Assembly: GCA_945861435.1 (NCBI GenBank)
Contig: CAMAUX010000025.1
Location: 1-64,000 of the forward strand
Origin: Chthoniobacter flavus
GTDB taxonomy: Bacteria; Verrucomicrobiota; Verrucomicrobiia; Chthoniobacterales; Chthoniobacteraceae
Direction: 5' to 3'
DNA: 64,000 bases
The notes under the pieces were generated by a model. That model had not been told where the DNA came from. It saw only the letters and a program-made list of their open reading frames with translations, and searched no databases. Shown here in pieces: positions 1-64,000 of the stretch. Every line of letters starts with the position of its first letter. Position 1 is the stretch's first letter. The position numbers were made by a program, and so were the translations under genes.

Positions 1-2
1 CG

Positions 3-1031
3 GCGCCGTTGTTTGCGGTGCTGGTGGATCGCGCGGCGCCGAGTGGGTATTCGACGCCCGGGGCGCTTGGATACGAGGCGCCGGAAGTGGCGGTGTATGT
101 GAACCAGACGCCTGGCGAGGGTGTGGATGCGGATTTTACGTTGGGTTACAGCGACAGTCGTGGGAGTGCGCTGACGGACGGTGCGGTGGGTTTGAATGGG
201 AAAGGAGCGGGGTATCTGGCGGGGGAGACGGGCGCGCTGAGCGGGGGCACGCAGACGTTGCGGTTTGTGGCGACGGACTCGGAGGGGAATACGACGGTCG
301 TACAGAAGACGCTCTCAATGTCAGGAGCTGCCGGTTTTGCAAAAGTGGATGGAGGGACGCTGCCGTCTACTTCGCCGTTGGGAGCCGTGGTAGTGAGCAC
401 GTTTTATATTGGGAAGTATGAGGTGCAGTGGGGTGAGTTTCAGACGGTGCGGACGTGGGCAGCGTCCAATGGGTATGACATTGGGAGTGTGGTGGGTGCG
501 GGGAGTGGGAGTAATTATCCCGTGACGGATGTGAACTGGTATCAGGCGGTGAAGTGGTGCACTGCGCGTAGTGAGAAGGAGGGGAAGACGCCAGTGTATA
601 CGGTGGGTGGGATGGTGTATCGTACTGGGGAATCGGTGCCTGTGGTCAACGCATTGGCGAACGGTTATCGGCTGCCGAGCGAGAAGGAGTGGGAATGGGC
701 AGCGCGTGGTGGGACGAAGAAACACGGGTATGTTTACAGCGGGAGCGACAATATCGACGCGGTGGCATGGTATGACGGCAACTCTGGTGGTGCGACGCAT
801 GTAGGGGGAACCAAGGCAGCGAATGAGTTGGGTACGTATGATATGAGCGGGAATGTGTGGGAGTGGTGCTTTGACGGGGGTTCTGAACTCCGCTCTTTCA
901 GGGGTGGCGGATGGGCTGCGTCCCTACCTTTGGGACAGTTTGACGTAGCATTTCACGGCGAATATCCAGCCGCACTTTCGGGCCATGCGGCAGATCTCGG
1001 TTTCCGACTCGCGCTTAACGCTGCTCCTTAA
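3..1031 (+). CDS. SUMF1/FGE-fold secreted protein, C-terminal part (5' end outside window)
   Basis: The reading frame is open to the left edge, so the N-terminus is missing. The visible part matches residues 280-627 of the full-length paralog at 7131-9014, with a central Ig-like segment and then a formylglycine-generating-enzyme (SUMF1) fold that contains YEVQWGEF, LPSEKEWEWAARGG and SGNVWEWCF. The Cys pair used by true FGE near the C-terminus is absent, so this is probably a C-type-lectin-like surface protein and not a sulfatase activator (inference). It is almost identical to the paralog up to GNVWEWCFD and then entirely different over the last 50 codons, where codon use also becomes more mixed. 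It ends in TAA 50 bp before a repeated hairpin element. Confidence 0.85.
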   Translation, partial: APLFAVLVDRAAPSGYSTPGALGYEAPEVAVYVNQTPGEGVDADFTLGYSDSRGSALTDGAVGLNGKGAGYLAGETGALSGGTQTLRFVATDSEGNTTVVQKTLSMSGAAGFAKVDGGTLPSTSPLGAVVVSTFYIGKYEVQWGEFQTVRTWAASNGYDIGSVVGAGSGSNYPVTDVNWYQAVKWCTARSEKEGKTPVYTVGGMVYRTGESVPVVNALANGYRLPSEKEWEWAARGGTKKHGYVYSGSDNIDAVAWYDGNSGGATHVGGTKAANELGTYDMSGNVWEWCFDGGSELRSFRGGGWAASLPLGQFDVAFHGEYPAALSGHAADLGFRLALNAAP

Positions 1032-1081
1032 TCGGCGTGAGCACAGTATAGCGGAGGGGGCGGTTTTTCGAGGTTTGTGCT

Positions 1082-1244
1082 GGGTCCGGGGCGGAAAAAT
1101 GCGATGGGGGCGCTTTCGTTTCTTCGCGCTTCTCGCGCCCCGCCGGGGCGCGTCGCGTGGGGGGATGCGATCCGGTGGTTCCCGCCATCCGCTTTGCGGA
1201 TGGCGTTCACCGACCGGCTAATTTTCTCTCATGCCTCCGGCATG
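1082..1244. repeat. Three-hairpin intergenic element, copy 1
   Basis: This ~160 bp non-coding unit recurs at 9131-9294, 10517-10676 and, more diverged, 56848-56985. It holds three inverted repeats in fixed order. Hairpin 1 is CGCGCCCC-GCC-GGGGCGCG (1134-1152). Hairpin 2 has a 10-bp stem with a TTT loop (1183-1205) flanked by an outer CGGTG/CACCG pair. Hairpin 3 is CATGCC-TCC-GGCATG (1230-1244). It lies between two convergent genes and runs directly into the 9-bp tandem array at 1251. It resembles REP/BIME-type elements or a structured RNA; the class is unknown. Confidence 0.8.
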
Positions 1245-1250
1245 GTGGAG

Positions 1251-1313
1251 GACGACATGGACGACATGGACGACATGGACGACATGGACGACATGGACGA
1301 CATGGACGAAATG
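1251..1313. repeat. GACGACATG tandem array A (7 units)
   Basis: Six perfect 9-bp GACGACATG units are followed by one GACGAAATG. The array starts 6 bp after hairpin 3 of the three-hairpin element. The same unit forms arrays at 2974-3063 and 10692-10763. Translation gives Met-Asp-Asp repeats, but no credible gene uses that frame. The rest of this gap (1314-1505) shows nothing I can support. Confidence 0.9.
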
Positions 1314-1505
1314 GACGTAGGTCGGGTGGCCGCAGTCCGTTGTCGGGCTTTTTGAAAAGGGGAGCCTTCTTGCGCTCCCATGCCTGGCGCGGCGCTATTG
1401 GGTGTGCGGTGGCTCCCTGCGTTTCGTTCCGGACTGCGGTGAGCAGCGGCTTTGTGTTCCCGCGCCTTCGGTGGGGCGGCGGGGCGGGGTTTTTTCCTCG
1501 CCGGA

Positions 1506-2204
1506 TTAACGGAGGGAGGCGGTGCGGAGTTGGTCCCAGAGGTTCCGCTCGCGAGGGCCCCAGTGGTCGCGCCATGCGCGTAGTGAGGAGGGCGGTTGGA
1601 GGGTGTCGCCACCGGCGAGGATGGTGTTGCAGCCGCGCGGGGGTTTGAGGGCGCGGTTTTTTTGGAAGGTGGCGCGGAAGGCGGAGCGCGCAAGGGAGAG
1701 GGGCTGACGGTGGCCTTGTCCGAGAACGAAGTTGGCGACGACAATGCCGCCCGGTGTGGTGAGTGCGCGGAGTTGGGATGCGAGGGAACGATCCATGGGG
1801 CGCGGCCGGTAGACGTCTTCGGGGCCGGAGGCGTAGATGTCGTCGATGACGACGTCGAAGGGGCCCGGGGCGCTGGGGAGCCACTGGTAGGCGTCGGCTT
1901 CGATGACGGTGAGGTGTTTTGCTGCGGAGCCGAGGTTGCGGGGTGCCTCTTGCAAGGCCCTTGGGTCGAGGTCGACGGCGGTGATGTGCAGTTCGGGGAG
2001 GAGGTGAAGGAGCTGGCGCGCGACGGTGCCGCCGCCGAGGCCGAGCATGAGGATGTTGCGCGGCGGTTGGCTTCCGAGCAGGCATGCGGCGGTGATGGCG
2101 TCCCAGCCGTAGCCTGTGAGGAGGCGTGTGGGATGCCATGTGCTCATCACGGCGCCGCGCACGTTCCAGTTGCGGCGGCGGGAGCGGGTGGGGGTGGCTT
2201 GCAT
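1506..2204 (-). CDS. Spermidine-synthase-like SAM-dependent methyltransferase
   Basis: This 232-residue class I methyltransferase-fold protein has the SAM-binding glycine loop MLGLGGGTVARQL (about residues 53-65), the acidic TAVDLDP at the end of beta-2 and the motif FDVVIDDIY, a layout typical of the spermidine synthase superfamily. It is shorter than a true spermidine synthase and its aminopropyl-acceptor residues cannot be judged by eye, so substrate and reaction are unknown. No signal peptide is visible, so it should be cytoplasmic. A second in-frame ATG at 2147 could be the real start. It is divergent from the DUF1080 gene (84 bp) and convergent with the upstream SUMF1 gene. Confidence 0.7.
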   Translation of the reverse strand: MQATPTRSRRRNWNVRGAVMSTWHPTRLLTGYGWDAITAACLLGSQPPRNILMLGLGGGTVARQLLHLLPELHITAVDLDPRALQEAPRNLGSAAKHLTVIEADAYQWLPSAPGPFDVVIDDIYASGPEDVYRPRPMDRSLASQLRALTTPGGIVVANFVLGQGHRQPLSLARSAFRATFQKNRALKPPRGCNTILAGGDTLQPPSSLRAWRDHWGPRERNLWDQLRTASLR

Positions 2205-2287
2205 GGGGGAGGTATTAACAGGGGCCGGAGTTTGCGACCAAAAGATTGCGTTGGCACGGCGGGGTGTGGCTGTGCGAGATGGAGGGG

Positions 2288-2926
2288 ATGAGAAAACTTT
2301 GTGCGTGGATTTGTGCGCTGGGGATGACGGTGGGTGCGATGGGGGCGATGGGGGCGGAGGGGTTCGTGGAGCTTTTCAACGGACGCGATCTCGGCGGCTG
2401 GCGCAATCCGTTCGCGTGGGGCAAGGCGGAGGTGGTGGATGGGGAGGTGCATCTCACCGGGGACAGGAAGTTCTTCCTCGTGACGGAGAAGGTGTACGGG
2501 GATTTTGTGTTCGAAGGCGAGGTGCTGCTGCCCTCGGGGCAGGCGAACAGCGGGTTCATGTTTCGTGCGCATGCAGAGCCGAACAAGGTCTTCGGGTATC
2601 AGGCGGAGGTGGACGGGGATGCCGGTCGGATGTGGTCCGGGGGGTTGTATGATGAGGGGCGTCGGATGTGGTTTATCTGTCCGATCAAGGGGGATGCGGC
2701 GAGTGAGGCGGCGTTTCGGGAGCGCGCGCGCGGGGCGTTCAAGCGGGAGGGATGGAACCTGTATCGGATCACGTGTCAGGGGCGCAGGCTGAAGATCGAG
2801 GTGAACGGGGTGTTGGTGACGGATGTGGAAGATGGGATGGATGCGAGCGGGGTGCTCGGGATCCAGCATCATGGCGAGAAGGGGCAGACGTATCGGTTTC
2901 GGAATCTGCGGATTCGGGAGCTGTAG
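2288..2926 (+). CDS. Secreted DUF1080 (3-keto-disaccharide hydrolase-type) protein
   Basis: After a signal peptide (MRKLCAWICALG..., cleavage near GAMGA/EGF) comes a single DUF1080 concanavalin-like domain: FVELFNGRDLGGW at the start, SGFMFRAH in the middle, and ends with GVLGIQHHGEKGQTYRFRNL. The family is abundant in Planctomycetota and Verrucomicrobiota; some members hydrolyse 3-keto-glycosides or bind sugars. Length (212 aa) is normal for a single-domain member. A purine-rich GGAGGGG lies immediately before the ATG at 2288, and a second in-frame ATG at 2279 is also possible. Export to periplasm or outside is inferred from the signal peptide. Confidence 0.85.
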   Translation: MRKLCAWICALGMTVGAMGAMGAEGFVELFNGRDLGGWRNPFAWGKAEVVDGEVHLTGDRKFFLVTEKVYGDFVFEGEVLLPSGQANSGFMFRAHAEPNKVFGYQAEVDGDAGRMWSGGLYDEGRRMWFICPIKGDAASEAAFRERARGAFKREGWNLYRITCQGRRLKIEVNGVLVTDVEDGMDASGVLGIQHHGEKGQTYRFRNLRIREL

Positions 2927-2973
2927 TTTTTTTGGGGGGGGCGGGACGGGAGGGAGGGGGCGGGCGCTCCATG

Positions 2974-3063
2974 GACGACATGGACGACATGGACGACATG
3001 GACGACATGGACGACATGGACGACATGGACGGCGTGGACGACATGGACGACATGGACGACATG
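2974..3063. repeat. GACGACATG tandem array B (10 units)
   Basis: There are nine perfect GACGACATG units with one GACGGCGTG in seventh place. The array lies between the convergent DUF1080 and hydrolase genes, just after an 8-G run. Unlike arrays A and C it has no three-hairpin element beside it. In the rest of the gap (3064-3350) I see nothing that supports a gene. Confidence 0.9.
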
Positions 3064-3350
3064 GACGGGGAGTGTGAAAGGGCGCGCGATGCTTTCACCA
3101 TGCCGTCAGCGCGGTGGTGTGGAGGCTCGGCTTTCTTGAGAGGATTCTTTCTGAGCGCGAGACGTGCTCTCTGGGCAAAGGGAACACTGGGAAGCGCGCT
3201 TCTCCGCGGACGCCGAGAACGACCTCAGAGCGACTCGTACATCGCGCTGCCCATTCCGTGAAATGCGGTGGACGCGCGCACTCAGTTCGGCGCCCTGACG
3301 CCTAGGGTTGCGCTCGGTTGGCCGGTGGCGTGGGCGGGCGCGGTGGGCGG

Positions 3351-5423
3351 TTACTGCAGGAGCCAGTTGGTGGCGGGGGTGGTGGGCTGGGGTTCTTCGC
3401 CGCGCAGCCAGAGGGGGTGCGGGGCGTTGAGGCGGATGAGGCCGGGGACGTCGAGGTACTTGGCGCCGCCAGGCAGGAACATGGGGTCGCGATAGTCGGC
3501 GACGCGACCGAATCGGAAGCCGTGGGTGTCGATGGCGGCGCGTTCGATGGCGTCGCCGCAGAGGGCGCGGGCGGCGAGGGCGATGGGGCCGGTTTGCGGG
3601 CCGAAGGCGGCGAGGCGCACGGAGGTGGGGCTGGGATGGGAGCCGACTTTTGCGTGGTGAAGGAATCGCACGATGGAGAGGACGTCGTGGGTGCGCTGGG
3701 CGAAGAGGGCGTGGTTGTAGCCGTGGGTGAAGCCGGCGAATTCGCGCGGGTTGCTGACGACGGGCGTTTGGGTGACGGGTTCGCCGCCTTGGAGCAGGAG
3801 GTCGACGCCGAGGACGGCGGTGCCGCTGGCGAGGATCTTGGCGGCTTCGGGATTGGGGAGCGCAGCGCGGCCGCGGTCATCGAGCCAGAGGACGACGCGT
3901 CCGTTCCATTGCTTGGGATAGAGCCATGTGGTGCGGAGTTCCTCGTGATGGGTGGAGTTGGTGAGGGTGCCCGTCATTTCGAGATGGGAGCCGCGGTCGT
4001 GTTTGTCGCCGAGGGTCCATTGGACGTCGCCGGCTTGTGCGTAGGAGCGGCCGAGGACGGTTTCGACGCCTTTGCGCAGCGGTCCGGTTCTGCCGGTTTG
4101 GATGTCGGATTGGAGCTGTTGCCGGGTGTCTTCTGTGAACCAGCGGAGGAGGGTGCGTTCGAATTCCGGGCCGCGCGCGGTGGGGGCGGGATGTTGTGCA
4201 TCCCAGACGGAGAGTTGCGTGCTGGAGAGGGGTTCGTAGTCGCGTTCGACGACTGGGGAGGGGAGGCCGAGGCGGAAGTGTTTGTTGAGGAAGGTGAAGA
4301 AGGCGCTGCGGGTGACGGCGTTGTAGTTGTGGGGAAAATGTTCGCCGCGCAGGAGCATGACGCGGTCTTTTGCGCCGTGGAGTGCGTAGAGGTTTTGGAG
4401 GTCGGGGAATCCTTTGGTGGACATCTCCTTGGTCCAGTCGTTGGCGGTGTTCATGCCCTGGGGTTTGGGGGCGAAGAGAGCGGCGAACTCGACGTTGCCG
4501 GTGCCGATGCGCAGGAGGGAGGCGTTCTCGCAGGTGCATCCGCCCTGCATGGCGGTGCTGACCATGACGCAGGGGAAGGAGAGTTGGATGCGGTCGTCGA
4601 TTGCGGCGAGGAGCATCGTCTGGGTGCCGCCGCCGCTTGCTCCGGTGATGGCGGTGCGCGCGGGATCGACCTCGGGAAGGCTGAGCAGGAAGTCGAGGCT
4701 GCGCACGGCGTTCCATGTCTGCAGGCCCATGATGGATTGCAGGTGCGATTCGGCTTGGGGACTGAACAGGCCCCAGTTCTCGGGGGTGTTCATTTCCGGA
4801 CGTTGTTTGGCAAAGGTGTGGACGACTTCGCGCGGGATCTGAAGGGAGTCGGAGTCGCTGAGCATGTCCCATTGCCAGACGACGCAGCCCATGCGGGCGA
4901 GTTGCACGCACAGGGACTGGAACTGGCTGCGGCCGCCGTTTTCAAAGCGTTCGCCTCCGGAGGCGATGTCGCGACGGAGCCGGTCGGGATCGTCGAGGGC
5001 GAGGCGTGCGTCTTTCCAGTGTCCGTGGGCGAAGAGGACGCCGGGGACTTTGCCGACGGGATGGAGCGGGCGGTAGAGGTTGCCGGTCACGAAGAAGCCG
5101 GGGGCGCTTTCGAAGTAGACTTTTTCGACCGCATAATTTTCGCGTTCGATGCGGCCGTGGAGGACGGCGTGGAGCGGGGTTTTGGTGGGCATGGGCCAGA
5201 GGCCCTGCGAGACGAGGATGCGTCGGCGGACCTCTTCCTTGCGTGGTTCCCAGTCGCTGAGCGAGGTGGGGGGCTGGAAGGGGAAGTAGCCGTTGAGATC
5301 TTTCGGGGGTTTGAGACGGATGTCTTCGGCCCGGAGAGTGGGCGATGCGCTGAGGAGGATGGCGGCTAGCGCCAGGGTCAGGGCGGGGACGAGGGTGGTG
5401 GACGGGCGCGACGGATTGGTCAT
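3351..5423 (-). CDS. Secreted alpha/beta hydrolase (acetylxylan-esterase/prolyl-oligopeptidase-like)
   Basis: The 690-residue protein begins MTNPSRPSTTLVPALTLALA with a signal peptide ending near LRA/EDI. The hydrolase core carries PGVLFAHGHW (oxyanion region), the nucleophile elbow GASGGGTQT and a likely catalytic His in HFPHNY. The acid residue was not assigned. PVC bacteria have many such secreted esterases acting on plant or algal polysaccharides; the substrate here is inferred. The frame stays open a further 122 codons upstream, but the signal peptide fixes the start at 5423. A second hydrolase follows on the same strand. Confident of fold and secretion, not of substrate. Confidence 0.8.
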   Translation of the reverse strand: MTNPSRPSTTLVPALTLALAAILLSASPTLRAEDIRLKPPKDLNGYFPFQPPTSLSDWEPRKEEVRRRILVSQGLWPMPTKTPLHAVLHGRIERENYAVEKVYFESAPGFFVTGNLYRPLHPVGKVPGVLFAHGHWKDARLALDDPDRLRRDIASGGERFENGGRSQFQSLCVQLARMGCVVWQWDMLSDSDSLQIPREVVHTFAKQRPEMNTPENWGLFSPQAESHLQSIMGLQTWNAVRSLDFLLSLPEVDPARTAITGASGGGTQTMLLAAIDDRIQLSFPCVMVSTAMQGGCTCENASLLRIGTGNVEFAALFAPKPQGMNTANDWTKEMSTKGFPDLQNLYALHGAKDRVMLLRGEHFPHNYNAVTRSAFFTFLNKHFRLGLPSPVVERDYEPLSSTQLSVWDAQHPAPTARGPEFERTLLRWFTEDTRQQLQSDIQTGRTGPLRKGVETVLGRSYAQAGDVQWTLGDKHDRGSHLEMTGTLTNSTHHEELRTTWLYPKQWNGRVVLWLDDRGRAALPNPEAAKILASGTAVLGVDLLLQGGEPVTQTPVVSNPREFAGFTHGYNHALFAQRTHDVLSIVRFLHHAKVGSHPSPTSVRLAAFGPQTGPIALAARALCGDAIERAAIDTHGFRFGRVADYRDPMFLPGGAKYLDVPGLIRLNAPHPLWLRGEEPQPTTPATNWLLQ

Positions 5424-5842
5424 GGCAGGGGTGGGGGGAAGGCCGAGGGGTGGGGGCGGCCGGGGTGGGGAGAAGGTGGCTGGTTGGGGATGGGGGGAGT
5501 CAATCTTTTCTATCGTCGACGAGCTTTGGGAAATACGGGGGTGCGCGGTGGAGGGGTGTTCGGTTTTTGGAAGGAGGCGGTGTTTTGGGAAGCGGATGTG
5601 ACGCTCGCTTTTGGTCTGAGGCCGCGTGGGCGCTGGCGCGGGCGCGGGAAATGCAGGGAGGGGCCGGGATTGTCGTTTCCTCGCGGTGGTGCGACTGGAA
5701 GACGAGGAGGGGGCAAAAAAATAGCGAACGTGCCACCCGAATGGATGGGCACGTCCGCCAGTTCCCCCCGGAACAATTACTGAGACCACCGGGGGGTGAG
5801 TTCGTTAGAAAAAAAGATCGGTTAATTTTTGATCTGCGGAAT
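5424..5842. other. 419-bp intergenic region
   Basis: This gap separates two same-strand hydrolase genes. It contains an inverted repeat CCCCCCGG (5764-5771) with CCGGGGGG (5789-5796), loop 17 nt, and a possible terminator at 5808-5836. I see no other gene in it. Confidence 0.5.
5808..5836 (-). terminator. Possible intrinsic terminator of the esterase gene
   Basis: Read on the minus strand, a short AGATC...GATCT stem with a 10-nt loop is followed by seven T residues, just after the stop of the gene at 5843-6751. The stem is only 5 bp, so strength is doubtful. Confidence 0.4.
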
Positions 5843-6751
5843 TCAGTGCTTCGGAAGGAGGCCGAGTCCGCTCATCCATGCCTCCACCAACACGGGCCAG
5901 CGGGTGACTTGATGCTCGGAGGGACGCAGGCCGTAGCCGTGGCCGCCCGTGGGGAAGAGGTGAAGTTCCGAAGGGACCTTGGCGTCCTTGAGCGCGAGGT
6001 AATAGGTGATGGCGGTCTCGGGACGCAGCTTGTCGTCGGCGGTCATGACGAGGAAGGAGGGCGGGGTCTGGGCGTCGATTTTGAGTTCCGGGCTGACGAC
6101 GTTGTCCTTGGCAAGGTAGGCCGGGTAGACGAGGACGGCGAAGTCCGGGCGGCAGGATTCCTGGTCCGCTTTGTCGATGGCGGGATAGGTGCGCTGGGAC
6201 CAGTTGGTGCTGAGCGCGGCGCTGAGGTGGCCGCCGGCAGAGAAGCCGAGGACGCCGATTTTTTTGGGATCAATCTGCCAGCGTGTGGCTTGGCTGCGGA
6301 CGATGCCCATGGCGCGCTGGGCGTCTTCCAACGGCGGAGCGTGGCGGGTGCCTTGCTTGGGCGCCGGGACGCGGTATTTGAGAAGGATGCCGGTGACGCC
6401 GATGGAGTTGAGCCACTGGCAGATTTCGGTGCCTTCGAGGTCGTAGGCGAGGATGTTGTAGCCGCCTCCGGGGCAGATGAGGACGGCGGCGCCGGAGTTG
6501 CGGTCGGCAGGTGCGGGGAAGACGGAGAGGGTGGGATGGGAGACGTTGCCGAGTCGGATGACGGAGTGGTCGTCGGGTTTGGAGGTGTTGCGTTCCTCGC
6601 CGGTGACGGTGTGGTTTTGTGGGGCGTTGGCGGGCCAGAGGGGGAGGGTGTCCTCGGCGTGGGAGAGGGTGGAGGCGAGGGCGAGGGCGAGTGATGCGGC
6701 GTACCGGGTGGTGGTTTGGAGGATGGTTTGGAGGAGGGGGGCGGGGTGCAT
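5843..6751 (-). CDS. Secreted alpha/beta hydrolase/esterase
   Basis: A 302-residue protein with a signal peptide (MHPAPLLQTILQ..., cleavage near SHA/EDT). Hallmarks are the oxyanion-loop motif ICPGGGY, the nucleophile elbow GFSAGGH, an acid candidate in MTADDKL, and the catalytic His in TGGHGYG. This is the COG0657-type carboxylesterase/lipase family, often found in xylan-degradation loci. The longer upstream open frame lacks coding character; the signal peptide decides the start. It lies between another secreted hydrolase and a divergent SUMF1-fold gene. Substrate unknown. Confidence 0.82.
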   Translation of the reverse strand: MHPAPLLQTILQTTTRYAASLALALASTLSHAEDTLPLWPANAPQNHTVTGEERNTSKPDDHSVIRLGNVSHPTLSVFPAPADRNSGAAVLICPGGGYNILAYDLEGTEICQWLNSIGVTGILLKYRVPAPKQGTRHAPPLEDAQRAMGIVRSQATRWQIDPKKIGVLGFSAGGHLSAALSTNWSQRTYPAIDKADQESCRPDFAVLVYPAYLAKDNVVSPELKIDAQTPPSFLVMTADDKLRPETAITYYLALKDAKVPSELHLFPTGGHGYGLRPSEHQVTRWPVLVEAWMSGLGLLPKH

Positions 6752-7130
6752 GGTTCTTAGTTCTTGGTTCTTAGGGGGATGTTTGGAGGAAAAGGGGGGC
6801 CGGGTGGATTGGGGGGGGAGGAATGGCACTGGGATAAAGGGGCTTCGTTGCGGCGTTGGGGGGACGGCGTTGGCAGGAAGACGGATGCAAGGATTGGAGC
6901 CATCGGGCTCCGATGGGGACAGACAAAATGTTGTTGGTTGGGATGTGGGGCGGGAATCGGTGGATGGCGCGTGCGGAGAGGTGGTGGACCTGCGGTGTGC
7001 AGGGAACGCCATGCAGGTGCTTTGGGATCGGATGAACAATAAGTTGCCGGGGGGGGGGGGGGTGGTGTTACACAGGCGATGTTTTCCTCCGTCGGACTGG
7101 CGGTGGGAAACGCATCACCCCGCTGGCATC
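6752..7130. other. 379-bp divergent intergenic region
   Basis: The region separates the esterase (-) from the SUMF1-fold gene (+). Next to the esterase start is a TTCTTAG/TTCTTGG repeat. A run of 14 G lies at 7049-7062, 68 bp before the SUMF1 start codon. No gene is apparent. Confidence 0.6.
7044..7072 (+). promoter_or_regulatory. Poly-G(14) tract in a possible promoter spacer
   Basis: TTGCCG (7044-7049) and TGTTAC (7067-7072) are separated by 17 bp, most of which is the 14-G run (7049-7062). The hexamers match the sigma-70 consensus only 4/6 and 3/6. If this is a promoter, slippage in the G run would change the spacer length and switch expression. The G run is plainly visible; the promoter is inference. 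Confidence 0.25.
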
Positions 7131-9014
7131 ATGAAAAAACTGCTCCCTTCTCTCTGTCTCCTCCTGCTCGCAAGTGTTGGCCCCGCATTCGCTGCTGCGC
7201 CGAGTGGGATCCTCGCCAATCAAGGTAAACTGAAGCCTGTGGTGACGGTGGCGAATTCGTACTCGGAGAAGGTGGTGAAGACGTTTGCGGGCGATGCGGA
7301 CACGGGACCTGTTTATGAGCTGCAGCCCAATGCGGAGAAGGTGGCGGCGAAGGTGGTGGCGTTGATGGGGGATTTCGATTTCAGCAAGATCACCGCGGAT
7401 ACGGAGGTGGCGTTTGCGGTGGGTGACTTCACGTTCCGGGCGATGTTGGGCGAGGCGGGGACGAAGACGATCGCGGCGACGGGCAACGCCCTTTTCAGTT
7501 TCAACGTGCAGGTGCCCGTGCTCGACGTGGATGGGAATGCGAAGTTGGACAAGGACGGGAATGAGACGTTTACCGTGGTGAAGATAGGGACGTTGAGCTG
7601 GGCGTGGAGCGCGTCGGCGAAGACGGTGACCGTGACGCTGGCGGTGGTGATCCCGGGTGGCGGGATTGCGGATGCGGCGGGTGTCACGGGGATCGCGAGC
7701 GTGCAATTTGGGGCGCTTGGGGTGGAGGTTCCGCAGGGTGGGGAGCGTCGGTTTGCGAATTGTCCTGTGCCGGTGGGGATGCAGTTTGGGAGCGTGGCAG
7801 GGAGTCGGGATGCGTTTGTGGGAGGTGTGACTCGGACGCGTTTGGTCAAGATGGCAGGAGCGGAGGCGCCGCAAGTGACGACGAGCGTGGTGCTGGCCGG
7901 TGGAGCGGACACGCGCGGGCCGCAGTTGACGGTGCGCGCACCGGCGAAGGTGGGGGATGGCGAGACGGCGCCGTTGTTTGCGGTGCTGGTGGATCGCGTG
8001 GCGCCGAGTGGTTATTCGACGCCCGGGGCGCTTGGATACGAGGCGCCGGAGGTGGCGGTGTATGTGAACAAGACGCCCGCGGTCGGTGTGGATGCGGATT
8101 TTACGCTGCGTTACAGCGACAGTCGTGGGAATGCGCTGGTGGAGGGTGTGGTGGTTTTGAATGGGAAAGGAACCGGGTATCTGGCGGGGGAGACGGGCGC
8201 GCTGAGTGGCAGCACGCAGACGCTGCGTTTTGTGGCGACGGACTCGGAGGGGAATACGACGACGGTGGTGAAGAGTGTGGTAGTTGTTGCGGGATCTGGG
8301 GGGACGAGCGGGCCGCCGGTGGGTTTTGTGAAGGTGGATGGAGGGACGCTGCCGTCTTCTTCAGACCTTGGAGCTGTGGAAGTGAGCACGTTTTATATTG
8401 GGAAGTATGAGGTGCAGTGGGGGGAGTTTCAGGCGGTGCGGACGTGGGCTGCGTCCAATGGGTATGACATTGGGAATGTGGGTGCGGGGAGTGGGAGCAC
8501 TTATCCCGTGACGGATGTGAGTTGGTATCAGGCGGTGAAGTGGTGCAATGCGCGTAGTCAGAAGGAGGGGAAGACACCTGTGTATACGGTGGGCGGGGCG
8601 GTGTATCGGACAGGGGATCAGGAGCCCGTGGTGAATGCGTCAGCGAATGGGTGCCGGCTGCCGAGTGAGAAGGAGTGGGAATGGGCTGCGCGTGGAGGGA
8701 CGCAGACGCATGGGTACGCGTACAGCGGGAGCAACGACGTGAATGTGGTGGCGTGGTATGGTTCCAACTCTGGCTCTGCAACGCATCTCGTGGGAACGAA
8801 AGCAGCGAATGAGTTGGGGACGTATGACATGAGCGGGAATGTGTGGGAGTGGTGCTTTGACGATTACGATGGTTCGGGCACGGCCCGGGTGATCCGTGGC
8901 GGGAGCGGGTACGACAACGCGGAGAACTGCGCGGTGGGGAGCCGGTACTACAACGCCCCGACCCGCAGCGACAACTTCGTCGGGTGCCGGCTGGCTCTGA
9001 GTTCAGTTCCCTGA
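7131..9014 (+). CDS. Secreted SUMF1/FGE-fold protein with variable C-terminus
   Basis: The 627-residue protein has a clear signal peptide (MKKLLPSLCLLLLASVG, cut near AFA/AAP). Residues about 25-270 are a beta-rich, Ig-like region of unknown function; about 275-390 form a second beta-rich domain shared with the paralog at 3-1031. The SUMF1/C-type-lectin fold fills about 395-627 (YEVQWGEF, LPSEKEWEW, GNVWEWCF, RGGSGYDN, final CRLAL). FGE active-site cysteines are not in place, so an enzyme role is unlikely. The last ~50 codons differ from the paralog and include a long run of codons ending in C (tac, gac, aac, tgc, agc, ttc), the pattern left in diversity-generating retroelement targets. No reverse transcriptase lies in the window. 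Confidence 0.85.
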   Translation: MKKLLPSLCLLLLASVGPAFAAAPSGILANQGKLKPVVTVANSYSEKVVKTFAGDADTGPVYELQPNAEKVAAKVVALMGDFDFSKITADTEVAFAVGDFTFRAMLGEAGTKTIAATGNALFSFNVQVPVLDVDGNAKLDKDGNETFTVVKIGTLSWAWSASAKTVTVTLAVVIPGGGIADAAGVTGIASVQFGALGVEVPQGGERRFANCPVPVGMQFGSVAGSRDAFVGGVTRTRLVKMAGAEAPQVTTSVVLAGGADTRGPQLTVRAPAKVGDGETAPLFAVLVDRVAPSGYSTPGALGYEAPEVAVYVNKTPAVGVDADFTLRYSDSRGNALVEGVVVLNGKGTGYLAGETGALSGSTQTLRFVATDSEGNTTTVVKSVVVVAGSGGTSGPPVGFVKVDGGTLPSSSDLGAVEVSTFYIGKYEVQWGEFQAVRTWAASNGYDIGNVGAGSGSTYPVTDVSWYQAVKWCNARSQKEGKTPVYTVGGAVYRTGDQEPVVNASANGCRLPSEKEWEWAARGGTQTHGYAYSGSNDVNVVAWYGSNSGSATHLVGTKAANELGTYDMSGNVWEWCFDDYDGSGTARVIRGGSGYDNAENCAVGSRYYNAPTRSDNFVGCRLALSSVP

Positions 9015-9130
9015 TCGGCCTGAGCACAGCAGAGGAGAGCGGAGCGGGGTGGCCGGAGCGGCCGCAGCGAGGGACGAGCGGAGGGAGCGGAGGCCATGCC
9101 GCGGAGGGGGCTGTTTTTTGAGGCTGGTGA

Positions 9131-9294
9131 AGGGCCCGGGGCGGAGAAATGCGATGGGGGCGCTTTCGTCTCTTCGCGTTTCTCGCGCCCCTGCGGGGCG
9201 CGGCGTGTGGGGGGATGGGGTCCGGTGGTTCCCGCCATCCGCTTTGCGGATGGCGTTCACCGACCGGCTCATTTTCTCTCATGCCTCCGGCATG
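9131..9294. repeat. Three-hairpin intergenic element, copy 2
   Basis: Same order of palindromes as copy 1: a GC-rich hairpin, the GCCATCCGC-TTT-GCGGATGGC stem with outer CGGTG/CACCG, then CATGCC-TCC-GGCATG at 9280-9294. It follows the SUMF1-fold gene as copy 1 does. The segment from the stop codon to the element (TGATCGGCCTGAGCACAG) also resembles the matching segment after gene 1, so gene end and element probably duplicated together. The 12-bp GACGACATG-type array is absent; a different tandem array follows at 9365. Confidence 0.8.
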
Positions 9295-9364
9295 GAGTGA
9301 GGGCGGAGCGGACAATGCAGGCTGAGTGAATGCCGAGTGCTTCCCGAGTGCCCCCTGGGCGGCT

Positions 9365-9414
9365 GATGGGAGGTTGATGGGAGGTTGATGGGAGGTTGAT
9401 GGGAGGTTGATGGG
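9365..9414. repeat. GATGGGAGGTT tandem array (4.5 units)
   Basis: Four perfect 11-bp GATGGGAGGTT units and a partial fifth lie downstream of three-hairpin copy 2. The rest of the gap up to the toxin gene (9415-9690) shows no supportable gene. Confidence 0.85.
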
Positions 9415-9690
9415 TGCCTTTCGAGTAAGTGCTGAAGGCCCGCTGAATGCGGAGTTTTTGGTGGGAACGGCCCTGAGCGAGGCTCTTGGTGCGGCCCTTT
9501 GAAAGGACTTCGTGTTTTCCTTTCGCTCGGAATTGGTCGGTGGGAGATGATTCTTGGTGGAAGGTGTCCGGGTCAGCGTTTGCGGGGGTTGTGTCTGCGT
9601 TTATCCCGCCGAGGACGTGGTGGAGGGGAGTTGGGCGGCGGACCCTTTGACGGCCTCGGCTTCGTGAGAAAAGGAGGGGTTCCGCGTCGC

Positions 9691-10125
9691 TTACCCCTTC
9701 AGATGAAAGAAGGAGAGGCCGGTAAATTCGCGGTAGTCTTTATCGAAAGAAACCAGGCGTGACCGCGTCGTGAAGGCGACGGCGGCAAGCCATGCATCGG
9801 TAAGCCGGGATGGTGAGAAGCCTGTTTTCTCCGACCACATCCGCATGCGGGCCTCCGCTGAATCAGGATCTGCAAGAAAGGTGACTTCCGGCAAATCGAG
9901 GAATGCACGATACGCTTTCCACGCTTGGACGATGGTGAAGGGGGCGCCCTGCATGACGTGACGATTGGTGAGCGATCGCACCGACCCCAGCATCGTCACG
10001 CGTGTGAAAGCGAGACGGGTTGCAGCCTCCTGCTCCCAATAGTGCCGGGCGCGATCATGATGTTCGTGGTCGGGATCCGCCAGCGCGAGCCAGACGTTGA
10101 TGTCCGGCAGATCAACGGCCGGCAT
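9691..10125 (-). CDS. VapC-like PIN-domain toxin
   Basis: This 144-residue PIN-domain protein starts with the strand and first acidic residue (VDLPDINVWLALAD) and has later acidic positions in SRLTDAWLAA and LVSFDKDY, the arrangement of PIN ribonucleases. Known VapC toxins cleave tRNA or rRNA and are held inactive by the co-encoded antitoxin. Length is normal. Its start overlaps the antitoxin's end by 14 bp, showing an operon with translational coupling. The pair sits in a repeat-rich stretch between two three-hairpin elements. Confidence 0.85.
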   Translation of the reverse strand: MPAVDLPDINVWLALADPDHEHHDRARHYWEQEAATRLAFTRVTMLGSVRSLTNRHVMQGAPFTIVQAWKAYRAFLDLPEVTFLADPDSAEARMRMWSEKTGFSPSRLTDAWLAAVAFTTRSRLVSFDKDYREFTGLSFFHLKG

Positions 10126-10369
10126 GGCCCTCCTCCATCGCGAGGATCTCGTTCAAGCGCGCATTGGAAAGTGCGGGATGGGGCTTCCCGGTGGCTTTTC
10201 GGATGAGAGGGAGTTTGCTGCGACGGGGGGCGGATGCCGCGGGTTGTCCGGCGGCAAGACCGGCTTCGATGAGCTGGCAGAGGATTTCCTTTAGTTTGAG
10301 TCCTCTGAGGGCGGCCTCGGCCTTCAGTTTTCGGAAGGTGGAATCGGGGAGGTCGAGGGTGGTTCGCAC
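10112..10369 (-). CDS. VapB-like antitoxin (ribbon-helix-helix type)
   Basis: The 85-residue protein begins MRTTLDLPDSTFRKLKAEAA, typical of ribbon-helix-helix DNA-binding antitoxins (first strand RTTLDLP, then two helices). The C-terminal half is basic and then acidic and should wrap the PIN toxin encoded just downstream. Family members bind their own promoter as a complex with the toxin; the operator would lie in the AT-richer stretch upstream of 10369, but I could not define it. Confidence 0.8.
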   Translation of the reverse strand: MRTTLDLPDSTFRKLKAEAALRGLKLKEILCQLIEAGLAAGQPAASAPRRSKLPLIRKATGKPHPALSNARLNEILAMEEGHAGR

Positions 10370-10516
10370 AAAAACATTTTTACATCAAATGGCGCGCTGT
10401 CAATCGGGAGGGCCGTTCGCTGCGCCATGCGCCCGGGCGTAATGGTGCGAGGCGCTTCCTTGTGGATGTCGATTCCGAGGAGCTCGGCAGCCGGTTGATG
10501 GCAGTGCTCCGTGGCT
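10370..10516. other. Upstream region of vapBC
   Basis: This 147-bp stretch precedes the antitoxin and the third three-hairpin element. It contains an A/T-rich patch right at the antitoxin start (10370-10388). No operator palindrome could be assigned by eye. Confidence 0.4.
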
Positions 10517-10676
10517 GAGCGGGGTGGGAAAATGCGATGGTGGTGCCTTCGTCTCTTCGCGGTTCTCGCGCCCCGCCGGGGCGCGTCGTGTGGGGGGATG
10601 GGGTCCGGTGGTTCCCGCCATCCGCTTTGCGGATGGCGTTCACCGACCGGCTAATCGCTCCCATGCCTCCGGCATG
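10517..10676. repeat. Three-hairpin intergenic element, copy 3
   Basis: All three palindromes are present, with the last CATGCC-TCC-GGCATG at 10662-10676. Base identity to copies 1 and 2 is high across the whole unit, not only in the stems. It lies between vapBC and the aminotransferase gene and runs into the compound 9-bp array at 10692. Confidence 0.8.
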
Positions 10677-10691
10677 GCGGAGGACTCCATG

Positions 10692-10848
<157 letters not shown>

Positions 10849-10856
10849 CGCGGCGT

Positions 10857-12019
10857 TTACTGGGCGGTGGGGTGGAGGAGGGGGCCGAGTTCCTGGAGGG
10901 CGCGTGCGAGGTCTTCCTCGGAGGCGCGTGCGCAGTTGAGGCGCAGACAGCTGGTGGTGGGTGTGTTGGCGAAGAAGACGTTGCCGGAGGCGAAGGCGAT
11001 GCGGCGGGTGCGTGCGGCGGCGGCTGCTGCGGGGAGGTCGATGAGGGCGGGGAGTTGCGCCCAGAGCATGTAGCCGCCAGCAGGTTCGTGGATGGTGGTG
11101 CCCGCTGGGAAGGATCGCGCGATGGATTGGAGGGCGATGGCGCGCCGACGCTGGTTGCGGGTCCGGAGGGAGGCGAGGTGGGGGTCGAGGAAACCCGCGG
11201 CGAGGAATTCGCGCAGGATGGCTTCGGTGGGGACGGCGCTGTGGAGGTCCCACTGGCATTTGCGCGCGGCGAATTCTTCGAAGAGGGAGCCCGGTGCGCA
11301 GAAGCCGACGCGCAGTCCGGGCGAGACGGTTTTGGAGAAGCTGGTGACGTAGGAGACGGTGGATCCGTCGTCGAATGCGCGGAGGGGAGGCGGGGCGCCG
11401 GTGTCGACGAGTTCGGCGTAGATGTCGTCCTCGACGATGCGCACGGCGTGGGTGCGGCAGAGTTCGACGAGGCGCTCGCGTGCGGGCGCAGGCAGGGTGG
11501 CGCCGGAGGGGTTGGAGAGGGAGCTGCAGACGAAGAGTGCGCGCGGTTTCCACTGGCGGAAGGCGGCTTCGGTGGCTGCGAGGTCGAGGCCGTGCGGGCC
11601 GTCGAGGGGGAGCGGGAGCACCTGTGCACCGGCGGCGCTGAGGAGTTCGAGGAGTCCGTAGTAGGCGGGGGCTTCGACGGCGACGACGGTGCCGGGTTGG
11701 ACGAGGAGGGAGATCATGACCGAGAGGCCCTGGGTGCAGCCGGTGACGGTGATGAGGTCGGTGCCGCGGACGGCGACGTCGCGGTTGGCGAGGCGTGCGG
11801 CGAGGAGGTCGCGCAGGGCGTGGTCGCCCTCGGGATGGTGATAGGCGAAGAGGCCGGCGCCATCGCGGGTGCGAGCGGTTTCGAGTGCGCAGTGGAGGGC
11901 TTCGGTGGGGAGTGCGTCGAGGCCCGGGATGCCGGCGGCGAGGTTGATGAGGCCGGGTTCATCGGCCTGACGCATGAAGTCGAGGAGTCGTGCCCGTGGG
12001 GTGAAGGAGAGGGGGGCGG

Positions 12020-12023
<4 letters not shown>
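10857..12023 (-). CDS. PLP-dependent aminotransferase (class I/II, LysN/aminoadipate-type)
   Basis: The 388-residue fold-type I aminotransferase has INLAAGIPGLDALP near the N-terminus, YHHPEGDHALRDLLA (about residue 64), the NPSG motif (SSLSNPSGATLP), the IVEDDIYAEL strand with PLP-ring-binding Asp and Tyr, and the PLP lysine in SFSKTVSPGLRVG. It lacks the winged-helix domain of MocR regulators and so resembles 2-aminoadipate/aromatic transaminases. The start at 12023 overlaps the upstream MFS stop by four bases (ATGA), so they form a coupled operon; the MFS may carry the amino or keto acid (inference). Confidence 0.87.
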
Positions 12024-13519
<1,496 letters not shown>

Positions 13520-13561
13520 GGAAGAGCGTGGACGGGACGCGGGTGGTTTTTTGAAGAAGGA

Positions 13562-15352
13562 TCAGGGGGTGGCCGGGGCGAGGTCCGCGTCGGTGAGGGA
13601 GCGCAGGAAGGCGACGAGAGCTTTCTGGTCTTCGGGACTGAGGTTGATGCCTTCGGGCGGGTGTTTGGCGAGGTTGGGGTCGAGGGAGGGGGAGCGGACG
13701 ATGCCGTGGTCGTAGTGTGCGACGACTTCCTCGAGGCTGTGGAAGCGGCCGTCGTGCATGTAGGGGGCGGTGAGGGCGACGTTGCGCAGGGAGGGGACGG
13801 CGAAGCGTCCGCGGTCCTCGGGTTTGCCCGTGACGAGGAAGCGGCCGAGGTCGGGGTCGGTGGTGCGCGGGGTGAGGCCGTTGTTGGCGAAGTCGTGGTT
13901 GGAGAAATCTGCGCCTCCGTGGCAGTGGAAGCAGTCGGCGCCGAAGCGTCCGATGCGGGGGTCGTATTCGGAGAAGAAGAGTTCGAAGCCGCGGCGTTCT
14001 TCTTGGGAGAGTTGGGCTTCGCCGCGGAATGCGCGGTCGAACTTGGAGTTCCATGAAAGCTGGGCGAGGAGGAACTGTTCGAGGGCGAGGGCGAGGCGTT
14101 CGGAGGTGATGGTGGGGGAGCCGAAGACGCGGGAGAATTCGGAGGGGTACGCGGGGTCGGCGGAGAGTTTGGCGAGGACGGCGGGGAGGGTTTCGCGCAT
14201 TTCGCGCGGGTCCTGAATGGGCTCGAGGACTTGATCGCGGAGGGATTTGGTGCGGCCGTCCCAGAAGAAGCTGTTCTTCCATGCGAGGTTGAAGAGGGCC
14301 ATGGCGTTGCGGGAACCGGGGTGGCCTTCGGCGCCTGCGCTCAGCGGGCGGGGATCGGCCATGGCAAAGGCGGGGTGGTGACAGGAGGCGCAGGATTGGG
14401 AGTTGTTGATGGAGAGGCGTGTGTCGTGGAAGAGCTTTTTACCGAGGGCGATGCCTGCGTTGGAGGGGAGGTTGTCGGCGGGCCATGAGGGGCGCGGGAC
14501 GTAGGCGGGGATGCGGGCGTCCCAGTCGGTTTTGGCGGGGAGTGCGTCGATCCACTTGGGTGTGTTGTCGGGCTCGGTGTCGGGACCGACGCGCACGAGG
14601 GAGAAGGCGGCGACGGCGTTGTCGGCAAGGCGTGCGGTGAGGGGGTCTTCTTCCCGTGAGTGGGTGGAGGATTCTTTGTCGGGGTTGATGGAGTGGGGTG
14701 TGGAAAGGAGGCGGTCGGCGTCGAATGCGAGGGTGACGAGCCATGGGCCTTTGAGTTCGAACTCGGCGGGGATTTCCACGGTGCCGCGGGCTTGGGGGCC
14801 GCCGAGGTGGTAGGAGAATCCTGCGTTGGTTTTGGTGCGGCGGCCTTCGAAGGCGAGGAAGACGTAGCCGCCGCGCCAGCCCCAGTGGAGGCCGTTGAGT
14901 TCGGGGTGGAGTGGGTGGCCCGGTGGACGTGCGGCGGGGTCGCTGGAGTCGGTGTGTGGATCGAGGCCGAGGTCGAATCGGAGTGCGCGGTAGCGGCCTT
15001 CGGGGATGTTGCTGAGGAGGAAGCTGGTGCGTTGTTTGGACGGGTCGATGTAGGCGCTCCAGTTTTCTGCTCCGATCCAGCGGGTGTCGGAGCGCTGGAG
15101 CTTTGCGTGGGAGAGAAGGTAGGCGAGCCGCGTGGGGGTGATGGGTTCACCGGAGGCGTGCTCGTTTGTTGGGGTTCCGAGGGCGAGCGGGGACTGGTTC
15201 CAGCGGTGATCGATCTGGATGCGCAACTCCGCCGCCCAGGTGCTTTCAGAAAGGACGAGCAGGGCGGAGGCTAGGGCCCGGAGGACTGCAGGGAGGGCCT
15301 TGAGGGCCGTGGGCGATTTGCGGAGGGAGTGGAGGCGCGGTTGGGTTCGCAT
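13562..15352 (-). CDS. MbnP-like domain fused to MauG/MbnH-type di-heme peroxidase
   Basis: After a signal peptide (cleavage near TWA/AEL), residues ~45-265 match MbnP-like copper proteins: paired strands, LSHAKLQRSD, YRALRFDLGLD, and LNGLHWGWRGGYVFLAFEG. Residues ~300-596 are a bacterial di-heme cytochrome c peroxidase/MauG domain with heme sites CASCH (Cys321) and CFHCH (Cys474) and the WDGR and APYMHDGRF segments of that family. In methanotrophs MbnH is a separate enzyme that oxidises a Trp of MbnP to kynurenine to make a copper site. Here both are one chain, so a self-modifying periplasmic copper protein is inferred. The ATG at 15352 is chosen because a signal peptide follows it. Confidence 0.85.
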   Translation of the reverse strand: MRTQPRLHSLRKSPTALKALPAVLRALASALLVLSESTWAAELRIQIDHRWNQSPLALGTPTNEHASGEPITPTRLAYLLSHAKLQRSDTRWIGAENWSAYIDPSKQRTSFLLSNIPEGRYRALRFDLGLDPHTDSSDPAARPPGHPLHPELNGLHWGWRGGYVFLAFEGRRTKTNAGFSYHLGGPQARGTVEIPAEFELKGPWLVTLAFDADRLLSTPHSINPDKESSTHSREEDPLTARLADNAVAAFSLVRVGPDTEPDNTPKWIDALPAKTDWDARIPAYVPRPSWPADNLPSNAGIALGKKLFHDTRLSINNSQSCASCHHPAFAMADPRPLSAGAEGHPGSRNAMALFNLAWKNSFFWDGRTKSLRDQVLEPIQDPREMRETLPAVLAKLSADPAYPSEFSRVFGSPTITSERLALALEQFLLAQLSWNSKFDRAFRGEAQLSQEERRGFELFFSEYDPRIGRFGADCFHCHGGADFSNHDFANNGLTPRTTDPDLGRFLVTGKPEDRGRFAVPSLRNVALTAPYMHDGRFHSLEEVVAHYDHGIVRSPSLDPNLAKHPPEGINLSPEDQKALVAFLRSLTDADLAPATP

Positions 15353-15686
15353 GGTCGCGTGGGCTGCGGTGCGCTGAGGATATCTTGGCGGAAAATGGAG
15401 GCTGTCGTCGGGTGGAGAAGAGACGCGAGCCGTTGTCTGCGGAGCAATGCGGGAGGGGTGGCGGATGGGGTTGAGGAATGTCTGTGAACGAGGAGGTGAG
15501 TCAATGCCGAAGCGAGTGTGGAAGGGGCTGCGCGTGGGGGTCCGATGGGTGGGATGGCTGCGTGCGGGGAATGCAATGGGCGGGTGATTTACGCGGGGGT
15601 CGGCGCGCGCGTGGATGGTGTGGAGAAGATGGGCGCGTTTGTTGCGGCTTGGGTTGGTTTTTGCGGAGCGGGTTGGGGGGAGGGGT

Positions 15687-16496
15687 TCACTCTGCGTTCG
15701 GTGAGGGGGTGCGCTGGGCCCAGACTTTTCCGATGAAGACGTCGGCCTCGACGCGGACAAGGTCGCGCCGGGTGTTGTTGGAGAACCAGAGGCAGGCGGA
15801 GCGGAACTTGCGGTATTTGACGGGTTGGAGTTGTTCGTTGAGTGCGGTGAGATGAATGGGGACGCGGATGCGGGCATTTCCGGGTGGGGTGTCGTCGGTC
15901 ACGCGTGCATCGAGGAGGTAGGGAGCGGATGAGGCGTAGACGACGAGGCGGTGGACCTCTCCGGGTTGAAGTTTCTGGCTGCGCAGCCAGAGGAGGGCGG
16001 CTTGAGGGGAGAAGAGCGGGTCGAAGTTGAAGCGCTTGGGCTTGGGGGCCGGGCGTTGCTCGGCATGGCGCTGTTGGGAGACGCCGTGGGAATCAAACTG
16101 CAGTTTGGAGAGGAGGGTTTCGTCGGAGTAAGCCTCGCTCTGGTGGATCGAGAGTGGGCGTAGTCCTTGGGCGAGCGTTTCGGAGAGGGATTCTGCGTCG
16201 AGTTGGAAGAGGGCGCGGACGGTTCCTCTGGTGTGGATTTCGCTGAGGAGGCGGAGTTTGTGCGGTTGGGGGCGGGAGAAGTGGAGGGCCGCCTCGCCGA
16301 CCTTGAAGACGCTCCATCCGAGGACGTAGGTGGAGCGGTCGTTGGGGGGTGGAGGGAAGGGGCCGGGAGATTTTGGGGAGAGGGAATTGAGCCAGTCCTG
16401 AGAGAAGGCGAGTGGGGTGGAGAGCGGGGAGAGGGGAAGGAGGAGGGAGAAAAAGAGGATCAGTTTGCGAGGGGCTGGCATGGGGATGGCGTCCAT
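15687..16496 (-). CDS. DUF3108-family secreted protein
   Basis: The 269-residue protein has a hydrophobic signal peptide (LILFFSLLLPLSPLSTPLAFS). It then shows the DUF3108 pattern: YVLGWSVFKVGEAALHF, a repeated strand set with LRLLSEIHTRGTVRALF and later RVEADVFIGKVWAQ. Family members are periplasmic or outer-membrane beta-rich proteins of unknown function. A second ATG at 16481 (MPAPRKL) gives a more typical signal peptide. It is divergent (41 bp) from the Gly/Tyr-rich gene. Confidence 0.7.
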   Translation of the reverse strand: MDAIPMPAPRKLILFFSLLLPLSPLSTPLAFSQDWLNSLSPKSPGPFPPPPNDRSTYVLGWSVFKVGEAALHFSRPQPHKLRLLSEIHTRGTVRALFQLDAESLSETLAQGLRPLSIHQSEAYSDETLLSKLQFDSHGVSQQRHAEQRPAPKPKRFNFDPLFSPQAALLWLRSQKLQPGEVHRLVVYASSAPYLLDARVTDDTPPGNARIRVPIHLTALNEQLQPVKYRKFRSACLWFSNNTRRDLVRVEADVFIGKVWAQRTPSPNAE

Positions 16497-16524
16497 TTTG
16501 GTCTCTGCGCCCGATTTGGATTAC

Positions 16525-16530
16525 AGGAGA
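16525..16530 (+). promoter_or_regulatory. Strong Shine-Dalgarno AGGAGA
   Basis: AGGAGA lies 7 bases before the ATG at 16538. Few genes in this window have so clear a site; it fixes the start of the Gly/Tyr-rich gene. Confidence 0.75.
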
Positions 16531-16537
16531 TATTCTT

Positions 16538-17161
16538 ATGGGAAACACACATCAGGACAACTATCAGCGGGACAATCATCAGAGTCGTCAGCAGGGGGGG
16601 CGTGATCTGGTGAGTTGGGGTGGCGGGCTCAGGGAGTGGAGAGAACGCAGAGAGCGGAGAGGGATTGGGCGTGGTTGGGTTGCGGGGGTGTTGGTGTGGG
16701 GGGTGGCGGTGGCCGGGGTTTTTGGGCCTTGGGTTGGGGGAGCATCTGCCGGGCAAACGACGGCGCCGGTATCGACATTGGTGGATGCGCGGGGGCGGGA
16801 GTTGGAATTGGTGGAGGTGGGTGGTTTCGGGCGGCCTCCGGTGTTTGCGTACCGGTTGGTGGAGTCGGCGCGTGTGGGTTGGGTGGGGTCTCGTGTGACG
16901 ATGACGGAGGGATGCGGGCACTGTGGGGTGCGGCGGACGGTGGCGTGGAGCGGTCCGTGGAGTGACCGTGGGTCCGGCAATTACGGGCACGACAGCCAAG
17001 GGTACGGATACAGCCGTTATGGCCACGGGTATGGCCATGGGTATGGCCGTGGTTATAACCAAGGATATGCCCGTGGTTTCAGGCAGGGGAATAGGCAGGA
17101 TCAGGACGTGGCGTTCGTGCTGGTGCGGGATCGTGCGGCGCGGACCACGCGGGTGGGTTGA
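16538..17161 (+). CDS. Gly/Tyr/His-rich membrane or secreted protein of unknown function
   Basis: I do not recognise this 207-residue protein. The N-terminus is hydrophilic (MGNTHQDNYQRDNHQSRQQGG), then basic, then one hydrophobic segment (about residues 46-68) that could be a signal anchor. A CGHC motif (EGCGHCGVR) follows, then a low-complexity run of GYG/GHG/GRG units (about residues 146-185). The start is fixed by the clear Shine-Dalgarno site. The G+Y+H-rich tail resembles structural or metal-binding surface proteins, but no function is claimed. Confidence 0.6.
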   Translation: MGNTHQDNYQRDNHQSRQQGGRDLVSWGGGLREWRERRERRGIGRGWVAGVLVWGVAVAGVFGPWVGGASAGQTTAPVSTLVDARGRELELVEVGGFGRPPVFAYRLVESARVGWVGSRVTMTEGCGHCGVRRTVAWSGPWSDRGSGNYGHDSQGYGYSRYGHGYGHGYGRGYNQGYARGFRQGNRQDQDVAFVLVRDRAARTTRVG

Positions 17162-17571
17162 AGCGGTTGAGGTCTTGATTAAGGCTTGATTGAGCCTTGG
17201 CCTTGGCCGTTGGGGATGGCCTTCCCGGGCCCGCGTGTGGTGGATGGTTGCGGGTGGTCGGGGAGGCTGGGGGAGGAGGGAAAGTGAGAGGTGGGACGGG
17301 AGGTGAAAATGAGTGAGCCGGGGGGGCTGCCTCTTGGGCTCGGCCTACGTGGTCTTTTTCCTTCTCTCCTTATTTTGAACGATTAATCCGGCCATTGAAT
17401 ACCCGCGGTCATGATGCGGTGCGCGCAGTGTTTCGGTGTCTCGGTGTCTCGGTGTTTCGGTGTCTCGGTGTCTCGGTGTCTCGGTGCCCGGCAAGCGAGG
17501 GATGCAGACGATGTGCAATGTTCAAGCGTCACCAGATCGACTCGCGCGGCCTCTGGTTTTTTGTGGCCGGT
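17162..17571. other. 410-bp intergenic region
   Basis: Convergent genes flank this stretch. Apart from the 8-bp tandem array at 17433-17488 I see no gene. GATTAAGGCTTGATTGAG (about 17176-17194) is a short imperfect repeat after the upstream stop. Confidence 0.5.
17433..17488. repeat. TCGGTGTC tandem array (7 units)
   Basis: Seven 8-bp units, five perfect TCGGTGTC plus TCGGTGTT and TCGGTGCC. The unit is not a multiple of three and lies between convergent genes. Confidence 0.9.
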
Positions 17572-19122
17572 TTAATGAGTGGAGGAGGGGATGCGGCGCA
17601 GGGTGTATGCCAGGCGCGGGTTGAGCGGGGATTGGCCGGAAGCTGAGCGGATGGATTGGAGTTTGAAGTCGTAGATGAAGTCGCGTCGGAGGGGGGAGAT
17701 TTGGAGGGTGGCAGTGCGGCGGTCGTTGGAGAGTGTGACATTGGAGACCTGCGCCTGAGCCTTGCCGATTTGGGGCGATCCGTAGGCTGCGTGATAGGAG
17801 TAGGAATAAGAGTCGATGTTCCAGAGGGCCGGGTCGGATGCGGAATCGGCGAGGGGTTCTGTGAATTCGAGGCGGAAGCCATCGGGAGTGGCGTGGATCT
17901 GGAGGGGGTCGAAAGGAGTGGAGCCTGTGGGGGTGACGGTTGCGATGCCCTCGCTACCAGCCCATGAGAGGTGGGTGCGTCCGATGAGCAGGGTGTCGCC
18001 TTGGAAAGCGAGGCGGTGGAGGCCGAGCTTGAGTGCGGGGATTTCGGCGAGGTTGATGCAGGCGCCTTGCCAGACGCCGTCGACTTTTTCGAGGAGGAGG
18101 CGGATGAGTTTTGGGCTGTTCATTTCGCCGATGAGCATCTGGCCGCCGAAGGGTCCCCATGCGGGGCTCTTGGGGATGGGGATCATTTGGGTGGGAGAAT
18201 TGGCGTAGATGCCGTGCGGGAACCAGATGGCGGCTGGGGTGCGGAGGGCGTTGAGTTTTTCGATGGAAAGTTTGATGGGATTGGAGCCGTCCCAGTCATT
18301 GCGCCAGACGAGGCTTGCGGGATGGCCGTAGAAGCCGTTGCGCTGGGCGACGTGGAGTTCGCTGGTGCCGCGCCAGTCGCCTTGGTTGTCGGAGACGAGG
18401 AGTTGGCCGTCTGGGGTGAAGCCGATGCCGTCTGGGGAGCGGAAGCCTGAAGCGAAGGGGGTGGCGGAGCCCGTCTGAGGGTCGATCTCGATGACCCATC
18501 CGCGCCACGGGACGCGGGAGTACATACGGCCGGCCTCGGTGTTTACTTTTTTCCATTCGCCGGAGTGGAATTTTTCGCGGGGCAAGCCGATGGGGGACCA
18601 GTCGCCGCGGACTTCGCGGAATACGGTGTCGCCATTGGAGGCGAGGTTGAGTGAGACGTAGAGTTTTCCGTTGGGGGCTTGGACCGGGCCGAAGGCGAAC
18701 TCGTGGTAATTGCCGGAGATGCCGAACTGGGACCAAAAGGATTGGTATTGGTCGGCGACACCGTCGCTGTCGGTATCGACGAGGCGTGTGAGTTCTGCGC
18801 GTTGCATGACGAGCAGGGATCCATCTTTCTGGGGGAGGATGCCGAGGGGTTCATGGAGTCCCTCAGCGAAGATTTTCCATGTCTGCTGCTTGGAGTGGTA
18901 GATGCCGATTTCTCCGTGATGGAAGGCGCAGGCGAAGTGCTCAGGGTCGATGACTGCGAGGCCGCCGACTTGGGAGTTGACGCCCGGCGGGGTGGGGATG
19001 GTGCCGACGTTGTAGAACGCGGCCGAGGGGTCGGGTTTGCCTTGGGCGTGAAGGAGCGGTTGCGCGGCGCAGAGCGAGATGCTGAGGGCGCACGGGAGAA
19101 GGAGGAGACGCGGGAGCTTCAT
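17572..19122 (-). CDS. Secreted beta-propeller protein (glucose/sorbosone dehydrogenase-like)
   Basis: The 516-residue protein has a signal peptide (MKLPRLLLLPCALSISLCAA). The mature part reads as a six-bladed propeller related to PQQ sugar dehydrogenases and the propellers of PVC-type dehydrogenases: LGILPQKDGSLLVMQRAEL, DTDSDGVADQY (calcium-binding-like), FASGFRSPDGIGFTPDGQLL, and WFPHGIYANSP. No CxxCH heme is present. The last ~130 residues are beta-rich with an Ig-like look. It overlaps the upstream cupredoxin gene by four bases (ATGA), so the two are cotranscribed and may form a redox pair in the periplasm (inference). Confidence 0.75.
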   Translation of the reverse strand: MKLPRLLLLPCALSISLCAAQPLLHAQGKPDPSAAFYNVGTIPTPPGVNSQVGGLAVIDPEHFACAFHHGEIGIYHSKQQTWKIFAEGLHEPLGILPQKDGSLLVMQRAELTRLVDTDSDGVADQYQSFWSQFGISGNYHEFAFGPVQAPNGKLYVSLNLASNGDTVFREVRGDWSPIGLPREKFHSGEWKKVNTEAGRMYSRVPWRGWVIEIDPQTGSATPFASGFRSPDGIGFTPDGQLLVSDNQGDWRGTSELHVAQRNGFYGHPASLVWRNDWDGSNPIKLSIEKLNALRTPAAIWFPHGIYANSPTQMIPIPKSPAWGPFGGQMLIGEMNSPKLIRLLLEKVDGVWQGACINLAEIPALKLGLHRLAFQGDTLLIGRTHLSWAGSEGIATVTPTGSTPFDPLQIHATPDGFRLEFTEPLADSASDPALWNIDSYSYSYHAAYGSPQIGKAQAQVSNVTLSNDRRTATLQISPLRRDFIYDFKLQSIRSASGQSPLNPRLAYTLRRIPSSTH

Positions 19123-20222
19123 GGCTTGGGGATGGAGAGGAAGAATTCGCGGGACTGGGAGGGGGTGAGAGGGCTGGTTTGCAGGGGGCCGCCGCTGGTG
19201 GTCCAGAGTTGGTTGGATTGGGGGATCGGGACGACGGGCTTGGTGGGATTGGGAATGCGGAAGCGGATTTGGAGAGATCCGGAGTCGGGGGTTGCTGAGA
19301 TTTTTTCGAAGACCTCGACGCCGTCCGCGCGGAAGTGGAATTCCGGGAGGCCTTTTTCGATTTTGTAGCCGAGGAATTCGCAGTGCGGTGGCGGCGCATC
19401 CTTGGTGTTGAAGCGGAGTGGGAAATCCGGCGGTGCGCTCCACCATGGGTCTGCCGGGAGGCTGGCGAGTTCGCGTCCGTTGCCCCGCCAGTGGGCACTG
19501 CCGTCGATGAAAGGGCCCTTCCATGCATAGCGCAGTTTGCAGGCGCCGGCGTCCCAGCAGAAGTTGAGGTCGTTTTCGAGAGCGACGGCGATAGCGGCGG
19601 GTCCGCTATTGGGCATGAAGATGCGTTGGACGAAGGGGCGGCGACCGCCACCGGCGAGCATGGATTGGACGGCGGTGGGGGGGACGTTGGGGTCCTTGGC
19701 GAGAGGAGGGAGTGGGACGCCGACGTAAAGGGCGCCGTACATGATGGCGCCGTGTCCCGGGAAGGTGCAGACGTAGGGATAGACGCCGGGTTCTTGGATG
19801 GCGAGTTGGACGGAGGCCTTCTGGTCGGGGTTGAGGATTTTTGTGGAAGCGAGGATGGCGCTGGATTCTGGGACGAAGTTTCGCGCGGGGCCGGCTTCGC
19901 CCATGGAGAGGGCGAGTTGCACGACATCGGTCATTTTACCGGGTTGGGTGAGGACGAGGTTGTGGGTTTGGTGGGTGGAATCCACATTTTCCACGGTGAT
20001 GGAGAAGGGTTCGCCTGGTTTGACGCTGAGCCGTGGGGGGTCGAAGCGGAGGCCGTCGCGCATTCGGAGTTGGAGGGATTTGCGTTTGGGCGTTGGGTCC
20101 TTGGGGTTGGCAGGTTTTTGGTTGGTGGACTTTTGGGGTTGAACGGTGGGGGCGTCCTGAGCGGGGCAGTGGGACGCAAGGATGGCGGTGGCGAAGAGAG
20201 CGGGGAGGAGGGGTGCGCGCAT
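19119..20222 (-). CDS. Secreted cupredoxin (plastocyanin/azurin-like) domain protein
   Basis: A 367-residue protein with a signal peptide (MRAPLLPALFATAILASHCPA). The cupredoxin domain spans about residues 55-165: FSITVENVDSTHQTHNLVL provides the first copper His, and YPYVCTFPGHGAIMYG supplies Cys, His and Met, a complete type-1 copper set. The C-terminal ~200 residues form another beta-rich domain (FCWDAGACKLRYAW, AHWRGNGRE), also found in PVC propeller/cytochrome partners. The start precedes the signal peptide. It is translationally coupled to the propeller protein downstream, suggesting that copper shuttles electrons from the propeller enzyme. Confidence 0.8.
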   Translation of the reverse strand: MRAPLLPALFATAILASHCPAQDAPTVQPQKSTNQKPANPKDPTPKRKSLQLRMRDGLRFDPPRLSVKPGEPFSITVENVDSTHQTHNLVLTQPGKMTDVVQLALSMGEAGPARNFVPESSAILASTKILNPDQKASVQLAIQEPGVYPYVCTFPGHGAIMYGALYVGVPLPPLAKDPNVPPTAVQSMLAGGGRRPFVQRIFMPNSGPAAIAVALENDLNFCWDAGACKLRYAWKGPFIDGSAHWRGNGRELASLPADPWWSAPPDFPLRFNTKDAPPPHCEFLGYKIEKGLPEFHFRADGVEVFEKISATPDSGSLQIRFRIPNPTKPVVPIPQSNQLWTTSGGPLQTSPLTPSQSREFFLSIPKP

Positions 20223-20401
20223 GGGAAGGGAGATGGGGATGATGGTTTTTAAGGGGTGTGGGTGGCGAGCAGAAGTGAGGGGCGCGGGCCTTTTGCTGAC
20301 AGATCGCGCTTGTCAAGCTGCGGATGCAGTCGCTAGGGAGAAGCAAGTGCCTGCGGTTCGGAGTGTAATATCCGATCCGAAGTTGCTTCCACCCCGACAA
20401 T

Positions 20402-21211
20402 ATGCACGCCCACGGTACGCCTCACCACTGGCTGCACCCGATGTTCTGGATGCGTTGGATCCGGAAGCGGTGGCGTGGCGAACTCCCCAAGAGGGCGAGC
20501 GTGCGGCTTCCATGGGGCGATATCCTTGAGGTGGGGCTGGATTCCGCTTTGGGGAAGAGCCTGTGGCAGGAAGGGGCGCATGACCTTGCGCTGGCGGAGG
20601 CGTTCAGCCGTTTGGTGGTGAGGGGAAGCGTGGTGATCCAGGTGGCTGCGGATGTGGGTTATGTCGGTGCGGTGAATGGGAGGGCGCTTGGGAGCCGCGG
20701 GCGTCTCCACGTTTTTCAGATGGATCCAGAGCTGCAGGAGGATCTGACGAACAATCTGGAGCGGCTGCGAAGCGCCGGGACTTTTCCCGAGTACAAGATT
20801 TATGGGGGATTGCCGGGGAGCGGATCGGATGCGCCCGCATTGGGCGATTTGATCGGTATGGACTCGGTGAATGTGATGGGTCTGCAGGCTGGCGGATCCG
20901 AACTCAGTTTGCTGGAGAGTGCGGAGCAGGCGCTCGCAGAGCATCGCATCGAGCATGTGATTTTTCATGATGGGGGCGGGCGTTGCGGGCCGTTCTTGAA
21001 GCAGTACGGATACGAGCTCTTCAGGCTTTGCTGGAGTCAGGACGGTCTGGAGTTGGCCGATTACGAAGACGAGTCCCGAAGGCTGCCAGGGGAGGCGCCG
21101 CGCTTTGTTGCCACGGTGCGTCCACGGCTGCTGATTTCGCGTTGTTCGCAGGGGGGGTGGAAGGTGCTGGGGCAGCGGTTGCGGGATCGGGACTTGGTGC
21201 CGCTGGAGTAG
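20402..21211 (+). CDS. FkbM-like methyltransferase family protein
   Basis: This 269-residue protein looks like an FkbM-type SAM methyltransferase: VIQVAADVGYVGAVNGRALG replaces the usual DVGANxG loop, then VFQMDPELQEDLTNNLERL and the later LQAGGSELSLLESAEQAL (compare DVEGxExxVL). Several canonical glycines and acidic residues have changed, so catalytic competence is uncertain. FkbM enzymes O-methylate sugars of polysaccharides, which fits its place before the exosortase and polysaccharide export genes. The ATG at 20402 has no clear ribosome-binding site. Confidence 0.6.
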   Translation: MHAHGTPHHWLHPMFWMRWIRKRWRGELPKRASVRLPWGDILEVGLDSALGKSLWQEGAHDLALAEAFSRLVVRGSVVIQVAADVGYVGAVNGRALGSRGRLHVFQMDPELQEDLTNNLERLRSAGTFPEYKIYGGLPGSGSDAPALGDLIGMDSVNVMGLQAGGSELSLLESAEQALAEHRIEHVIFHDGGGRCGPFLKQYGYELFRLCWSQDGLELADYEDESRRLPGEAPRFVATVRPRLLISRCSQGGWKVLGQRLRDRDLVPLE

Positions 21212-21301
21212 AGGGCGCAAGCGGTTGCATCGGGGGGCGTCTGCGGGGTGTGCGAAAGATTGCGCTGGGCCGCGTGGTCGTGCTGGGCTTGTCTGTGGAG
21301 C

Positions 21302-22888
21302 ATGCCGGGAGAGCAAGCAGCGCAGCAGGAAGGCGTCCGCGATTGCTGGCCGCGGGCGACGTTGATCGTGTTTGCGGTGCTTGGTTGGATTTTGGTGGAT
21401 TCGCTGCGGTGGGATTGGGAGGTGAATCCGCAGTATAGTTACGGGTGGTTGGTGCCCTTCTTCAGCGCCTATTTGTTTTGGAAACGGTGGGCGTCGCGGC
21501 CCGCGCCAGTAAAATGCGAGGGCGGGAGTTGGCGAGGGCGTGTGCGTGGGCGTTGGCTTTTGCTGGTGGTGGTTCTTGGGTTGGTGCTGCTGCCGACACG
21601 GATCCTGCGGGAGTCGTCGCCGGACTGGGCGGTGGTGAGGTGGGCGCTGGGGTTGGAGGTGGTGGCGCTGATGTGGGCCCTCCTCGGATGGATGGGCGGG
21701 CGCGCGTTTGCGCTGCATTTTGCATGGCCGCTGGGGTTTCTCCTTGTGGCGGTGCCATGGCCTTCAGGAGTGGAGTTGGAAGTGACACAGGGTTTGATGC
21801 AAAGGGTGGCGCTGGTGACGGCGGAGGTCGTGGGTTGGATGGGGTATCAAGCCAATGCGAAGGGGAACCTCATTGAGTTGAGCAGCGGTATGGTGGGAGT
21901 GGATGAGGCGTGCAGCGGAGTGCGTTCCCTGCAGTCCATGTTGATGGCATCGCTCCTTCTCGGGGAGCTGCAGAGGCTGGGTGCGGTGCGTCGGATCGTG
22001 CTCGTTGCAGCGGGAATCGGGTTTGCGCTGCTGTTCAACCTTCTGCGTTCGCTGCTGCTTGTGGGTATCGCCATTGGTTCGGGGCTGCAGGAGTTGGAGA
22101 AGTGGCACGACTCGGCAGGGCTCGGCATTTTGGTGCTGTCGCTCGGGGCGCTTCTCGGAGTGCTTCGCCTTTTGGGTGGGAAAAGGGCGGCGGGGGACGA
22201 GGCCGCGGAGGCTGGGGTGGGGGAGCGGGGAATGGTGGGGCTTGGAGGTGTGGGTGTGGTGGCGGCTCTGCTCTGGGTGGCTGCGGTGGAGGCCGGCACG
22301 GAGGCCTGGTACCGGACGCGGGAGGCCGGGCGTGCGGGGCGGATGGGATGGGAGGTGCGCTGGGATCGGATCGGTGATGCGCTTCGCGAGCAGCCCATCA
22401 GCGCGCAGGTACGCAAGATTCTAGCGTATGAGAAGGGGCGTTCGGTGGACTTTGAGCGGGATGACGGGAGCCGGTGGCGGCTTTTCTTTTTCCATTGGGC
22501 ACCGGGGCGGACATCGACCCAGGCGGCGCGCAGTCATCGTCCGGAGGTTTGTTTGCCAGCGACCGGGCGTACGCTTGCCGGCGAGTTTCCTGCGGTGAAG
22601 GTGCGCGTGGGTGGGAAGGAGGTGCCGTTTCGGGTTTACGAGTTCCAGAGTGCTGGTCCCGTGCTGCACGTGTTTTTCTGTTTGTGGGAGGAGGGCAACG
22701 AGGATCTGGGAGAGTCAGGTCTTGAGCAGGAGTGGTCTGCGAAGGGGCGTCTGCAGCGGGCATGGATGGGGCGGCGCAACCTTGGTCAGCAGAGTTTGGA
22801 AGTGATTGTGGCCGGGTTCCCGCATCTGGCGCAGGCGCAGGCCGCGTTTGAGGAGATGGCCGGGCGGTTGCTGGTTCCGGTGGACTGA
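21302..22888 (+). CDS. Exosortase fused to EpsI domain
   Basis: About 528 residues with 8-9 membrane segments in the N-terminal 300. The exosortase catalytic triad is visible: Cys204 in DEACSGVRSL, Arg in FNLLRSLLL and His in KWHDSAG. The C-terminal ~200 residues are an EpsI-type periplasmic domain with HRPEVCLPATGRTL. Exosortases process C-terminal PEP-CTERM-type sorting signals in exopolysaccharide-producing bacteria. No PEP-CTERM substrate is in the window. An upstream GTG (21248) in the same frame is possible; the ATG at 21302 is preferred. Neighbours are polysaccharide export genes, convergent with it. Confidence 0.88.
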   Translation: MPGEQAAQQEGVRDCWPRATLIVFAVLGWILVDSLRWDWEVNPQYSYGWLVPFFSAYLFWKRWASRPAPVKCEGGSWRGRVRGRWLLLVVVLGLVLLPTRILRESSPDWAVVRWALGLEVVALMWALLGWMGGRAFALHFAWPLGFLLVAVPWPSGVELEVTQGLMQRVALVTAEVVGWMGYQANAKGNLIELSSGMVGVDEACSGVRSLQSMLMASLLLGELQRLGAVRRIVLVAAGIGFALLFNLLRSLLLVGIAIGSGLQELEKWHDSAGLGILVLSLGALLGVLRLLGGKRAAGDEAAEAGVGERGMVGLGGVGVVAALLWVAAVEAGTEAWYRTREAGRAGRMGWEVRWDRIGDALREQPISAQVRKILAYEKGRSVDFERDDGSRWRLFFFHWAPGRTSTQAARSHRPEVCLPATGRTLAGEFPAVKVRVGGKEVPFRVYEFQSAGPVLHVFFCLWEEGNEDLGESGLEQEWSAKGRLQRAWMGRRNLGQQSLEVIVAGFPHLAQAQAAFEEMAGRLLVPVD

Positions 22889-23396
22889 GTCTAAAAACGT
22901 GAATGGACGGCCCACGGAATCCGGGGACCGCGCGGAAGGAATGGGGGGGAAGAGGGGGCTGAGAGTCTGTTGCGTGGTCCGTTCATTCAGTGCGTTCCGT
23001 GGGCCATTGGGAACTCTCCGGGAACTCTCCGGGAACTCTCCGGGTTCAGGCGACTGCTGAGTCCTCTCAGTGTCTGGGTACTTGAGGGTACTTGAGGGTA
23101 ACAGCCATGTCGTTACCGACATTGAAGATCGTTTAAAGAGACTCACCCAACGGGTGAGACTGAAACGGGATGATTTTAAGGTGCAAATTCCGTTTCCACA
23201 GAAACTCACATCAGATCCGACAAGTTTTCATCGCCGCATTGAGGCTGAGCGGCGGAGTGGGGCGGCGGGTGGGGTGCCTCCATGGTGTCTATGGGCCACG
23301 GCGGGGCGTTTTTCCGGTGGGAGCCTGCCGGCGGGTTGCCGTGGGATTGGGCCGAGGGGAGCGGTGGCGTTGCTGGCAGCGAGGGCTGCGCTGGCG
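22889..23396. other. 508-bp intergenic region with inverted and direct repeats
   Basis: Between the convergent exosortase and Wzc genes lie an 11-bp inverted repeat (GGCCCACGGAA at 22909-22919 and TTCCGTGGGCC at 22995-23005), three 11-bp GGGAACTCTCC units (23009-23041), a doubled GTACTTGAGG (about 23079-23098) and a small hairpin CTCACCC-AAC-GGGTGAG near 23150. I see no gene here. It may be a bidirectional termination region. Confidence 0.6.
23009..23041. repeat. GGGAACTCTCC direct repeat (3 units)
   Basis: Three perfect 11-bp units adjoin the right arm of the inverted repeat in the exosortase/Wzc gap. Confidence 0.9.
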
Positions 23397-25478
23397 CTAG
23401 TCGAGGTCGCGGTAGCGGTCGGAGTAGTGGTCGTAGGCGCCGTAGCCGTACTCGCCCTCGGAGGCCTTCACATCGTTGCAGACGATGCCGATGAGGTTGA
23501 CCTGACGGTGCTTGAGCACCTCGATGGCGTGGCGGCTTTGGCGGACCGAGGATTGGGCGAAGCGGATGACGAAGATGACGCCATCGGTTTTGGGAGCGAG
23601 GCTGAGGGCGTCGTCGGCGACCATGACGGGCGCGCTGTCGAGGATGACGTAATCGTATTCCTCGGAGGTCTCGCGGAGGAGATTGTCTGTGAGTTTTCCG
23701 AGGAGGTATTCGGCGGGGTGTGAAAGGGCCTTTCCACGGGGGATGAGGTGGAGGTTTTCGACATTGGTGGGGACGACGGCCTCGCGCCATGTGGCGCGCT
23801 GGCAGAGGACTTCGGAGAGGCCGCGACCGCGTGCGACGCCGAAGAGGCCGTGGATACGGCCCCTGCGCAAGTCGGCGTCGATGAGGAGGACCTTTGCGCC
23901 GGCGAAGGCGAGTGTGACGGCGAAGTTGGCGGCGATGGTGGTCTTGCCTTCGCTGGGGGCGGCGCTGGTGATCATGATGGTGCGGGGGCGCTTGCCATCG
24001 GTGGGGAGGAAGACGAGGGAGGAGCGGAGGGTGCTGAAGGATTCGAGGAGTCCGTGGCGGAGGTCTTCGCGTTGGAGGAGAGCGGATTCGCCGGTGACAT
24101 CTTCCTGGGGGATTTCACCGAGGACATGTTCTGGGAAATGGGAGCGGAACTCGACGAAGGAGCTGACGCGGTCGTCGAGTTTGTCCATGACGAAGAGGAT
24201 GGCGACGCTGAGCAGGAGGCCGACCATGAAGCCTTTGAAGAGGACGGCTTGAAGGAGAGGGTGGGTGGAATTTGCCGGGGTGGCGCGTTCGAGGATGGAG
24301 ATGGTGTCCTGATCGAGGTTTTTGGTGACATCGATGCTGCGCAGGTTGGCGAGGAGTCTTTCGTACTGGCTCTTGAGCCGTTCGCCGTTGGACTTGAGGC
24401 GGTCGTACTCAGCGATGCGTTTGCTGAGGTCGAGGGCCTTGGTGTCCCATTCCTTGATGACGTTCTCCATGTTTTCGATCTGGAGCCGGATGGATTCGCG
24501 GCGGTTCTGGAGGGCCTCGATGCTTTGCTCGCGGAAGGATGCGAGGAGTTTTTCGCCGCGTGCGATGGCCTCGTCGAGGGTGACGATGGTGGGGTGTTTT
24601 GGGCGCAGGTAACGGGAGAAATCCTCGCGTTCGGCGCGGAAGACTTGGAGTTGTTGCTTGGCGCGCTGGTACTCGCTGAGGGGGCCGATGTTGGCGAGTG
24701 GGTTGTCCTTGCGAAGAGAGCCGTCCTGGGCGGTGATGCTGGGCTCGCGGGTGACGTTCTGATCGAGGTCGAGGAGTTTGAGGAGGTCGTACTCGGTTTT
24801 GAGGTCGGCGAGCTGGCGGTTGAGTTGGGCGAGGTAAAGGCCGGCGCTGTTTCCTTCTTCGCGGAGGAAGCCGAGGTTGTTCTTTTTTTGGAACTCGTGG
24901 ACTTGGTCATCGCGCGAGGCCATTTCTTTTTCGAGGCGGACGAGTTCGTCCTGGATGGCGGCGGTGGTGGTGTCGGACTTTTGGGAGCGCATCTCCTTTT
25001 TGGTGGAGATGTACTCATCCATGCAGGCGTCGAGGTAGGCCTGGGTGTAGGCGGGGTTGGTGCCTGTGGTGCGGATGATGAAGATGGAGGTGCGGGGGAG
25101 CTGGCCGACGATGAGGTTGATGGGTTCGGGCTTGAGTTCGGGATGGAGTGCGAGGGCGCGTGCCTCGGCGCGTTTGCGGACCTCTCCGCTCTGCATGAGT
25201 TCGAGCTGGGTGCCGAAGAAGTTGACGAATTCTTCGTTGTAAGAAGCGGTGCCGCCCTCAGCGAGACGGATCTGGCCGGCGACCATCATGCGGCCTGAGG
25301 AGGCGAAGCTGGGAGGGAGCTGGGAGACGTAGTAGGCGGAGCCGCAGAGGGTGACGCTGAGGACGAGAACGAGGACCCACCAGCGTTTCTTGAGCTGGTT
25401 GCCGTAGCGGATGAGTTGGATGCGCCACTTGTTCCAGAGCTGCCAGAAAGACTGCGGAGTTTCGACCGGTGCTTGCAT
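23397..25478 (-). CDS. Wzc-type polysaccharide co-polymerase/tyrosine kinase
   Basis: The 693-residue protein has an N-terminal membrane segment (WWVLVLVLSVTLCGSAYYV), a long periplasmic coiled-coil Wzz region (about residues 60-430) and a second membrane segment (VGLLLSVAILFVM). A cytoplasmic BY-kinase follows, with Walker A SAAPSEGKTTIA (about 506), Walker A' VLLIDADLRRGRI and Walker B YDYVILDSAPV. The tail holds a tyrosine cluster (EYGYGAYDHYSDRYR), the usual autophosphorylation site. Such proteins control chain length and export of exopolysaccharide with the outer-membrane channel. It is 12 bp downstream of the Wza-type gene on the same strand. Full length, nothing missing. Confidence 0.92.
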   Translation of the reverse strand: MQAPVETPQSFWQLWNKWRIQLIRYGNQLKKRWWVLVLVLSVTLCGSAYYVSQLPPSFASSGRMMVAGQIRLAEGGTASYNEEFVNFFGTQLELMQSGEVRKRAEARALALHPELKPEPINLIVGQLPRTSIFIIRTTGTNPAYTQAYLDACMDEYISTKKEMRSQKSDTTTAAIQDELVRLEKEMASRDDQVHEFQKKNNLGFLREEGNSAGLYLAQLNRQLADLKTEYDLLKLLDLDQNVTREPSITAQDGSLRKDNPLANIGPLSEYQRAKQQLQVFRAEREDFSRYLRPKHPTIVTLDEAIARGEKLLASFREQSIEALQNRRESIRLQIENMENVIKEWDTKALDLSKRIAEYDRLKSNGERLKSQYERLLANLRSIDVTKNLDQDTISILERATPANSTHPLLQAVLFKGFMVGLLLSVAILFVMDKLDDRVSSFVEFRSHFPEHVLGEIPQEDVTGESALLQREDLRHGLLESFSTLRSSLVFLPTDGKRPRTIMITSAAPSEGKTTIAANFAVTLAFAGAKVLLIDADLRRGRIHGLFGVARGRGLSEVLCQRATWREAVVPTNVENLHLIPRGKALSHPAEYLLGKLTDNLLRETSEEYDYVILDSAPVMVADDALSLAPKTDGVIFVIRFAQSSVRQSRHAIEVLKHRQVNLIGIVCNDVKASEGEYGYGAYDHYSDRYRDLD

Positions 25479-25490
25479 GCTTGGGTGGTG

Positions 25491-26243
25491 CTAGAAGTTG
25501 ATCAGACGCTCGGGGACGCTGATGACGTCGTCGGCTTGGATGACGGGATCTTTTGCGAAGTCCCCCTTGTCGAGGATCTGTGCGAGGTCGACGTAGATGG
25601 TCTGGGATTTGCCGTCTGGAAGGCGGCGCACGAGCCGGACTTTTTTGCGGTTGGCAAAGTCGCCGAGGCCGCCGGCGCGGAGGATGACCTTGCTGACGGT
25701 GAGGGTTTCGTCGGCTGGGATGTCGAAGGCGCCCTGCTGGCGGACCTGGCCTGTGAGGTAGACCTTGCCGCGGGAACGCATGCTGAGGGCGTCGAGACCG
25801 ATGATGACGGTGGCCTTGAAGAAGTACTCCTTTTCGAGGAGGGGTTTGACCATGAGGGCGAGTTCCTTGCAGGTTTTTCCTGTGGCTGGGACGCGTCCGA
25901 TGAAGGGGACTTCGACTTCGCCGGAGTCGGTGACGACGAGGGGGATGGGGTCGCGGCGTTCCTCGACGACGCGGTAGCTGAGGCGGTCGCCGGCGCCGAG
26001 CTTTGCCTTGTCATTGAGGGCGTCTATGGAGTTGGTGAGGCCCACGGTGGGGGCGGCGGAGACGTTCGGGCTGGCGGACATGAGGGCAGCCGCGCGGGAG
26101 GCGCCTCGGTCGGCGGAGGATGCGTCCTGTGCATGGAGGTCGCTGAGGATCAGGAACAATGCGCTGCCTAGGAGGAGGCTGAGAGTGGAGCTCAGGCAGC
26201 GGTGGAGCAGGGCTGGGATAAGCATGGTGTGCGGACGTTTCAA
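25491..26243 (-). CDS. Wza-type polysaccharide export protein (periplasmic/outer membrane)
   Basis: A 250-residue protein with a signal peptide (HRCLSSTLSLLLGSALFLIL). It has the polysaccharide-biosynthesis/export (Poly_export) domain, LGAGDRLSYRVVEERRDPIPLVVTDSGEV, and then a SLBB-type domain KVYLTGQVRQQGAFDIPADETLTV. It is shorter than enteric Wza (~380 aa), lacking the C-terminal amphipathic helix, so the outer-membrane pore could come from the beta-barrel encoded upstream. No lipobox Cys is seen. A second ATG (MLIPALLH, 26225) is equally plausible. Confidence 0.88.
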   Translation of the reverse strand: MKRPHTMLIPALLHRCLSSTLSLLLGSALFLILSDLHAQDASSADRGASRAAALMSASPNVSAAPTVGLTNSIDALNDKAKLGAGDRLSYRVVEERRDPIPLVVTDSGEVEVPFIGRVPATGKTCKELALMVKPLLEKEYFFKATVIIGLDALSMRSRGKVYLTGQVRQQGAFDIPADETLTVSKVILRAGGLGDFANRKKVRLVRRLPDGKSQTIYVDLAQILDKGDFAKDPVIQADDVISVPERLINF

Positions 26244-26289
26244 TAGTTGGGGATACGGGCCTTGATACCAAGCGTGAGAGTCGGGAATT

Positions 26290-27678
26290 TTAGAACTGAT
26301 AGTTGAGGCTCAGGGTGATGCGGTTCTGGGTGTAGTCGTAAATCGCGTTCTCCGTTTTTTTCTGCAGGTACTGGTAAGCGATCGAGGTGCCGAGGTGGCG
26401 GGTGAGTTTGTAGCCGGTTTCAAATGTGGCGCCGATGCGCTCGTAACTGCTGTTGCTGAGCTGCGATGAGGTTTCCTGGACTCTTTCGTAAAAGAAGGTG
26501 GAGGAGAGCCGGATGTTTGGCGTGAGCAACCAGGTGGAACGGTAGCGCGCGAAATCGGTTTGGGTTTCCTGACTGAAGATGCCCGGCATGCTTTCGCGTC
26601 CGATCGACAGTTGGTCGGAGTAAAAGCTGTTGAGCCGGTGGGTGATGTTGATGCTTCCGTAGATATGGCCGCTTGCACCGGAGATCTGCTGGGTTGTCAG
26701 GCGCGGGGTGGGGTCGGGAGTGCCGTCCGGGTTGAGGACAGTCTGGACGGGCAGGCTTGTCGCTCCGAACACTGTCTGAGATTGCGATTGAATACTCATC
26801 AATCCGGCGCTGAAGGAGAGTTTGGTGTGGCTGGTGAGCTGCACGGCAGCGAAGGGGCCGATGGTGAAGCGGGTGGAATCGTTCTGAGAGCTCTGCTTGT
26901 AGGTGGTGCTGCTTGCGGTGGATTCGAGGCCGGCGCTGAATGTGTCCGAGAAGTGGAGCAGGGCCATGGCGGAGACTTGGTCGGTGGCCCGGTCGAGGCT
27001 GCCTGAAGCGAGCCTGTTTGTGGTTGCCGTGGAGCCTTGGGTGGCGGGGCCTGTCTGATCTGAAACTGTGAGTGTGGTGTGGTCGTAGCCGAGGCTGAGG
27101 GTGAGATCGTTGAGATCCGAGAGCCCGGAAATGCCGACCACGTTGGTGAAGCGACCGAGGCGGGAGGTGTTGCTCACGCCGCCCTCGCCGCTGGGGTCCT
27201 GTTGGTAGGAGAAGCGGTCGTGGAAGTTGATTTTGAAGTCTCCGACGAAGACGTCGAAGCTCAGTTCGGAGTCCGGGGAGAAAAGGAGGTTGCTGGTGTT
27301 TAATTCCGGGTGGGCGAGGTATCTGGTCTGCCCCACGGTGGTGCGGAATTGGAGGGTGTTGAGTTTGGTGAGTTGCCAGCGCGCAGCGATGTCGAGGGAG
27401 GTGCCGATCTGCAGGTCGGACTCCTTGGGGACCGTGGTGCCGTTGCTGAGGCCCACGTTGTCGATGAATTCCACGCGGGTTCCGGTGGCGAAGTTGAGCA
27501 GGACCGGGCCGATTTTGAGGTTGTAGTCTCCTGTGGTGGAAGGTTGCGACGAGCGTTGTTTTGCGAGTGAGGGGCGGAGGGCCTCCTGTGCCGGAACGGT
27601 GAGCACAAAGAGCAGGAGCGCCACCCCGGTGCTGAGGGGGCGTTTGAAGCGATGAGCTTGAATGGCAGGGGTGCGCAC
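26290..27678 (-). CDS. Outer-membrane beta-barrel of the exopolysaccharide locus
   Basis: The 462-residue protein has a signal peptide (LSTGVALLLFVLTVPAQ). The mature chain is built of alternating hydrophobic/polar strands rich in Ser, Thr, Tyr and Phe and ends in a terminal Phe (RITLSLNYQF), the signature that directs beta-barrels to BAM. It resembles the beta-barrel porin family members that sit next to Wza/Wzc genes. It is first in the operon on the minus strand, 46 bp before the export gene. Role: export channel or secretin-like partner, by context. Confidence 0.78.
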   Translation of the reverse strand: MRTPAIQAHRFKRPLSTGVALLLFVLTVPAQEALRPSLAKQRSSQPSTTGDYNLKIGPVLLNFATGTRVEFIDNVGLSNGTTVPKESDLQIGTSLDIAARWQLTKLNTLQFRTTVGQTRYLAHPELNTSNLLFSPDSELSFDVFVGDFKINFHDRFSYQQDPSGEGGVSNTSRLGRFTNVVGISGLSDLNDLTLSLGYDHTTLTVSDQTGPATQGSTATTNRLASGSLDRATDQVSAMALLHFSDTFSAGLESTASSTTYKQSSQNDSTRFTIGPFAAVQLTSHTKLSFSAGLMSIQSQSQTVFGATSLPVQTVLNPDGTPDPTPRLTTQQISGASGHIYGSINITHRLNSFYSDQLSIGRESMPGIFSQETQTDFARYRSTWLLTPNIRLSSTFFYERVQETSSQLSNSSYERIGATFETGYKLTRHLGTSIAYQYLQKKTENAIYDYTQNRITLSLNYQF

Positions 27679-27844
27679 TGCGAGGTGGGGGCCGGAGTGG
27701 CTTGCCCTCAGGGCGGGCTAGGGGAAATCCCTGTGGATAAGGGGCCTGTGGACGATGAGCAAATGAAAAGTGGTGATGCGAGGGGCTGGGAGCATGCGTG
27801 CTTGAGGAAGCAGGGTTGGCGCATTCCCGGGGTGGGTGGTGGGG

Positions 27845-27919
27845 TGGTATCTCCGGCGGGAATCGAACCCGCATTTAAAGTTTAGGAAACTCTCGTTCTA
27901 TCCATTGAACTACGGAGAC
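27845..27919 (-). tRNA. tRNA-Arg (anticodon CCT)
   Basis: Read on the minus strand: acceptor GTCTCCG/CGGAGAT (with a G-U first pair), D-arm GTTC...GAAC, anticodon loop TTCCTAA and T-arm GCGGG-TTCGATT-CCCGC. CCA is encoded (27845-27847). Confidence 0.95.
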
Positions 27920-28247
27920 GACTCTTGAAACATCCTACGCTGGATCCGATCGGATGAGGAACGCCTCTGCCGAGAGGTCGAATTTCTTTGGAAGTTCCAC
28001 CCCGGCGCCCCAGCGAATCCACCAGTGTTGCTGAAGCTTCGAATCTTAGCAGGCGAGCGATCTCCAGCAAGACTAATCCCGTCCATGGAGCGGGTGGGAA
28101 CTGGGCGGCGATTGGGGTGATATCGCCGCGGAAGGGAGGGGGGAGTGCGGAGGGAAACTTCGGACTTCGTGATGGGTCCCTATGTTCTTGGGAGCCTGAT
28201 TCCTGAGATTCGCCCACCGGATGAGGAGGGGAAATGCTAGTCGGGCT
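27920..28247. other. 328-bp segment between two tRNA genes, balanced composition
   Basis: The stretch lacks the strong G-richness of its surroundings and has an open frame on each strand, neither of which I recognise. It contains GCGATTGGGG...ATATCGCC and several A/T-rich patches. It could be a gene remnant or a small insertion between tRNAs. No function is assigned. Confidence 0.4.
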
Positions 28248-28324
28248 TGGTCGGGCTGGCGGGATTCGAACCCGCGGCCTCTTCGACCCGAACGAAGCGC
28301 TCTACCAAGCTGAGCCACAGCCCG
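28248..28324 (-). tRNA. tRNA-Pro (anticodon CGG)
   Basis: Minus-strand cloverleaf: acceptor CGGGCTG/CAGCCCG, D-arm GCTC...GAGC, anticodon arm CTTCG-TTCGGGT-CGAAG giving CGG, T-arm GCGGG-TTCGAAT-CCCGC, and encoded CCA (28248-28250). A partial copy of the acceptor sequence (TCGGGCT) lies just downstream at 28241-28247. Confidence 0.95.
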
Positions 28325-28482
28325 TACTGAAATTCGGACGCTAACAGCCCCCCTTTTTGGGTCAATAGAAAGGTTCGTGGAATTTGTGGTCTGACCAGTG
28401 GGGGCGGCGTGAGCGTGTCTTATGGGCACTTAGGGCTTGCGGACTGCGGTGCTTCGGCTGAGAAGGTGGCGCAACTCTGTAG

Positions 28483-29064
28483 ATGAATTCGCCTGAGGTT
28501 TTTTATGTTCACATGCACGGCGAGCAGAGGGGGCCGTACACGATCCGGCATATCGATCACCTGCTCAATTCCGGGTTGATCCGGGAGGAGGCGATGTACT
28601 GGCGCGAGGGCATGGAGCAGTGGGCGCCGGTGACCGATCTGGTGCGGTTGAGGCGCCCGGAGCGTCGGTGGCGGCGGATGGCGGTGGGTGGGGCTGTGGC
28701 GCTGGTGGTGGGTGTGTTGCTGCTGCTCTTCGGGCCAGCGGTGGTGGACGGGTGGCGGGAAATCTACCAGCACGAGTTTACGCCGCGTGCTGCGTACTGG
28801 CGCTCACGGGACGTGGTGCGCACGCAGGGTTTGCCCCGGCATGCGGTGGTGACATTCAAGCCGCGGGCGCAGACGGAGGTGCGGTTGGGGGAAGGGGAGG
28901 CGACGGTGATCCTGCAGGCGATGCGCAGTGGGTCCGGGGAGGTTGTGGACGCGGCATGGCGGGTGCGGCTGCGCTTTGATGCCGAAAGCCGCGAGTGGAG
29001 TGCGCTGGAGTGCCGTGAGCTGGAGCTGGAAGTGGTGCAGGAAGAAACGTCCGCGGCGAAGTGA
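28483..29064 (+). CDS. GYF_2-domain membrane protein
   Basis: A 193-residue protein. Residues 5-55 are a GYF_2 domain (FYVHMHGEQRGPYTIRHIDHLL...REGMEQWAPVTDL), a proline-peptide/protein-interaction fold common in PVC bacteria. One membrane helix follows (AVGGAVALVVGVLLLLFGP), then a ~100-residue beta-rich domain outside. There is no catalytic motif. It resembles the second GYF_2 protein at 62018 only in having GYF_2 plus membrane helices, in reversed order. Function unknown. Confidence 0.8.
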   Translation: MNSPEVFYVHMHGEQRGPYTIRHIDHLLNSGLIREEAMYWREGMEQWAPVTDLVRLRRPERRWRRMAVGGAVALVVGVLLLLFGPAVVDGWREIYQHEFTPRAAYWRSRDVVRTQGLPRHAVVTFKPRAQTEVRLGEGEATVILQAMRSGSGEVVDAAWRVRLRFDAESREWSALECRELELEVVQEETSAAK

Positions 29065-29107
29065 GGTGGGACGGTTGCGGGGGTGGTGGGCGAAATGGGC
29101 GGCGTGC

Positions 29108-30370
29108 TCAGGCTAATTCGAGGCCGCGCATCGTTCCTGTGCTGCTGGCGAAGTGGTCGGCCTCGATGCCGAGGCGCTGGAGCATGGAGACGAAGAGGTT
29201 GGGGAGGGGGTAGTTGTTCTTGGTGTCGAAGGCGAGGTGCTGGCCGTGGCGGAATCCGCCGCCGGCGAGGAGCACGGGGAGGTTGACGTTGCTGTGGGAG
29301 TTGGCGCTGCCCATGGGTGCGCCGTAGAGGACCATGGTGCGATCAAGCAGGCTGGCAGGGCCTTCCGGGGTGGCTGCGAGTGCGGCGAGGAACTTGGCGA
29401 GAGTGTCGAGTTGGCGCTCCTCGTGGCCGCGGAGTTCGGCGACGACCTCGGGTCGGTTGCCGTGATGGGTGATGTTGTGGATGACGGTGGTGTCGACGAA
29501 AAGGGTGACGACACGGGTGGAATCGGTTTCGAGCGCGAGTTTGACGACATCGAGGGTGATCTCGGCGCGGCGCACGAATTCGCGGGCGTCGTCGATGTCC
29601 TCGGGTTGCTTCGCGTCGACCTTGGGTTTGGGTTTGAATTCCCACGCCTCTGAGCCGTGGAGTCGGCGTTCGAGTTCGCGCACGGAGGTGAAGTAGCGGT
29701 CGACGCGCTGTTGATCGTCCTTGGTGAGCGAGCGGTTGAGGCGGCGTGCTTGGTCGCCTACGAAGTCGAGCATGCTGCGGCCCTGGCGCAGAGCCTCGAC
29801 GCTTGCTGCGACCTCCTCGGGCGTGCCCTGCATGAAGAGTTTTTTGAAGAGCTGACGCGGGCTCTTGTCGGGAGGGATGGGGGCGCCGCTGCGGGTGTAG
29901 CTGAGCGTGGGGCCGCCCTCGTTGCTGACGGCGAGTGAGAGCGAGGGGAAGCGGGTCTCGCTGCCGATTTGTTCCGCCGCCACCTGGTCGATCGAGACGG
30001 TGTTGCGGAAGCCGCCACGCTCGGGATGCGGGGTGGCGGTGAGGAAGCATTTCTCGGCAGCGTGGGCGCCGGTGACGCCGGGATGGCTGGTGCCGGAGAA
30101 GACGGTGAAGTGGTCGCGGTGCGCGGCGAGTTTTTCAAGGTACGGGCTGAGGGCGTAGCCGCGTCCCGGGGCTTCTGGGAAGAAGAACTGGGGCATGATG
30201 CCCATGTTGGCTTCGATGGCGACCATGCGGCGTGGCACGGCGGGGGCTGCGGCCTGGGCGAGGCGAGGCAGCATGGTTTCCAGAAACGGAAGTGCGAGCA
30301 TGGCGCCCGCGCCTTTGAGGAAGCTGCGTCGGTCCAGTGGTTGGCGGGTGCTGATGTGGAGGGTGTCCAT
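29108..30370 (-). CDS. DUF1552 Tat-exported protein
   Basis: The 420-residue protein starts with a twin-arginine signal (RRSFLKGAGAMLALPFLE). It has the DUF1552 pattern: MVAIEANMGIMPQFFFP, FTVFSGTSHPGVTGAHA and a C-terminal LPVLLAGGGFRHGQHL. In PVC genomes DUF1552 genes pair with DUF1592-type cytochromes; the function is unknown, and Tat export implies a folded or cofactor-bearing protein. It is the last of a three-gene run on the minus strand (36 bp gap). Confidence 0.9.
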   Translation of the reverse strand: MDTLHISTRQPLDRRSFLKGAGAMLALPFLETMLPRLAQAAAPAVPRRMVAIEANMGIMPQFFFPEAPGRGYALSPYLEKLAAHRDHFTVFSGTSHPGVTGAHAAEKCFLTATPHPERGGFRNTVSIDQVAAEQIGSETRFPSLSLAVSNEGGPTLSYTRSGAPIPPDKSPRQLFKKLFMQGTPEEVAASVEALRQGRSMLDFVGDQARRLNRSLTKDDQQRVDRYFTSVRELERRLHGSEAWEFKPKPKVDAKQPEDIDDAREFVRRAEITLDVVKLALETDSTRVVTLFVDTTVIHNITHHGNRPEVVAELRGHEERQLDTLAKFLAALAATPEGPASLLDRTMVLYGAPMGSANSHSNVNLPVLLAGGGFRHGQHLAFDTKNNYPLPNLFVSMLQRLGIEADHFASSTGTMRGLELA

Positions 30371-30405
30371 GGTTCAGGTTCTGGTGGGGATGGAGCGGGG
30401 CTGGG

Positions 30406-30975
30406 CTATTGAGGTGGGAGTTCGACGCCCTTGAGTTTTTTGAGTGCTTGGAAGAGGGCGTCCTTGGAGGTTTTCTGCGGATCGATCCACGCGGTGAGCA
30501 CGCCGGCGGTGGAGTGGACGGTGGCGCGTTCGACGCCGTCGATGCCGGCAACCGCGCTGTAGAAGGCGTACCTGCAGGATTTGCAGTCGAGGAGGCCGAC
30601 CTTGATTTCCACTTTTGCGAGGGTGTCCTCGGCGAGGCCGGAGGGTGTGGCGAATTGGAAGGTGCGCAGGGAGGCCGCGCCTGTGAGGTCGTTGATGCGC
30701 TTGAGGATGGCGGCGGGATCGGAGGGCACCTTCACCTTTGGGAAGAGATCGGCTGGGTTGAACTCGAGGGTGACACGGGCGTGTTCGGCATCGAGGGCGA
30801 TGGCGCGCAGATCCGGCATCTTCTCCATGGTGAGCGCGAAGTCCTTTTCGCGTTCGGGAGCACTGAAGCCGATGACGCGGAGGTCCATCTTGTCGGCTCT
30901 TGCGGTGGCGGCGCAGAGGAGCGGGAGGAGAAGGGCTGCGGCAGCGGCGCGCAGTGGGGATGGCGCGTGGTTCAT
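30406..30975 (-). CDS. Secreted heavy-metal-associated-like protein (CxxC)
   Basis: This 189-residue protein has a signal peptide (cleavage near ARA/DKM). The C-terminal half (about residues 110-185) reads like an HMA ferredoxin-like fold: VEIKVGLLDCKSCRYAFYSAVAGIDGVERA, with DCKSC in place of the usual GMxCxxC. The N-terminal half seems a diverged second copy (LRVIGFSAPEREKDF) without cysteines. It overlaps the DUF1592 cytochrome stop by four bases (ATGA). It could deliver a metal to the heme or Tat partner (inference). Confidence 0.7.
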   Translation of the reverse strand: MNHAPSPLRAAAAALLLPLLCAATARADKMDLRVIGFSAPEREKDFALTMEKMPDLRAIALDAEHARVTLEFNPADLFPKVKVPSDPAAILKRINDLTGAASLRTFQFATPSGLAEDTLAKVEIKVGLLDCKSCRYAFYSAVAGIDGVERATVHSTAGVLTAWIDPQKTSKDALFQALKKLKGVELPPQ

Positions 30976-33644
30976 CGGGTTTGGAAGAGGGGGCTGCGGA
31001 TGACTTCGTGGAGGAGGGTGCGCAAACCGCCGCCCTGCGCCTCGGTGCGGGCGACGACTTGTGCGAGAGCCGCTCGGTCGCGAAAGGCGACGTCGCGTCC
31101 TGTGGCGTAGATGGTGAGCTGGCGGGCGAGGTTGGAGAGGAGGCGGTGGGGGTCTGCGGCGAGGAGGTTTTGGAGTTCAGCGATGTTGGAGAAGCGGCGC
31201 GCGTCGGCGAATTCACCGGTGGTGTCCACGGATGGGCCGAGGAGGAACTGGACGGAGATTTTGGAGTCGATGTTGCCGCGAGGGGCGGGGTCGCCTTGAT
31301 CGAGGCTGCGGTAGCGTGTGCGCATGCCGCCGATGACGTCGAAGGCTTCGAGGGCGAGGCCGGGTGGGTCGATGTAGGCGTGGCAGGCGGAGCAGGAGGC
31401 GTTGGAGCGGTGGCGTTCGAGCAGTTCGCGGATGGTGGTGGCACCGCGCACGTCGGGTTCGACTGCGGGGATGTTGGGTGGAGGCGGTTGCGGAGGGCGG
31501 CCGAGGAGGCGGCCCATGACAAAGGCGCCGCGGGGAACGGGAGAGGTGGTGGTGCCGTTGGCGGTTATCTTGAGGAGGGCGGCCTGAGTGAGGAAGGGGC
31601 CGCGCGGGCAGTCGGGTGGAAGTTGGACGCGGCGGATGGCGGGGCCGGTGACGCCTGGGATGTTGTAGAGTTGCGCGAGGCGTTCGTTGAGCATTGCGAA
31701 GTCCGACTTCACGAGATGCGCGGCGCCGAGGTTTTTGGTGAGGAGTTCGCGGAAGAAGGCGCGGGTCTCGTTGACCATGGAGTCCTGCAGGTAGGCGCTG
31801 AATTCTGGGTAGAGCTTCTTGTCGGGATCGTTGGCGGCGATGGAGCGCAGCTTGAGCCACTGGCCGAGGAAGTCTTCGATGAAGCGGTCTGAGCGGCGGT
31901 CCTCGAGGAGGCGCTGGACTTCGCGAGCGAGGGTGTTGGGCTGGGAGAGTGTGCCGCTGGCGGCCAGTTTGGTGAGGGTGTCGTCGGGCTGTGAGTTCCA
32001 GAGGAGGTAGGAGACGCGGGAGGCGAGTGCGTGGGGATCGAGCGTGGTGGCGGGTTCGACGTGGTAGAGGAAGTCCGGGGAGCAGAGGGCGGCGCGGTAG
32101 ACCCAGCGCATGGCGAGCTCGAATCCGTCGCCGGCGGCGAGGCGCTGGCGGAATTGTTCCAGATAGGCCGCGCGGATTTCATCGGGGACGGGGCGTCGGA
32201 ATGCGCGTGGAAGGAAAGCGGCGAGGAGGCGCTCGGCGTCTGCCTCTGGCTGGTCGGACTTGACCGTGAATGCTGGCTGGACGGGGTCTGGGCGGTTGCG
32301 TGCGCCGAGGATGTCCTGTTTGAGGACGGGGCGCGCAGGCATGCGGGGGCCGTCCTTGCGTTTGGGGGAGAACTCCTCCATGGGGAGGTCTGGGAAGAGG
32401 AGGCGGTGGGAGCGTGGAGGCCAGATGTCGTGGACGGGGCCCTCGACCTCGAGCCAGTCGTTGACGATGCAGGGGCCGGTGTAGCCCATGGTGCGGTTGA
32501 GCTGGCCCCATGTGCCGACGCGGTAGAGGACGACGTGGGCGAGGGAGGCGGTGTTGAATCCGAAGGTCTCACGCGGGTTGAGCCATGTCTCGAAGGCGTG
32601 TTCTGCGGGCTTGAGCGAGGGGGCGTCGAAGTAACCGAGGACCGTGCTGGGATGGCCGCCGCCGCGTCCGTTTTCGTTGAAGTGGACGATGGAGAGGCGT
32701 GCGGCCTCGGTGGTGCGGGAGGGGAGGATGCTGCCCTTTTCCCATTGGAGGCTCCAGAAGGAGGCGCGCACTTTGTACATGCCCGGATAAAGGGAGGCGA
32801 AGCGCTGGTAATAGGGGTTGAAGGATTCGTCCTCGTGACGGAACACGGCGGTGCTGGAGTCCTCGCCTTCGAAGGCTCCCATGCGTTCGTGAGCGCCTTG
32901 GTCAATGTGGGCGTGGGCGCCGGCGGGCGGAGTGTCGGGGTGAAGTTTGCCGTCCTTGAGCAGCATGGCGTCGCCGCCCATGAGCGTGAGGTTGGTCTGG
33001 TAATTGCCGGCGAGCGTGAGGCGGATCTTGGAGGAGGGCGGGGGGGTGGGGCGCGTGGCGATTGCGAGGTCGAGGATCTTTTCTGCCGCCTCGACATACT
33101 TGGCGATGTTGACGTGGGAGAGGTCGAGTGCGTCGGTGTTCTTGTCGAAGCCCAGGGCGGATCCGTCCGCGGGCAGGAGGTTCTGCACAAGGATGCCCGG
33201 CATCGAGAAGAGGTCGCGCACGGTGTTCTCGTACTCGGCGCGGGTGAGTCGGCGCACGCCGGTGCGCACATGGTCCCGGCTTTGCTGGAGTTCCTGCGTT
33301 TCGAGGGTCTGTGCGATCCACTGGAGCGCCTTCTCCCGGTCGGTGGGAGCGGGCCGCGGCTTTTTGGCGGGCGGCATTTCGCCGGACTCGATGCGGTCGT
33401 GGAGACGGACCCAGAGGGCGAAGGTTTCTGGATCGGAAAGGCTGTCGGGCTTGGAGAGGTTCGCGGTGAGTGCGCCGAGGTCGAGGCCGCCCTTTTTGGA
33501 GTCGGCGTCGTGACAGTCGGCGCAGTGCGCTTCAAGGAAGGGCGCGAGCGGGGATGGGTTTGGGACGGGATCAGCGCACAGCAGGCCGTGACGGGCGGCG
33601 CTGAAGAGTGCAACGAGGAGAACGGAGGGGCGGGCGAAGTTCAC
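30972..33644 (-). CDS. DUF1592/DUF1588-type planctomycete cytochrome
   Basis: About 890 residues from a GTG start at 33644, where a signal peptide (VNFARPSVLLVALFSAARHG) begins. Domain order: N-terminal c-type heme (HCADCHDADSKKGG), then DUF1587 (RRLTRAEYENTVRDLF), a DUF1595-like stretch, DUF1592 (LASRVSYLLWNSQPDD), DUF1588 with second heme-like CSACH (Cys751) and IDPPGLALEAFD, and C-terminal DUF1585. This is the full standard layout. Such secreted multi-heme proteins are typical of Planctomycetota and Verrucomicrobiota; a role in polysaccharide or lignin-related oxidation is suspected but unproven. It heads the operon with the HMA-like and DUF1552 genes. Confidence 0.9.
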   Translation of the reverse strand: MNFARPSVLLVALFSAARHGLLCADPVPNPSPLAPFLEAHCADCHDADSKKGGLDLGALTANLSKPDSLSDPETFALWVRLHDRIESGEMPPAKKPRPAPTDREKALQWIAQTLETQELQQSRDHVRTGVRRLTRAEYENTVRDLFSMPGILVQNLLPADGSALGFDKNTDALDLSHVNIAKYVEAAEKILDLAIATRPTPPPSSKIRLTLAGNYQTNLTLMGGDAMLLKDGKLHPDTPPAGAHAHIDQGAHERMGAFEGEDSSTAVFRHEDESFNPYYQRFASLYPGMYKVRASFWSLQWEKGSILPSRTTEAARLSIVHFNENGRGGGHPSTVLGYFDAPSLKPAEHAFETWLNPRETFGFNTASLAHVVLYRVGTWGQLNRTMGYTGPCIVNDWLEVEGPVHDIWPPRSHRLLFPDLPMEEFSPKRKDGPRMPARPVLKQDILGARNRPDPVQPAFTVKSDQPEADAERLLAAFLPRAFRRPVPDEIRAAYLEQFRQRLAAGDGFELAMRWVYRAALCSPDFLYHVEPATTLDPHALASRVSYLLWNSQPDDTLTKLAASGTLSQPNTLAREVQRLLEDRRSDRFIEDFLGQWLKLRSIAANDPDKKLYPEFSAYLQDSMVNETRAFFRELLTKNLGAAHLVKSDFAMLNERLAQLYNIPGVTGPAIRRVQLPPDCPRGPFLTQAALLKITANGTTTSPVPRGAFVMGRLLGRPPQPPPPNIPAVEPDVRGATTIRELLERHRSNASCSACHAYIDPPGLALEAFDVIGGMRTRYRSLDQGDPAPRGNIDSKISVQFLLGPSVDTTGEFADARRFSNIAELQNLLAADPHRLLSNLARQLTIYATGRDVAFRDRAALAQVVARTEAQGGGLRTLLHEVIRSPLFQTR

Positions 33645-33965
33645 GTAGGGGGGTGTGCTTGAATGCGATAGCGTCTGGGTGCCCCTTCTTGCGAGTGGAT
33701 TTCTGGGTTGATGAGAAGGGTTCGGCGCGGGGAGAAGCGGGGGGTCGGAGGTTGATGGGTGAGGGATTCGGGGAACGGTTACCCGCAAATTTGCAGGCGA
33801 CGCGCTGGGTGGCAGCGCCGGTTCATGGCGGCCACGCTCGCTTCGGGGAAGGCCCCGCCCCCTGATTGCAGCAACTCAATGGGTTGGAAAGTCAGCGTCG
33901 GCCGCTGTGGGCGGCGTGGGCTGCAACTGGCGAAGGGTGTCTTGGGTTGGCTTCTGTGTCGGCGC
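33645..33965. other. 321-bp intergenic region
   Basis: The gap lies between two large minus-strand cytochrome genes. It should hold the promoter of the DUF1592 operon and the terminator of the dehydrogenase gene; no clear motif or gene is seen. Confidence 0.4.
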
Positions 33966-36900
33966 TTAATCGCCGATGAAGCGGGCGTCGTCGCACTGGA
34001 TTTTGAGGACCTCAGGGAGGGCCTTGGGATCGAGTTGGACGACGAGGCGGTGGGCGCCCGCGGCGATCGGAGCGGTGCTGCGGCCCTGTTCATCAAGGGT
34101 GATGGGTTGGCCGTCGAGCCATGCTGTTTTTGCACCGGAAAGCACGAGGGGTTTGGTGGTGGGCGCTGCGGTTTCGAAGCGGGCGAGGGCGAAGAGTTCG
34201 CCGCCACCGCTGACCTGTGCGAGCGGGGTGGCGAGGGCGCGTGGGAGTCTGCCGTCGACGAGGGTGTAGGCGGGGGTTCCTCCATCGGCGGCCTGCTGGG
34301 CTGCGTCGCGTTTGGAGTGGAGCCACCAGACGCGTGCGACGTTGCCCTTGCTGGCGTCGAACACACCGGGTTTGCCGAGTTCGCCGAGGAAGGCAAAGAG
34401 GTTGCGCTTGGGAACTCCGTCGAGCGCGTCGACAAGGCCCGCTGGCATGAGGCTGCCGATGTTTTCCCGCTTGGCGATGTTGGCCTTGATGACGGCGATT
34501 TCGGGCACGGGGCCCGGGCGGATGAACTGTTCGGTGGCTGTTTCGCGGGTGGGGATGCCGACCATCTGGGTGCCGTCCTTGAGGGTGAAGGCGAAGGCGT
34601 GGTAGCCCTCCTTCACCTTGGAGGCGGGATCGATGACGCTCTCGATGATGTAGTCCAGCGGTGCGCTGGCGCCGAGGCTGCTCATGTCGGGCCCGAGTTT
34701 TCCACCGGCACCGCCGATGGCGTGGCACTGGACGCAGCCGGACTGGCGGTAAACGCGTTCGCCGTCTGCGGGGTCTGCGCCCTGTTTCATCATGCCGATG
34801 ATGGACTGGACGCTCTGCTGCGTGGTGGTGGCGGTCTTGGTGAGTTCGCCGGCGAGCGGGGCGAGGAGTTTGGCGAGGTTGCCGCCTTTGCGGCCGATCT
34901 CACGGGCGGCTTTTAAGCCACCTGCATAAGCCGTGGGCGTGAGGTTTTTGGGGAGGTCTTTTTCGAGGGCGGGGGCCGCTGCATCTGTTTGCAGGAGGCT
35001 GCGCCAGACTGCGGCTGCTTCATCCACGGACTTCGCGGAGGCGAGGATTTTTTCGAAGGAGGCGAGAGCCGTGGGCAGGCGCACTTGGGCCAGAGCTCCG
35101 AGAGCTGCGAGTCTGAGCCCGGTGGGATTGGTCGCGGCGAGCATGGGTTCGAGGACTTCGAGTGCAGGTTTGCCGCCGAGGCTGCGGAGGCCTTCGAAGG
35201 CGGCGGGCTGGACTTGGGGATTCTGGGTGGTGGCGAGTTCGCCGAGGCGTTGAGCGGTGGCGTTGAGTTTCCAGAGGCCCGCGAGGCGGGCGCCGGCTGC
35301 GCGGGTGGTGGGATCTTTGTCGTCGAGCAATTGCGCGGCGGGGGTGAGGCTGCCTTCGGGACGCGTGTTGCGTTCGCGCGTTGCGGCGATGAGCGCGGCG
35401 AGAGCGCGGGTGCGTGGCTGGGGGTCGAGTTGGCGTTCGATAACGGCCTTGAAGAGCTTGGTGAGTTCGGCCGGGCTGCCGCCTTTTCCTGCGAGTTCGA
35501 TCCATGGGCCTTCACCGTCCTTTGCGATCGCGCGTCCTTTGAGGAGGTGGTTGATGACGGGCGATGCGATGACGGGGTCGATGGAGTTGAGGGCGTAGGC
35601 GAGTTGCGGTTCGCGGCCCTCCGTTTTCCATGAGCCGTCGAGGACGGCGGCGACCCACGGGCGGGCGAGTTGGTTGACGCTCAGCCATGTGGCGTAGTCG
35701 AGGAAGGCATCGGAGTTGTCGGCCGGGAGCTTTGCGAGGACCTGTTCGGCGCTCGCGGCGGAGGGCATCCGGGCCATGGCACGGACGGCTTCGAGGCGGA
35801 CGCGCGGGCTGGCATGCGAGAGGAGTTCGGGGAGTTTGCGCGCGGCCTCAGAGTTCCAAAGAGAGGAGTCGAGAGGGAGGCGGCGGGAGAGTTCGCGGAT
35901 GCCCGCTACGATGGAGTGGGGATCGTTGTCGGGCGTGAGAAGGCCGCCTGCACTGAGATCGGATTTTCCGCTGAGGACCCAGAGGACTTCGCGGCCGGCT
36001 GCGGCGCGGTTTTCCTGGGGTTGTTTTGCGGCCCATGAGGAGAGGGTGTTGCGGACCTCGAGTTCTGGACGGAGGCGGAGCATCTGACGGGTTTGTTCCT
36101 GTTCCCAACGGTTGTTGGAGAGGAGGAGTGCGGTGAGTTCCTCGGTGGATTTTCCTGCGAGGCTCTGCCACTGAGCGGGCTTGGAGCCCTTGTGGGTGAT
36201 ACGCCAGATGCGGCCATGGTGCTTGTCGCGGCGAGGGTCGCGGAAGTCGACTTCGCCATGGTTGATGACGGGGTTGGACCAGTCCGCGACGTAGAGAGCG
36301 CCGTCGGGTCCGAGGCGGACGTCGATGGGACGGAAGGCCATGTCGCTGGTGCGGACGACGTCGGGTTGGTCCTTGGTGACGTAGCCGGAGAGGGGTTTCT
36401 CGGCGGTGGTGAGGTCGGTGAAGGAGAAGCGCACGATGCGGTGGGCGCGGAAGTCGCAGGTGATTGCGCTGCCCTGCCATGCCTCTGGGAATGCGGGGCT
36501 TTGGATGAGTTCGAGGCTGCAGAATTTCGGGTAGGAGCCCGGGCTGACGCTGTCGACGATGCGGCGTGCGCCTTCGGTGGTGGTGAAGGCGGAGCCTGGG
36601 AAGCCCCAGTTGATGCCCTTTCCGCCCGCGCCGTCGGTGAGGAACATTTGGCCGAAGCGGTCCTCCTGCTGGCCCCAGGAATTGACGAGGCCTTGTGAGC
36701 AGAGCTCGACGCGTTCGCTTTCGGTGTCGAGGGCGAGGACGGCGCCGGAGTTGGCGCGCAGCACGCCCCACGGGGTTTCGAGGTGGGAGTGGATGTAGAT
36801 GCTCTGGTGGAAGTAGAGCCTGCCGTCGACGCCCCAGTGGAGGGTGTGGATGGTGTGGTGGGTGTCTTCGGTGCCGAAGCCGCTGAGGATGACGCGCTCG

Positions 36901-38348
36901 GTGGTGGCGCGTCCGTCGGGGCCGGGCTTGCTGAGGTGCCGCAGTTCGGTGCTGGCGCCGACGTAGCAACCGCCGCGGTTGTCGGGTGCGACTGCGCTGG
37001 GGATGAGGAGGCCGTCGGCGAAGATGGTGGATTTTTCGGCGCGTCCGTCACGGTCCGCGTCCTCGAGGATGAGGATTTTGTCGTTCCCGGTGGAGGGGCC
37101 GGGTTTGGCGGCGTCGCCTGCCATGGCTGCGGCGAGGTCTTCCGGGTTGACTTGGGGATAGGTGTTGGAGGAGGCGACCCAGAGGCGACCTTGGGCGTCC
37201 CAGTTCATCTGGACCGGTTTTTCCAGGAGGGGGTTTTCCGCGAAGAGTTGGATCTCGAGATCGGCGTCCAGAGCGAAGTCCGGAGCGGGTTGCGAGGGGA
37301 GTGGGAGGAGGGTGGCCGGGGGGCGCAGGGGTGCGGGCGGTGCTTTGCGTTGGCCGGATGCGAGGGCGAAGGTGTCGGCCTCGGCTTTTTCAACGAGGGG
37401 GTCGAACTTGGGGAGTTCGACGGCGTTGTTGCCCTGCTCGCGTTTGCGGAAGCCGAGGAGGTAGGTGTGGTTGGCGGGGCGCCAGCGGTGGAAGAAGAGC
37501 TCGTGCTTGCGAAGGATGGACTGGCGGACTGCGGCGCTCTGGGTGTCTTCGGCCGCGAGGGCGGTGGGACGGGGTTTCCAACCGAGTTGGACGGCGATGC
37601 CTTCAGCGAGGGCGCGGTAGCCCTGGGAGGTGAGGTGGATGCCGTTGTCGGTGGCGGGGGAGAGCGTGAGTCCGGCGGACTTCTGCCATTCCGCTTTCAC
37701 GAAGCGGGCGCCGCGTTCGCGGGCGAGATCCTCGATGGCGGCGGAGTAGGCGGTGAGCAGTTCGTTGTGTTCGCGCGGGTCTGGGAGTGCAGGGCGGGAG
37801 GGGCGCAGATCTTCGTGAGCGAGCGGGCTGAGGAGGATGAAGCGGACTTTTTTCTCAGGGCTGGCCTCGGTGATGAGGTCCATGAGTTGGGCGAGTTCGG
37901 TCTTGAAGCGAGCGGCGGTGTGTTCGGTGCCGTAGCGCGTGGGATCCGGGTTGAGGCCGGGGTCGTTGCGGCGGTAGGTGATTTCCTCGAGGCTGGCGGC
38001 CATTCCGTAACCGAGGACGGCGACGGTGGGTTTGACGAGGTCGAGTTGTTCGCGGAGGTGGTCGATGCCTTTGGCGGCGGGATCGAAGCTGGCGCGTGAG
38101 ATGCCCGCCGGGGTGTCGGCGCTGAAGGCGAGGTTGCGAACGCTGAAGCGTTGCTGCGGGAATTCGAGCCGGAACCGGGTCTCGATGTGGCCGAAGGTGT
38201 TCTCGCGTTCGAGCAGGGTGTCGCCGATGAGCAGCACGCGATCGCTGTCCTTCAGTAGAAAGGGTTCGGGAGTGGCGGCGGAAGCGGAGGAGGCAGCGGC
38301 CACCCAAAGGAGAAGGGTGGCGGCGATGCGGGGGAGCAGGGTCGTCAT
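33966..38348 (-). CDS. SGNH hydrolase + PVC-type dehydrogenase propeller + HEAT + c-heme protein
   Basis: A 1460-residue exported protein with a signal peptide cut near ASA/ATP. Residues ~30-262 are an SGNH/GDSL-like domain (VLLIGDTLLERENTFGHIE, GYGMAASLEE, ...DNGIHLTSQGYRAL). About 360-760 form the PVC-type propeller (WDAQGRLWVASSNTYPQ, DRDGRAEKSTIFADGL, ADWSNPVINHGE). HEAT-like repeats fill about 780-1150. One c-type heme sits at CVQCH (Cys1205), with a following GPDMSSLG loop, and the last ~100 residues are a small beta domain. The canonical GDS Ser has become GDT, so the N-terminal domain may be inactive or atypical. Probably periplasmic or outer-membrane-bound oxidation of a sugar-like substrate (inference). 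Confidence 0.85.
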   Translation of the reverse strand: MTTLLPRIAATLLLWVAAASSASAATPEPFLLKDSDRVLLIGDTLLERENTFGHIETRFRLEFPQQRFSVRNLAFSADTPAGISRASFDPAAKGIDHLREQLDLVKPTVAVLGYGMAASLEEITYRRNDPGLNPDPTRYGTEHTAARFKTELAQLMDLITEASPEKKVRFILLSPLAHEDLRPSRPALPDPREHNELLTAYSAAIEDLARERGARFVKAEWQKSAGLTLSPATDNGIHLTSQGYRALAEGIAVQLGWKPRPTALAAEDTQSAAVRQSILRKHELFFHRWRPANHTYLLGFRKREQGNNAVELPKFDPLVEKAEADTFALASGQRKAPPAPLRPPATLLPLPSQPAPDFALDADLEIQLFAENPLLEKPVQMNWDAQGRLWVASSNTYPQVNPEDLAAAMAGDAAKPGPSTGNDKILILEDADRDGRAEKSTIFADGLLIPSAVAPDNRGGCYVGASTELRHLSKPGPDGRATTERVILSGFGTEDTHHTIHTLHWGVDGRLYFHQSIYIHSHLETPWGVLRANSGAVLALDTESERVELCSQGLVNSWGQQEDRFGQMFLTDGAGGKGINWGFPGSAFTTTEGARRIVDSVSPGSYPKFCSLELIQSPAFPEAWQGSAITCDFRAHRIVRFSFTDLTTAEKPLSGYVTKDQPDVVRTSDMAFRPIDVRLGPDGALYVADWSNPVINHGEVDFRDPRRDKHHGRIWRITHKGSKPAQWQSLAGKSTEELTALLLSNNRWEQEQTRQMLRLRPELEVRNTLSSWAAKQPQENRAAAGREVLWVLSGKSDLSAGGLLTPDNDPHSIVAGIRELSRRLPLDSSLWNSEAARKLPELLSHASPRVRLEAVRAMARMPSAASAEQVLAKLPADNSDAFLDYATWLSVNQLARPWVAAVLDGSWKTEGREPQLAYALNSIDPVIASPVINHLLKGRAIAKDGEGPWIELAGKGGSPAELTKLFKAVIERQLDPQPRTRALAALIAATRERNTRPEGSLTPAAQLLDDKDPTTRAAGARLAGLWKLNATAQRLGELATTQNPQVQPAAFEGLRSLGGKPALEVLEPMLAATNPTGLRLAALGALAQVRLPTALASFEKILASAKSVDEAAAVWRSLLQTDAAAPALEKDLPKNLTPTAYAGGLKAAREIGRKGGNLAKLLAPLAGELTKTATTTQQSVQSIIGMMKQGADPADGERVYRQSGCVQCHAIGGAGGKLGPDMSSLGASAPLDYIIESVIDPASKVKEGYHAFAFTLKDGTQMVGIPTRETATEQFIRPGPVPEIAVIKANIAKRENIGSLMPAGLVDALDGVPKRNLFAFLGELGKPGVFDASKGNVARVWWLHSKRDAAQQAADGGTPAYTLVDGRLPRALATPLAQVSGGGELFALARFETAAPTTKPLVLSGAKTAWLDGQPITLDEQGRSTAPIAAGAHRLVVQLDPKALPEVLKIQCDDARFIGD

Positions 38349-38512
38349 GGGGGTGATTGTTCACTGGTGGGAATGGGCGGCGCAAGGGGTTTGGGGGGGA
38401 GGGAGCCGGAATTATGTGGGGCGGCCTGAGCAGTTTGCGGGCGGGATTGAGTGCGTGGAGATGAGCGACCGCGATCGTGACGGACCGCGCGGAGGGATGT
38501 TAGGGTGCGCGG

Positions 38513-39796
38513 ATGCTTCTGTTCCGGATGCTGATGATGGTGGTGCTTTTGGCTGGTTCCGCCTGTGCGGCGACACCGCCGAACGTGGTGTTGATTGTTT
38601 CGGATGATCAGGGCTGGGGGGATTACGGGTTTATGGGGAGCAAGGAGGTTGAGACGCCGCATCTGGATCGGTTGGCGCGTGAGAGTCTGTGCTTCCGGCG
38701 CGGGTACGTGCCCTCGAGTCTTTGCTGTCCGAGCCTTGCGAGCATCATTACGGGGAGGCAGCCGCACCGGCATGGGATCACGAGCAACGATCCGCCCAAT
38801 CGTGGAGGAGTTGCGGGTGGGAAGTTTCAGGCGAGTGCAGAGTTCAGGGACGGGCGCGAGAGGATGAACCAGTTCATGGATGCGCAACCGACGTTGCCGA
38901 GGCAGTTGGTGGGCGCGGGATATCTGGCGCTGCAGACCGGCAAGTGGTGGCAGGGGGATTTCCGGCGTGGCGGATTCACGCATGGGATGACCAAGGGCGG
39001 GCGGCACGGAGACGAGGGGCTCGATATTGGGCGCAAGACGCTGGAGCCCATTTACGAGTTCATTGAGGAGGCTGGCCGGGAGAAGAAGCCGTTTTTTGTG
39101 TGGTACGCGCCGATGCTTCCGCACCAGCCGCACAATCCGCCGCAGGAGCTTTTTGAGAAGTATGCGAAGCGGACGGACAGTGTCCATCTGGCGCGGTACT
39201 GGGCGATGGTGGAATGGTTTGATCAGACGTGTGGTCAGCTGCTCGGCCATTTGGAGCGGCAGGGGTTGGCGGAGAACACGGTGGTGGCGTATGTGGTGGA
39301 TAACGGTTGGATTCAGCAGCGCGATGCGGCGGGGTACGCGCCCAAGAGCAAGCAGAGTCCGAATGAGGGCGGGTTGCGGACACCGATCCTTGTGCGGTGG
39401 CCGGGTCGCATTGCGCCGCGTATGGTGGACACACCAGTGATGTCGCTGGATTTGTATCCGACTCTGCTCCGGTTGGCCGGGGTGGAGGTGCCGGCGGGTT
39501 GCGACGGGGTGGATCTGTTGGAGGAGGCGCAGGTGAACGGGCGTCGTTCGGTGCAGGGGGCGGTTTACACGCACAACGCGGTGGACCTTGATCAACCCGC
39601 CGCGAGCCTGCGGTGGCGCTGGATGCTGCGCGATGGGATGAAGGTGCTGGTGCCGACGGCGCTTGAGGCGGGGGCGCATCCGCAGCTCTTCGATGTGGTG
39701 CGCGATCCGCACGAGGAGCAGGACCTTGCTGGTCAGAAACCGGATTTACTCGTGGAACTCACGGGTGCCATGGATGGTTGGTGGACTGGGAGATGA
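38513..39796 (+). CDS. Secreted sulfatase (arylsulfatase family) with CCPSL active site
   Basis: A 427-residue sulfatase with a signal peptide (MLLFRMLMMVVLLAGSACA). Metal ligands appear in VVLIVSDDQGWGD. The modification site reads LCCPSLASIITGR: Cys and Pro of CxPxR are kept, but the Arg is Leu. Further family features are GKWWQGDF, FFVWYAPMLPHQPH (metal/sulfate-binding) and VVAYVVDNGW near the C-terminal half. It would remove sulfate esters from polysaccharide or glycan. The next gene begins inside its stop codon (ATGA), so they are coupled. Confidence 0.88.
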   Translation: MLLFRMLMMVVLLAGSACAATPPNVVLIVSDDQGWGDYGFMGSKEVETPHLDRLARESLCFRRGYVPSSLCCPSLASIITGRQPHRHGITSNDPPNRGGVAGGKFQASAEFRDGRERMNQFMDAQPTLPRQLVGAGYLALQTGKWWQGDFRRGGFTHGMTKGGRHGDEGLDIGRKTLEPIYEFIEEAGREKKPFFVWYAPMLPHQPHNPPQELFEKYAKRTDSVHLARYWAMVEWFDQTCGQLLGHLERQGLAENTVVAYVVDNGWIQQRDAAGYAPKSKQSPNEGGLRTPILVRWPGRIAPRMVDTPVMSLDLYPTLLRLAGVEVPAGCDGVDLLEEAQVNGRRSVQGAVYTHNAVDLDQPAASLRWRWMLRDGMKVLVPTALEAGAHPQLFDVVRDPHEEQDLAGQKPDLLVELTGAMDGWWTGR

Positions 39797-40578
39797 ATAC
39801 GATGGAGACACAATTGATGCAGGGGGTGGAAAGCGCGAGTGAGGCGGTCGAGAGGCACCGCGTGTTTGGGCGGGTGCAGACGCTGGGGCAGTTGCGGGTG
39901 TTCATGGAGCACCATGTGTTTGCGGTGTGGGATTTCATGTCGTTGCTCAAGAGCCTGCAGCACGCAGTGGCGCCGTCCGGATGGCCGTGGCTGCCGCCTG
40001 CGCACGGGGATTTGGTGCGGTTGGTGAACGAGATCGTGGTGGCGGAGGAGTCGGATGCGTTGCCAGAGCCGGATGCGAGCGGGCGTTCCTACACGAGCCA
40101 CTTTGAGCTCTACCTCATGGCGATGCGCGAGGTGGGCGCGGACACGGGGTGCGTGGAGAGGTTTCTTGCAAGGGTGCGTGAGAAGGGGCTTGCGGCGGGA
40201 TTGGCGGACCCCGGGGTGCCGGAACCATCGCGCGCTTTCATGCGCGATACGTTTGCGTTGATCGAGGAAGGCGGTGCGCACCGCGTGGCGGCGGCGTTCG
40301 CTTTTGGCCGTGAGAATGCGATTCCGGGGATGTTCGAAACGCTGCTGGGCGGGTTGGGGATCGGCGAGGATCGTGCGCCGGTTTTCCATTATTACCTGAA
40401 GCGGCACACGCAGATCGATGGCGAGGAGCACGGGCCGGCGGCGGTGCGGTTGGTGAGCGCGCTGAGCGGGGGAGGGGACGAGAAAATGCGCGAGGCGAGG
40501 GAGGCTGCGCTCGCGGCGCTGGCGAGTCGGAAGCGGCTCTGGGACTCGATGGAGCGGGAGTTGGAAGGCGCGCGCTGA
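39793..40578 (+). CDS. DUF3050 family protein (heme-oxygenase-like fold)
   Basis: The 261-residue protein matches DUF3050: VFMEHHVFAVWDFMSLLKSLQ, LVNEIVVAEESD, and HYYLKRHTQIDGEEHGPAA. His and Glu residues on these helices are the likely metal ligands of a heme-oxygenase-like di-metal site. It is all-helical with no signal peptide, so cytoplasmic. The ATG at 39793 overlaps the sulfatase stop. Function unknown; why a cytoplasmic protein is coupled to a secreted sulfatase is unclear. Confidence 0.8.
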   Translation: MNTMETQLMQGVESASEAVERHRVFGRVQTLGQLRVFMEHHVFAVWDFMSLLKSLQHAVAPSGWPWLPPAHGDLVRLVNEIVVAEESDALPEPDASGRSYTSHFELYLMAMREVGADTGCVERFLARVREKGLAAGLADPGVPEPSRAFMRDTFALIEEGGAHRVAAAFAFGRENAIPGMFETLLGGLGIGEDRAPVFHYYLKRHTQIDGEEHGPAAVRLVSALSGGGDEKMREAREAALAALASRKRLWDSMERELEGAR

Positions 40579-40583
40579 AGGGC

Positions 40584-43500
40584 TCAGGGTTTGGTGAGGT
40601 AGGCGAAGAAGTCGCGCAGTTCGGTGTCGCTGAGTGCGTCGAGGAGTCCCTCTGGCATGAGGGATACGGGCGAGGCTTGGAGCGATGCGATGCGTTCGGC
40701 GGCGATGACGGAGCGGGTTCCCGCGAGGTCGACAAGGGTGACGGATGCGGCGCTTTTTTCCGCAACGAATCCGGTGAGGATCTGGCCGTCGGTGGTGCGC
40801 AGGGTGAAGGCGGTGTATTCCTCGCGGATGCCGAGGCTGGGGTCGAGGATGGCGGGGAGGAGGAAGTCGAGGTTGGAGCGTTCGTAGCCTGAGAGGTCGG
40901 GACCGATGCGGCCGCCTTCGCCGTGGAGGGTGTGGCAACTGGTGCAGAGTCTTGTGAAGAGGGGCTTGCCGGCGGCGGGGTCGCCTTTGGTTGAAGTCGT
41001 GGCGGTGAGCAGGCGGCGGATTTCGTCGATGCGCTGCTGCTTTTGCGCGGGGCTGGGGCGGGACTGGCCGAAGTGTTTTTTGAGGAGGACTTCGCAGCGC
41101 GGATCGTGGAAGCCGGCGATGGTGGCGATGGCGCTCGGGGCGAAGTCTTCACGGCGCAATCCCGCGCCGGAGTCGAGGGCTTCGAGGAGTGGGAGAGCCC
41201 ATTGCTCGCGGGTGCTGAGGGTCTGGGCGATGGCGGCGCGCACGCGCGGGGTGGAGTCTTTTGCAGAAAGGACAAGCTGGGGGCCGAGCGCAGGGTCGTT
41301 GAATGTCTGCAGTGTGCTGAGGATCTCGAGTTGGAGGCGTTCGGCGTTCTGGGTGCGCAGCAGTTCGAGAAGAACGGGGATGCTGCCCGGGATGCGGCGT
41401 TCGCCGAGCAGGGGCAGGATTTTGCGACGTTCAGAGTCCGGGGTTTTGGAGTGGGCGACTTTTTGGAGGGCTTCGGCGGCGGCGTCCGCGAGGCCGAGTC
41501 GCAGCGCGAAGCTGAGCAGCACGGGGGTGTGCGGGCGGGTCGTCCATGCGCGTCCTGCTTCGCGGGTGAGGGGTTCGGGAACGGAGGAGAGAGGGTCGCC
41601 TTGGAGGCCTGCTTCCATGCCGGTGATGAGGGAGTCGGTGATTTCGGGCGAGGGGGATTGGGCGAGAAGATGGGCGGCGGTCGCGAGGTTTTGCGGCGAG
41701 GGTTCCGCGGTGAAGCGCTGGCCGAGTCTGCGCACGAAGTGGGATTGGAAGGTGGGGTTGCGCCAGAGCTGCGGATCCTCGAGCCATGCGAGTGCGGCGT
41801 CGCTGCCGGGGGCGAGTTTGCTTTCAAAAGCCCACCAGAGGAGGAGGGGGATGTGCCGGTCTTCTGCGTCTTCGGTACGGCCGAGGAGTTCGCGGATGAG
41901 GGGTAGTGCGGCGTCTGCGGGCCAGCGTTTGGCGGAGCATGCGAGTTGGCTGCGGACCTGAGCATCGGGTTCCGTGCGTGCAAGGCTGAGGAGGGCGGGG
42001 ACGGCGTCGGGAGGGAGGGTTTTGGGGTCGCCCATCAGGCGGATGGCCCATGCGCGCACTGCGGGTTCGGGATGGGAGAGGGAGCGGATGGCGGTTTTTG
42101 AATCGAAGGCGCCGAGTTGGTGGAGGACCCAGAGGGCTTCGAGGGCGGGGTGGGTGGGGTGGGTGGGGTGGGTGGGGTGGGAGGAGGCAACGTGTTGTTG
42201 AGAGATTGCCTGTCCCTTGGCGACCCCGGCAGGCAGCGCTCGCTCACCTTGTTCCCCCTGCTGCTGAGGCGCACTGCTCTGAGCCGCAGAGAAATTGCCT
42301 GTCCCTAGTGGGCCGAGTGGGCCGCCTAGTGGGCCGCCCTTGGCGCTCTCTCGAGCAGTGGCAGTGGGGGCAGTGGACAAATTGCCTGTCCCTAGTGGCG
42401 GTGGTGGGGGGAGTGGGGGGCTTCCGTTGCTTCCACTGTCCCTGCCGATGTCGATGCCCGGAGAAATTGCCTGTCCCTTAGCGCCCATGTTGTTGAGGGC
42501 TTTGGCGGGTTTCGCCTGGGCTGTGGCATCCGCTTTGGCGCTGGGTGCGGCCTCTGTCGTCGCAGTCGTCGCTGTCGTCGCAGTCGTCGCTGTCGGCGGA
42601 GAGGTCGGAGAGGTCGGAGAGGTCGGAGAGGTCGGAGAAATTGCCTGTCCCTTTCCGGCTTTATCCAGCAGGGAGTGGAGGGCGGGGAGGATGGAGGGAT
42701 CGCGGCGTTCGGATAGGAGGCGGACGGCGGTCTGGCGAAACCATTTGTTCGGGTGCTCGAGGGTGCGCAGCAGTTCGGCGTTGGATGCGCGGCCAAGGTC
42801 GAAGGGCGCGGCGGGTTTTGCGCCAGCGGCCCGGAGACGGTAGACGCGGCCGTGTTCGTGATCCCATGTGTCGCGCGGGTCGACATGGGTGAGGCGCGAG
42901 TCGTACCAGTCGGCGATATAGAGCGCGCCGTCGGGGCCGGTCTTGGTGTCGACGGGGCGGAACCAGCGGTCGTCGGTTTCGAGGAGGGCGGCGGAGTCGC
43001 GGGTCTTGAAGGAGGAGGTGTCCGGGAGCAGGTCGCTTGCGAGGACGCGGTTGGTGAGGGACATGCTGGCGATGAGACGGCCTTCGAGGGAGGGGATGGC
43101 GCCGCCTTCGTAGATGAGCATGCTCTGGGCGAAGCGTGGCTGGTACCCCTCGCTGGGCATGTGCTCAAACCAACCGAAGGAGTAGGGGTTGAGGAGAGGT
43201 CCGTGCTTGGCCCAGTTCTTGATGTACGCGCCGCCTTGGACGTAGTGGAGGCCGCGGGTGCTTCCATGGTTGGTGCCGGAGAAGGCGCGTCCGAGTTGGT
43301 CGAACTCGAGGCTGAAGGTGTTGCCGCCACCCTCGGCGAAGACCTCGAAGGCGTGGGAGTCGGGATGGTAGCGCCAGATGGCTTGGCCCAGAAAGTGGAT
43401 GCCCTGGATGGTGGAGGTGGTGGTGCTGCCTTGGGCGCCGTAGATCCAACCGTCCGGTCCCCATGCGAGGCTGCTGGCGACGGCATGGGTGTCCTCGAGG

Positions 43501-44093
43501 CCGAAGCCGCTGAGGCGTACCTCGGGCTCAGTGTCGGGGACGTCGTCGTGGTTTTTGTCGGGATAGAAAAGGAGGTAGGGCGGGTTGAGAACCCACACGC
43601 CGCCGTGTCCGGTGAGCACGCTGGTGGCGATGTTGAGACCGGTGACGAAGTCCTTGTGGGATTCAAAGATCCCGTCGCCGTCGCGATCTTCGAGGATGGT
43701 GATGCGGTCGGCGCCGGGCGTGCCGCGAGGGGGCGGCTCCGGGACTTTATCGAAGACTGCGCGCAGGTACTGGTCGTACTTGAGGACCTTGAGTCCTGCG
43801 GGGAAGGGGTATTGGAGATATTGGACGACCCAGAGCCGGCCGCGATCGTCGAAGTGGAGGTTGAGCGGTTGGCGGATGACGGGTTCGGATGCGACGACCT
43901 GCAGCTCTAGACCGGGTGCGATTTTGAAATGGCTGAGGGTTTCCTGTGGGGTGAGCGGGGTGGAGCCGTCGGTAAGAGCGCCCTTGCCCTTGAAGTTCTC
44001 GACGAAGTCTTTGAGCGCGGGATCGATGGGCGGGTCCGCTTGGAGGACTGCGCGCGCGAGCATCAGTGCGGTGAGCGCGTGGATGGTTTTCAT
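40584..44093 (-). CDS. PVC-type dehydrogenase with HEAT repeats and c-heme, repeat-laden linker
   Basis: A 1169-residue exported protein (signal MKTIHALTALMLARAVLQA). The propeller domain (about 55-430) has FDDRGRLWVVQYLQYP, DRDGDGIFESH, LEDTHAVASSLAWGPDGWIYGAQG and YIADWYDSRLTH. Around residues 475-650 the chain turns into low-complexity sequence with SPT, ATT and HPT runs and repeated KGQAIS or LGTGNxS peptides. HEAT-like repeats follow, and the c-type heme CTSCH (Cys1050) with GRIGPDLSGYERS ends it. Paralogous in outline to the 33966-38348 protein but without the SGNH domain. The linker is inflated by tandem and dispersed repeats (42141-42660) that keep the frame open. Confidence 0.87.
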   Translation of the reverse strand: MKTIHALTALMLARAVLQADPPIDPALKDFVENFKGKGALTDGSTPLTPQETLSHFKIAPGLELQVVASEPVIRQPLNLHFDDRGRLWVVQYLQYPFPAGLKVLKYDQYLRAVFDKVPEPPPRGTPGADRITILEDRDGDGIFESHKDFVTGLNIATSVLTGHGGVWVLNPPYLLFYPDKNHDDVPDTEPEVRLSGFGLEDTHAVASSLAWGPDGWIYGAQGSTTTSTIQGIHFLGQAIWRYHPDSHAFEVFAEGGGNTFSLEFDQLGRAFSGTNHGSTRGLHYVQGGAYIKNWAKHGPLLNPYSFGWFEHMPSEGYQPRFAQSMLIYEGGAIPSLEGRLIASMSLTNRVLASDLLPDTSSFKTRDSAALLETDDRWFRPVDTKTGPDGALYIADWYDSRLTHVDPRDTWDHEHGRVYRLRAAGAKPAAPFDLGRASNAELLRTLEHPNKWFRQTAVRLLSERRDPSILPALHSLLDKAGKGQAISPTSPTSPTSPTSPPTATTATTATTATTEAAPSAKADATAQAKPAKALNNMGAKGQAISPGIDIGRDSGSNGSPPLPPPPPLGTGNLSTAPTATARESAKGGPLGGPLGPLGTGNFSAAQSSAPQQQGEQGERALPAGVAKGQAISQQHVASSHPTHPTHPTHPALEALWVLHQLGAFDSKTAIRSLSHPEPAVRAWAIRLMGDPKTLPPDAVPALLSLARTEPDAQVRSQLACSAKRWPADAALPLIRELLGRTEDAEDRHIPLLLWWAFESKLAPGSDAALAWLEDPQLWRNPTFQSHFVRRLGQRFTAEPSPQNLATAAHLLAQSPSPEITDSLITGMEAGLQGDPLSSVPEPLTREAGRAWTTRPHTPVLLSFALRLGLADAAAEALQKVAHSKTPDSERRKILPLLGERRIPGSIPVLLELLRTQNAERLQLEILSTLQTFNDPALGPQLVLSAKDSTPRVRAAIAQTLSTREQWALPLLEALDSGAGLRREDFAPSAIATIAGFHDPRCEVLLKKHFGQSRPSPAQKQQRIDEIRRLLTATTSTKGDPAAGKPLFTRLCTSCHTLHGEGGRIGPDLSGYERSNLDFLLPAILDPSLGIREEYTAFTLRTTDGQILTGFVAEKSAASVTLVDLAGTRSVIAAERIASLQASPVSLMPEGLLDALSDTELRDFFAYLTKP
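42141..42660. repeat. Five copies of an 18-bp repeat plus microsatellites inside the dehydrogenase gene
   Basis: The core AATTGCCTGTCCCT, usually preceded by GAGA, occurs near 42201-42217, 42289-42306, 42378-42393, 42461-42478 and 42635-42652. Read on the coding strand it gives KGQAIS in copies 1, 4 and 5 and GTGN in copies 2 and 3, that is, two reading frames. Between the copies are tandem runs: a 9-bp GTGGGTGGG-like unit (42147-42180, His-Pro-Thr), GTCGTCGCA-type units (42558-42597) and GGTCGGAGA units (42602-42638, Ser-Pro-Thr). Confidence 0.85.
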
Positions 44094-44128
44094 AATCCGT
44101 GGGTGGCGGGACGGGCTTGTGTGGAGCG

Positions 44129-45034
44129 CTACTTGGGTGCGGTGAGTTGGAGAAGTTCACGCGCGGAGGCGGCCTGCTTGAGCGTCATCTGGACGTCCTT
44201 GGGTGCGGGATTTTCGTCGCGCCAGAGGAGGGTGCGAGTGGAGGCGACGTGGCCGAGCGCGTTGCCGCAGGCGTCGAGGATGGCGCAACCGCTGGAGCCC
44301 GCGGCCCAGTCGGTGGTGACGTGGAGGAAGACGGCCTTGCGGGGGTCGCGGAAGTAGCGGGAGAGGATGCCTTGGGTGAAGAGGCCGCGGATGTCCTTGG
44401 GGGAGCTGAGGCAGAAGACGGGGTCGCCGGGATGTCCATCGGTGCTGAGCGGGAGGGGGCTGCAGCCGCGGGCTTCCGTGCGTACGAGGGCGATGTCGGC
44501 GGCTTGGTTTGCGGCGAGCACTTCGGTGACGGGGAATGCCTCGCCTGCGTCGTTGTAGGCAAAGACGTAGCCTTCGCGCATCTGGACCTCGGAGTCGGCG
44601 AGTACATGGAAACAGGTCGCGGCGATGCCATCTGCGGTGATGGCGTAGCCGCCCGCGGTGTTGGTGTGCCAGTGGTCGCACTTCTGGCAGAGGTAGAGGG
44701 TTCCGATGCCCATGAACCCTTTGCGTGCATGTTCATGGACGGCGGATGAGGGAAGAGGCTGGTTGCGCGCGGGGGGGAGTTGGAGGGCGCAGTGTTGCGG
44801 TGCGTCCTTCGGGTGCAGGCTTGCGCGGGTGCGCAGTTTGCCCGCTTCCTTGAGGGCTTCTGCGGCGCGGAGGATGCGCTGCTTTTCCGCGCCGTCTTCG
44901 TGGATGGGGACTCCGGGCGCTTGGGCGCGCAGGGCGGTGGAGGGGAGTGCGAGCGCGAGTGCGAGTGCGAGGAGCAGCGCAGCCCGCCGCGGACGGGAGG
45001 GGGTATGCAGGGGGGGCATGCAGGGAGCGCACAA
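44129..45034 (-). CDS. Secreted trypsin-like serine protease
   Basis: The 301-residue protein has a signal peptide with an Ala-Leu run (ALLLALALALALPST) partly coded by a GAGTGC-type repeat. The chymotrypsin-fold triad is visible: His in TCFHVLADSE, Asp in QAADIALVRTE and Ser in DWAAGSSGCAILD. Also a CQKCDHWH Cys/His cluster (LYLCQKCDHWHTN) before the protease core. There is no PDZ domain, unlike DegP. Length suits the trypsin_2 family. Sits downstream of a PVC dehydrogenase on the same strand in reverse order; convergent genes do not follow. Substrate unknown. Confidence 0.82.
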   Translation of the reverse strand: MCAPCMPPLHTPSRPRRAALLLALALALALPSTALRAQAPGVPIHEDGAEKQRILRAAEALKEAGKLRTRASLHPKDAPQHCALQLPPARNQPLPSSAVHEHARKGFMGIGTLYLCQKCDHWHTNTAGGYAITADGIAATCFHVLADSEVQMREGYVFAYNDAGEAFPVTEVLAANQAADIALVRTEARGCSPLPLSTDGHPGDPVFCLSSPKDIRGLFTQGILSRYFRDPRKAVFLHVTTDWAAGSSGCAILDACGNALGHVASTRTLLWRDENPAPKDVQMTLKQAASARELLQLTAPK

Positions 45035-45300
45035 CGGGGGTCGATGCGGGTCAAACTTATTTGCTGATCAACGATTGGAATGGGGGATGGGAAAGCGTGT
45101 GGCCACCGCGGTTGTTGTAAGGGGAATCTGGGACTCGACGCAGGGCATGGCTTGGATCAAGAAGGGGAGATGCGTTTGCCCCCTGACGCTTTTTCTCATG
45201 CAGCCGATGGAGCGCGCCCCTGTGTGTGGCGACGCTCTGCTGCTCTGTGCGTGCAGGGGGAAGCAGGGTTGTTGGGCGGGGAGCGGAGGACGGTTCGGGC

Positions 45301-46434
45301 ATGATCTGGCTGATCTCTGCGGGGCTCGTGCTGGCGGTGGTGCCGCTGGTGATTTTTCTCATCAACCTCGGGCGGTTGCGTCCGCTGACGCGTTCGGTGG
45401 GAGCTTCAGCGGCGAAGGTTTCGGTGCTCATTGCGGCGCGCAACGAGGAGGAGACAATCACCTCCTGTTTGCGCAATGCGCTCCGCGGGCAGGGAGTGGA
45501 GGTGGAGTTGCTGGTGATGGACGATGGATCCACCGATCGCACGGCGGAACTCGTGGAGCAGTTCGCCGCCAAGGAGCCGCGACTGCGTTTCCTGCGCAGT
45601 ACGCCGCCGCCGGAGGGCTGGAGCGGAAAGGCGCACGCTTATCGGCAGCTTGCGGAGGCGGCGCGTCATCCGGTGCTGGTTTTTGTGGGGGCCGATGTGC
45701 GGGTGCGTCCCGACGGGCTGGCGAGACTGGCGAGATTTCTTGAGGAAAGCGGCGCCGCGTTTGTGAGCGGGGTGCCGGAGTCCGAGGGGCGCAGGTTGCT
45801 GGAGCAGTTGCTGCTGCCGTTGCTGCAGGTTTTGCAGATGGAGTGGATTCCGCTGGGGTGGATGCGTTCGAGCCGGCTGCCGTTTCTGGCGACCGGGAGC
45901 AACCGGCTGATGGTGGTGCGCCGAGAGGCTTATCTGATGACCGGCGGTCACGCGATGATCCCCGGCGTCCTTGATGAAGCAGTGGCGCTGCCGCGGGTCT
46001 TCCGTGCGGCGGGTTGTGGGACGGATCTTTTTGACGGTGCCGAGGCGGCCGGAGGACGGCTTCACTACAGCAACGGGGCGGTGTGGCGCGCGATGCAGCG
46101 CACGGCGGGCGGGGTGTGCGGCGGGCTGGGATTCCTGCTGGTGTGGAGCGTGGTGCTGTTGCTGGGGCAGGTGCTTCCGGTGGTGCTGATGCTTGGCGGA
46201 TTGTTCTCTTGGTTTTCTGTGGAGCCTGCGGTGATGCGCCTCGCGGTGGCTGGAGCTGTGGCGGTTTATCTGGCGCGCTTTCTCGGGATGATCCGTCTGC
46301 GGCATCCGCTGGTCGGAGTGCTCTTCCATCCCGTGGGGGTGCTGATCCTCGTGGCGGCGCGCTGGGTGGCTTTCCTTAAGCGGTTCCTTGGGATTCGTGT
46401 GGGGTGGAAGGGCCGGAAGTATCCGCTGCGCTGA
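45301..46434 (+). CDS. Membrane glycosyltransferase family 2 (HpnB-like)
   Basis: A 377-residue GT2 enzyme with one N-terminal membrane segment (LISAGLVLAVVPLVIFLINL), the GT-A core KVSVLIAARNEEETI, the DxD-like MDDGSTDRTAEL, GWSGKAHAYRQLAE, VFVGADVRVRPDGLA (metal site) and about three C-terminal membrane helices. This order is found in hopene-associated or carotenoid glycosyltransferases such as HpnB and CruC. ATG at 45301 begins the first membrane segment. No squalene or hopanoid genes are in the window, so the acceptor is unknown. Confidence 0.82.
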   Translation: MIWLISAGLVLAVVPLVIFLINLGRLRPLTRSVGASAAKVSVLIAARNEEETITSCLRNALRGQGVEVELLVMDDGSTDRTAELVEQFAAKEPRLRFLRSTPPPEGWSGKAHAYRQLAEAARHPVLVFVGADVRVRPDGLARLARFLEESGAAFVSGVPESEGRRLLEQLLLPLLQVLQMEWIPLGWMRSSRLPFLATGSNRLMVVRREAYLMTGGHAMIPGVLDEAVALPRVFRAAGCGTDLFDGAEAAGGRLHYSNGAVWRAMQRTAGGVCGGLGFLLVWSVVLLLGQVLPVVLMLGGLFSWFSVEPAVMRLAVAGAVAVYLARFLGMIRLRHPLVGVLFHPVGVLILVAARWVAFLKRFLGIRVGWKGRKYPLR

Positions 46435-46476
46435 GCGGGGGGGCGGCGTGTTTGGCGGTTCCTGCGCTGAGGCCGG

Positions 46477-47220
46477 TCAGCGGTCGATGTGCTGATCGTT
46501 GGCTGATGGGAGGAGGGCGGCCCAGCGGGTGAACACGGTGCGTCCGATGGGTTCGACGGCTGGGAGGTGGGCGTGTGCCTGTGCGATGAACTCGCGGGGA
46601 TCGACTCCGCAATTCAGGAGGGACTCATGGTCTTCGCGGATCATGTCGTTGATGACGGGCAGGTCGAATTCGAGGTGAAATTGGAATCCGTAGGAAAGCC
46701 GGCCCCAGCGGAAAGCCTGATGGGGTGTGATGTCCGAGGAGGCGAGGAGTGTGGCGTCTGGAGGGAGGGCGAAGGTGTCGCGGTGCCAGTGGACGGGGAA
46801 GAGGGGTTGGGTGAGGCCGTGCCAGAGAGGATCGTCCGCGGCGGCAGGATGGAAGCGGACTTCGAAGAAGCCGATCTCCTGGGTGTGGTTGCGATGGACG
46901 CTGGCGCCGAGTGCTGCGGCCATGAGTTGTGCGCCCAAGCACATGCCGAGCACGGGGATGCCGCGCTGGTGGGCTTGGAGAACGAGCGCCCTTTCGGTGA
47001 GCAGGAACGGGTGGGCTTCGGTGTGATAGGCGCTGATGTGGCCGCCGCCGAGTGCGAGTCCGCTGTGGGCTTCGAGCGTGGCCGGGATCGGGTCGCCGCG
47101 CCATGCATGGACGATGTCGCAGGGGATGCCGATGTCGCGAAGCGTGCGCGCGAAGAGGCCGGGTCCGTCTTCCGGGCCGTTTTGGAGGAAGAGTACGGGT
47201 TGCATCAGGGCTTCATCCAT
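46477..47220 (-). CDS. Class I glutamine amidotransferase-like protein
   Basis: The 247-residue protein has a GATase1 domain: GLALGGGHISAY, nucleophile Cys in GMCLGAQLMAAALG, and catalytic His-Glu in FQFHLEFD. This matches stand-alone GMP-synthase-like amidotransferases that use gamma-glutamyl substrates. The ATG at 47220 is the first of two close starts (the other at 47205). It is divergent from the histidine kinase gene. Its acceptor partner is not evident. Confidence 0.82.
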   Translation of the reverse strand: MDEALMQPVLFLQNGPEDGPGLFARTLRDIGIPCDIVHAWRGDPIPATLEAHSGLALGGGHISAYHTEAHPFLLTERALVLQAHQRGIPVLGMCLGAQLMAAALGASVHRNHTQEIGFFEVRFHPAAADDPLWHGLTQPLFPVHWHRDTFALPPDATLLASSDITPHQAFRWGRLSYGFQFHLEFDLPVINDMIREDHESLLNCGVDPREFIAQAHAHLPAVEPIGRTVFTRWAALLPSANDQHIDR

Positions 47221-47321
47221 AGCGGTGGAGCGGGTGGGGACAACCCCTGTTTTTGAACCGCCATGGTGTGCTGATCGGGTGGCGCCACGCGACTGTATGG
47301 AGGAAGGGTGGTGAAGGGAGG

Positions 47322-49208
47322 ATGATGAGAGGCACGGGAGCGGAGTACTTGTGGGGGGCTGGGCTGGGCTTGAAGGCTTGGGTGGGCGCGCTGCCGTGGT
47401 GGGATTGGCCGTTGCTCGTTCCTCTGGTGGGCGGCGGGGCGTGGATCGCGTTCCGCGCATGGCGTCGGCACGTTGTGAGATCCCGGCGCCTGCGCATCCT
47501 TGCGCGGGAGCGGATGTACCGGGAGGTGTTCGAGTTCTCGGCACTCGCGATGGCGGAGGAGAACCCGCAGAACCTTGCGGAGATCGCGCCGAGGCTGCTG
47601 CAGGCGCTCTGCGGGGTGGGCGGGTGGGAGGGCGGTGCATTCTGGGAGGTGTACGGGGAGCGGCTGATTTGCGTGGCCTGGTGGCAGTCGGCGTCGTGTC
47701 CCACGGATGCGCTGGAGGCTTTCAGCCGAACCCATCAGTTCGCCAAGGGAGAGGATTTTGCGGGCCGCGTGTGGGAGCTCAACGCCCCGTTGTGGCTCTC
47801 GGAATTTGCGGGAGCGGAGGGTTGGGAATTTCCGCGCGCGACTGCATTTGCGGAGGCTGGGATGCGGGCGGCGTTTGGGTTTCCGATGCGTTCGGGGAAT
47901 CGTGTTGTGGGAGTGTTGGAGTTTTTCGGGAAGGAGTTGCGGGTGCCGGACGCGCCGATGGAGGCGTTGTTTTGGGCGACGAGCCGGCAGGTGGCGCAGC
48001 TCATTGAGAGGCGCCGTGTGGAGACGCAGATGCGCTGCCAGGCCGAGCTGCTCGACCTTTCCTATGCGGCCATGATGGTGTGGCAGGATCCGGGCGGGAT
48101 CAGCTTTTGGAACCGTGCCGCGGAGACGCTCTACGGCTACACGCGGGGGGAGGCTCTGGGCCACAGTCCGGAGGATCTGCTGGCGACGCGTTATCCGGCG
48201 GGCGGTCGGGAGGCGGTACAAGCCGTGCTCGGGAAGTCAGGGGTGTGGGAGGGGCTTTTGGAACACCGCACGAAGTCCGGGCTGCAGCTCACCGTGGAGA
48301 GCCGGATGGTGTTTTTCCGCGGAGCGGTGGAGACGGCGATTGGAGCGGTGATGGAGAGTAATCTGGATGTGACTGAGCAGCGCCGTGCGCAGGCGGAGGT
48401 GCTGGCGCTCAACCTTGCCCTTGAACAGCGCGTGACTGAACGCACGGCGGACCTGGAGGCTGCAAACCGGGAGCTCGAGGCGTTTTCCTATTCGGTCTCG
48501 CATGATCTGCGCGGGCCGCTGCGTGCGATCACAGGGTTCGCATCGATATTGGAGGAGGAGACGAAGGGGCGGCTCGGGCCGGAAGGCGCGCGGTTGCTCG
48601 GTGTGATCCTTCAAAACGCGCACCGCATGGGGCGGTTGGTGAACGACCTGCTGGACTTCGCGCGTTTGAGCCGCCAGCCGCTGGATCGGCGTCCCGTGGA
48701 TATGGAGCATCTGGTGCGGGAATGCTTTGAGGACCTTGCGCCAGAGCGGGCGGGGAGGCGGGTGGAGCTGGTCGTGGCAACTCTGCCGGAGTGCACGGCG
48801 GATGTGAGCCTGCTGCGTCAGGCGCTCCTGAACCTGCTTTCCAATGCGGTTAAATTTACGCGGGTGCGTGATCCCGGAAGGGTGGAGGTGGGGGCGACCA
48901 TCCAGCAGGGCAGTCCCGTGGTGTATTGGGTGAAGGACAACGGCACGGGATTTGATCCCAAGTATGCGGGCAAGCTCTTCGGGGTGTTTCAGCGTCTGCA
49001 TCCCGGGGACGATTATGAGGGCACCGGCGTGGGGCTCACGATCGTGCAGCGGATCATCCATCGGCATGGAGGCAGGATCTGGGGAGAGGGTGTGGTGGAT
49101 TCCGGGGCGACGTTTTTCTTCACCTTGGAAGGCAATGGTCACGGTCATGGCCATGGCAGGGGAGGTGTTGGGCAACCCGGGCCGGCAACTGAGGGCGTGA
49201 GGCCGTGA
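47322..49208 (+). CDS. Sensor histidine kinase (TM-GAF-PAS-HisKA-HATPase)
   Basis: About 628 residues. One N-terminal membrane helix (WPLLVPLVGGGAWIAF), a GAF domain (about 60-225), a PAS domain (about 235-345) and the HisKA box SVSHDLRGPLRAI with the phospho-His near residue 393. The HATPase N and G boxes follow (NLLSNAVKFT, VKDNGTGFDP, GTGVGLTIVQRII). A His-Gly-rich tail (GHGHGHGRGG) ends it. The kinase half resembles bacteriophytochrome-type kinases, but no PHY domain or chromophore Cys is apparent. The stop codon overlaps the response regulator start (GTGA), so signal and output are coupled. ATG at 47325 is an alternative start. Confidence 0.9.
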   Translation: MMRGTGAEYLWGAGLGLKAWVGALPWWDWPLLVPLVGGGAWIAFRAWRRHVVRSRRLRILARERMYREVFEFSALAMAEENPQNLAEIAPRLLQALCGVGGWEGGAFWEVYGERLICVAWWQSASCPTDALEAFSRTHQFAKGEDFAGRVWELNAPLWLSEFAGAEGWEFPRATAFAEAGMRAAFGFPMRSGNRVVGVLEFFGKELRVPDAPMEALFWATSRQVAQLIERRRVETQMRCQAELLDLSYAAMMVWQDPGGISFWNRAAETLYGYTRGEALGHSPEDLLATRYPAGGREAVQAVLGKSGVWEGLLEHRTKSGLQLTVESRMVFFRGAVETAIGAVMESNLDVTEQRRAQAEVLALNLALEQRVTERTADLEAANRELEAFSYSVSHDLRGPLRAITGFASILEEETKGRLGPEGARLLGVILQNAHRMGRLVNDLLDFARLSRQPLDRRPVDMEHLVRECFEDLAPERAGRRVELVVATLPECTADVSLLRQALLNLLSNAVKFTRVRDPGRVEVGATIQQGSPVVYWVKDNGTGFDPKYAGKLFGVFQRLHPGDDYEGTGVGLTIVQRIIHRHGGRIWGEGVVDSGATFFFTLEGNGHGHGHGRGGVGQPGPATEGVRP

Positions 49209-49660
49209 TCGAGCGGGCGGATATTTTGCTGGTCGAGGATAACCCGGCGGACATCGAGCTGGCACGCCACGCGTTTGTGCGCTGCCGTGCGGCCTGCCAT
49301 TTCGAGGTGGTGCAGGACGGGGAGGAGGCGTTGGATTTCCTCTTCTGCCGCGGGGCGTACGCGAAGCGAGCGGGGGTGGAGCCGCCGCGTTGCGTGCTGC
49401 TGGATCTCAAGCTGCCGAAGATCGACGGGCTCGAGGTCTTGCGGCAGATCAAGGGGGCGCCGCTGCTGCGCCGGGTACCGGTGATCGTGCTGAGTTCCTC
49501 CTCGCAGGCTTCCGACATTGCGCGCTGCTACGATCTTGGAGCCAACAGTTACCTTGTGAAGCCGCTGGAGTTCGGTGAGTTCACGCAGCTGGCGAGTGAT
49601 GTTTCGCGGTACTGGCTGGAGCTCAATCAGGACGCGCAGCAGGGAATGCTCTCCCCGTGA
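49205..49660 (+). CDS. Single-domain response regulator (Rcp1-like)
   Basis: A 151-residue receiver domain with the acidic pocket LLVEDNPAD, phospho-acceptor Asp in VLLDLKLPKIDG, and VIVLSSSSQASD plus the conserved Lys in NSYLVKPLEF. The DNA-binding or output domain is missing; the longer alpha4 and C-terminal part fit the Rcp1 type paired with phytochrome-like kinases. It starts with GTG at 49205, overlapping the kinase stop. Confidence 0.9.
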   Translation: MIERADILLVEDNPADIELARHAFVRCRAACHFEVVQDGEEALDFLFCRGAYAKRAGVEPPRCVLLDLKLPKIDGLEVLRQIKGAPLLRRVPVIVLSSSSQASDIARCYDLGANSYLVKPLEFGEFTQLASDVSRYWLELNQDAQQGMLSP

Positions 49661-49735
49661 AACGGTGAGAGTGCGGGGTGCGGGCGGGTGCGCTCCGATG
49701 CGGTGCGGCCTTGGGATGGCGCGTTCTGCAGCGCG

Positions 49736-51325
49736 TCAGGCCACGGCGTCGCGGGTCAGCTTTCCGTTCACCAGCCGCATCAGTCCGCGGGGGTTGGCGT
49801 CTTGAAGTTCCGGTGGGAGGACGGAATGCGGTGCGTTCTGCAGGCAGACGGGACGGGCCCAGCGCTGGATGGCGGCTGTTCCCACGCTGGTGAACCGCGC
49901 ATCGGTGGTGGCCGGATAAGGGCCTCCATGCTGCATTGCGGGGCAGACCTCCACTCCCGTGGGAAATCCATTGAAGAGTACGCGGCCCGCCTTGCGTTGC
50001 AGGAGTGCAAGGAGCGGAGCCGCGCCCGCGACCTCGTCAGCGGCGGTATGGAGGGTGGCGGTGAGTTGGCCCTCGAGTGAGGCTGCGACGCGCGCCATGT
50101 CGGCGGCGTCGGTGCACTCCACGAGGAGGGTGCAGGGGCCGAAGAGTTCGGCGTGGAGGGTTTGCTCGCGCAGGAACGTGGTGCTGTCGGTGGCGAGAAT
50201 TGCCGGGCTGCCCAGAGTCTTTGCGACGTCCCCTTCGACAGATGCGAGGCACCTGACCCCGGTGACCGCGCTGAGTGCCGCGAGACCCTGATGGTACGCC
50301 TCGCAGATTCCGGCATGCAGCATCGTCGCGGGACTGGCTCCGGTGAACGCCGCCGCCAGTTCCTGTAAAAATCCAGCGAGCTCCGGTCCCTTCTGTACAA
50401 GGACAAGGCCCGGCTTTGTGCAGAACTGGCCCACGCCCATCGTGGTGGAATTTTTCAAGCCGCCTGCGATCTGTGCTCCGCGCTCGCGCAGGGCTCCGGG
50501 CAGAACGAAGACCGGATTGAGGCTGCTCATTTCAGCGAAGACGGGGATGGGTTCGGGGCGCGCGTTGGCGGCGTTGAGGAGTGCGCGTCCGCCTTGGTGC
50601 GATCCGGTGAAGCCGACGGCGCGGCACAGCGGATGGCGCAACAGAGCCAATCCCGGAGCGGCGGTGCGTCCGTGGATGAGGGAGAAAATGCCGGCCGGCA
50701 TTCCGCAGGAGGCTGCTGCTGCGGCGATCGCGCCACCGACCAGTTCACTGGTTCCGGGATGGGCTGGGTGGGCCTTCGCCACCACGGGGCAACCCGCGGC
50801 GAGAGCGCTTGCGGTGTCACCGCCGGCGACTGAGAACGCGAGTGGGAAGTTGCTTGCGCCAAACACCGCCACGGGACCGAGCGCGGAGAGGATGCGGCGC
50901 AGGTCTGGGCGTGGGAGGGGCTGACGGTCTGGGAGCGCGGTGTCGATGCGGGCATCGCACCATGAGCCTTCGCGGAGAAGCTCGGCGAAGAGGCGCAGCT
51001 GGCCGACGGTGCGTCCGCGTTCCCCGGTGAGGCGGTCCAGCGGCAGGCCGGTTTCGCGGTGTGCGCGTTCGAGGAGGGTGTCGCCGAGGGCGAGGATCTC
51101 GGAGGCGATCGCCTCGAGAAACGCGGCCCGATCCTGCGCGGTCCGGCTGCTGTAGGAGTTGAATGCGTCCTCAGCGGCGAGCAGCGCGACATCCACCACC
51201 TCTTCCGATCCCTCTGGATAAGCGGGTTCCAGGGCGGTCTGGTCGAGCGGGCTGACGGCGTGAAAGGGGGTCTTGCAGGAATCGTGCGGGGTTCCGGCGA
51301 CGAGATGTTTTCCGTGGAGGCTCAT
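49736..51325 (-). CDS. Alpha-ketoglutarate semialdehyde dehydrogenase-like ALDH
   Basis: A 529-residue NADP-linked aldehyde dehydrogenase of the ketoglutarate semialdehyde branch. Visible: the substrate-entry motif VAVFGASNFPLAFSVAGGD, the nucleotide-binding VGFTGSHQGGRAL, general-base Glu in PVFAEMSSLNPVFVLPG, and catalytic Cys in GQFCTKPGLVLV. It oxidises 2-oxoglutarate semialdehyde to 2-oxoglutarate, the last step of oxidative (Weimberg) pentose breakdown. It starts at 51325, 14 bp after the KDX dehydratase gene, forming an operon. The open frame further upstream is not supported. Confidence 0.87.
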   Translation of the reverse strand: MSLHGKHLVAGTPHDSCKTPFHAVSPLDQTALEPAYPEGSEEVVDVALLAAEDAFNSYSSRTAQDRAAFLEAIASEILALGDTLLERAHRETGLPLDRLTGERGRTVGQLRLFAELLREGSWCDARIDTALPDRQPLPRPDLRRILSALGPVAVFGASNFPLAFSVAGGDTASALAAGCPVVAKAHPAHPGTSELVGGAIAAAAASCGMPAGIFSLIHGRTAAPGLALLRHPLCRAVGFTGSHQGGRALLNAANARPEPIPVFAEMSSLNPVFVLPGALRERGAQIAGGLKNSTTMGVGQFCTKPGLVLVQKGPELAGFLQELAAAFTGASPATMLHAGICEAYHQGLAALSAVTGVRCLASVEGDVAKTLGSPAILATDSTTFLREQTLHAELFGPCTLLVECTDAADMARVAASLEGQLTATLHTAADEVAGAAPLLALLQRKAGRVLFNGFPTGVEVCPAMQHGGPYPATTDARFTSVGTAAIQRWARPVCLQNAPHSVLPPELQDANPRGLMRLVNGKLTRDAVA

Positions 51326-51339
51326 GGGATGCGAGGGTT

Positions 51340-52173
51340 TCAGGCGATGGAGTTGGTGAGCGTGCCGAGGCCGTCGATGGAGATCGCGACTTCGTCGCCG
51401 CTCTGCAGGGTGAAGGAGTCCGGCGGCACGAGTCCTGTGCCCGTGAGCAGGAAGCATCCGGCCGGGAAGGTGTTGTCGCGCCAGAGCCACTGCGCGAGTT
51501 CTGGCAGCGTGCGCTTCATCTGGTCGAGGCCCGTGGCGCCTTCGAAAGCCGTCTGGCCCGCGCGGCGGATTGTCATTCGGATGCGGGTTTCGAGGGGGAG
51601 CGGATCGCGCACGACGACGCCGGGTCCGAGGGCGCAGCAGTCGCTCCAGACCTTGGCTTGGGGGAGATAGAGCGGGTTTTCGCCTTCGATGTCGCGCGAG
51701 CTGAGGTCGTTGCCCACCGTGTATCCGAAGATGCGGCCGTCCCGGTTGAGGGCGAGGGCGAGTTCGGGTTCGGGCACGTTCCATTTGGAGTCCGAGCGCA
51801 GGCGCATGGCGCCGCCGGGTGCGATGACGCGGTGGGGCGTGGCTTTGAAGAAGATCTCCGGGCGTTCGGCGGCGTAGACGCGGTCATAGAAGGAGCCGCC
51901 GCCGGCGTCCTTGGATTCCTCCATGCGGGCATCGCGCGAACGGAGGTAGGTGACGCCCGATGCCCATACTTCCTGGCTCTGGATCGGAGCGAGCCACTGA
52001 GCGGGCTTCGCGACGGGCGTGGCTGATGCCAGCTGGGTCTGGAGCCACTGCGCGGGTTCGCTCTGGCAAAAAAGCGTGTCCCATTCGGCCTCGCCGAGTT
52101 GGAAGAAATCCTCGCCACGCTGGGCGATGAGGCCGGTCGCGGCGCGGTAGACGGAGAGGGCGGGGGTTTGCAT
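51340..52173 (-). CDS. 2-keto-3-deoxypentonate dehydratase (FAH superfamily)
   Basis: The 277-residue protein has the fumarylacetoacetate-hydrolase fold: [37 protein letters not shown], and metal ligands in PEPELALAL and [20 protein letters not shown]. This is the 2-keto-3-deoxy-D-arabinonate/xylonate dehydratase subfamily, which makes alpha-ketoglutarate semialdehyde. It lies 14 bp before the ALDH that uses this product and is divergent (95 bp) from the pentonate dehydratase gene. The three genes make a coherent pathway. Arabinose versus xylose specificity cannot be told from sequence. Confidence 0.88.
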
Positions 52174-52268
52174 CGGCGCACTATGCGCGGGCGTTTGGAA
52201 GCCTGTCGAGTGGTTCGGAAAGTCGTTCCGTCGCCCGGTGCTTTCTGGCAGTTTGCCGCGACCTCACC

Positions 52269-54206
52269 ATGGCTTTCGAACTGTTCCCTTCCGATGCGTC
52301 TGTTTACGAAGTCCGCACCTGCGCGGAAGGCCCGGCTGGAGCGCTGCCGCTGACCGAGGATCTGCTTCAGCGCAGTCCGAGCGGGGACATCTTCGGGCTG
52401 ACACAGAACGTCGGCATGGGATGGGATCCGGCGCGGGTGAACGACCAGAGTTTCCTCATCCTGAGCACCCAGGGTGGGGTGCGTGCGCCGGACGGCACGC
52501 CGGTGGCGCTTGGGTATCACACGGGTCACTGGGAGATCGGCCTGCTGGTCGCGGACGCCGCCATGGAGCTGCGTCGGATGGGGCGCGTGCCGTTCGCCGC
52601 CTTCTGTTCGGATCCGTGCGACGGCCGCACGCAGGGGACGACCGGCATGTTTGACAGCCTGCCCTATCGCAACGACGCGGCGCTCGTGTTCAGGCGCCTC
52701 ATCCGTTCGCTTCCTCGGCGGTCCGGCGTGCTCGGGATCGCCACGTGTGACAAGGGGCTTCCGGCCATGATGATGGCGCTGGCTGGCATGCGCGATCTGC
52801 CGTGCGTGCTGGTTCCCGGGGGGGTGACCCTTCCTCCATCCAACGGCGAGGATGCAGGTGCTGTGCAAACCATTGGTGCGCGGTTTTCGCGTGGACTGCT
52901 CACGCTGCAGGAGGCTGCGGAGCTGGGTTGCCGGGCCTGTGCGTCGCCCGGGGGCGGCTGCCAGTTTCTTGGGACTGCGGCCACCTCGCAGGTGGTGGCG
53001 GAGGCCTTTGGCATGGCGCTTCCGCACTCGGCACTCGCTCCATCGGGCGAGGCGGTGTGGCGGGCATTGGCGCCGCAGTCAGCACGCGCGCTCGTGGAGC
53101 TGACGGCGCGCGGACTCACGATGCGCGATGTGCTCACCCCCGGCAGTCTCCGCAACGCGATGGTGGTGCACGCGGCGTTCGGTGGGTCGACGAATCTTCT
53201 GCTGCACATCCCCGCAGTTGCGCACAGCGCGGGTCTTGAGCGTCCGCGTGTGCAGGATTGGATCGAGGTGAATCGCAGCGTGCCCCGGCTGGTGGACGTG
53301 CTTCCCAACGGGCCGCGGCATCATCCCACCGTGCGCGCTTTTCTTGCGGGCGGTGTGCCGGAGGTGATGCTGCATTTGCGAGCCCTTGGTCTTCTGGATC
53401 TGTCGGTGCGCACGGTGACGGGACTCACGCTCGGCGAGAATCTCGATGCGTGGGAGAAGTCCGAGCGGAGGTCCCGTTTCCGCGCGATTTTGCAGGAGCG
53501 CGACGGGGTGGATCCGGACGAGGTGATCATGGCGCCCGAGGCTGCGCGCCAGCGCGGGCTGACGGGGACGGTGGTGTTTCCGCTCGGGAACCTTGCGCCC
53601 GAGGGGAGCGTGATCAAGAGCACCGCCATCGATCCCAGTGTCGTGGATGCGGACGGCGTGTATCGCAAGGAGGGAGCGGCCCGGGTGTTCACGAGCGAGG
53701 CCGCTGCGATCGCGGCGCTGCGCGAAGGGCGGATCGCGGCCGGCGACGTGATGGTGCTCGCGGGTGGCGGCCCCATGGGGACGGGGATGGAGGAAACTTA
53801 TCAGGTGACTTCCTCTCTCAAGCATCTGCCTTTTGGAAAACACGTGGCGCTCATCACGGATGCCCGTTTCTCGGGTGTCTCGACGGGCGCCTGCATTGGA
53901 CATGTCGGGCCCGAGGCACTGGCGGGCGGCCCGATTGGTCGGGTGCGCGATGGGGACTGGATCGCCATCACCGTGGATCGGATCGCGATGTGCGGCACGG
54001 TGGACATGGTGGGTGAGGGCGAGCGGAGGTTTTCTTCCGAGGAAGGCGCCCGCGTCCTTGCCGCACGCGCCCCGCATCCGGATCTGGCGCCGCATCCTGC
54101 GCTGCCGGACGACACCCGTCTTTGGGCTGCGCTGCAGCAGGCGGGTGGTGGCGTGTGGGGCGGATGCGTGTTCGACACGGAGTCGATTCTTGCGCGTCTT
54201 GGCTGA
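52269..54206 (+). CDS. Pentonate (xylonate) dehydratase, YjhG/YagF type
   Basis: A 645-residue IlvD/Edd-family dehydratase. The Fe-S cysteines are in [26 protein letters not shown] and [17 protein letters not shown], and the C-terminal domain has [23 protein letters not shown]. The N-terminal extension and overall length match the YjhG/YagF D-xylonate dehydratase branch. It forms 2-keto-3-deoxypentonate, the substrate of the divergently coded FAH protein. The sugar dehydrogenase and lactonase needed upstream are not in the window. The 95-bp divergent gap probably carries shared regulation; no operator was identified. Confidence 0.88.
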
Positions 54207-54292
54207 CGGCGGGGTGTGACGTGGTGCTGTCCTTGGCGGGTGTTTTCGAGTAAGGACGGGTCCTGTTCCCCTTCCTTGAATTATCACGAGCA

Positions 54293-55516
54293 ATGAATCG
54301 CCGGCACTTTCTCCACACCACCCTTCTTGCGTCCATTGCTGCGACTGCGCGTGCAGTGCGGGGGCGGCCTCCGCGGATTGTTCTGCGGTCCTCATGGCAG
54401 ACGGTGAACATCGGCGACATCGCGCACACGCCGGGGATGCTGGCGCTATTGGAGCGTCATCTGCCTGAGGCCGAGATCACTCTCTGGCCGAGCAATGTGG
54501 ACAACGGAGTGGGGGAGATGCTTCAGCGGCGTTTTCCCAAGCTCAAGATTGTATCGGTCAAACCCGATGTGGCGGAGTTGTATGCGGCGAACGATTTCCT
54601 GCTGCACGGTTCCGGTCCTTCGCTGGTGGGTGAGAAGCAGGTGGCTCTCTGGCGCGCGCAGGGGTCGAAGCCGTATGGCGTGCTTGGGATCACGCAGGGA
54701 ACGCCCGGGCCTGCAACCATCGAGATCCTCAATGGAGCGCGGTTTGTTTATTTCCGCGACTCTGTGTCGATGGCGGCTGCGCGGGCGGCTGGTGTGAAGG
54801 GGCCGGTGATGGCGTATGGGCCGGACGGTGCATTTGCCACGGACCTCCGGAACGAGGAGAAGGCCGGTGAGTTTCTGCGTGCGAACGGTCTCGAGGACGG
54901 CAGGTTTCTGTGCTGCATTCCGCGTTATCGGAGTACGCCGTACTGGCTGATCAAGCCCGGGACGCAGTTTGACGCCGCGAAGCAGGCGCAGAATGAGGAG
55001 AAGAAAGAGCACGACCATGCGCCTTTGCGCGAGGCCATTTCAGCGGTGGTGAGGGAGACGGAGATGAAGGTGCTCATTTGTCCGGAAGACCGCACGCAGA
55101 TGGCGCTCGGGAGGGAGATGCTCTTTGAGAAACTGCCCGTGGACGTGAAGCCGCGCGTGGTGTGGCGGCCGGACTACTGGCTCACGGACGAGGCGCTGAG
55201 CGTGTACGTGCGGAGCGCGGGTCTGTTCGGGAACGAGATGCACAGTCCCATTCTGTGCGTGGGCAACGGCATCCCGGCGATCGTGTGTCGATGGGCCTCG
55301 CAGACTTCGAAGGGCTTCATGTGGCGCGACATCGGGCTGGGAGACTGGCTCTTTGATTTCGACAACGAGGCGGACGTGCGACGGATGCCGGGCGTCGTTC
55401 TTGCGATGGCCAAGGATCCGGCGGGTGCGAAGCAGAAGGCGGGTGCGGCCCGGGCGTTTGTGCGGGAGCGCCAGCTGGAGGCGATGACGGAGTTGCGGCG
55501 TCATCTGCAGGAGTAG
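54293..55516 (+). CDS. Polysaccharide pyruvyl transferase-like protein with Tat-type signal
   Basis: A 407-residue member of the polysaccharide pyruvyl-transferase family: VNIGDIAHTPGMLALLERHLP, the central LLHGSGPSLVGEKQVALW and C-terminal GNEMHSPILCVGNGIPAI. The N-terminus MNRRHFLHTTLLASIAATARA looks like a twin-arginine signal. Pyruvyl transferases use cytoplasmic phosphoenolpyruvate, so an exported member probably does something else. Stands alone between pentose genes and the Rpn gene. Confidence 0.78.
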   Translation: MNRRHFLHTTLLASIAATARAVRGRPPRIVLRSSWQTVNIGDIAHTPGMLALLERHLPEAEITLWPSNVDNGVGEMLQRRFPKLKIVSVKPDVAELYAANDFLLHGSGPSLVGEKQVALWRAQGSKPYGVLGITQGTPGPATIEILNGARFVYFRDSVSMAAARAAGVKGPVMAYGPDGAFATDLRNEEKAGEFLRANGLEDGRFLCCIPRYRSTPYWLIKPGTQFDAAKQAQNEEKKEHDHAPLREAISAVVRETEMKVLICPEDRTQMALGREMLFEKLPVDVKPRVVWRPDYWLTDEALSVYVRSAGLFGNEMHSPILCVGNGIPAIVCRWASQTSKGFMWRDIGLGDWLFDFDNEADVRRMPGVVLAMAKDPAGAKQKAGAARAFVRERQLEAMTELRRHLQE

Positions 55517-55547
55517 GGCCCTGCGGGACGCGGGGAAGGGCTTGGGG

Positions 55548-56539
55548 TCAGAGATTCTGCGCGAACTGAGCGAGGGAGGAGGAGAGAATGGCGCGGTCGT
55601 GCATGCGCTGGAGAGTGGGTTCGTCGGCGATGGAGGCAACGGCCTTGGCGAGACGCTGGGGGACCTGGCCGTGCTTGAGTTCGAGGGCGCGCAGGACTGC
55701 GGACCGCATGGCCTGCAACTGGCCTTCAAATCTGCCCTTGGAGATGCCCTGTGAGATGCCCTCGTTTCTGCCCCTTTGGATGAGTCGTTCGGCGAGTGTC
55801 ATGGTGTGTGGAGTCAGTGGCGGGCTTTGCAGGGAATGGATTCGCTGAAGGAAGAGGGATTCGTCGACGTCTGCGTCCACTCTGTGGCGCAGGAAGTGTT
55901 CGAGCGCATTCGTTGGGATTCGGGACAGGAGCGGTTCATCCCAGACGATCTCGGTCAGGAGTTGGTCGAAGGGTTTGGCCTTCAGAGCGTGCAGGGCGGG
56001 GACTCCGCCCGGGCTGCCTAGAGTTTTTCGTAGGATGGGTTCACGAGGTCCATGAGGGGAAAGAGGAGCCCGGGTTGGCACTGGCGGAAAAGATCTGCGG
56101 TGCCGGGGGGGAAGCTGATGAGATCCTCGAGATTGGTGGAGGAATTCGATGGAGTATTGCCTTGAACCACAACGAGGGGGAATACGGCGGGAAGCTTGGT
56201 GGATTGGGGGTTTTCGAGGACGAAGCGCTGCCAGATTTGGACGATGTAGCCGAGCAGACGCAGGGCCATGCGCGGGTCCTCGGTGCTCGTGTGTTTGAAG
56301 AGGAGGTAGACGTAGGCCTCGCGGTCGCTGATGCGTACGGAGAAGAGGAGGTCGGTCTCGGTGGCTGCGAACTGAGGTTTGATGAAGGTGGACGGGATGT
56401 GCCGCAGGGAGTCCCAGTCGAAGCGGGGTACGAGATCGGCTGGGAGATAGGATTTGAATAATCCGCGCGCGTTTTCAGGAATGGAAAAGATGGCTTTGAC
56501 GAAATTGGAGGCGGGTTGGTGGATGTCGTTTTCGGTCAT
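55548..56539 (-). pseudogene. Rpn-family nuclease/transposase-like gene with a frameshift
   Basis: Two overlapping frames together make one Rpn (PD-(D/E)xK, recombination-promoting nuclease) protein of about 330 residues. The first frame (MTENDIHQPASNFVK... to NPSYEKL, stop at 56018) covers the nuclease core; the second resumes with TLGSPGGVPALHALKAKPF and ends with the family's ISQGISKGRFEGQLQAMR helical tail. The break lies at a run of five A (T on +, 56024-56028); six A would restore the frame (EK|TLG). It may be a real mutation, a sequence error or a -1 shift; catalytic residues look diverged. Rpn genes promote recombination and often decay. Confidence 0.8.
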
Positions 56540-56699
56540 GGCGATTGATCTTTGTGGAGTTACGCGGTCGGGGTGTCCGGCGGATGCCGTGGCCGTGCAC
56601 CGGGTGTGTGAAAGGCGCGGAGTACCGCGGTTGACGGGTGATGCTTCGCGACGATTTGGGGATGTGCCGGATGCGTCGTGGCGGGACGCGGTTCCGAGT

Positions 56700-56800
56700 G
56701 CGGAGCGCAATTGTTCTGGGACGCCGGCGGGGAAGTTTGCGCCGGAACGTTTCCAGCGTTCGAGCCACGGGGTGGAGAGCAGGTGGGGGGCGGGAGCCAG
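56700..56800 (-). repeat. Degenerate duplicate of the tgt 3' end
   Basis: The translation LLSTPWLERWKRSGANFPAGV on the minus strand closely matches LLSTPWLERWKRSSAKFPAG near the C-terminus of the TGT fusion (57130-57240). The copy is not in a usable gene. It lies between the Rpn gene and three-hairpin copy 4. Confidence 0.75.
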
Positions 56801-56847
56801 ACTGCGTGAGGGCCGCAAGGGACAGAAAACGGTGTGCCTGTGGGCCG

Positions 56848-56985
56848 CTGGGGCTTTGTGGCAGAGCTTCTCGCGCCCGCTGCCGGGGCGCGTCGTGTGG
56901 GGGGATGGGAACCGGCGGTTCCCTGCGTCCGCGTTGCGCGGACTGCGGTCACCGACCGGCTAATTTCTTTCATGCCACCGGCATG
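56848..56985. repeat. Three-hairpin element, copy 4 (diverged)
   Basis: This copy lacks the 5' AATGCGATGG stretch but keeps the order: GC hairpin, middle hairpin with stem GTCCGCG-TTG-CGCGGAC, then CATGCC-ACC-GGCATG (56971-56985). In the middle stem an A-T pair of copies 1-3 has become G-C, so both sides changed together. It is followed by a 9-10-bp tandem array. Confidence 0.7.
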
Positions 56986-56990
56986 ACAGC

Positions 56991-57065
56991 GGTGAGGGGC
57001 GGTAAGGGGCGGTGAGGGCGGTGAGGGCGGTGAGGGCGGTGAGGGCGGTGAGGGCGGTGAGGGGC
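56991..57065. repeat. GGTGAGGGC tandem array
   Basis: GGTGAGGGGC and GGTAAGGGGC lead into five perfect GGTGAGGGC units (57011-57055) and a final GGTGAGGGGC. The array begins 5 bp after copy 4 of the three-hairpin element and ends 8 bp before the TGT stop codon. Confidence 0.88.
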
Positions 57066-57073
57066 GGTGGTGG

Positions 57074-59173
57074 TTAGGAGGCTTGGGGGGAGGGGATCCT
57101 GAACTGGGCGTGTCCGAGGATGGAGAGTTCGAAGGTGGGACGTTCTTCTTCGGGGACACCGGCGGGGAACTTTGCACTGGAACGTTTCCAGCGCTCGAGC
57201 CAGGGAGTGGAAAGGAGGGTGTGGCGGGAACCGGCTTGCGGGCTGCAGGCGGCGGGCGTGAGCGCGATGGTGGTTTCGACTTTGTCACCAGTGCTGCAGC
57301 CGCGCGCAACGTGGAAGCCCGCGGCGAGGAGGCCCGCACGGACGGGGGTGGAGCAGGAATAGGTGAACAGTTCCGCAGCACGACCCGAGCATGCTTCGGC
57401 GATTTGACGGAACGCGTTGAGGGTCCACTGGTCCGGGGAGGTTTTGCTCGAGAACATGTCGAAGAAGATCAGGTCCGGAGCGGGTGCGTGGGCGAGGTTG
57501 GCAAGGAAATCGCCATGGAGCAGGATCCACTCGAGACCCGGGTCTTTGGTGGAGTTCCAATAGGCGTCGGCAAGGATGGCGGCTGGGCCCGGGTGGCGCA
57601 GGTAGGTGAACTCGCGGTTGTGCTTGGAGGCGAGTCGGAGTGGATCGAGGTCGTTTTCGAAGCTGATGATCTGGAGGGGGCGGATGCGGCTTTTTGCGGG
57701 ATCGGCGTCGGTGGTGGTATGGGGATGGGGGGCGGTTTCAGCCTCGGCGTTGGTCAGGGCTTCGTAGCATTGGATCGCGGCCATGGCGTTGGTGGCGGCG
57801 CCGAGGCCGACGTCCCAGATGACGAGCGGGCCGGCATCGGGCGCGGGGTCGGTGTGGAGTAGCCGCGCGGCGAGGTGGGACTGTTCGATGTAGAGGCGTC
57901 GGGCTTCTTCGAGGGGAGGGGTGCGCGAGTGCATGATCTCGCCGGAGGAGATCTGACGGATGCTGCAGAAGCCTTCCGGGGCGCGGTGCACCTCGTAGTC
58001 GCCGAGGTGAAAGGCCATCTGTTTTCTGGGCTTCTGTTTGAAGACGGGGTTTTCGAGGTCGGTGGCGTGAAGGATCTGGCGTTTGCGCGCGTAGAGATCG
58101 GCGAAGCGGTCTTCGAGGATGCTCTGGCGGATCTCGCGCATGAGGCCGTGATAGAAGTGGAGGTTGTGGTGGCCGATGAGTTGCCAGCCGAGGTGTTCGC
58201 CGGCTTTGGTGAGGTGATGGAGGTAGGCGCGCGAATAGGTGGCGCAGGTGGGACAGTCGCACTCGGGATCGAGGGTCTGGTTGGCGAACTTGTAGATGCC
58301 GCGGCGCAGTTGAAGGTAGCCGCGCGAGGTGAAGGCGCCGCCGCGCTGGGCGACCTGGGTGGGGATGATGCAGTCGAACATGTCGACTCCGCGGTGGACG
58401 GCCTCGAGGAGGTCGAGCGGGGTGCCCACGCCCATGAGGTAGCGCGGTTTGTCCTGCGGGAGCAGTTGGGCGGTGAATTCGCAGACGTCTTCGCGTTCCG
58501 CCTTGGATTCGCCCACGGCAAGGCCGCCGATGGCAAATCCGTCGAAGGGCAGTTCGCAAAGGCCTGCAGCGCTCTCTTTACGGAGCTTGGGGAAGAGGGC
58601 GCCTTGGACGATGGCGAAGAGGGATTGGGGGGAGTCGGCGCGTGCGGCGAGGCTGCGAAGGGCCCAGCGCTGGGTGAGTTCGAGGGCGGCGCGCGCGGTG
58701 GCTTCGTCGGCTGTGGAGGGGATGCACTGGTCGAGGACCATCATGATGTCGCTGCCGATGGCGACCTGGGTTTCGATGCTGACCTCCGGGCTGAGCAGGA
58801 TCCGGCGCCCGTCGATGTAGCTTTGAAAGGCGGCGCCGTGCTCGCTCATGGAGCGTTCGCCGGCCATGGAGAAAATCTGGAAGCCGCCGGAGTCCGTGAG
58901 CACGGATTTTTTCCAGCTCATGAAGCCGTGGATGCCGCCGGTGCGTCGGAAGACTTCGGGGCCCGGGCGCAGGAGGAGGTGGTAGGTGTTGGCGAGGAGG
59001 ATCTGGGAACCGGAATCTTCGAGGGCCTGGGTGAGCTGGCCCTTCACCGTGGCCTGAGTGCCGACCGGCATGAAGAGTGGGGTTTGGACGGCATTGTGGA
59101 GGGTGTGAAAGGTGGCCGCTCGTGCGCGTGAGCCCGAGGCCTGCGCTTCGAGCCGGAATTGGAGTCGTGACAT
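57074..59173 (-). CDS. tgt: tRNA-guanine transglycosylase fused to MnmC-like methyltransferase domain
   Basis: Residues 1 to ~385 are a complete bacterial TGT: base-pocket Asp in SVLTDSGGFQIFSM (about 94), nucleophile Asp in GVDMFDCIIPT (about 266), and the zinc set CDCPTC (about 304-309) with the following His in LIGHHNLHFYH. It swaps guanine 34 for preQ1 in the queuosine pathway. Residues ~420-650 are a class I methyltransferase domain like the MnmC N-domain (DUF752): LVIWDVGLGAATNAMAAIQ, IISFENDLDPLRLA, and DLIFFDMFSSKTSPDQW. MnmC methylates uridine 34. A fused dual-function wobble-base enzyme is inferred. The ATG at 59173 starts the TGT domain. Confidence 0.88.
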   Translation of the reverse strand: MSRLQFRLEAQASGSRARAATFHTLHNAVQTPLFMPVGTQATVKGQLTQALEDSGSQILLANTYHLLLRPGPEVFRRTGGIHGFMSWKKSVLTDSGGFQIFSMAGERSMSEHGAAFQSYIDGRRILLSPEVSIETQVAIGSDIMMVLDQCIPSTADEATARAALELTQRWALRSLAARADSPQSLFAIVQGALFPKLRKESAAGLCELPFDGFAIGGLAVGESKAEREDVCEFTAQLLPQDKPRYLMGVGTPLDLLEAVHRGVDMFDCIIPTQVAQRGGAFTSRGYLQLRRGIYKFANQTLDPECDCPTCATYSRAYLHHLTKAGEHLGWQLIGHHNLHFYHGLMREIRQSILEDRFADLYARKRQILHATDLENPVFKQKPRKQMAFHLGDYEVHRAPEGFCSIRQISSGEIMHSRTPPLEEARRLYIEQSHLAARLLHTDPAPDAGPLVIWDVGLGAATNAMAAIQCYEALTNAEAETAPHPHTTTDADPAKSRIRPLQIISFENDLDPLRLASKHNREFTYLRHPGPAAILADAYWNSTKDPGLEWILLHGDFLANLAHAPAPDLIFFDMFSSKTSPDQWTLNAFRQIAEACSGRAAELFTYSCSTPVRAGLLAAGFHVARGCSTGDKVETTIALTPAACSPQAGSRHTLLSTPWLERWKRSSAKFPAGVPEEERPTFELSILGHAQFRIPSPQAS

Positions 59174-59531
59174 GGCGGATGGAAGAAGATGGGTGATGGA
59201 CCTTTGCGTTCCGGGCGGTGGGTGGGTGCAACCGCGTGGGATCACCGCAGACGGTTCGCCTGCGGAAGCCGGGCGAGAGAGATGAACGGCAGTGCTTGAT
59301 CAAGGAAGCATAGAATGGGCGGTGTGATGCCGGGAGTGGGGGCGAGCGGTGTTTTTTTGAGGGATGCGGGGTGAAGGGGGCTGAGGAGCCTGTGTTGGCG
59401 AGGGGGCAATGCGGATGCGGAACATAAGGAGGCATTCATTCAACTGTTCGGGGGTGAATAAAAATCTGAGTTGTAGTGCGTTAATTCCGTATAGCGGGTA
59501 TATCGATGGCTTTGATAAAAGGTTGATTCGT

Positions 59532-61721
59532 ATGAATGTCGTACTTGCGTCAGGTCGTCTTCTTCTGCTCTGCGCCCTTCTTTTTGGCACCGCCGTCGCG
59601 GGTGCGCTGGCTCAGGGAACCTCACCAAAGGGCCGGGAATCTGGGACTCAGCAGTCGGCGCGTTATTCGCTGAATGTGTGGGCGCCGCAGGAATTGCAGT
59701 TGGGGGGGCAATTGGATCAGTACGGGAGTTACGTGGTGATCCTGCGTCCCAGTCCGGGGGATGATTACTGGTATCGTCTGCCGCACACCATTGAGATGAC
59801 GGGCGCTTTGCCTGCCGGCGTGGAGTTGGTGCAGAAGGGGACTGATTTTGGATCGCTGGCGCGTTTTGAGGGGACGCCTACGGAGTTGGGAGCCTTCACG
59901 GTGCAGTTGCGCGGGGTGATGGAGGATGGGCAGAGCACGACGACTTCGGTGATCACGATGGTGGTGAGCGATCCGCGGCTTACGGAGTGGAAGGCGACGC
60001 CGTACGGCTTTGATTCGACAAGGAAGCTGCGTGTGGGGATGGCGGCGGCCGGGTTTGGTGTGGAGCTGCAAAGTCCGACCACATGGGCGCGGCTGCGGGT
60101 GCCGTTGGGCTTGGAGGCCGAGGGGTTGCCCGGAGGCGTGGAATTGGTGCGAGACTCGCAGGGTGGTTACAGTCTTCAGGGGCAGCCGACGACGGCGGGG
60201 GTTTATGCGTGCAAGCTGCGCTTCAGCTGGTTGGACGGCGGGCTTGTGGACGAGGTGAATGTGAGCGTGCAGGTGGTGGGCGAAGATTATGTGCCCGCTT
60301 ACACGCTTGGCGGTTATCTGGGGCAGGCTTTCCGCGTGAACAGGGCGGTGGAGCCGGGATGGAATTTCTTCTATGTGGATGATGAGTTTGGTGCGCGTCA
60401 CAATGATGCGACGATCACGTTGGAGGGATTGCCGAAGGGGATCGTGTGGAAGGCGGGTGAGCCGGGGAGTTTTGACGGGTTGTCTGGTGTTCCCGAGGAG
60501 GCCGGCGTGTTCGAGTTCACGGCAAAGGCAACCCTTCCCGATGGGGGCGCGACGGCGGAGGCGAAGTTCACGATCACGGTGCTGGACTCGATTCCCGCGG
60601 AGCGTGCAGCGGGCACCTACGACTGTTTGGTGCAGCGCGAGCAGGCGAATGACGGCAACGGCGGGCGTCTGCTCGTGAGCCTGACGCGGACCGGCAAGCT
60701 TTCGGGTTATCTCATCCACAATTTCCAGCGGTATCCGTTTACACCCGCCAGTGCGACGTACGCGGACACGGGCGCGTTGCGCATCGCGCCTCCGAAGTCC
60801 GGCGTGGTGTTTGAAGGACAGGTTCAGGACGAGGGCTGGTACGGCGACGAGAGGCTGATGCTGACGGGATTGCTGCGTCGTGCTGGATCGGCTGAGGACG
60901 GCTCCTCGCCCGGCAATGGAGCATGGGTGAGTGGGCATCAGTCGCAGGTGCGTATCGCGGCGGATCCCAGTCCGTTTGCGGGACCGGACCGGGTGAACAT
61001 GATTTTCGTGCGCAATCCGTGGTCGGATGAGAGCCAGCCTGCCGGGACGGGCTTCCTGAGTTTCAAGGTGGCGGCCAGCGGTGTGGTGACCGGGACGTTC
61101 TGGGCGGCGGATGGAAGCGCGCCGGTGTCTGTGGCGACGCGGATCAGCGAGTATCGCGAGGGCGGGCGTTTCCCGCTGTACCTGATCACGACGAACGACA
61201 GCGGGCGTGCGTCGTTGAGCGGGGAGATTTTCCTCAATGCCAATTCGGATGCGGCGGGGACGGCGAGTTGGTATCAGGCGCCGAGCGATCGGGGATCGTT
61301 CCCTGGCGGGATTGCGATGGTGAATTACACCGGGGTGATTGGTTCGCGTTATGCGGCGCAACCCGACAACCTGAACTTGTTGGGGCTGGAGGAGGGGGTC
61401 CTCAATGCGGAGCTTGAGCTTGAGGGGGCGGGTTTGGTGGACGAGGTGGATGTGCCGCTGACGGTTTCAAACAACGCGATTGTTGTGGGCGCTGCGCCGC
61501 CGCCCGCGGTGTCGGGGGTGAAGGTGAAGCTCGACAAGAAGACCGGGATTGTGACTGGCAGTTTGAAGGTGAAGACTGGGGGAGTGGGTGCGGCGAAGAC
61601 GGTGCAGTTCCGTGCGATGCTGGACCCGCAGAATCCCGGGGCGGTGGGGCATTTCACGCTGCGCGCAGCTTCGAAGGGTGTGAAAGCGGGTGCGGTGCGG
61701 ATCGCACCGAGGGCGGAGTAG
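59532..61721 (+). CDS. Secreted Ig-like (He_PIG-type) repeat protein
   Basis: A 729-residue protein with a signal peptide (LLLLCALLFGTAVAGALA). The body repeats Ig-like segments of the putative-Ig (He_PIG) type: ALPAGVELVQKG...FEGTPTELGAFTVQL (about 80-140), a second at GLPGGVELVRDSQGGYSLQGQPTTAGVYACKL and a third at GLPKGIVWKAGEPGSFDGLSGVPEEAGVFEF. The C-terminal half (about 355-729) is another beta-rich region repeated loosely (GTYDCLVQREQAND, GTGFLSFKVAASGVVTGTF). No catalytic motif. An adhesin or surface structural role is likely. The AT-rich stretch before the ATG (59420-59530) should contain its promoter. Confidence 0.75.
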   Translation: MNVVLASGRLLLLCALLFGTAVAGALAQGTSPKGRESGTQQSARYSLNVWAPQELQLGGQLDQYGSYVVILRPSPGDDYWYRLPHTIEMTGALPAGVELVQKGTDFGSLARFEGTPTELGAFTVQLRGVMEDGQSTTTSVITMVVSDPRLTEWKATPYGFDSTRKLRVGMAAAGFGVELQSPTTWARLRVPLGLEAEGLPGGVELVRDSQGGYSLQGQPTTAGVYACKLRFSWLDGGLVDEVNVSVQVVGEDYVPAYTLGGYLGQAFRVNRAVEPGWNFFYVDDEFGARHNDATITLEGLPKGIVWKAGEPGSFDGLSGVPEEAGVFEFTAKATLPDGGATAEAKFTITVLDSIPAERAAGTYDCLVQREQANDGNGGRLLVSLTRTGKLSGYLIHNFQRYPFTPASATYADTGALRIAPPKSGVVFEGQVQDEGWYGDERLMLTGLLRRAGSAEDGSSPGNGAWVSGHQSQVRIAADPSPFAGPDRVNMIFVRNPWSDESQPAGTGFLSFKVAASGVVTGTFWAADGSAPVSVATRISEYREGGRFPLYLITTNDSGRASLSGEIFLNANSDAAGTASWYQAPSDRGSFPGGIAMVNYTGVIGSRYAAQPDNLNLLGLEEGVLNAELELEGAGLVDEVDVPLTVSNNAIVVGAAPPPAVSGVKVKLDKKTGIVTGSLKVKTGGVGAAKTVQFRAMLDPQNPGAVGHFTLRAASKGVKAGAVRIAPRAE

Positions 61722-61739
61722 AGTTGGGCGTTGCATGGG

Positions 61740-61788
61740 TGAAGGCGTTTTCGTGGCGCAGGAATTTCATTCCTGCGCGCCGCCTTCA
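61740..61788. terminator. Long two-tier hairpin after the Ig-like gene
   Basis: An inner perfect 10-bp stem GCGCAGGAAT-TTC-ATTCCTGCGC (61756-61778) is nested in an outer stem TGAAGGCG...CGCCTTCA (61740-61788). It begins 19 bp after the stop codon. There is no T tract, so termination is not certain; it may stabilise the mRNA or be a repeat element. Confidence 0.5.
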
Positions 61789-62017
61789 TCGTCGTTGGAG
61801 CCGTCCCGAGGAGGGACTGTCTTGTGGGACAATGGCACCGGCGTGCTGGGAGGCCCCTCCCGGAGAGTCATCCGGAGTTTTGCGGCTAACGGACGGCTGA
61901 AAGCTCAATTTGATTGCGGCGCCCGCGGTCGTTCTTTTCTCCTATTGATAAGTCGTGTTTGACGTTTGCGGGATCGAGGGCGGCTGCTAGTTATCGGCCA
62001 AGCAGAACAATCACACG

Positions 62018-62632
62018 ATGCTTGCCTCCTTTTTCGATCTAGCCAATCCCGGCCTGATTATCTTGCTGGCGATTGTGGGGACGATTGCTGTTCCAATTGC
62101 GTTTCAATTGGACTGGCGCCTTCACGTGCACCAGCCCGATGCGCGGCCCTTTAAGTGGGGCTACTGGACTGGCATGAGTTGTTTTCTGGTGCCTTTGTTA
62201 GGAGTTGCGAATGCCGGTGACCGGGACGCAGCAGGTGTGTTTCTCCTTCTGGGTGCGATTTACGGGCCGGTTGGGATTCTCGTTCTGCTGCGTCAACGGT
62301 GGGCGCTGGTCGCTGCCACTGTGCTGTCTTTCAACCCCTTCCTCTGGTTCATCAACGGGTTTTATATTCACAACCGGTGGGCTGAGATGGCGACTACGGA
62401 TAAGGATCCTCCGCCAATTCCGCCCAGCCTTCCGCCGCCGCCCATCCCGAGTCCGGCGGCCACTTTCTTTTTGCAGATTGCCAACCAAGTCGAGGGACCC
62501 TTTACGGTGGACGAACTTGGGGCGCGTCGTGAGGCCGGAACGATTTCGTCGGACACCATGTGCTGCGCATCGGGAACCGAAGAGTGGTTCCCGGTCGAGC
62601 GAATCTTGGTGTGGAAAACCCCGGGGACCTGA
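62018..62632 (+). CDS. Membrane protein with C-terminal GYF_2 domain
   Basis: This 204-residue protein has about four membrane helices (LIILLAIVGTIAVPIAFQL, MSCFLVPLLGV, AGVFLLLGAIYGPVGILVLL, VAATVLSFNPFLWF). A proline-rich linker (PPIPPSLPPPPIPSP) follows and then a GYF_2 domain (FFLQIANQVEGPFTVDELGARREAG...EEWFPVERIL). The linker could be a ligand for the GYF fold itself. Function unknown; likely an inner-membrane scaffold. Confidence 0.75.
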   Translation: MLASFFDLANPGLIILLAIVGTIAVPIAFQLDWRLHVHQPDARPFKWGYWTGMSCFLVPLLGVANAGDRDAAGVFLLLGAIYGPVGILVLLRQRWALVAATVLSFNPFLWFINGFYIHNRWAEMATTDKDPPPIPPSLPPPPIPSPAATFFLQIANQVEGPFTVDELGARREAGTISSDTMCCASGTEEWFPVERILVWKTPGT

Positions 62633-62686
62633 CTCCTTTTCGGCGCAGGTTTGGTTCCGGGCGGTGTCTGATCTAGGTCCGCGAGA

Positions 62687-63517
62687 GTGGAGGGTTGGGG
62701 ATTGGATTCTGAGATGGAAAACCCCGTGGTAGCGCGGGGGGAAATGGCGCAGGATCATTCTCCAATGCATTCGCCCCCTAACTCCGAGGCATCCAGTACT
62801 TCACCCAGTATGGGGTTCTTGGGCTGCTTGGGCATGGCGCGTGTGCGGCGTGTGTGGAGCTTCGAGGAGTTGGTGGGCACCCGGTTTGCCGACGGGGTGA
62901 ATGCGCTGTGCTGGGAACGGACGCTGCCGGGGGATTTCGGGGAGGTGGTGAATGCGCTGGCGGCGGGGCCGGGAATCACGGCGTTGGAGGAGGAGCAGCT
63001 TCTGGGGCTGTGCCTGAGCGAGGCTGGGCGGGTGGCGGTGGGGGTGATGCTGGAGGACCAGCGCCGGTTGCGGGCGATGGATCTTGCGCCTGAACTCAAC
63101 TGTGTGAACGGGTGCCGGCGCGACGAGTCTGATGGGCCGGTGCACACCGATGTGTTCTCGTTCCATGCCGACAGCGCGACGGTGGAGGCGGACACTTACC
63201 TCTGCACTTATCACGGGCGCTCCAGCGAGGGGTTGTCTAATGAGGAGGCAGTCCGGCGGGTGGATATTCCTGAGACGCGAGCGGAGCTTTTACGGCTCTT
63301 CGGTGGGCGGGATGATGAGGCGTTCGTGGAGCATCTCAGCGAGGAGTGTTATGACCTGCATTACGCGTCGCTGCCCGGTGCTCGTGTGTTTCGTTTTGGA
63401 GTGGGTAATTTGTGGCGGATTGCGGTGGAGCATCCCGGTTGTGCAGTGCCGCCCTGCATTCATCGTGCGCCGGAGACGCAACCGGGCGATCCGGGGCGGT
63501 TGTTGTTGATTAGTTGA
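62687..63517 (+). CDS. Conserved protein of unknown function (DUF1826-like layout)
   Basis: Up to 276 residues, but the start is uncertain: in-frame ATGs at 62714, 62744, 62810 and 62834 are possible and the conserved-looking part begins with ARVRRVWSFEELV. The core has ALCWERTLPGDF, VHTDVFSFHADSATVEADTYLCTYHG, then ECYDLHYASLP, LWRIAVEHPG and CIHRAPE. His and Asp spacing (HTDVFSFHAD ... CIH) could be metal ligands. The order resembles DUF1826, but I cannot confirm this. No signal peptide. Confidence 0.6.
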   Translation: MEGWGLDSEMENPVVARGEMAQDHSPMHSPPNSEASSTSPSMGFLGCLGMARVRRVWSFEELVGTRFADGVNALCWERTLPGDFGEVVNALAAGPGITALEEEQLLGLCLSEAGRVAVGVMLEDQRRLRAMDLAPELNCVNGCRRDESDGPVHTDVFSFHADSATVEADTYLCTYHGRSSEGLSNEEAVRRVDIPETRAELLRLFGGRDDEAFVEHLSEECYDLHYASLPGARVFRFGVGNLWRIAVEHPGCAVPPCIHRAPETQPGDPGRLLLIS

Positions 63518-63682
63518 GGGTGGGTTTTTTGGGGATGAGGGCGGTTGGCGTGGGTCTGGAATGCGCTCCTATGAGGGTTTGCGGGTGTCGCCGGGTGTTT
63601 TCTGCGGTTGTGTGAGGAGGGAGTGGCACGGCAGGGTTGCGGAGTCGGCTGCCGATGGCGTAGAGGAGTGGCTGTTCGACAT

Positions 63683-63770
63683 GGAGGGGTGGCAGAGTGG
63701 TCGATTGCGCCGGTCTTGAAAACCGGAGGGCCGCAAGGTCCCGCGGGTTCGAATCCCGCCCCCTCCGCCA
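63683..63770 (+). tRNA. tRNA-Ser (anticodon TGA)
   Basis: Acceptor GGAGGGG/CCCCTCC, anticodon arm CCGGT-CTTGAAA-ACCGG giving TGA, a long variable arm typical of serine, T-arm CGGG-TTCGAAT-CCCG, and encoded CCA at 63768-63770. Confidence 0.96.
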
Positions 63771-63847
63771 TGTCGAACGGCCCAGCCCGGACGGGGGAAC
63801 CGGTGGATTGCCGGTGGGGCGGCTGATTGGGGGACGCGGCGGGCGAT

Positions 63848-64000
63848 TCAGCGGGCAGTGGCTTCGGAGCGCAGTTGGGAGGCGGTTTCGCGGACGGATG
63901 CCCATGCGGCGCGCTGGAGCGGGAGGGCTTCGGCGGCGGAGAGGAAGTCGGGGACGAAGAGTCCTTCGGGGCTGTGGTCGGTAAGCGCGGCGTAGAGGCA
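63848..64000 (-). CDS. C-terminal end of an unidentified protein (cut by right edge)
   Basis: A minus-strand frame runs from the right edge to a TGA at 63848-63850 and codes for 50 residues (ending ...ASQLRSEATAR). Third positions are C/G-rich as in other minus-strand genes here, which supports real coding. LTDHSPEGLFVPDFLSA suggests a DNA-binding-protein or peptidase-like acidic patch, but it is too short to name. Confidence 0.55.
   Translation of the reverse strand, partial: CLYAALTDHSPEGLFVPDFLSAAEALPLQRAAWASVRETASQLRSEATAR

Follow-up and report, generated by a model that had tools for sequence, protein, structure and literature searches.

What is the intergenic unit of three successive hairpins that recurs along the 64-kb stretch of Chthoniobacter flavus DNA analysed here (the window)? 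A sequence-only reading had placed copies at 1082-1244, 9131-9294, 10517-10676 and 56848-56985, and all four are real, lie on the + strand and show the constant hairpin order it stated (4 of 4). The unit of ~160 bp stands as an element but not at that length: the common core is about 116 bp, and the first ~48 bp of the interval given for copy 1 belong to an extension on the upstream side, up to about 78 bp long, which only copies 1 to 3 and one C91 copy have in common and which falls outside the general element. R1, a covariance model made from 25 own-genome copies with a sequence alignment and a hand-written structure, scores the four at 115-129 bits and finds no further full-length copy in the window; apart from the four and their reverse complements it has a single weak match there. 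All four are intergenic, copies 1 and 2 between convergent genes. Their parts are as follows.

1051 to 1129, + strand: upstream extension of the copy-1 subfamily, an 88% match to 9101-9179 and a partial match to 10520-10561, also present in C91
1130 to 1244, + strand: core of copy 1, 116 bp, R1 score 128.6 bits, fold z of -6.1 (+ strand) and -5.9 (- strand)
1134 to 1152, 1172 to 1217 and 1230 to 1244: hairpins 1, 2 and 3 of copy 1, the third being CATGCC-TCC-GGCATG
1218 to 1221: REP-like foot of hairpin 2 in copy 1, CTAA on the + strand and TTAG on the - strand
9180 to 9294, + strand: core of copy 2, R1 score 118.7 bits, folded as single-stranded DNA
9184 to 9202, 9222 to 9267 and 9280 to 9294: hairpins 1, 2 and 3 of copy 2, with the foot TGAG on the - strand of 9268 to 9271
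10563 to 10676, + strand: core of copy 3, R1 score 126.6 bits, folded as single-stranded DNA
10567 to 10585, 10605 to 10650 and 10662 to 10676: hairpins 1, 2 and 3 of copy 3, with the foot TTAG on the - strand of 10651 to 10654
56868 to 56985, + strand: core of copy 4, R1 score 115.6 bits, folded as single-stranded DNA
56872 to 56892, 56912 to 56959 and 56971 to 56985: hairpins 1, 2 and 3 of copy 4, with the foot TTAG on the - strand of 56960 to 56963

Read 5' to 3', the element consists of hairpin 1 (GCGCCCC/GGGGCGC), a linker of about 19 nt, hairpin 2 (an outer stem CCGGTGGT/ACC-G-ACCGG and an inner stem, up to 10 bp), a linker containing CTAAT, and hairpin 3 (CATGCC-TCC-GGCATG). When the window copies are folded as single-stranded DNA, the three hairpins form on either strand (z = -3.0 to -6.1). 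Selection on structure had been argued from a compensatory change in copy 4, an A-T pair replaced by G-C in the middle stem; the double change is real, sits in hairpin 2 (56912-56959) and is present in 6 of 25 aligned copies, and the argument is now backed by covariation both in the own-genome set and in 93 elements that flank transposase genes, four of them from the Chthoniobacter flavus genome. The own-genome set has changes on both sides in 7 of its 31 pairs (17 cells, versus 6.3 in shuffles), and compensatory changes occur in hairpins 1, 2 and 3. Across the 93 flanking elements, which come from several phyla, 91.3% of cells are paired, both sides have changed in 27 of 31 pairs, and the covariation score is 0.315, versus at most 0.029 after partners are slid by 1-3 columns; fitting this alignment to the structure biases it in that direction, but the contrast with the slid versions is large. 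Compensatory changes this strong are a point in favor of a structured RNA or sRNA gene whose hairpins are selected in the transcript, but the covariation is equally explained by folding of single-stranded DNA, and we propose that base pairing is under selection because an enzyme reads the folded single strand.

The covariance-model search that the sequence-only reading had put forward, of the whole genome and of related Verrucomicrobiota, yields many copies and further covarying stems, and replaces its four-copy family with a much larger one: the 5.35-Mb genome carries at least 150 full-length copies, about 0.3% of its length (all 150 scored candidates are full-length, the weakest at E = 1e-6). 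An independent exact pattern for hairpin 2 gives 69 matches, and its reversed control gives 0; all 69 are among the 150, and the list is therefore probably near complete. A DNA search of the whole genome gives 45 matches, with one weak BLAST match (C3:100054) outside the 150. The 150 listed span 56 contigs; 87 of them have no second copy inside 600 bp, while the remainder are clustered, mostly in direct orientation. Three congeners have 20, 1 and 7 copies, all lower-scoring, versus at least 150 here, which indicates a lineage-specific expansion. At C92 and C35 (L186, L185) the element is included in tandem higher-order arrays with units of about 220-290 bp; at C35 (L185), elements surround toxin-antitoxin-like genes. 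Tandem arrays raised the question of an integron attC site, which the three separate hairpins make unlikely.

Searches for an empty site with joined 50-bp flanks returned, at the loci examined, only weak matches, which run through a shared GGGACAGGC-type flank. Nor did a clean empty site emerge from a search for an insertion point among the ends of paralogous FGE-sulfatase genes, some with the element and some lacking it; there a spacer of about 95 bp is common, followed by divergence. The window has FGE-sulfatase-domain genes at 9-1031 and 6477-9014, and the 3' end of the latter, with its spacer of about 95 bp, is common to the paralogs C91, C50, C30, C93 and C44. These genes resemble the targets of diversity-generating retroelements, and reverse transcriptase is clearly encoded twice in the genome (C43, C42). 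The window interval 9691-10370, between copies 2 and 3, has a PIN-domain gene and a probable antitoxin.

A Pfam search finds six Y1_Tnp genes in the genome, one encoding 148 aa and five in open frames of 391-481 aa, and it is the short one that has the element beside it.

C37 (L021), 1408 to 1854, - strand: tnpA, the 148-aa Y1 transposase gene, the genome's only short Y1_Tnp gene

Three element copies lie on the 5' side of this gene and one on its 3' side, all facing outward so that the flanks are inverted, with 9 bp between the closest copy and the start codon. In the protein, the length of 148 aa and the motifs DHVH, WQ and YILRQEEHH match the signature of subclass 1.2 as defined by Quentin et al. 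2018 (about 148 aa, DH[IV]H, WQ, Y-x3-Q-x2-HH; PMC6006769). An AlphaFold2 model of the protein (pLDDT 90) is closest to the TnpA of IS608 and ISDra2, and the TnpA-REP/REP complex 4er8 is also among the structural matches. In the same 2018 paper subclass 1.2 is listed without REP and without IS features (PMC6006769); contrary to that reported absence of REP, subclass-1.2 genes do have flanking repeats here. The Chthoniobacter flavus copies adjacent to tnpA score 75.7 and 86.5 bits and are more divergent than most dispersed copies; given that divergence, they are at most putatively cognate to the dispersed majority. The element is absent from all five loci of the long Y1 genes; translation of one of these genes (L022) shows NHVH and YIDLNP, which are motifs of subclass 2.1.

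The linkage extends well beyond this genome. Sixty tnpA loci were gathered by protein alone, from sources that include Verrucomicrobia, Geobacter, Lentisphaerae, Planctomycetes and Acidobacteria assemblies, and nearly all the intact genes have Y-x3-Q-x2-HH. R1, despite being built from Chthoniobacter flavus only, gives 89 matches (E <= 0.003) in 36 of the 60 loci, and 86 of the 89 lie within 500 bp of tnpA, though up to 3 kb per side was searched; three of the 60 loci were scored in a separate R1 run and had no match at this threshold. Complete elements have two inverted copies around tnpA, with hairpin 1 towards the gene and hairpin 3 outward; the nearest pair is inverted and outward-facing in 16 of the 22 two-sided loci, and upstream of the gene the closest outward-facing copy most often leaves 9-10 bp before the start codon (11 of 24). 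Some gene-adjacent copies face inward, mostly as parts of dimers. Relatives also yield 14 head-to-head inverted dimers with spacers of 10-40 bp, and gene-less dimers are what two ends without the gene should give. In the flanked enzymes H54, H56, W93, Q94, Y113, Q117, H120 and H121 are invariant; the HUH motif, the tyrosine and the glutamine are conserved. The tnpA loci without an R1 match often still bear flanking inverted repeats, and those of three Bacteroidetes loci (L077, L080, L082) look unlike the element and were not counted as such.

Element and enzyme also occur together. Among 57 related genomes, 25 have both, 5 the element only, 6 TnpA only and 21 neither (p=4e-6, ignoring phylogeny), and the co-occurrence is also seen inside the family (p=0.002, again ignoring phylogeny); outside the family R1 matches in only 2 of 21 genomes. 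Of the 30 element-positive relatives, 5 have no subclass-1.2 tnpA, four of these in one genus, and many of the assemblies are incomplete; in the loci examined from the genus g4 genomes of this kind, no other Y1 gene lies beside the element. Genome G006, in which no subclass-1.2 tnpA was found, has identical element copies near contig ends (L156-L159), and these may belong to the ends of an element whose multiple copies were merged during assembly. Since relatives lie on either side of a gene for a single-stranded-DNA transposase in many bacteria, the copies are most likely transposon ends that this enzyme spreads. That certain genomes carry copies without the transposase could also mean that the repeats are kept for use by the host, in ending transcription, binding protein or stabilising mRNA, with no present mobility; the position of copies 1 and 2 between convergent genes would suit such roles, and REPs elsewhere show such side functions. 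Against this stand the expansion in one lineage and the close tie to tnpA in several phyla, which make it a most improbable account, and host use could be a secondary role rather than the origin.

Probable transposon ends of this kind bear comparison with several known systems, beginning with the REP sequences and REPtrons of TnpA-REP (RAYT) transposases in E. coli and Pseudomonas (PMC6006769, PMC8266576, PMC3116915). The likeness lies in a tnpA gene set amid inverted palindromic repeats, in dispersed copies and inverted dimers, in the HUH/Y1 fold, and, in part, in a four-base foot on the 5' side of a hairpin, which in REPs is a conserved GT[AG]G. On the reverse strand, just 5' of hairpin 2, 89 of the 93 flanking elements have NTAG (TTAG 62, GTAG 23, ATAG 4), and the own-genome copies have mostly ATAG or TTAG; in E. 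coli the GTAG tag of REP, in the same position, touches the enzyme (PMC8266576). The REP/REPtron unit, however, is a single hairpin of 20-50 nt with the foot GTAG, whereas the element is about 90-120 bp with three hairpins and a foot that is mostly TTAG, and the REPtron enzyme is of class 2 (Y-x3-NP), whereas the enzymes flanked by the element are of class 1, subclass 1.2 (Y-x3-Q-x2-HH). These differences bear directly on whether the copies are a canonical GTAG REP/BIME family moved by a class-2 TnpA-REP, as the NTAG foot at hairpin 2, the dispersal, the dimers and the REPtron-like flanking might suggest. We regard that as very unlikely: the Y1 genes of this genome are one of subclass 1.2 and five long ones, none of the five with an element in its locus, the translated long gene carries motifs of subclass 2.1, for which no REP is reported, each unit contains three hairpins, and TTAG outnumbers GTAG. 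In relatives, the frequent head-to-head inverted dimers with short spacers recall REPINs and BIMEs; the Chthoniobacter flavus copies differ in being mostly solitary or in direct tandem. Between the candidates that the sequence-only reading had listed, the REP or MITE reading is thus supported by the dispersed copies, by the HUH transposase gene amid inverted copies, by the inverted dimers in relatives and by the NTAG foot, and the structured RNA comes out weaker.

Insertion sequences of the IS200/IS605 group (IS608, ISDra2) share with the system the transposase fold, the HUH and Y...Q catalytic motif and hairpin ends, and differ in that each end here is one of a pair of inverted three-hairpin copies, and in that the gene has a low copy number and the ends a high one. 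Several near-identical tnpA genes per genome are a mark of IS200/IS605; Chthoniobacter flavus has one subclass-1.2 gene. TIRtrons and TIRYT repeats (PMC3733652) likewise place long terminal inverted repeats by a Y1 transposase and have repeat families genome-wide, but they are found mainly with subclass 2.1 and GGGGWSAS is frequent in them, while the element goes with subclass 1.2, three hairpins and NTAG. Motifs of the type GGGACAGGC surround the five long Y1 genes (L022-L026), are found five times in the window at 42208-42643 and, elsewhere in the genome, directly precede many copies of the element; they resemble TIRtron repeats. The copies might then be a MITE of the genome's other Y1 transposases (subclass 2.1, TIR-type), since AGCCGATAGGGACAGGCAA lies upstream of many of them and the motifs around the long genes are like the GGGGWSAS repeats of TIRtrons (PMC3733652). 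We give this almost no weight, because the four window copies have no GGGACAGGC-type motif nearby, none of the five long Y1 loci has the element, and the association of the element is with subclass 1.2.

The window copies had also been said to fit no described element. This holds to the extent that they fall below every Rfam gathering score (only tRNAs pass in the window), and fails in that their relatives contain a known family, RF01687 (Acido-Lenti-1). A relaxed Rfam scan places RF01687 on window copy 1 as a weak match (14.1 bits, cut-off 37), while elements at the tnpA loci L038, L062, L067 and L071 reach the cut-off and those at L063 and L068 are just below it. The 46-nt consensus of RF01687 equals hairpin 2, a CUAAUU linker and hairpin 3, without hairpin 1, and its matches end on the same outer base as those of R1 at L038, L071, L273 and L279. 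It would appear from these sequence matches that Acido-Lenti-1 corresponds to the part of such elements formed by hairpins 2 and 3. The family is present in 75 of 289 Verrucomicrobiota genomes, often as many copies, arrays and inverted pairs, and a subclass-1.2-like tnpA is found in 50 of the 75 versus 17 of the 214 others (p=7e-23, ignoring phylogeny); 25 of the 75 have no subclass-1.2 tnpA, and many of the assemblies are incomplete. Of 13 RF01687-tnpA pairs, hand-picked for closeness on one contig and so examples that give no rate, 12 face outward at 300 bp or less. Where hairpin 1 would be, upstream of RF01687, 24 of 30 loci have a hairpin versus 6.8 expected, a figure that is supportive only, since its strict stem definition was set after the sequences had been viewed; with a looser definition there is little signal (mean best stem 6.9, versus 6.1 in shuffles).

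Rfam enters this two-hairpin module as an sRNA, and Weinberg et al. 2010 describe Acido-Lenti-1 as "probably RNA" with no cis-regulatory link (PMC2864571). More recently it has been suggested that RF01687 may have a regulatory role next to protease genes in Tannerella (PMC13298647). The literature searched yielded no link between RF01687 and a transposase. An RNA gene nevertheless seems very unlikely to us, given a per-genome copy number of 150 or more, the tandem arrays, the inverted dimers, the short distance and mostly inverted placement of the matches at transposase loci, and the fact that RF01687 is multicopy too and tracks the same transposase. The element is best read as DNA.

One further regularity concerns the DNA beyond hairpin 3, the side on which all four window copies are followed by a minisatellite.

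1250 to 1317: 9-bp minisatellite by copy 1, starting 6 bp from hairpin 3
9356 to 9414: minisatellite array by copy 2, on the hairpin-3 side
10688 to 10848: minisatellite array by copy 3, on the hairpin-3 side
56989 to 57069: minisatellite array by copy 4, on the hairpin-3 side

Genome-wide, 28 of 100 copies have a minisatellite within 150 bp on the side of hairpin 3, against 12 of 98 with one as close on the side of hairpin 1; of 400 control windows, 8 contain one. Since these controls were not limited to DNA between genes, comparing the two sides (p = 0.008) is fairer. Slippage where an end is nicked or folded is one idea for the origin of such polar minisatellites. At 2970-3067 the 9-bp minisatellite found by copies 1 and 3 (CATGGACGA) recurs, there without the element.

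Our explanation, which we hold with considerable confidence, is that the element is a non-autonomous mobile DNA end of REP/TIR type, with three hairpins, mobilised by a subclass-1.2 transposase. To the anatomy, covariation, linkage, co-occurrence and expansion observed here we add recognition, cleavage and movement by analogy with the mechanism of IS608 and TnpA-REP. The substrate would be the element in single-stranded form, for instance on the lagging-strand template, and TnpA would recognise hairpin 2 together with the NTAG foot that lies 5' of it on the reverse strand, cutting nearby through a 5'-phosphotyrosine link. Movement of one end would leave a solitary copy, and movement of two ends without the gene a dimer. 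Hairpins 1 and 3 might, at a guess, help to pair the ends or to place the cut.

More broadly, it is likely, if somewhat less so, that the subclass-1.2 Y1 transposases represent a system of single-stranded-DNA transposition that is widespread in Verrucomicrobiota and in several more phyla; its ends would be a conserved unit of three hairpins with NTAG, and Acido-Lenti-1 would be the outer two-hairpin part of these ends, and no RNA gene. Subclass 1.2, described in 2018 as having neither REP nor IS features, thereby gains a candidate substrate, so that binding and cleavage become directly testable. RF01687, a catalogued RNA of obscure function, is suggested to be a fragment of mobile DNA, and covariation, the usual argument for RNA, can arise from selection on folded single-stranded DNA.
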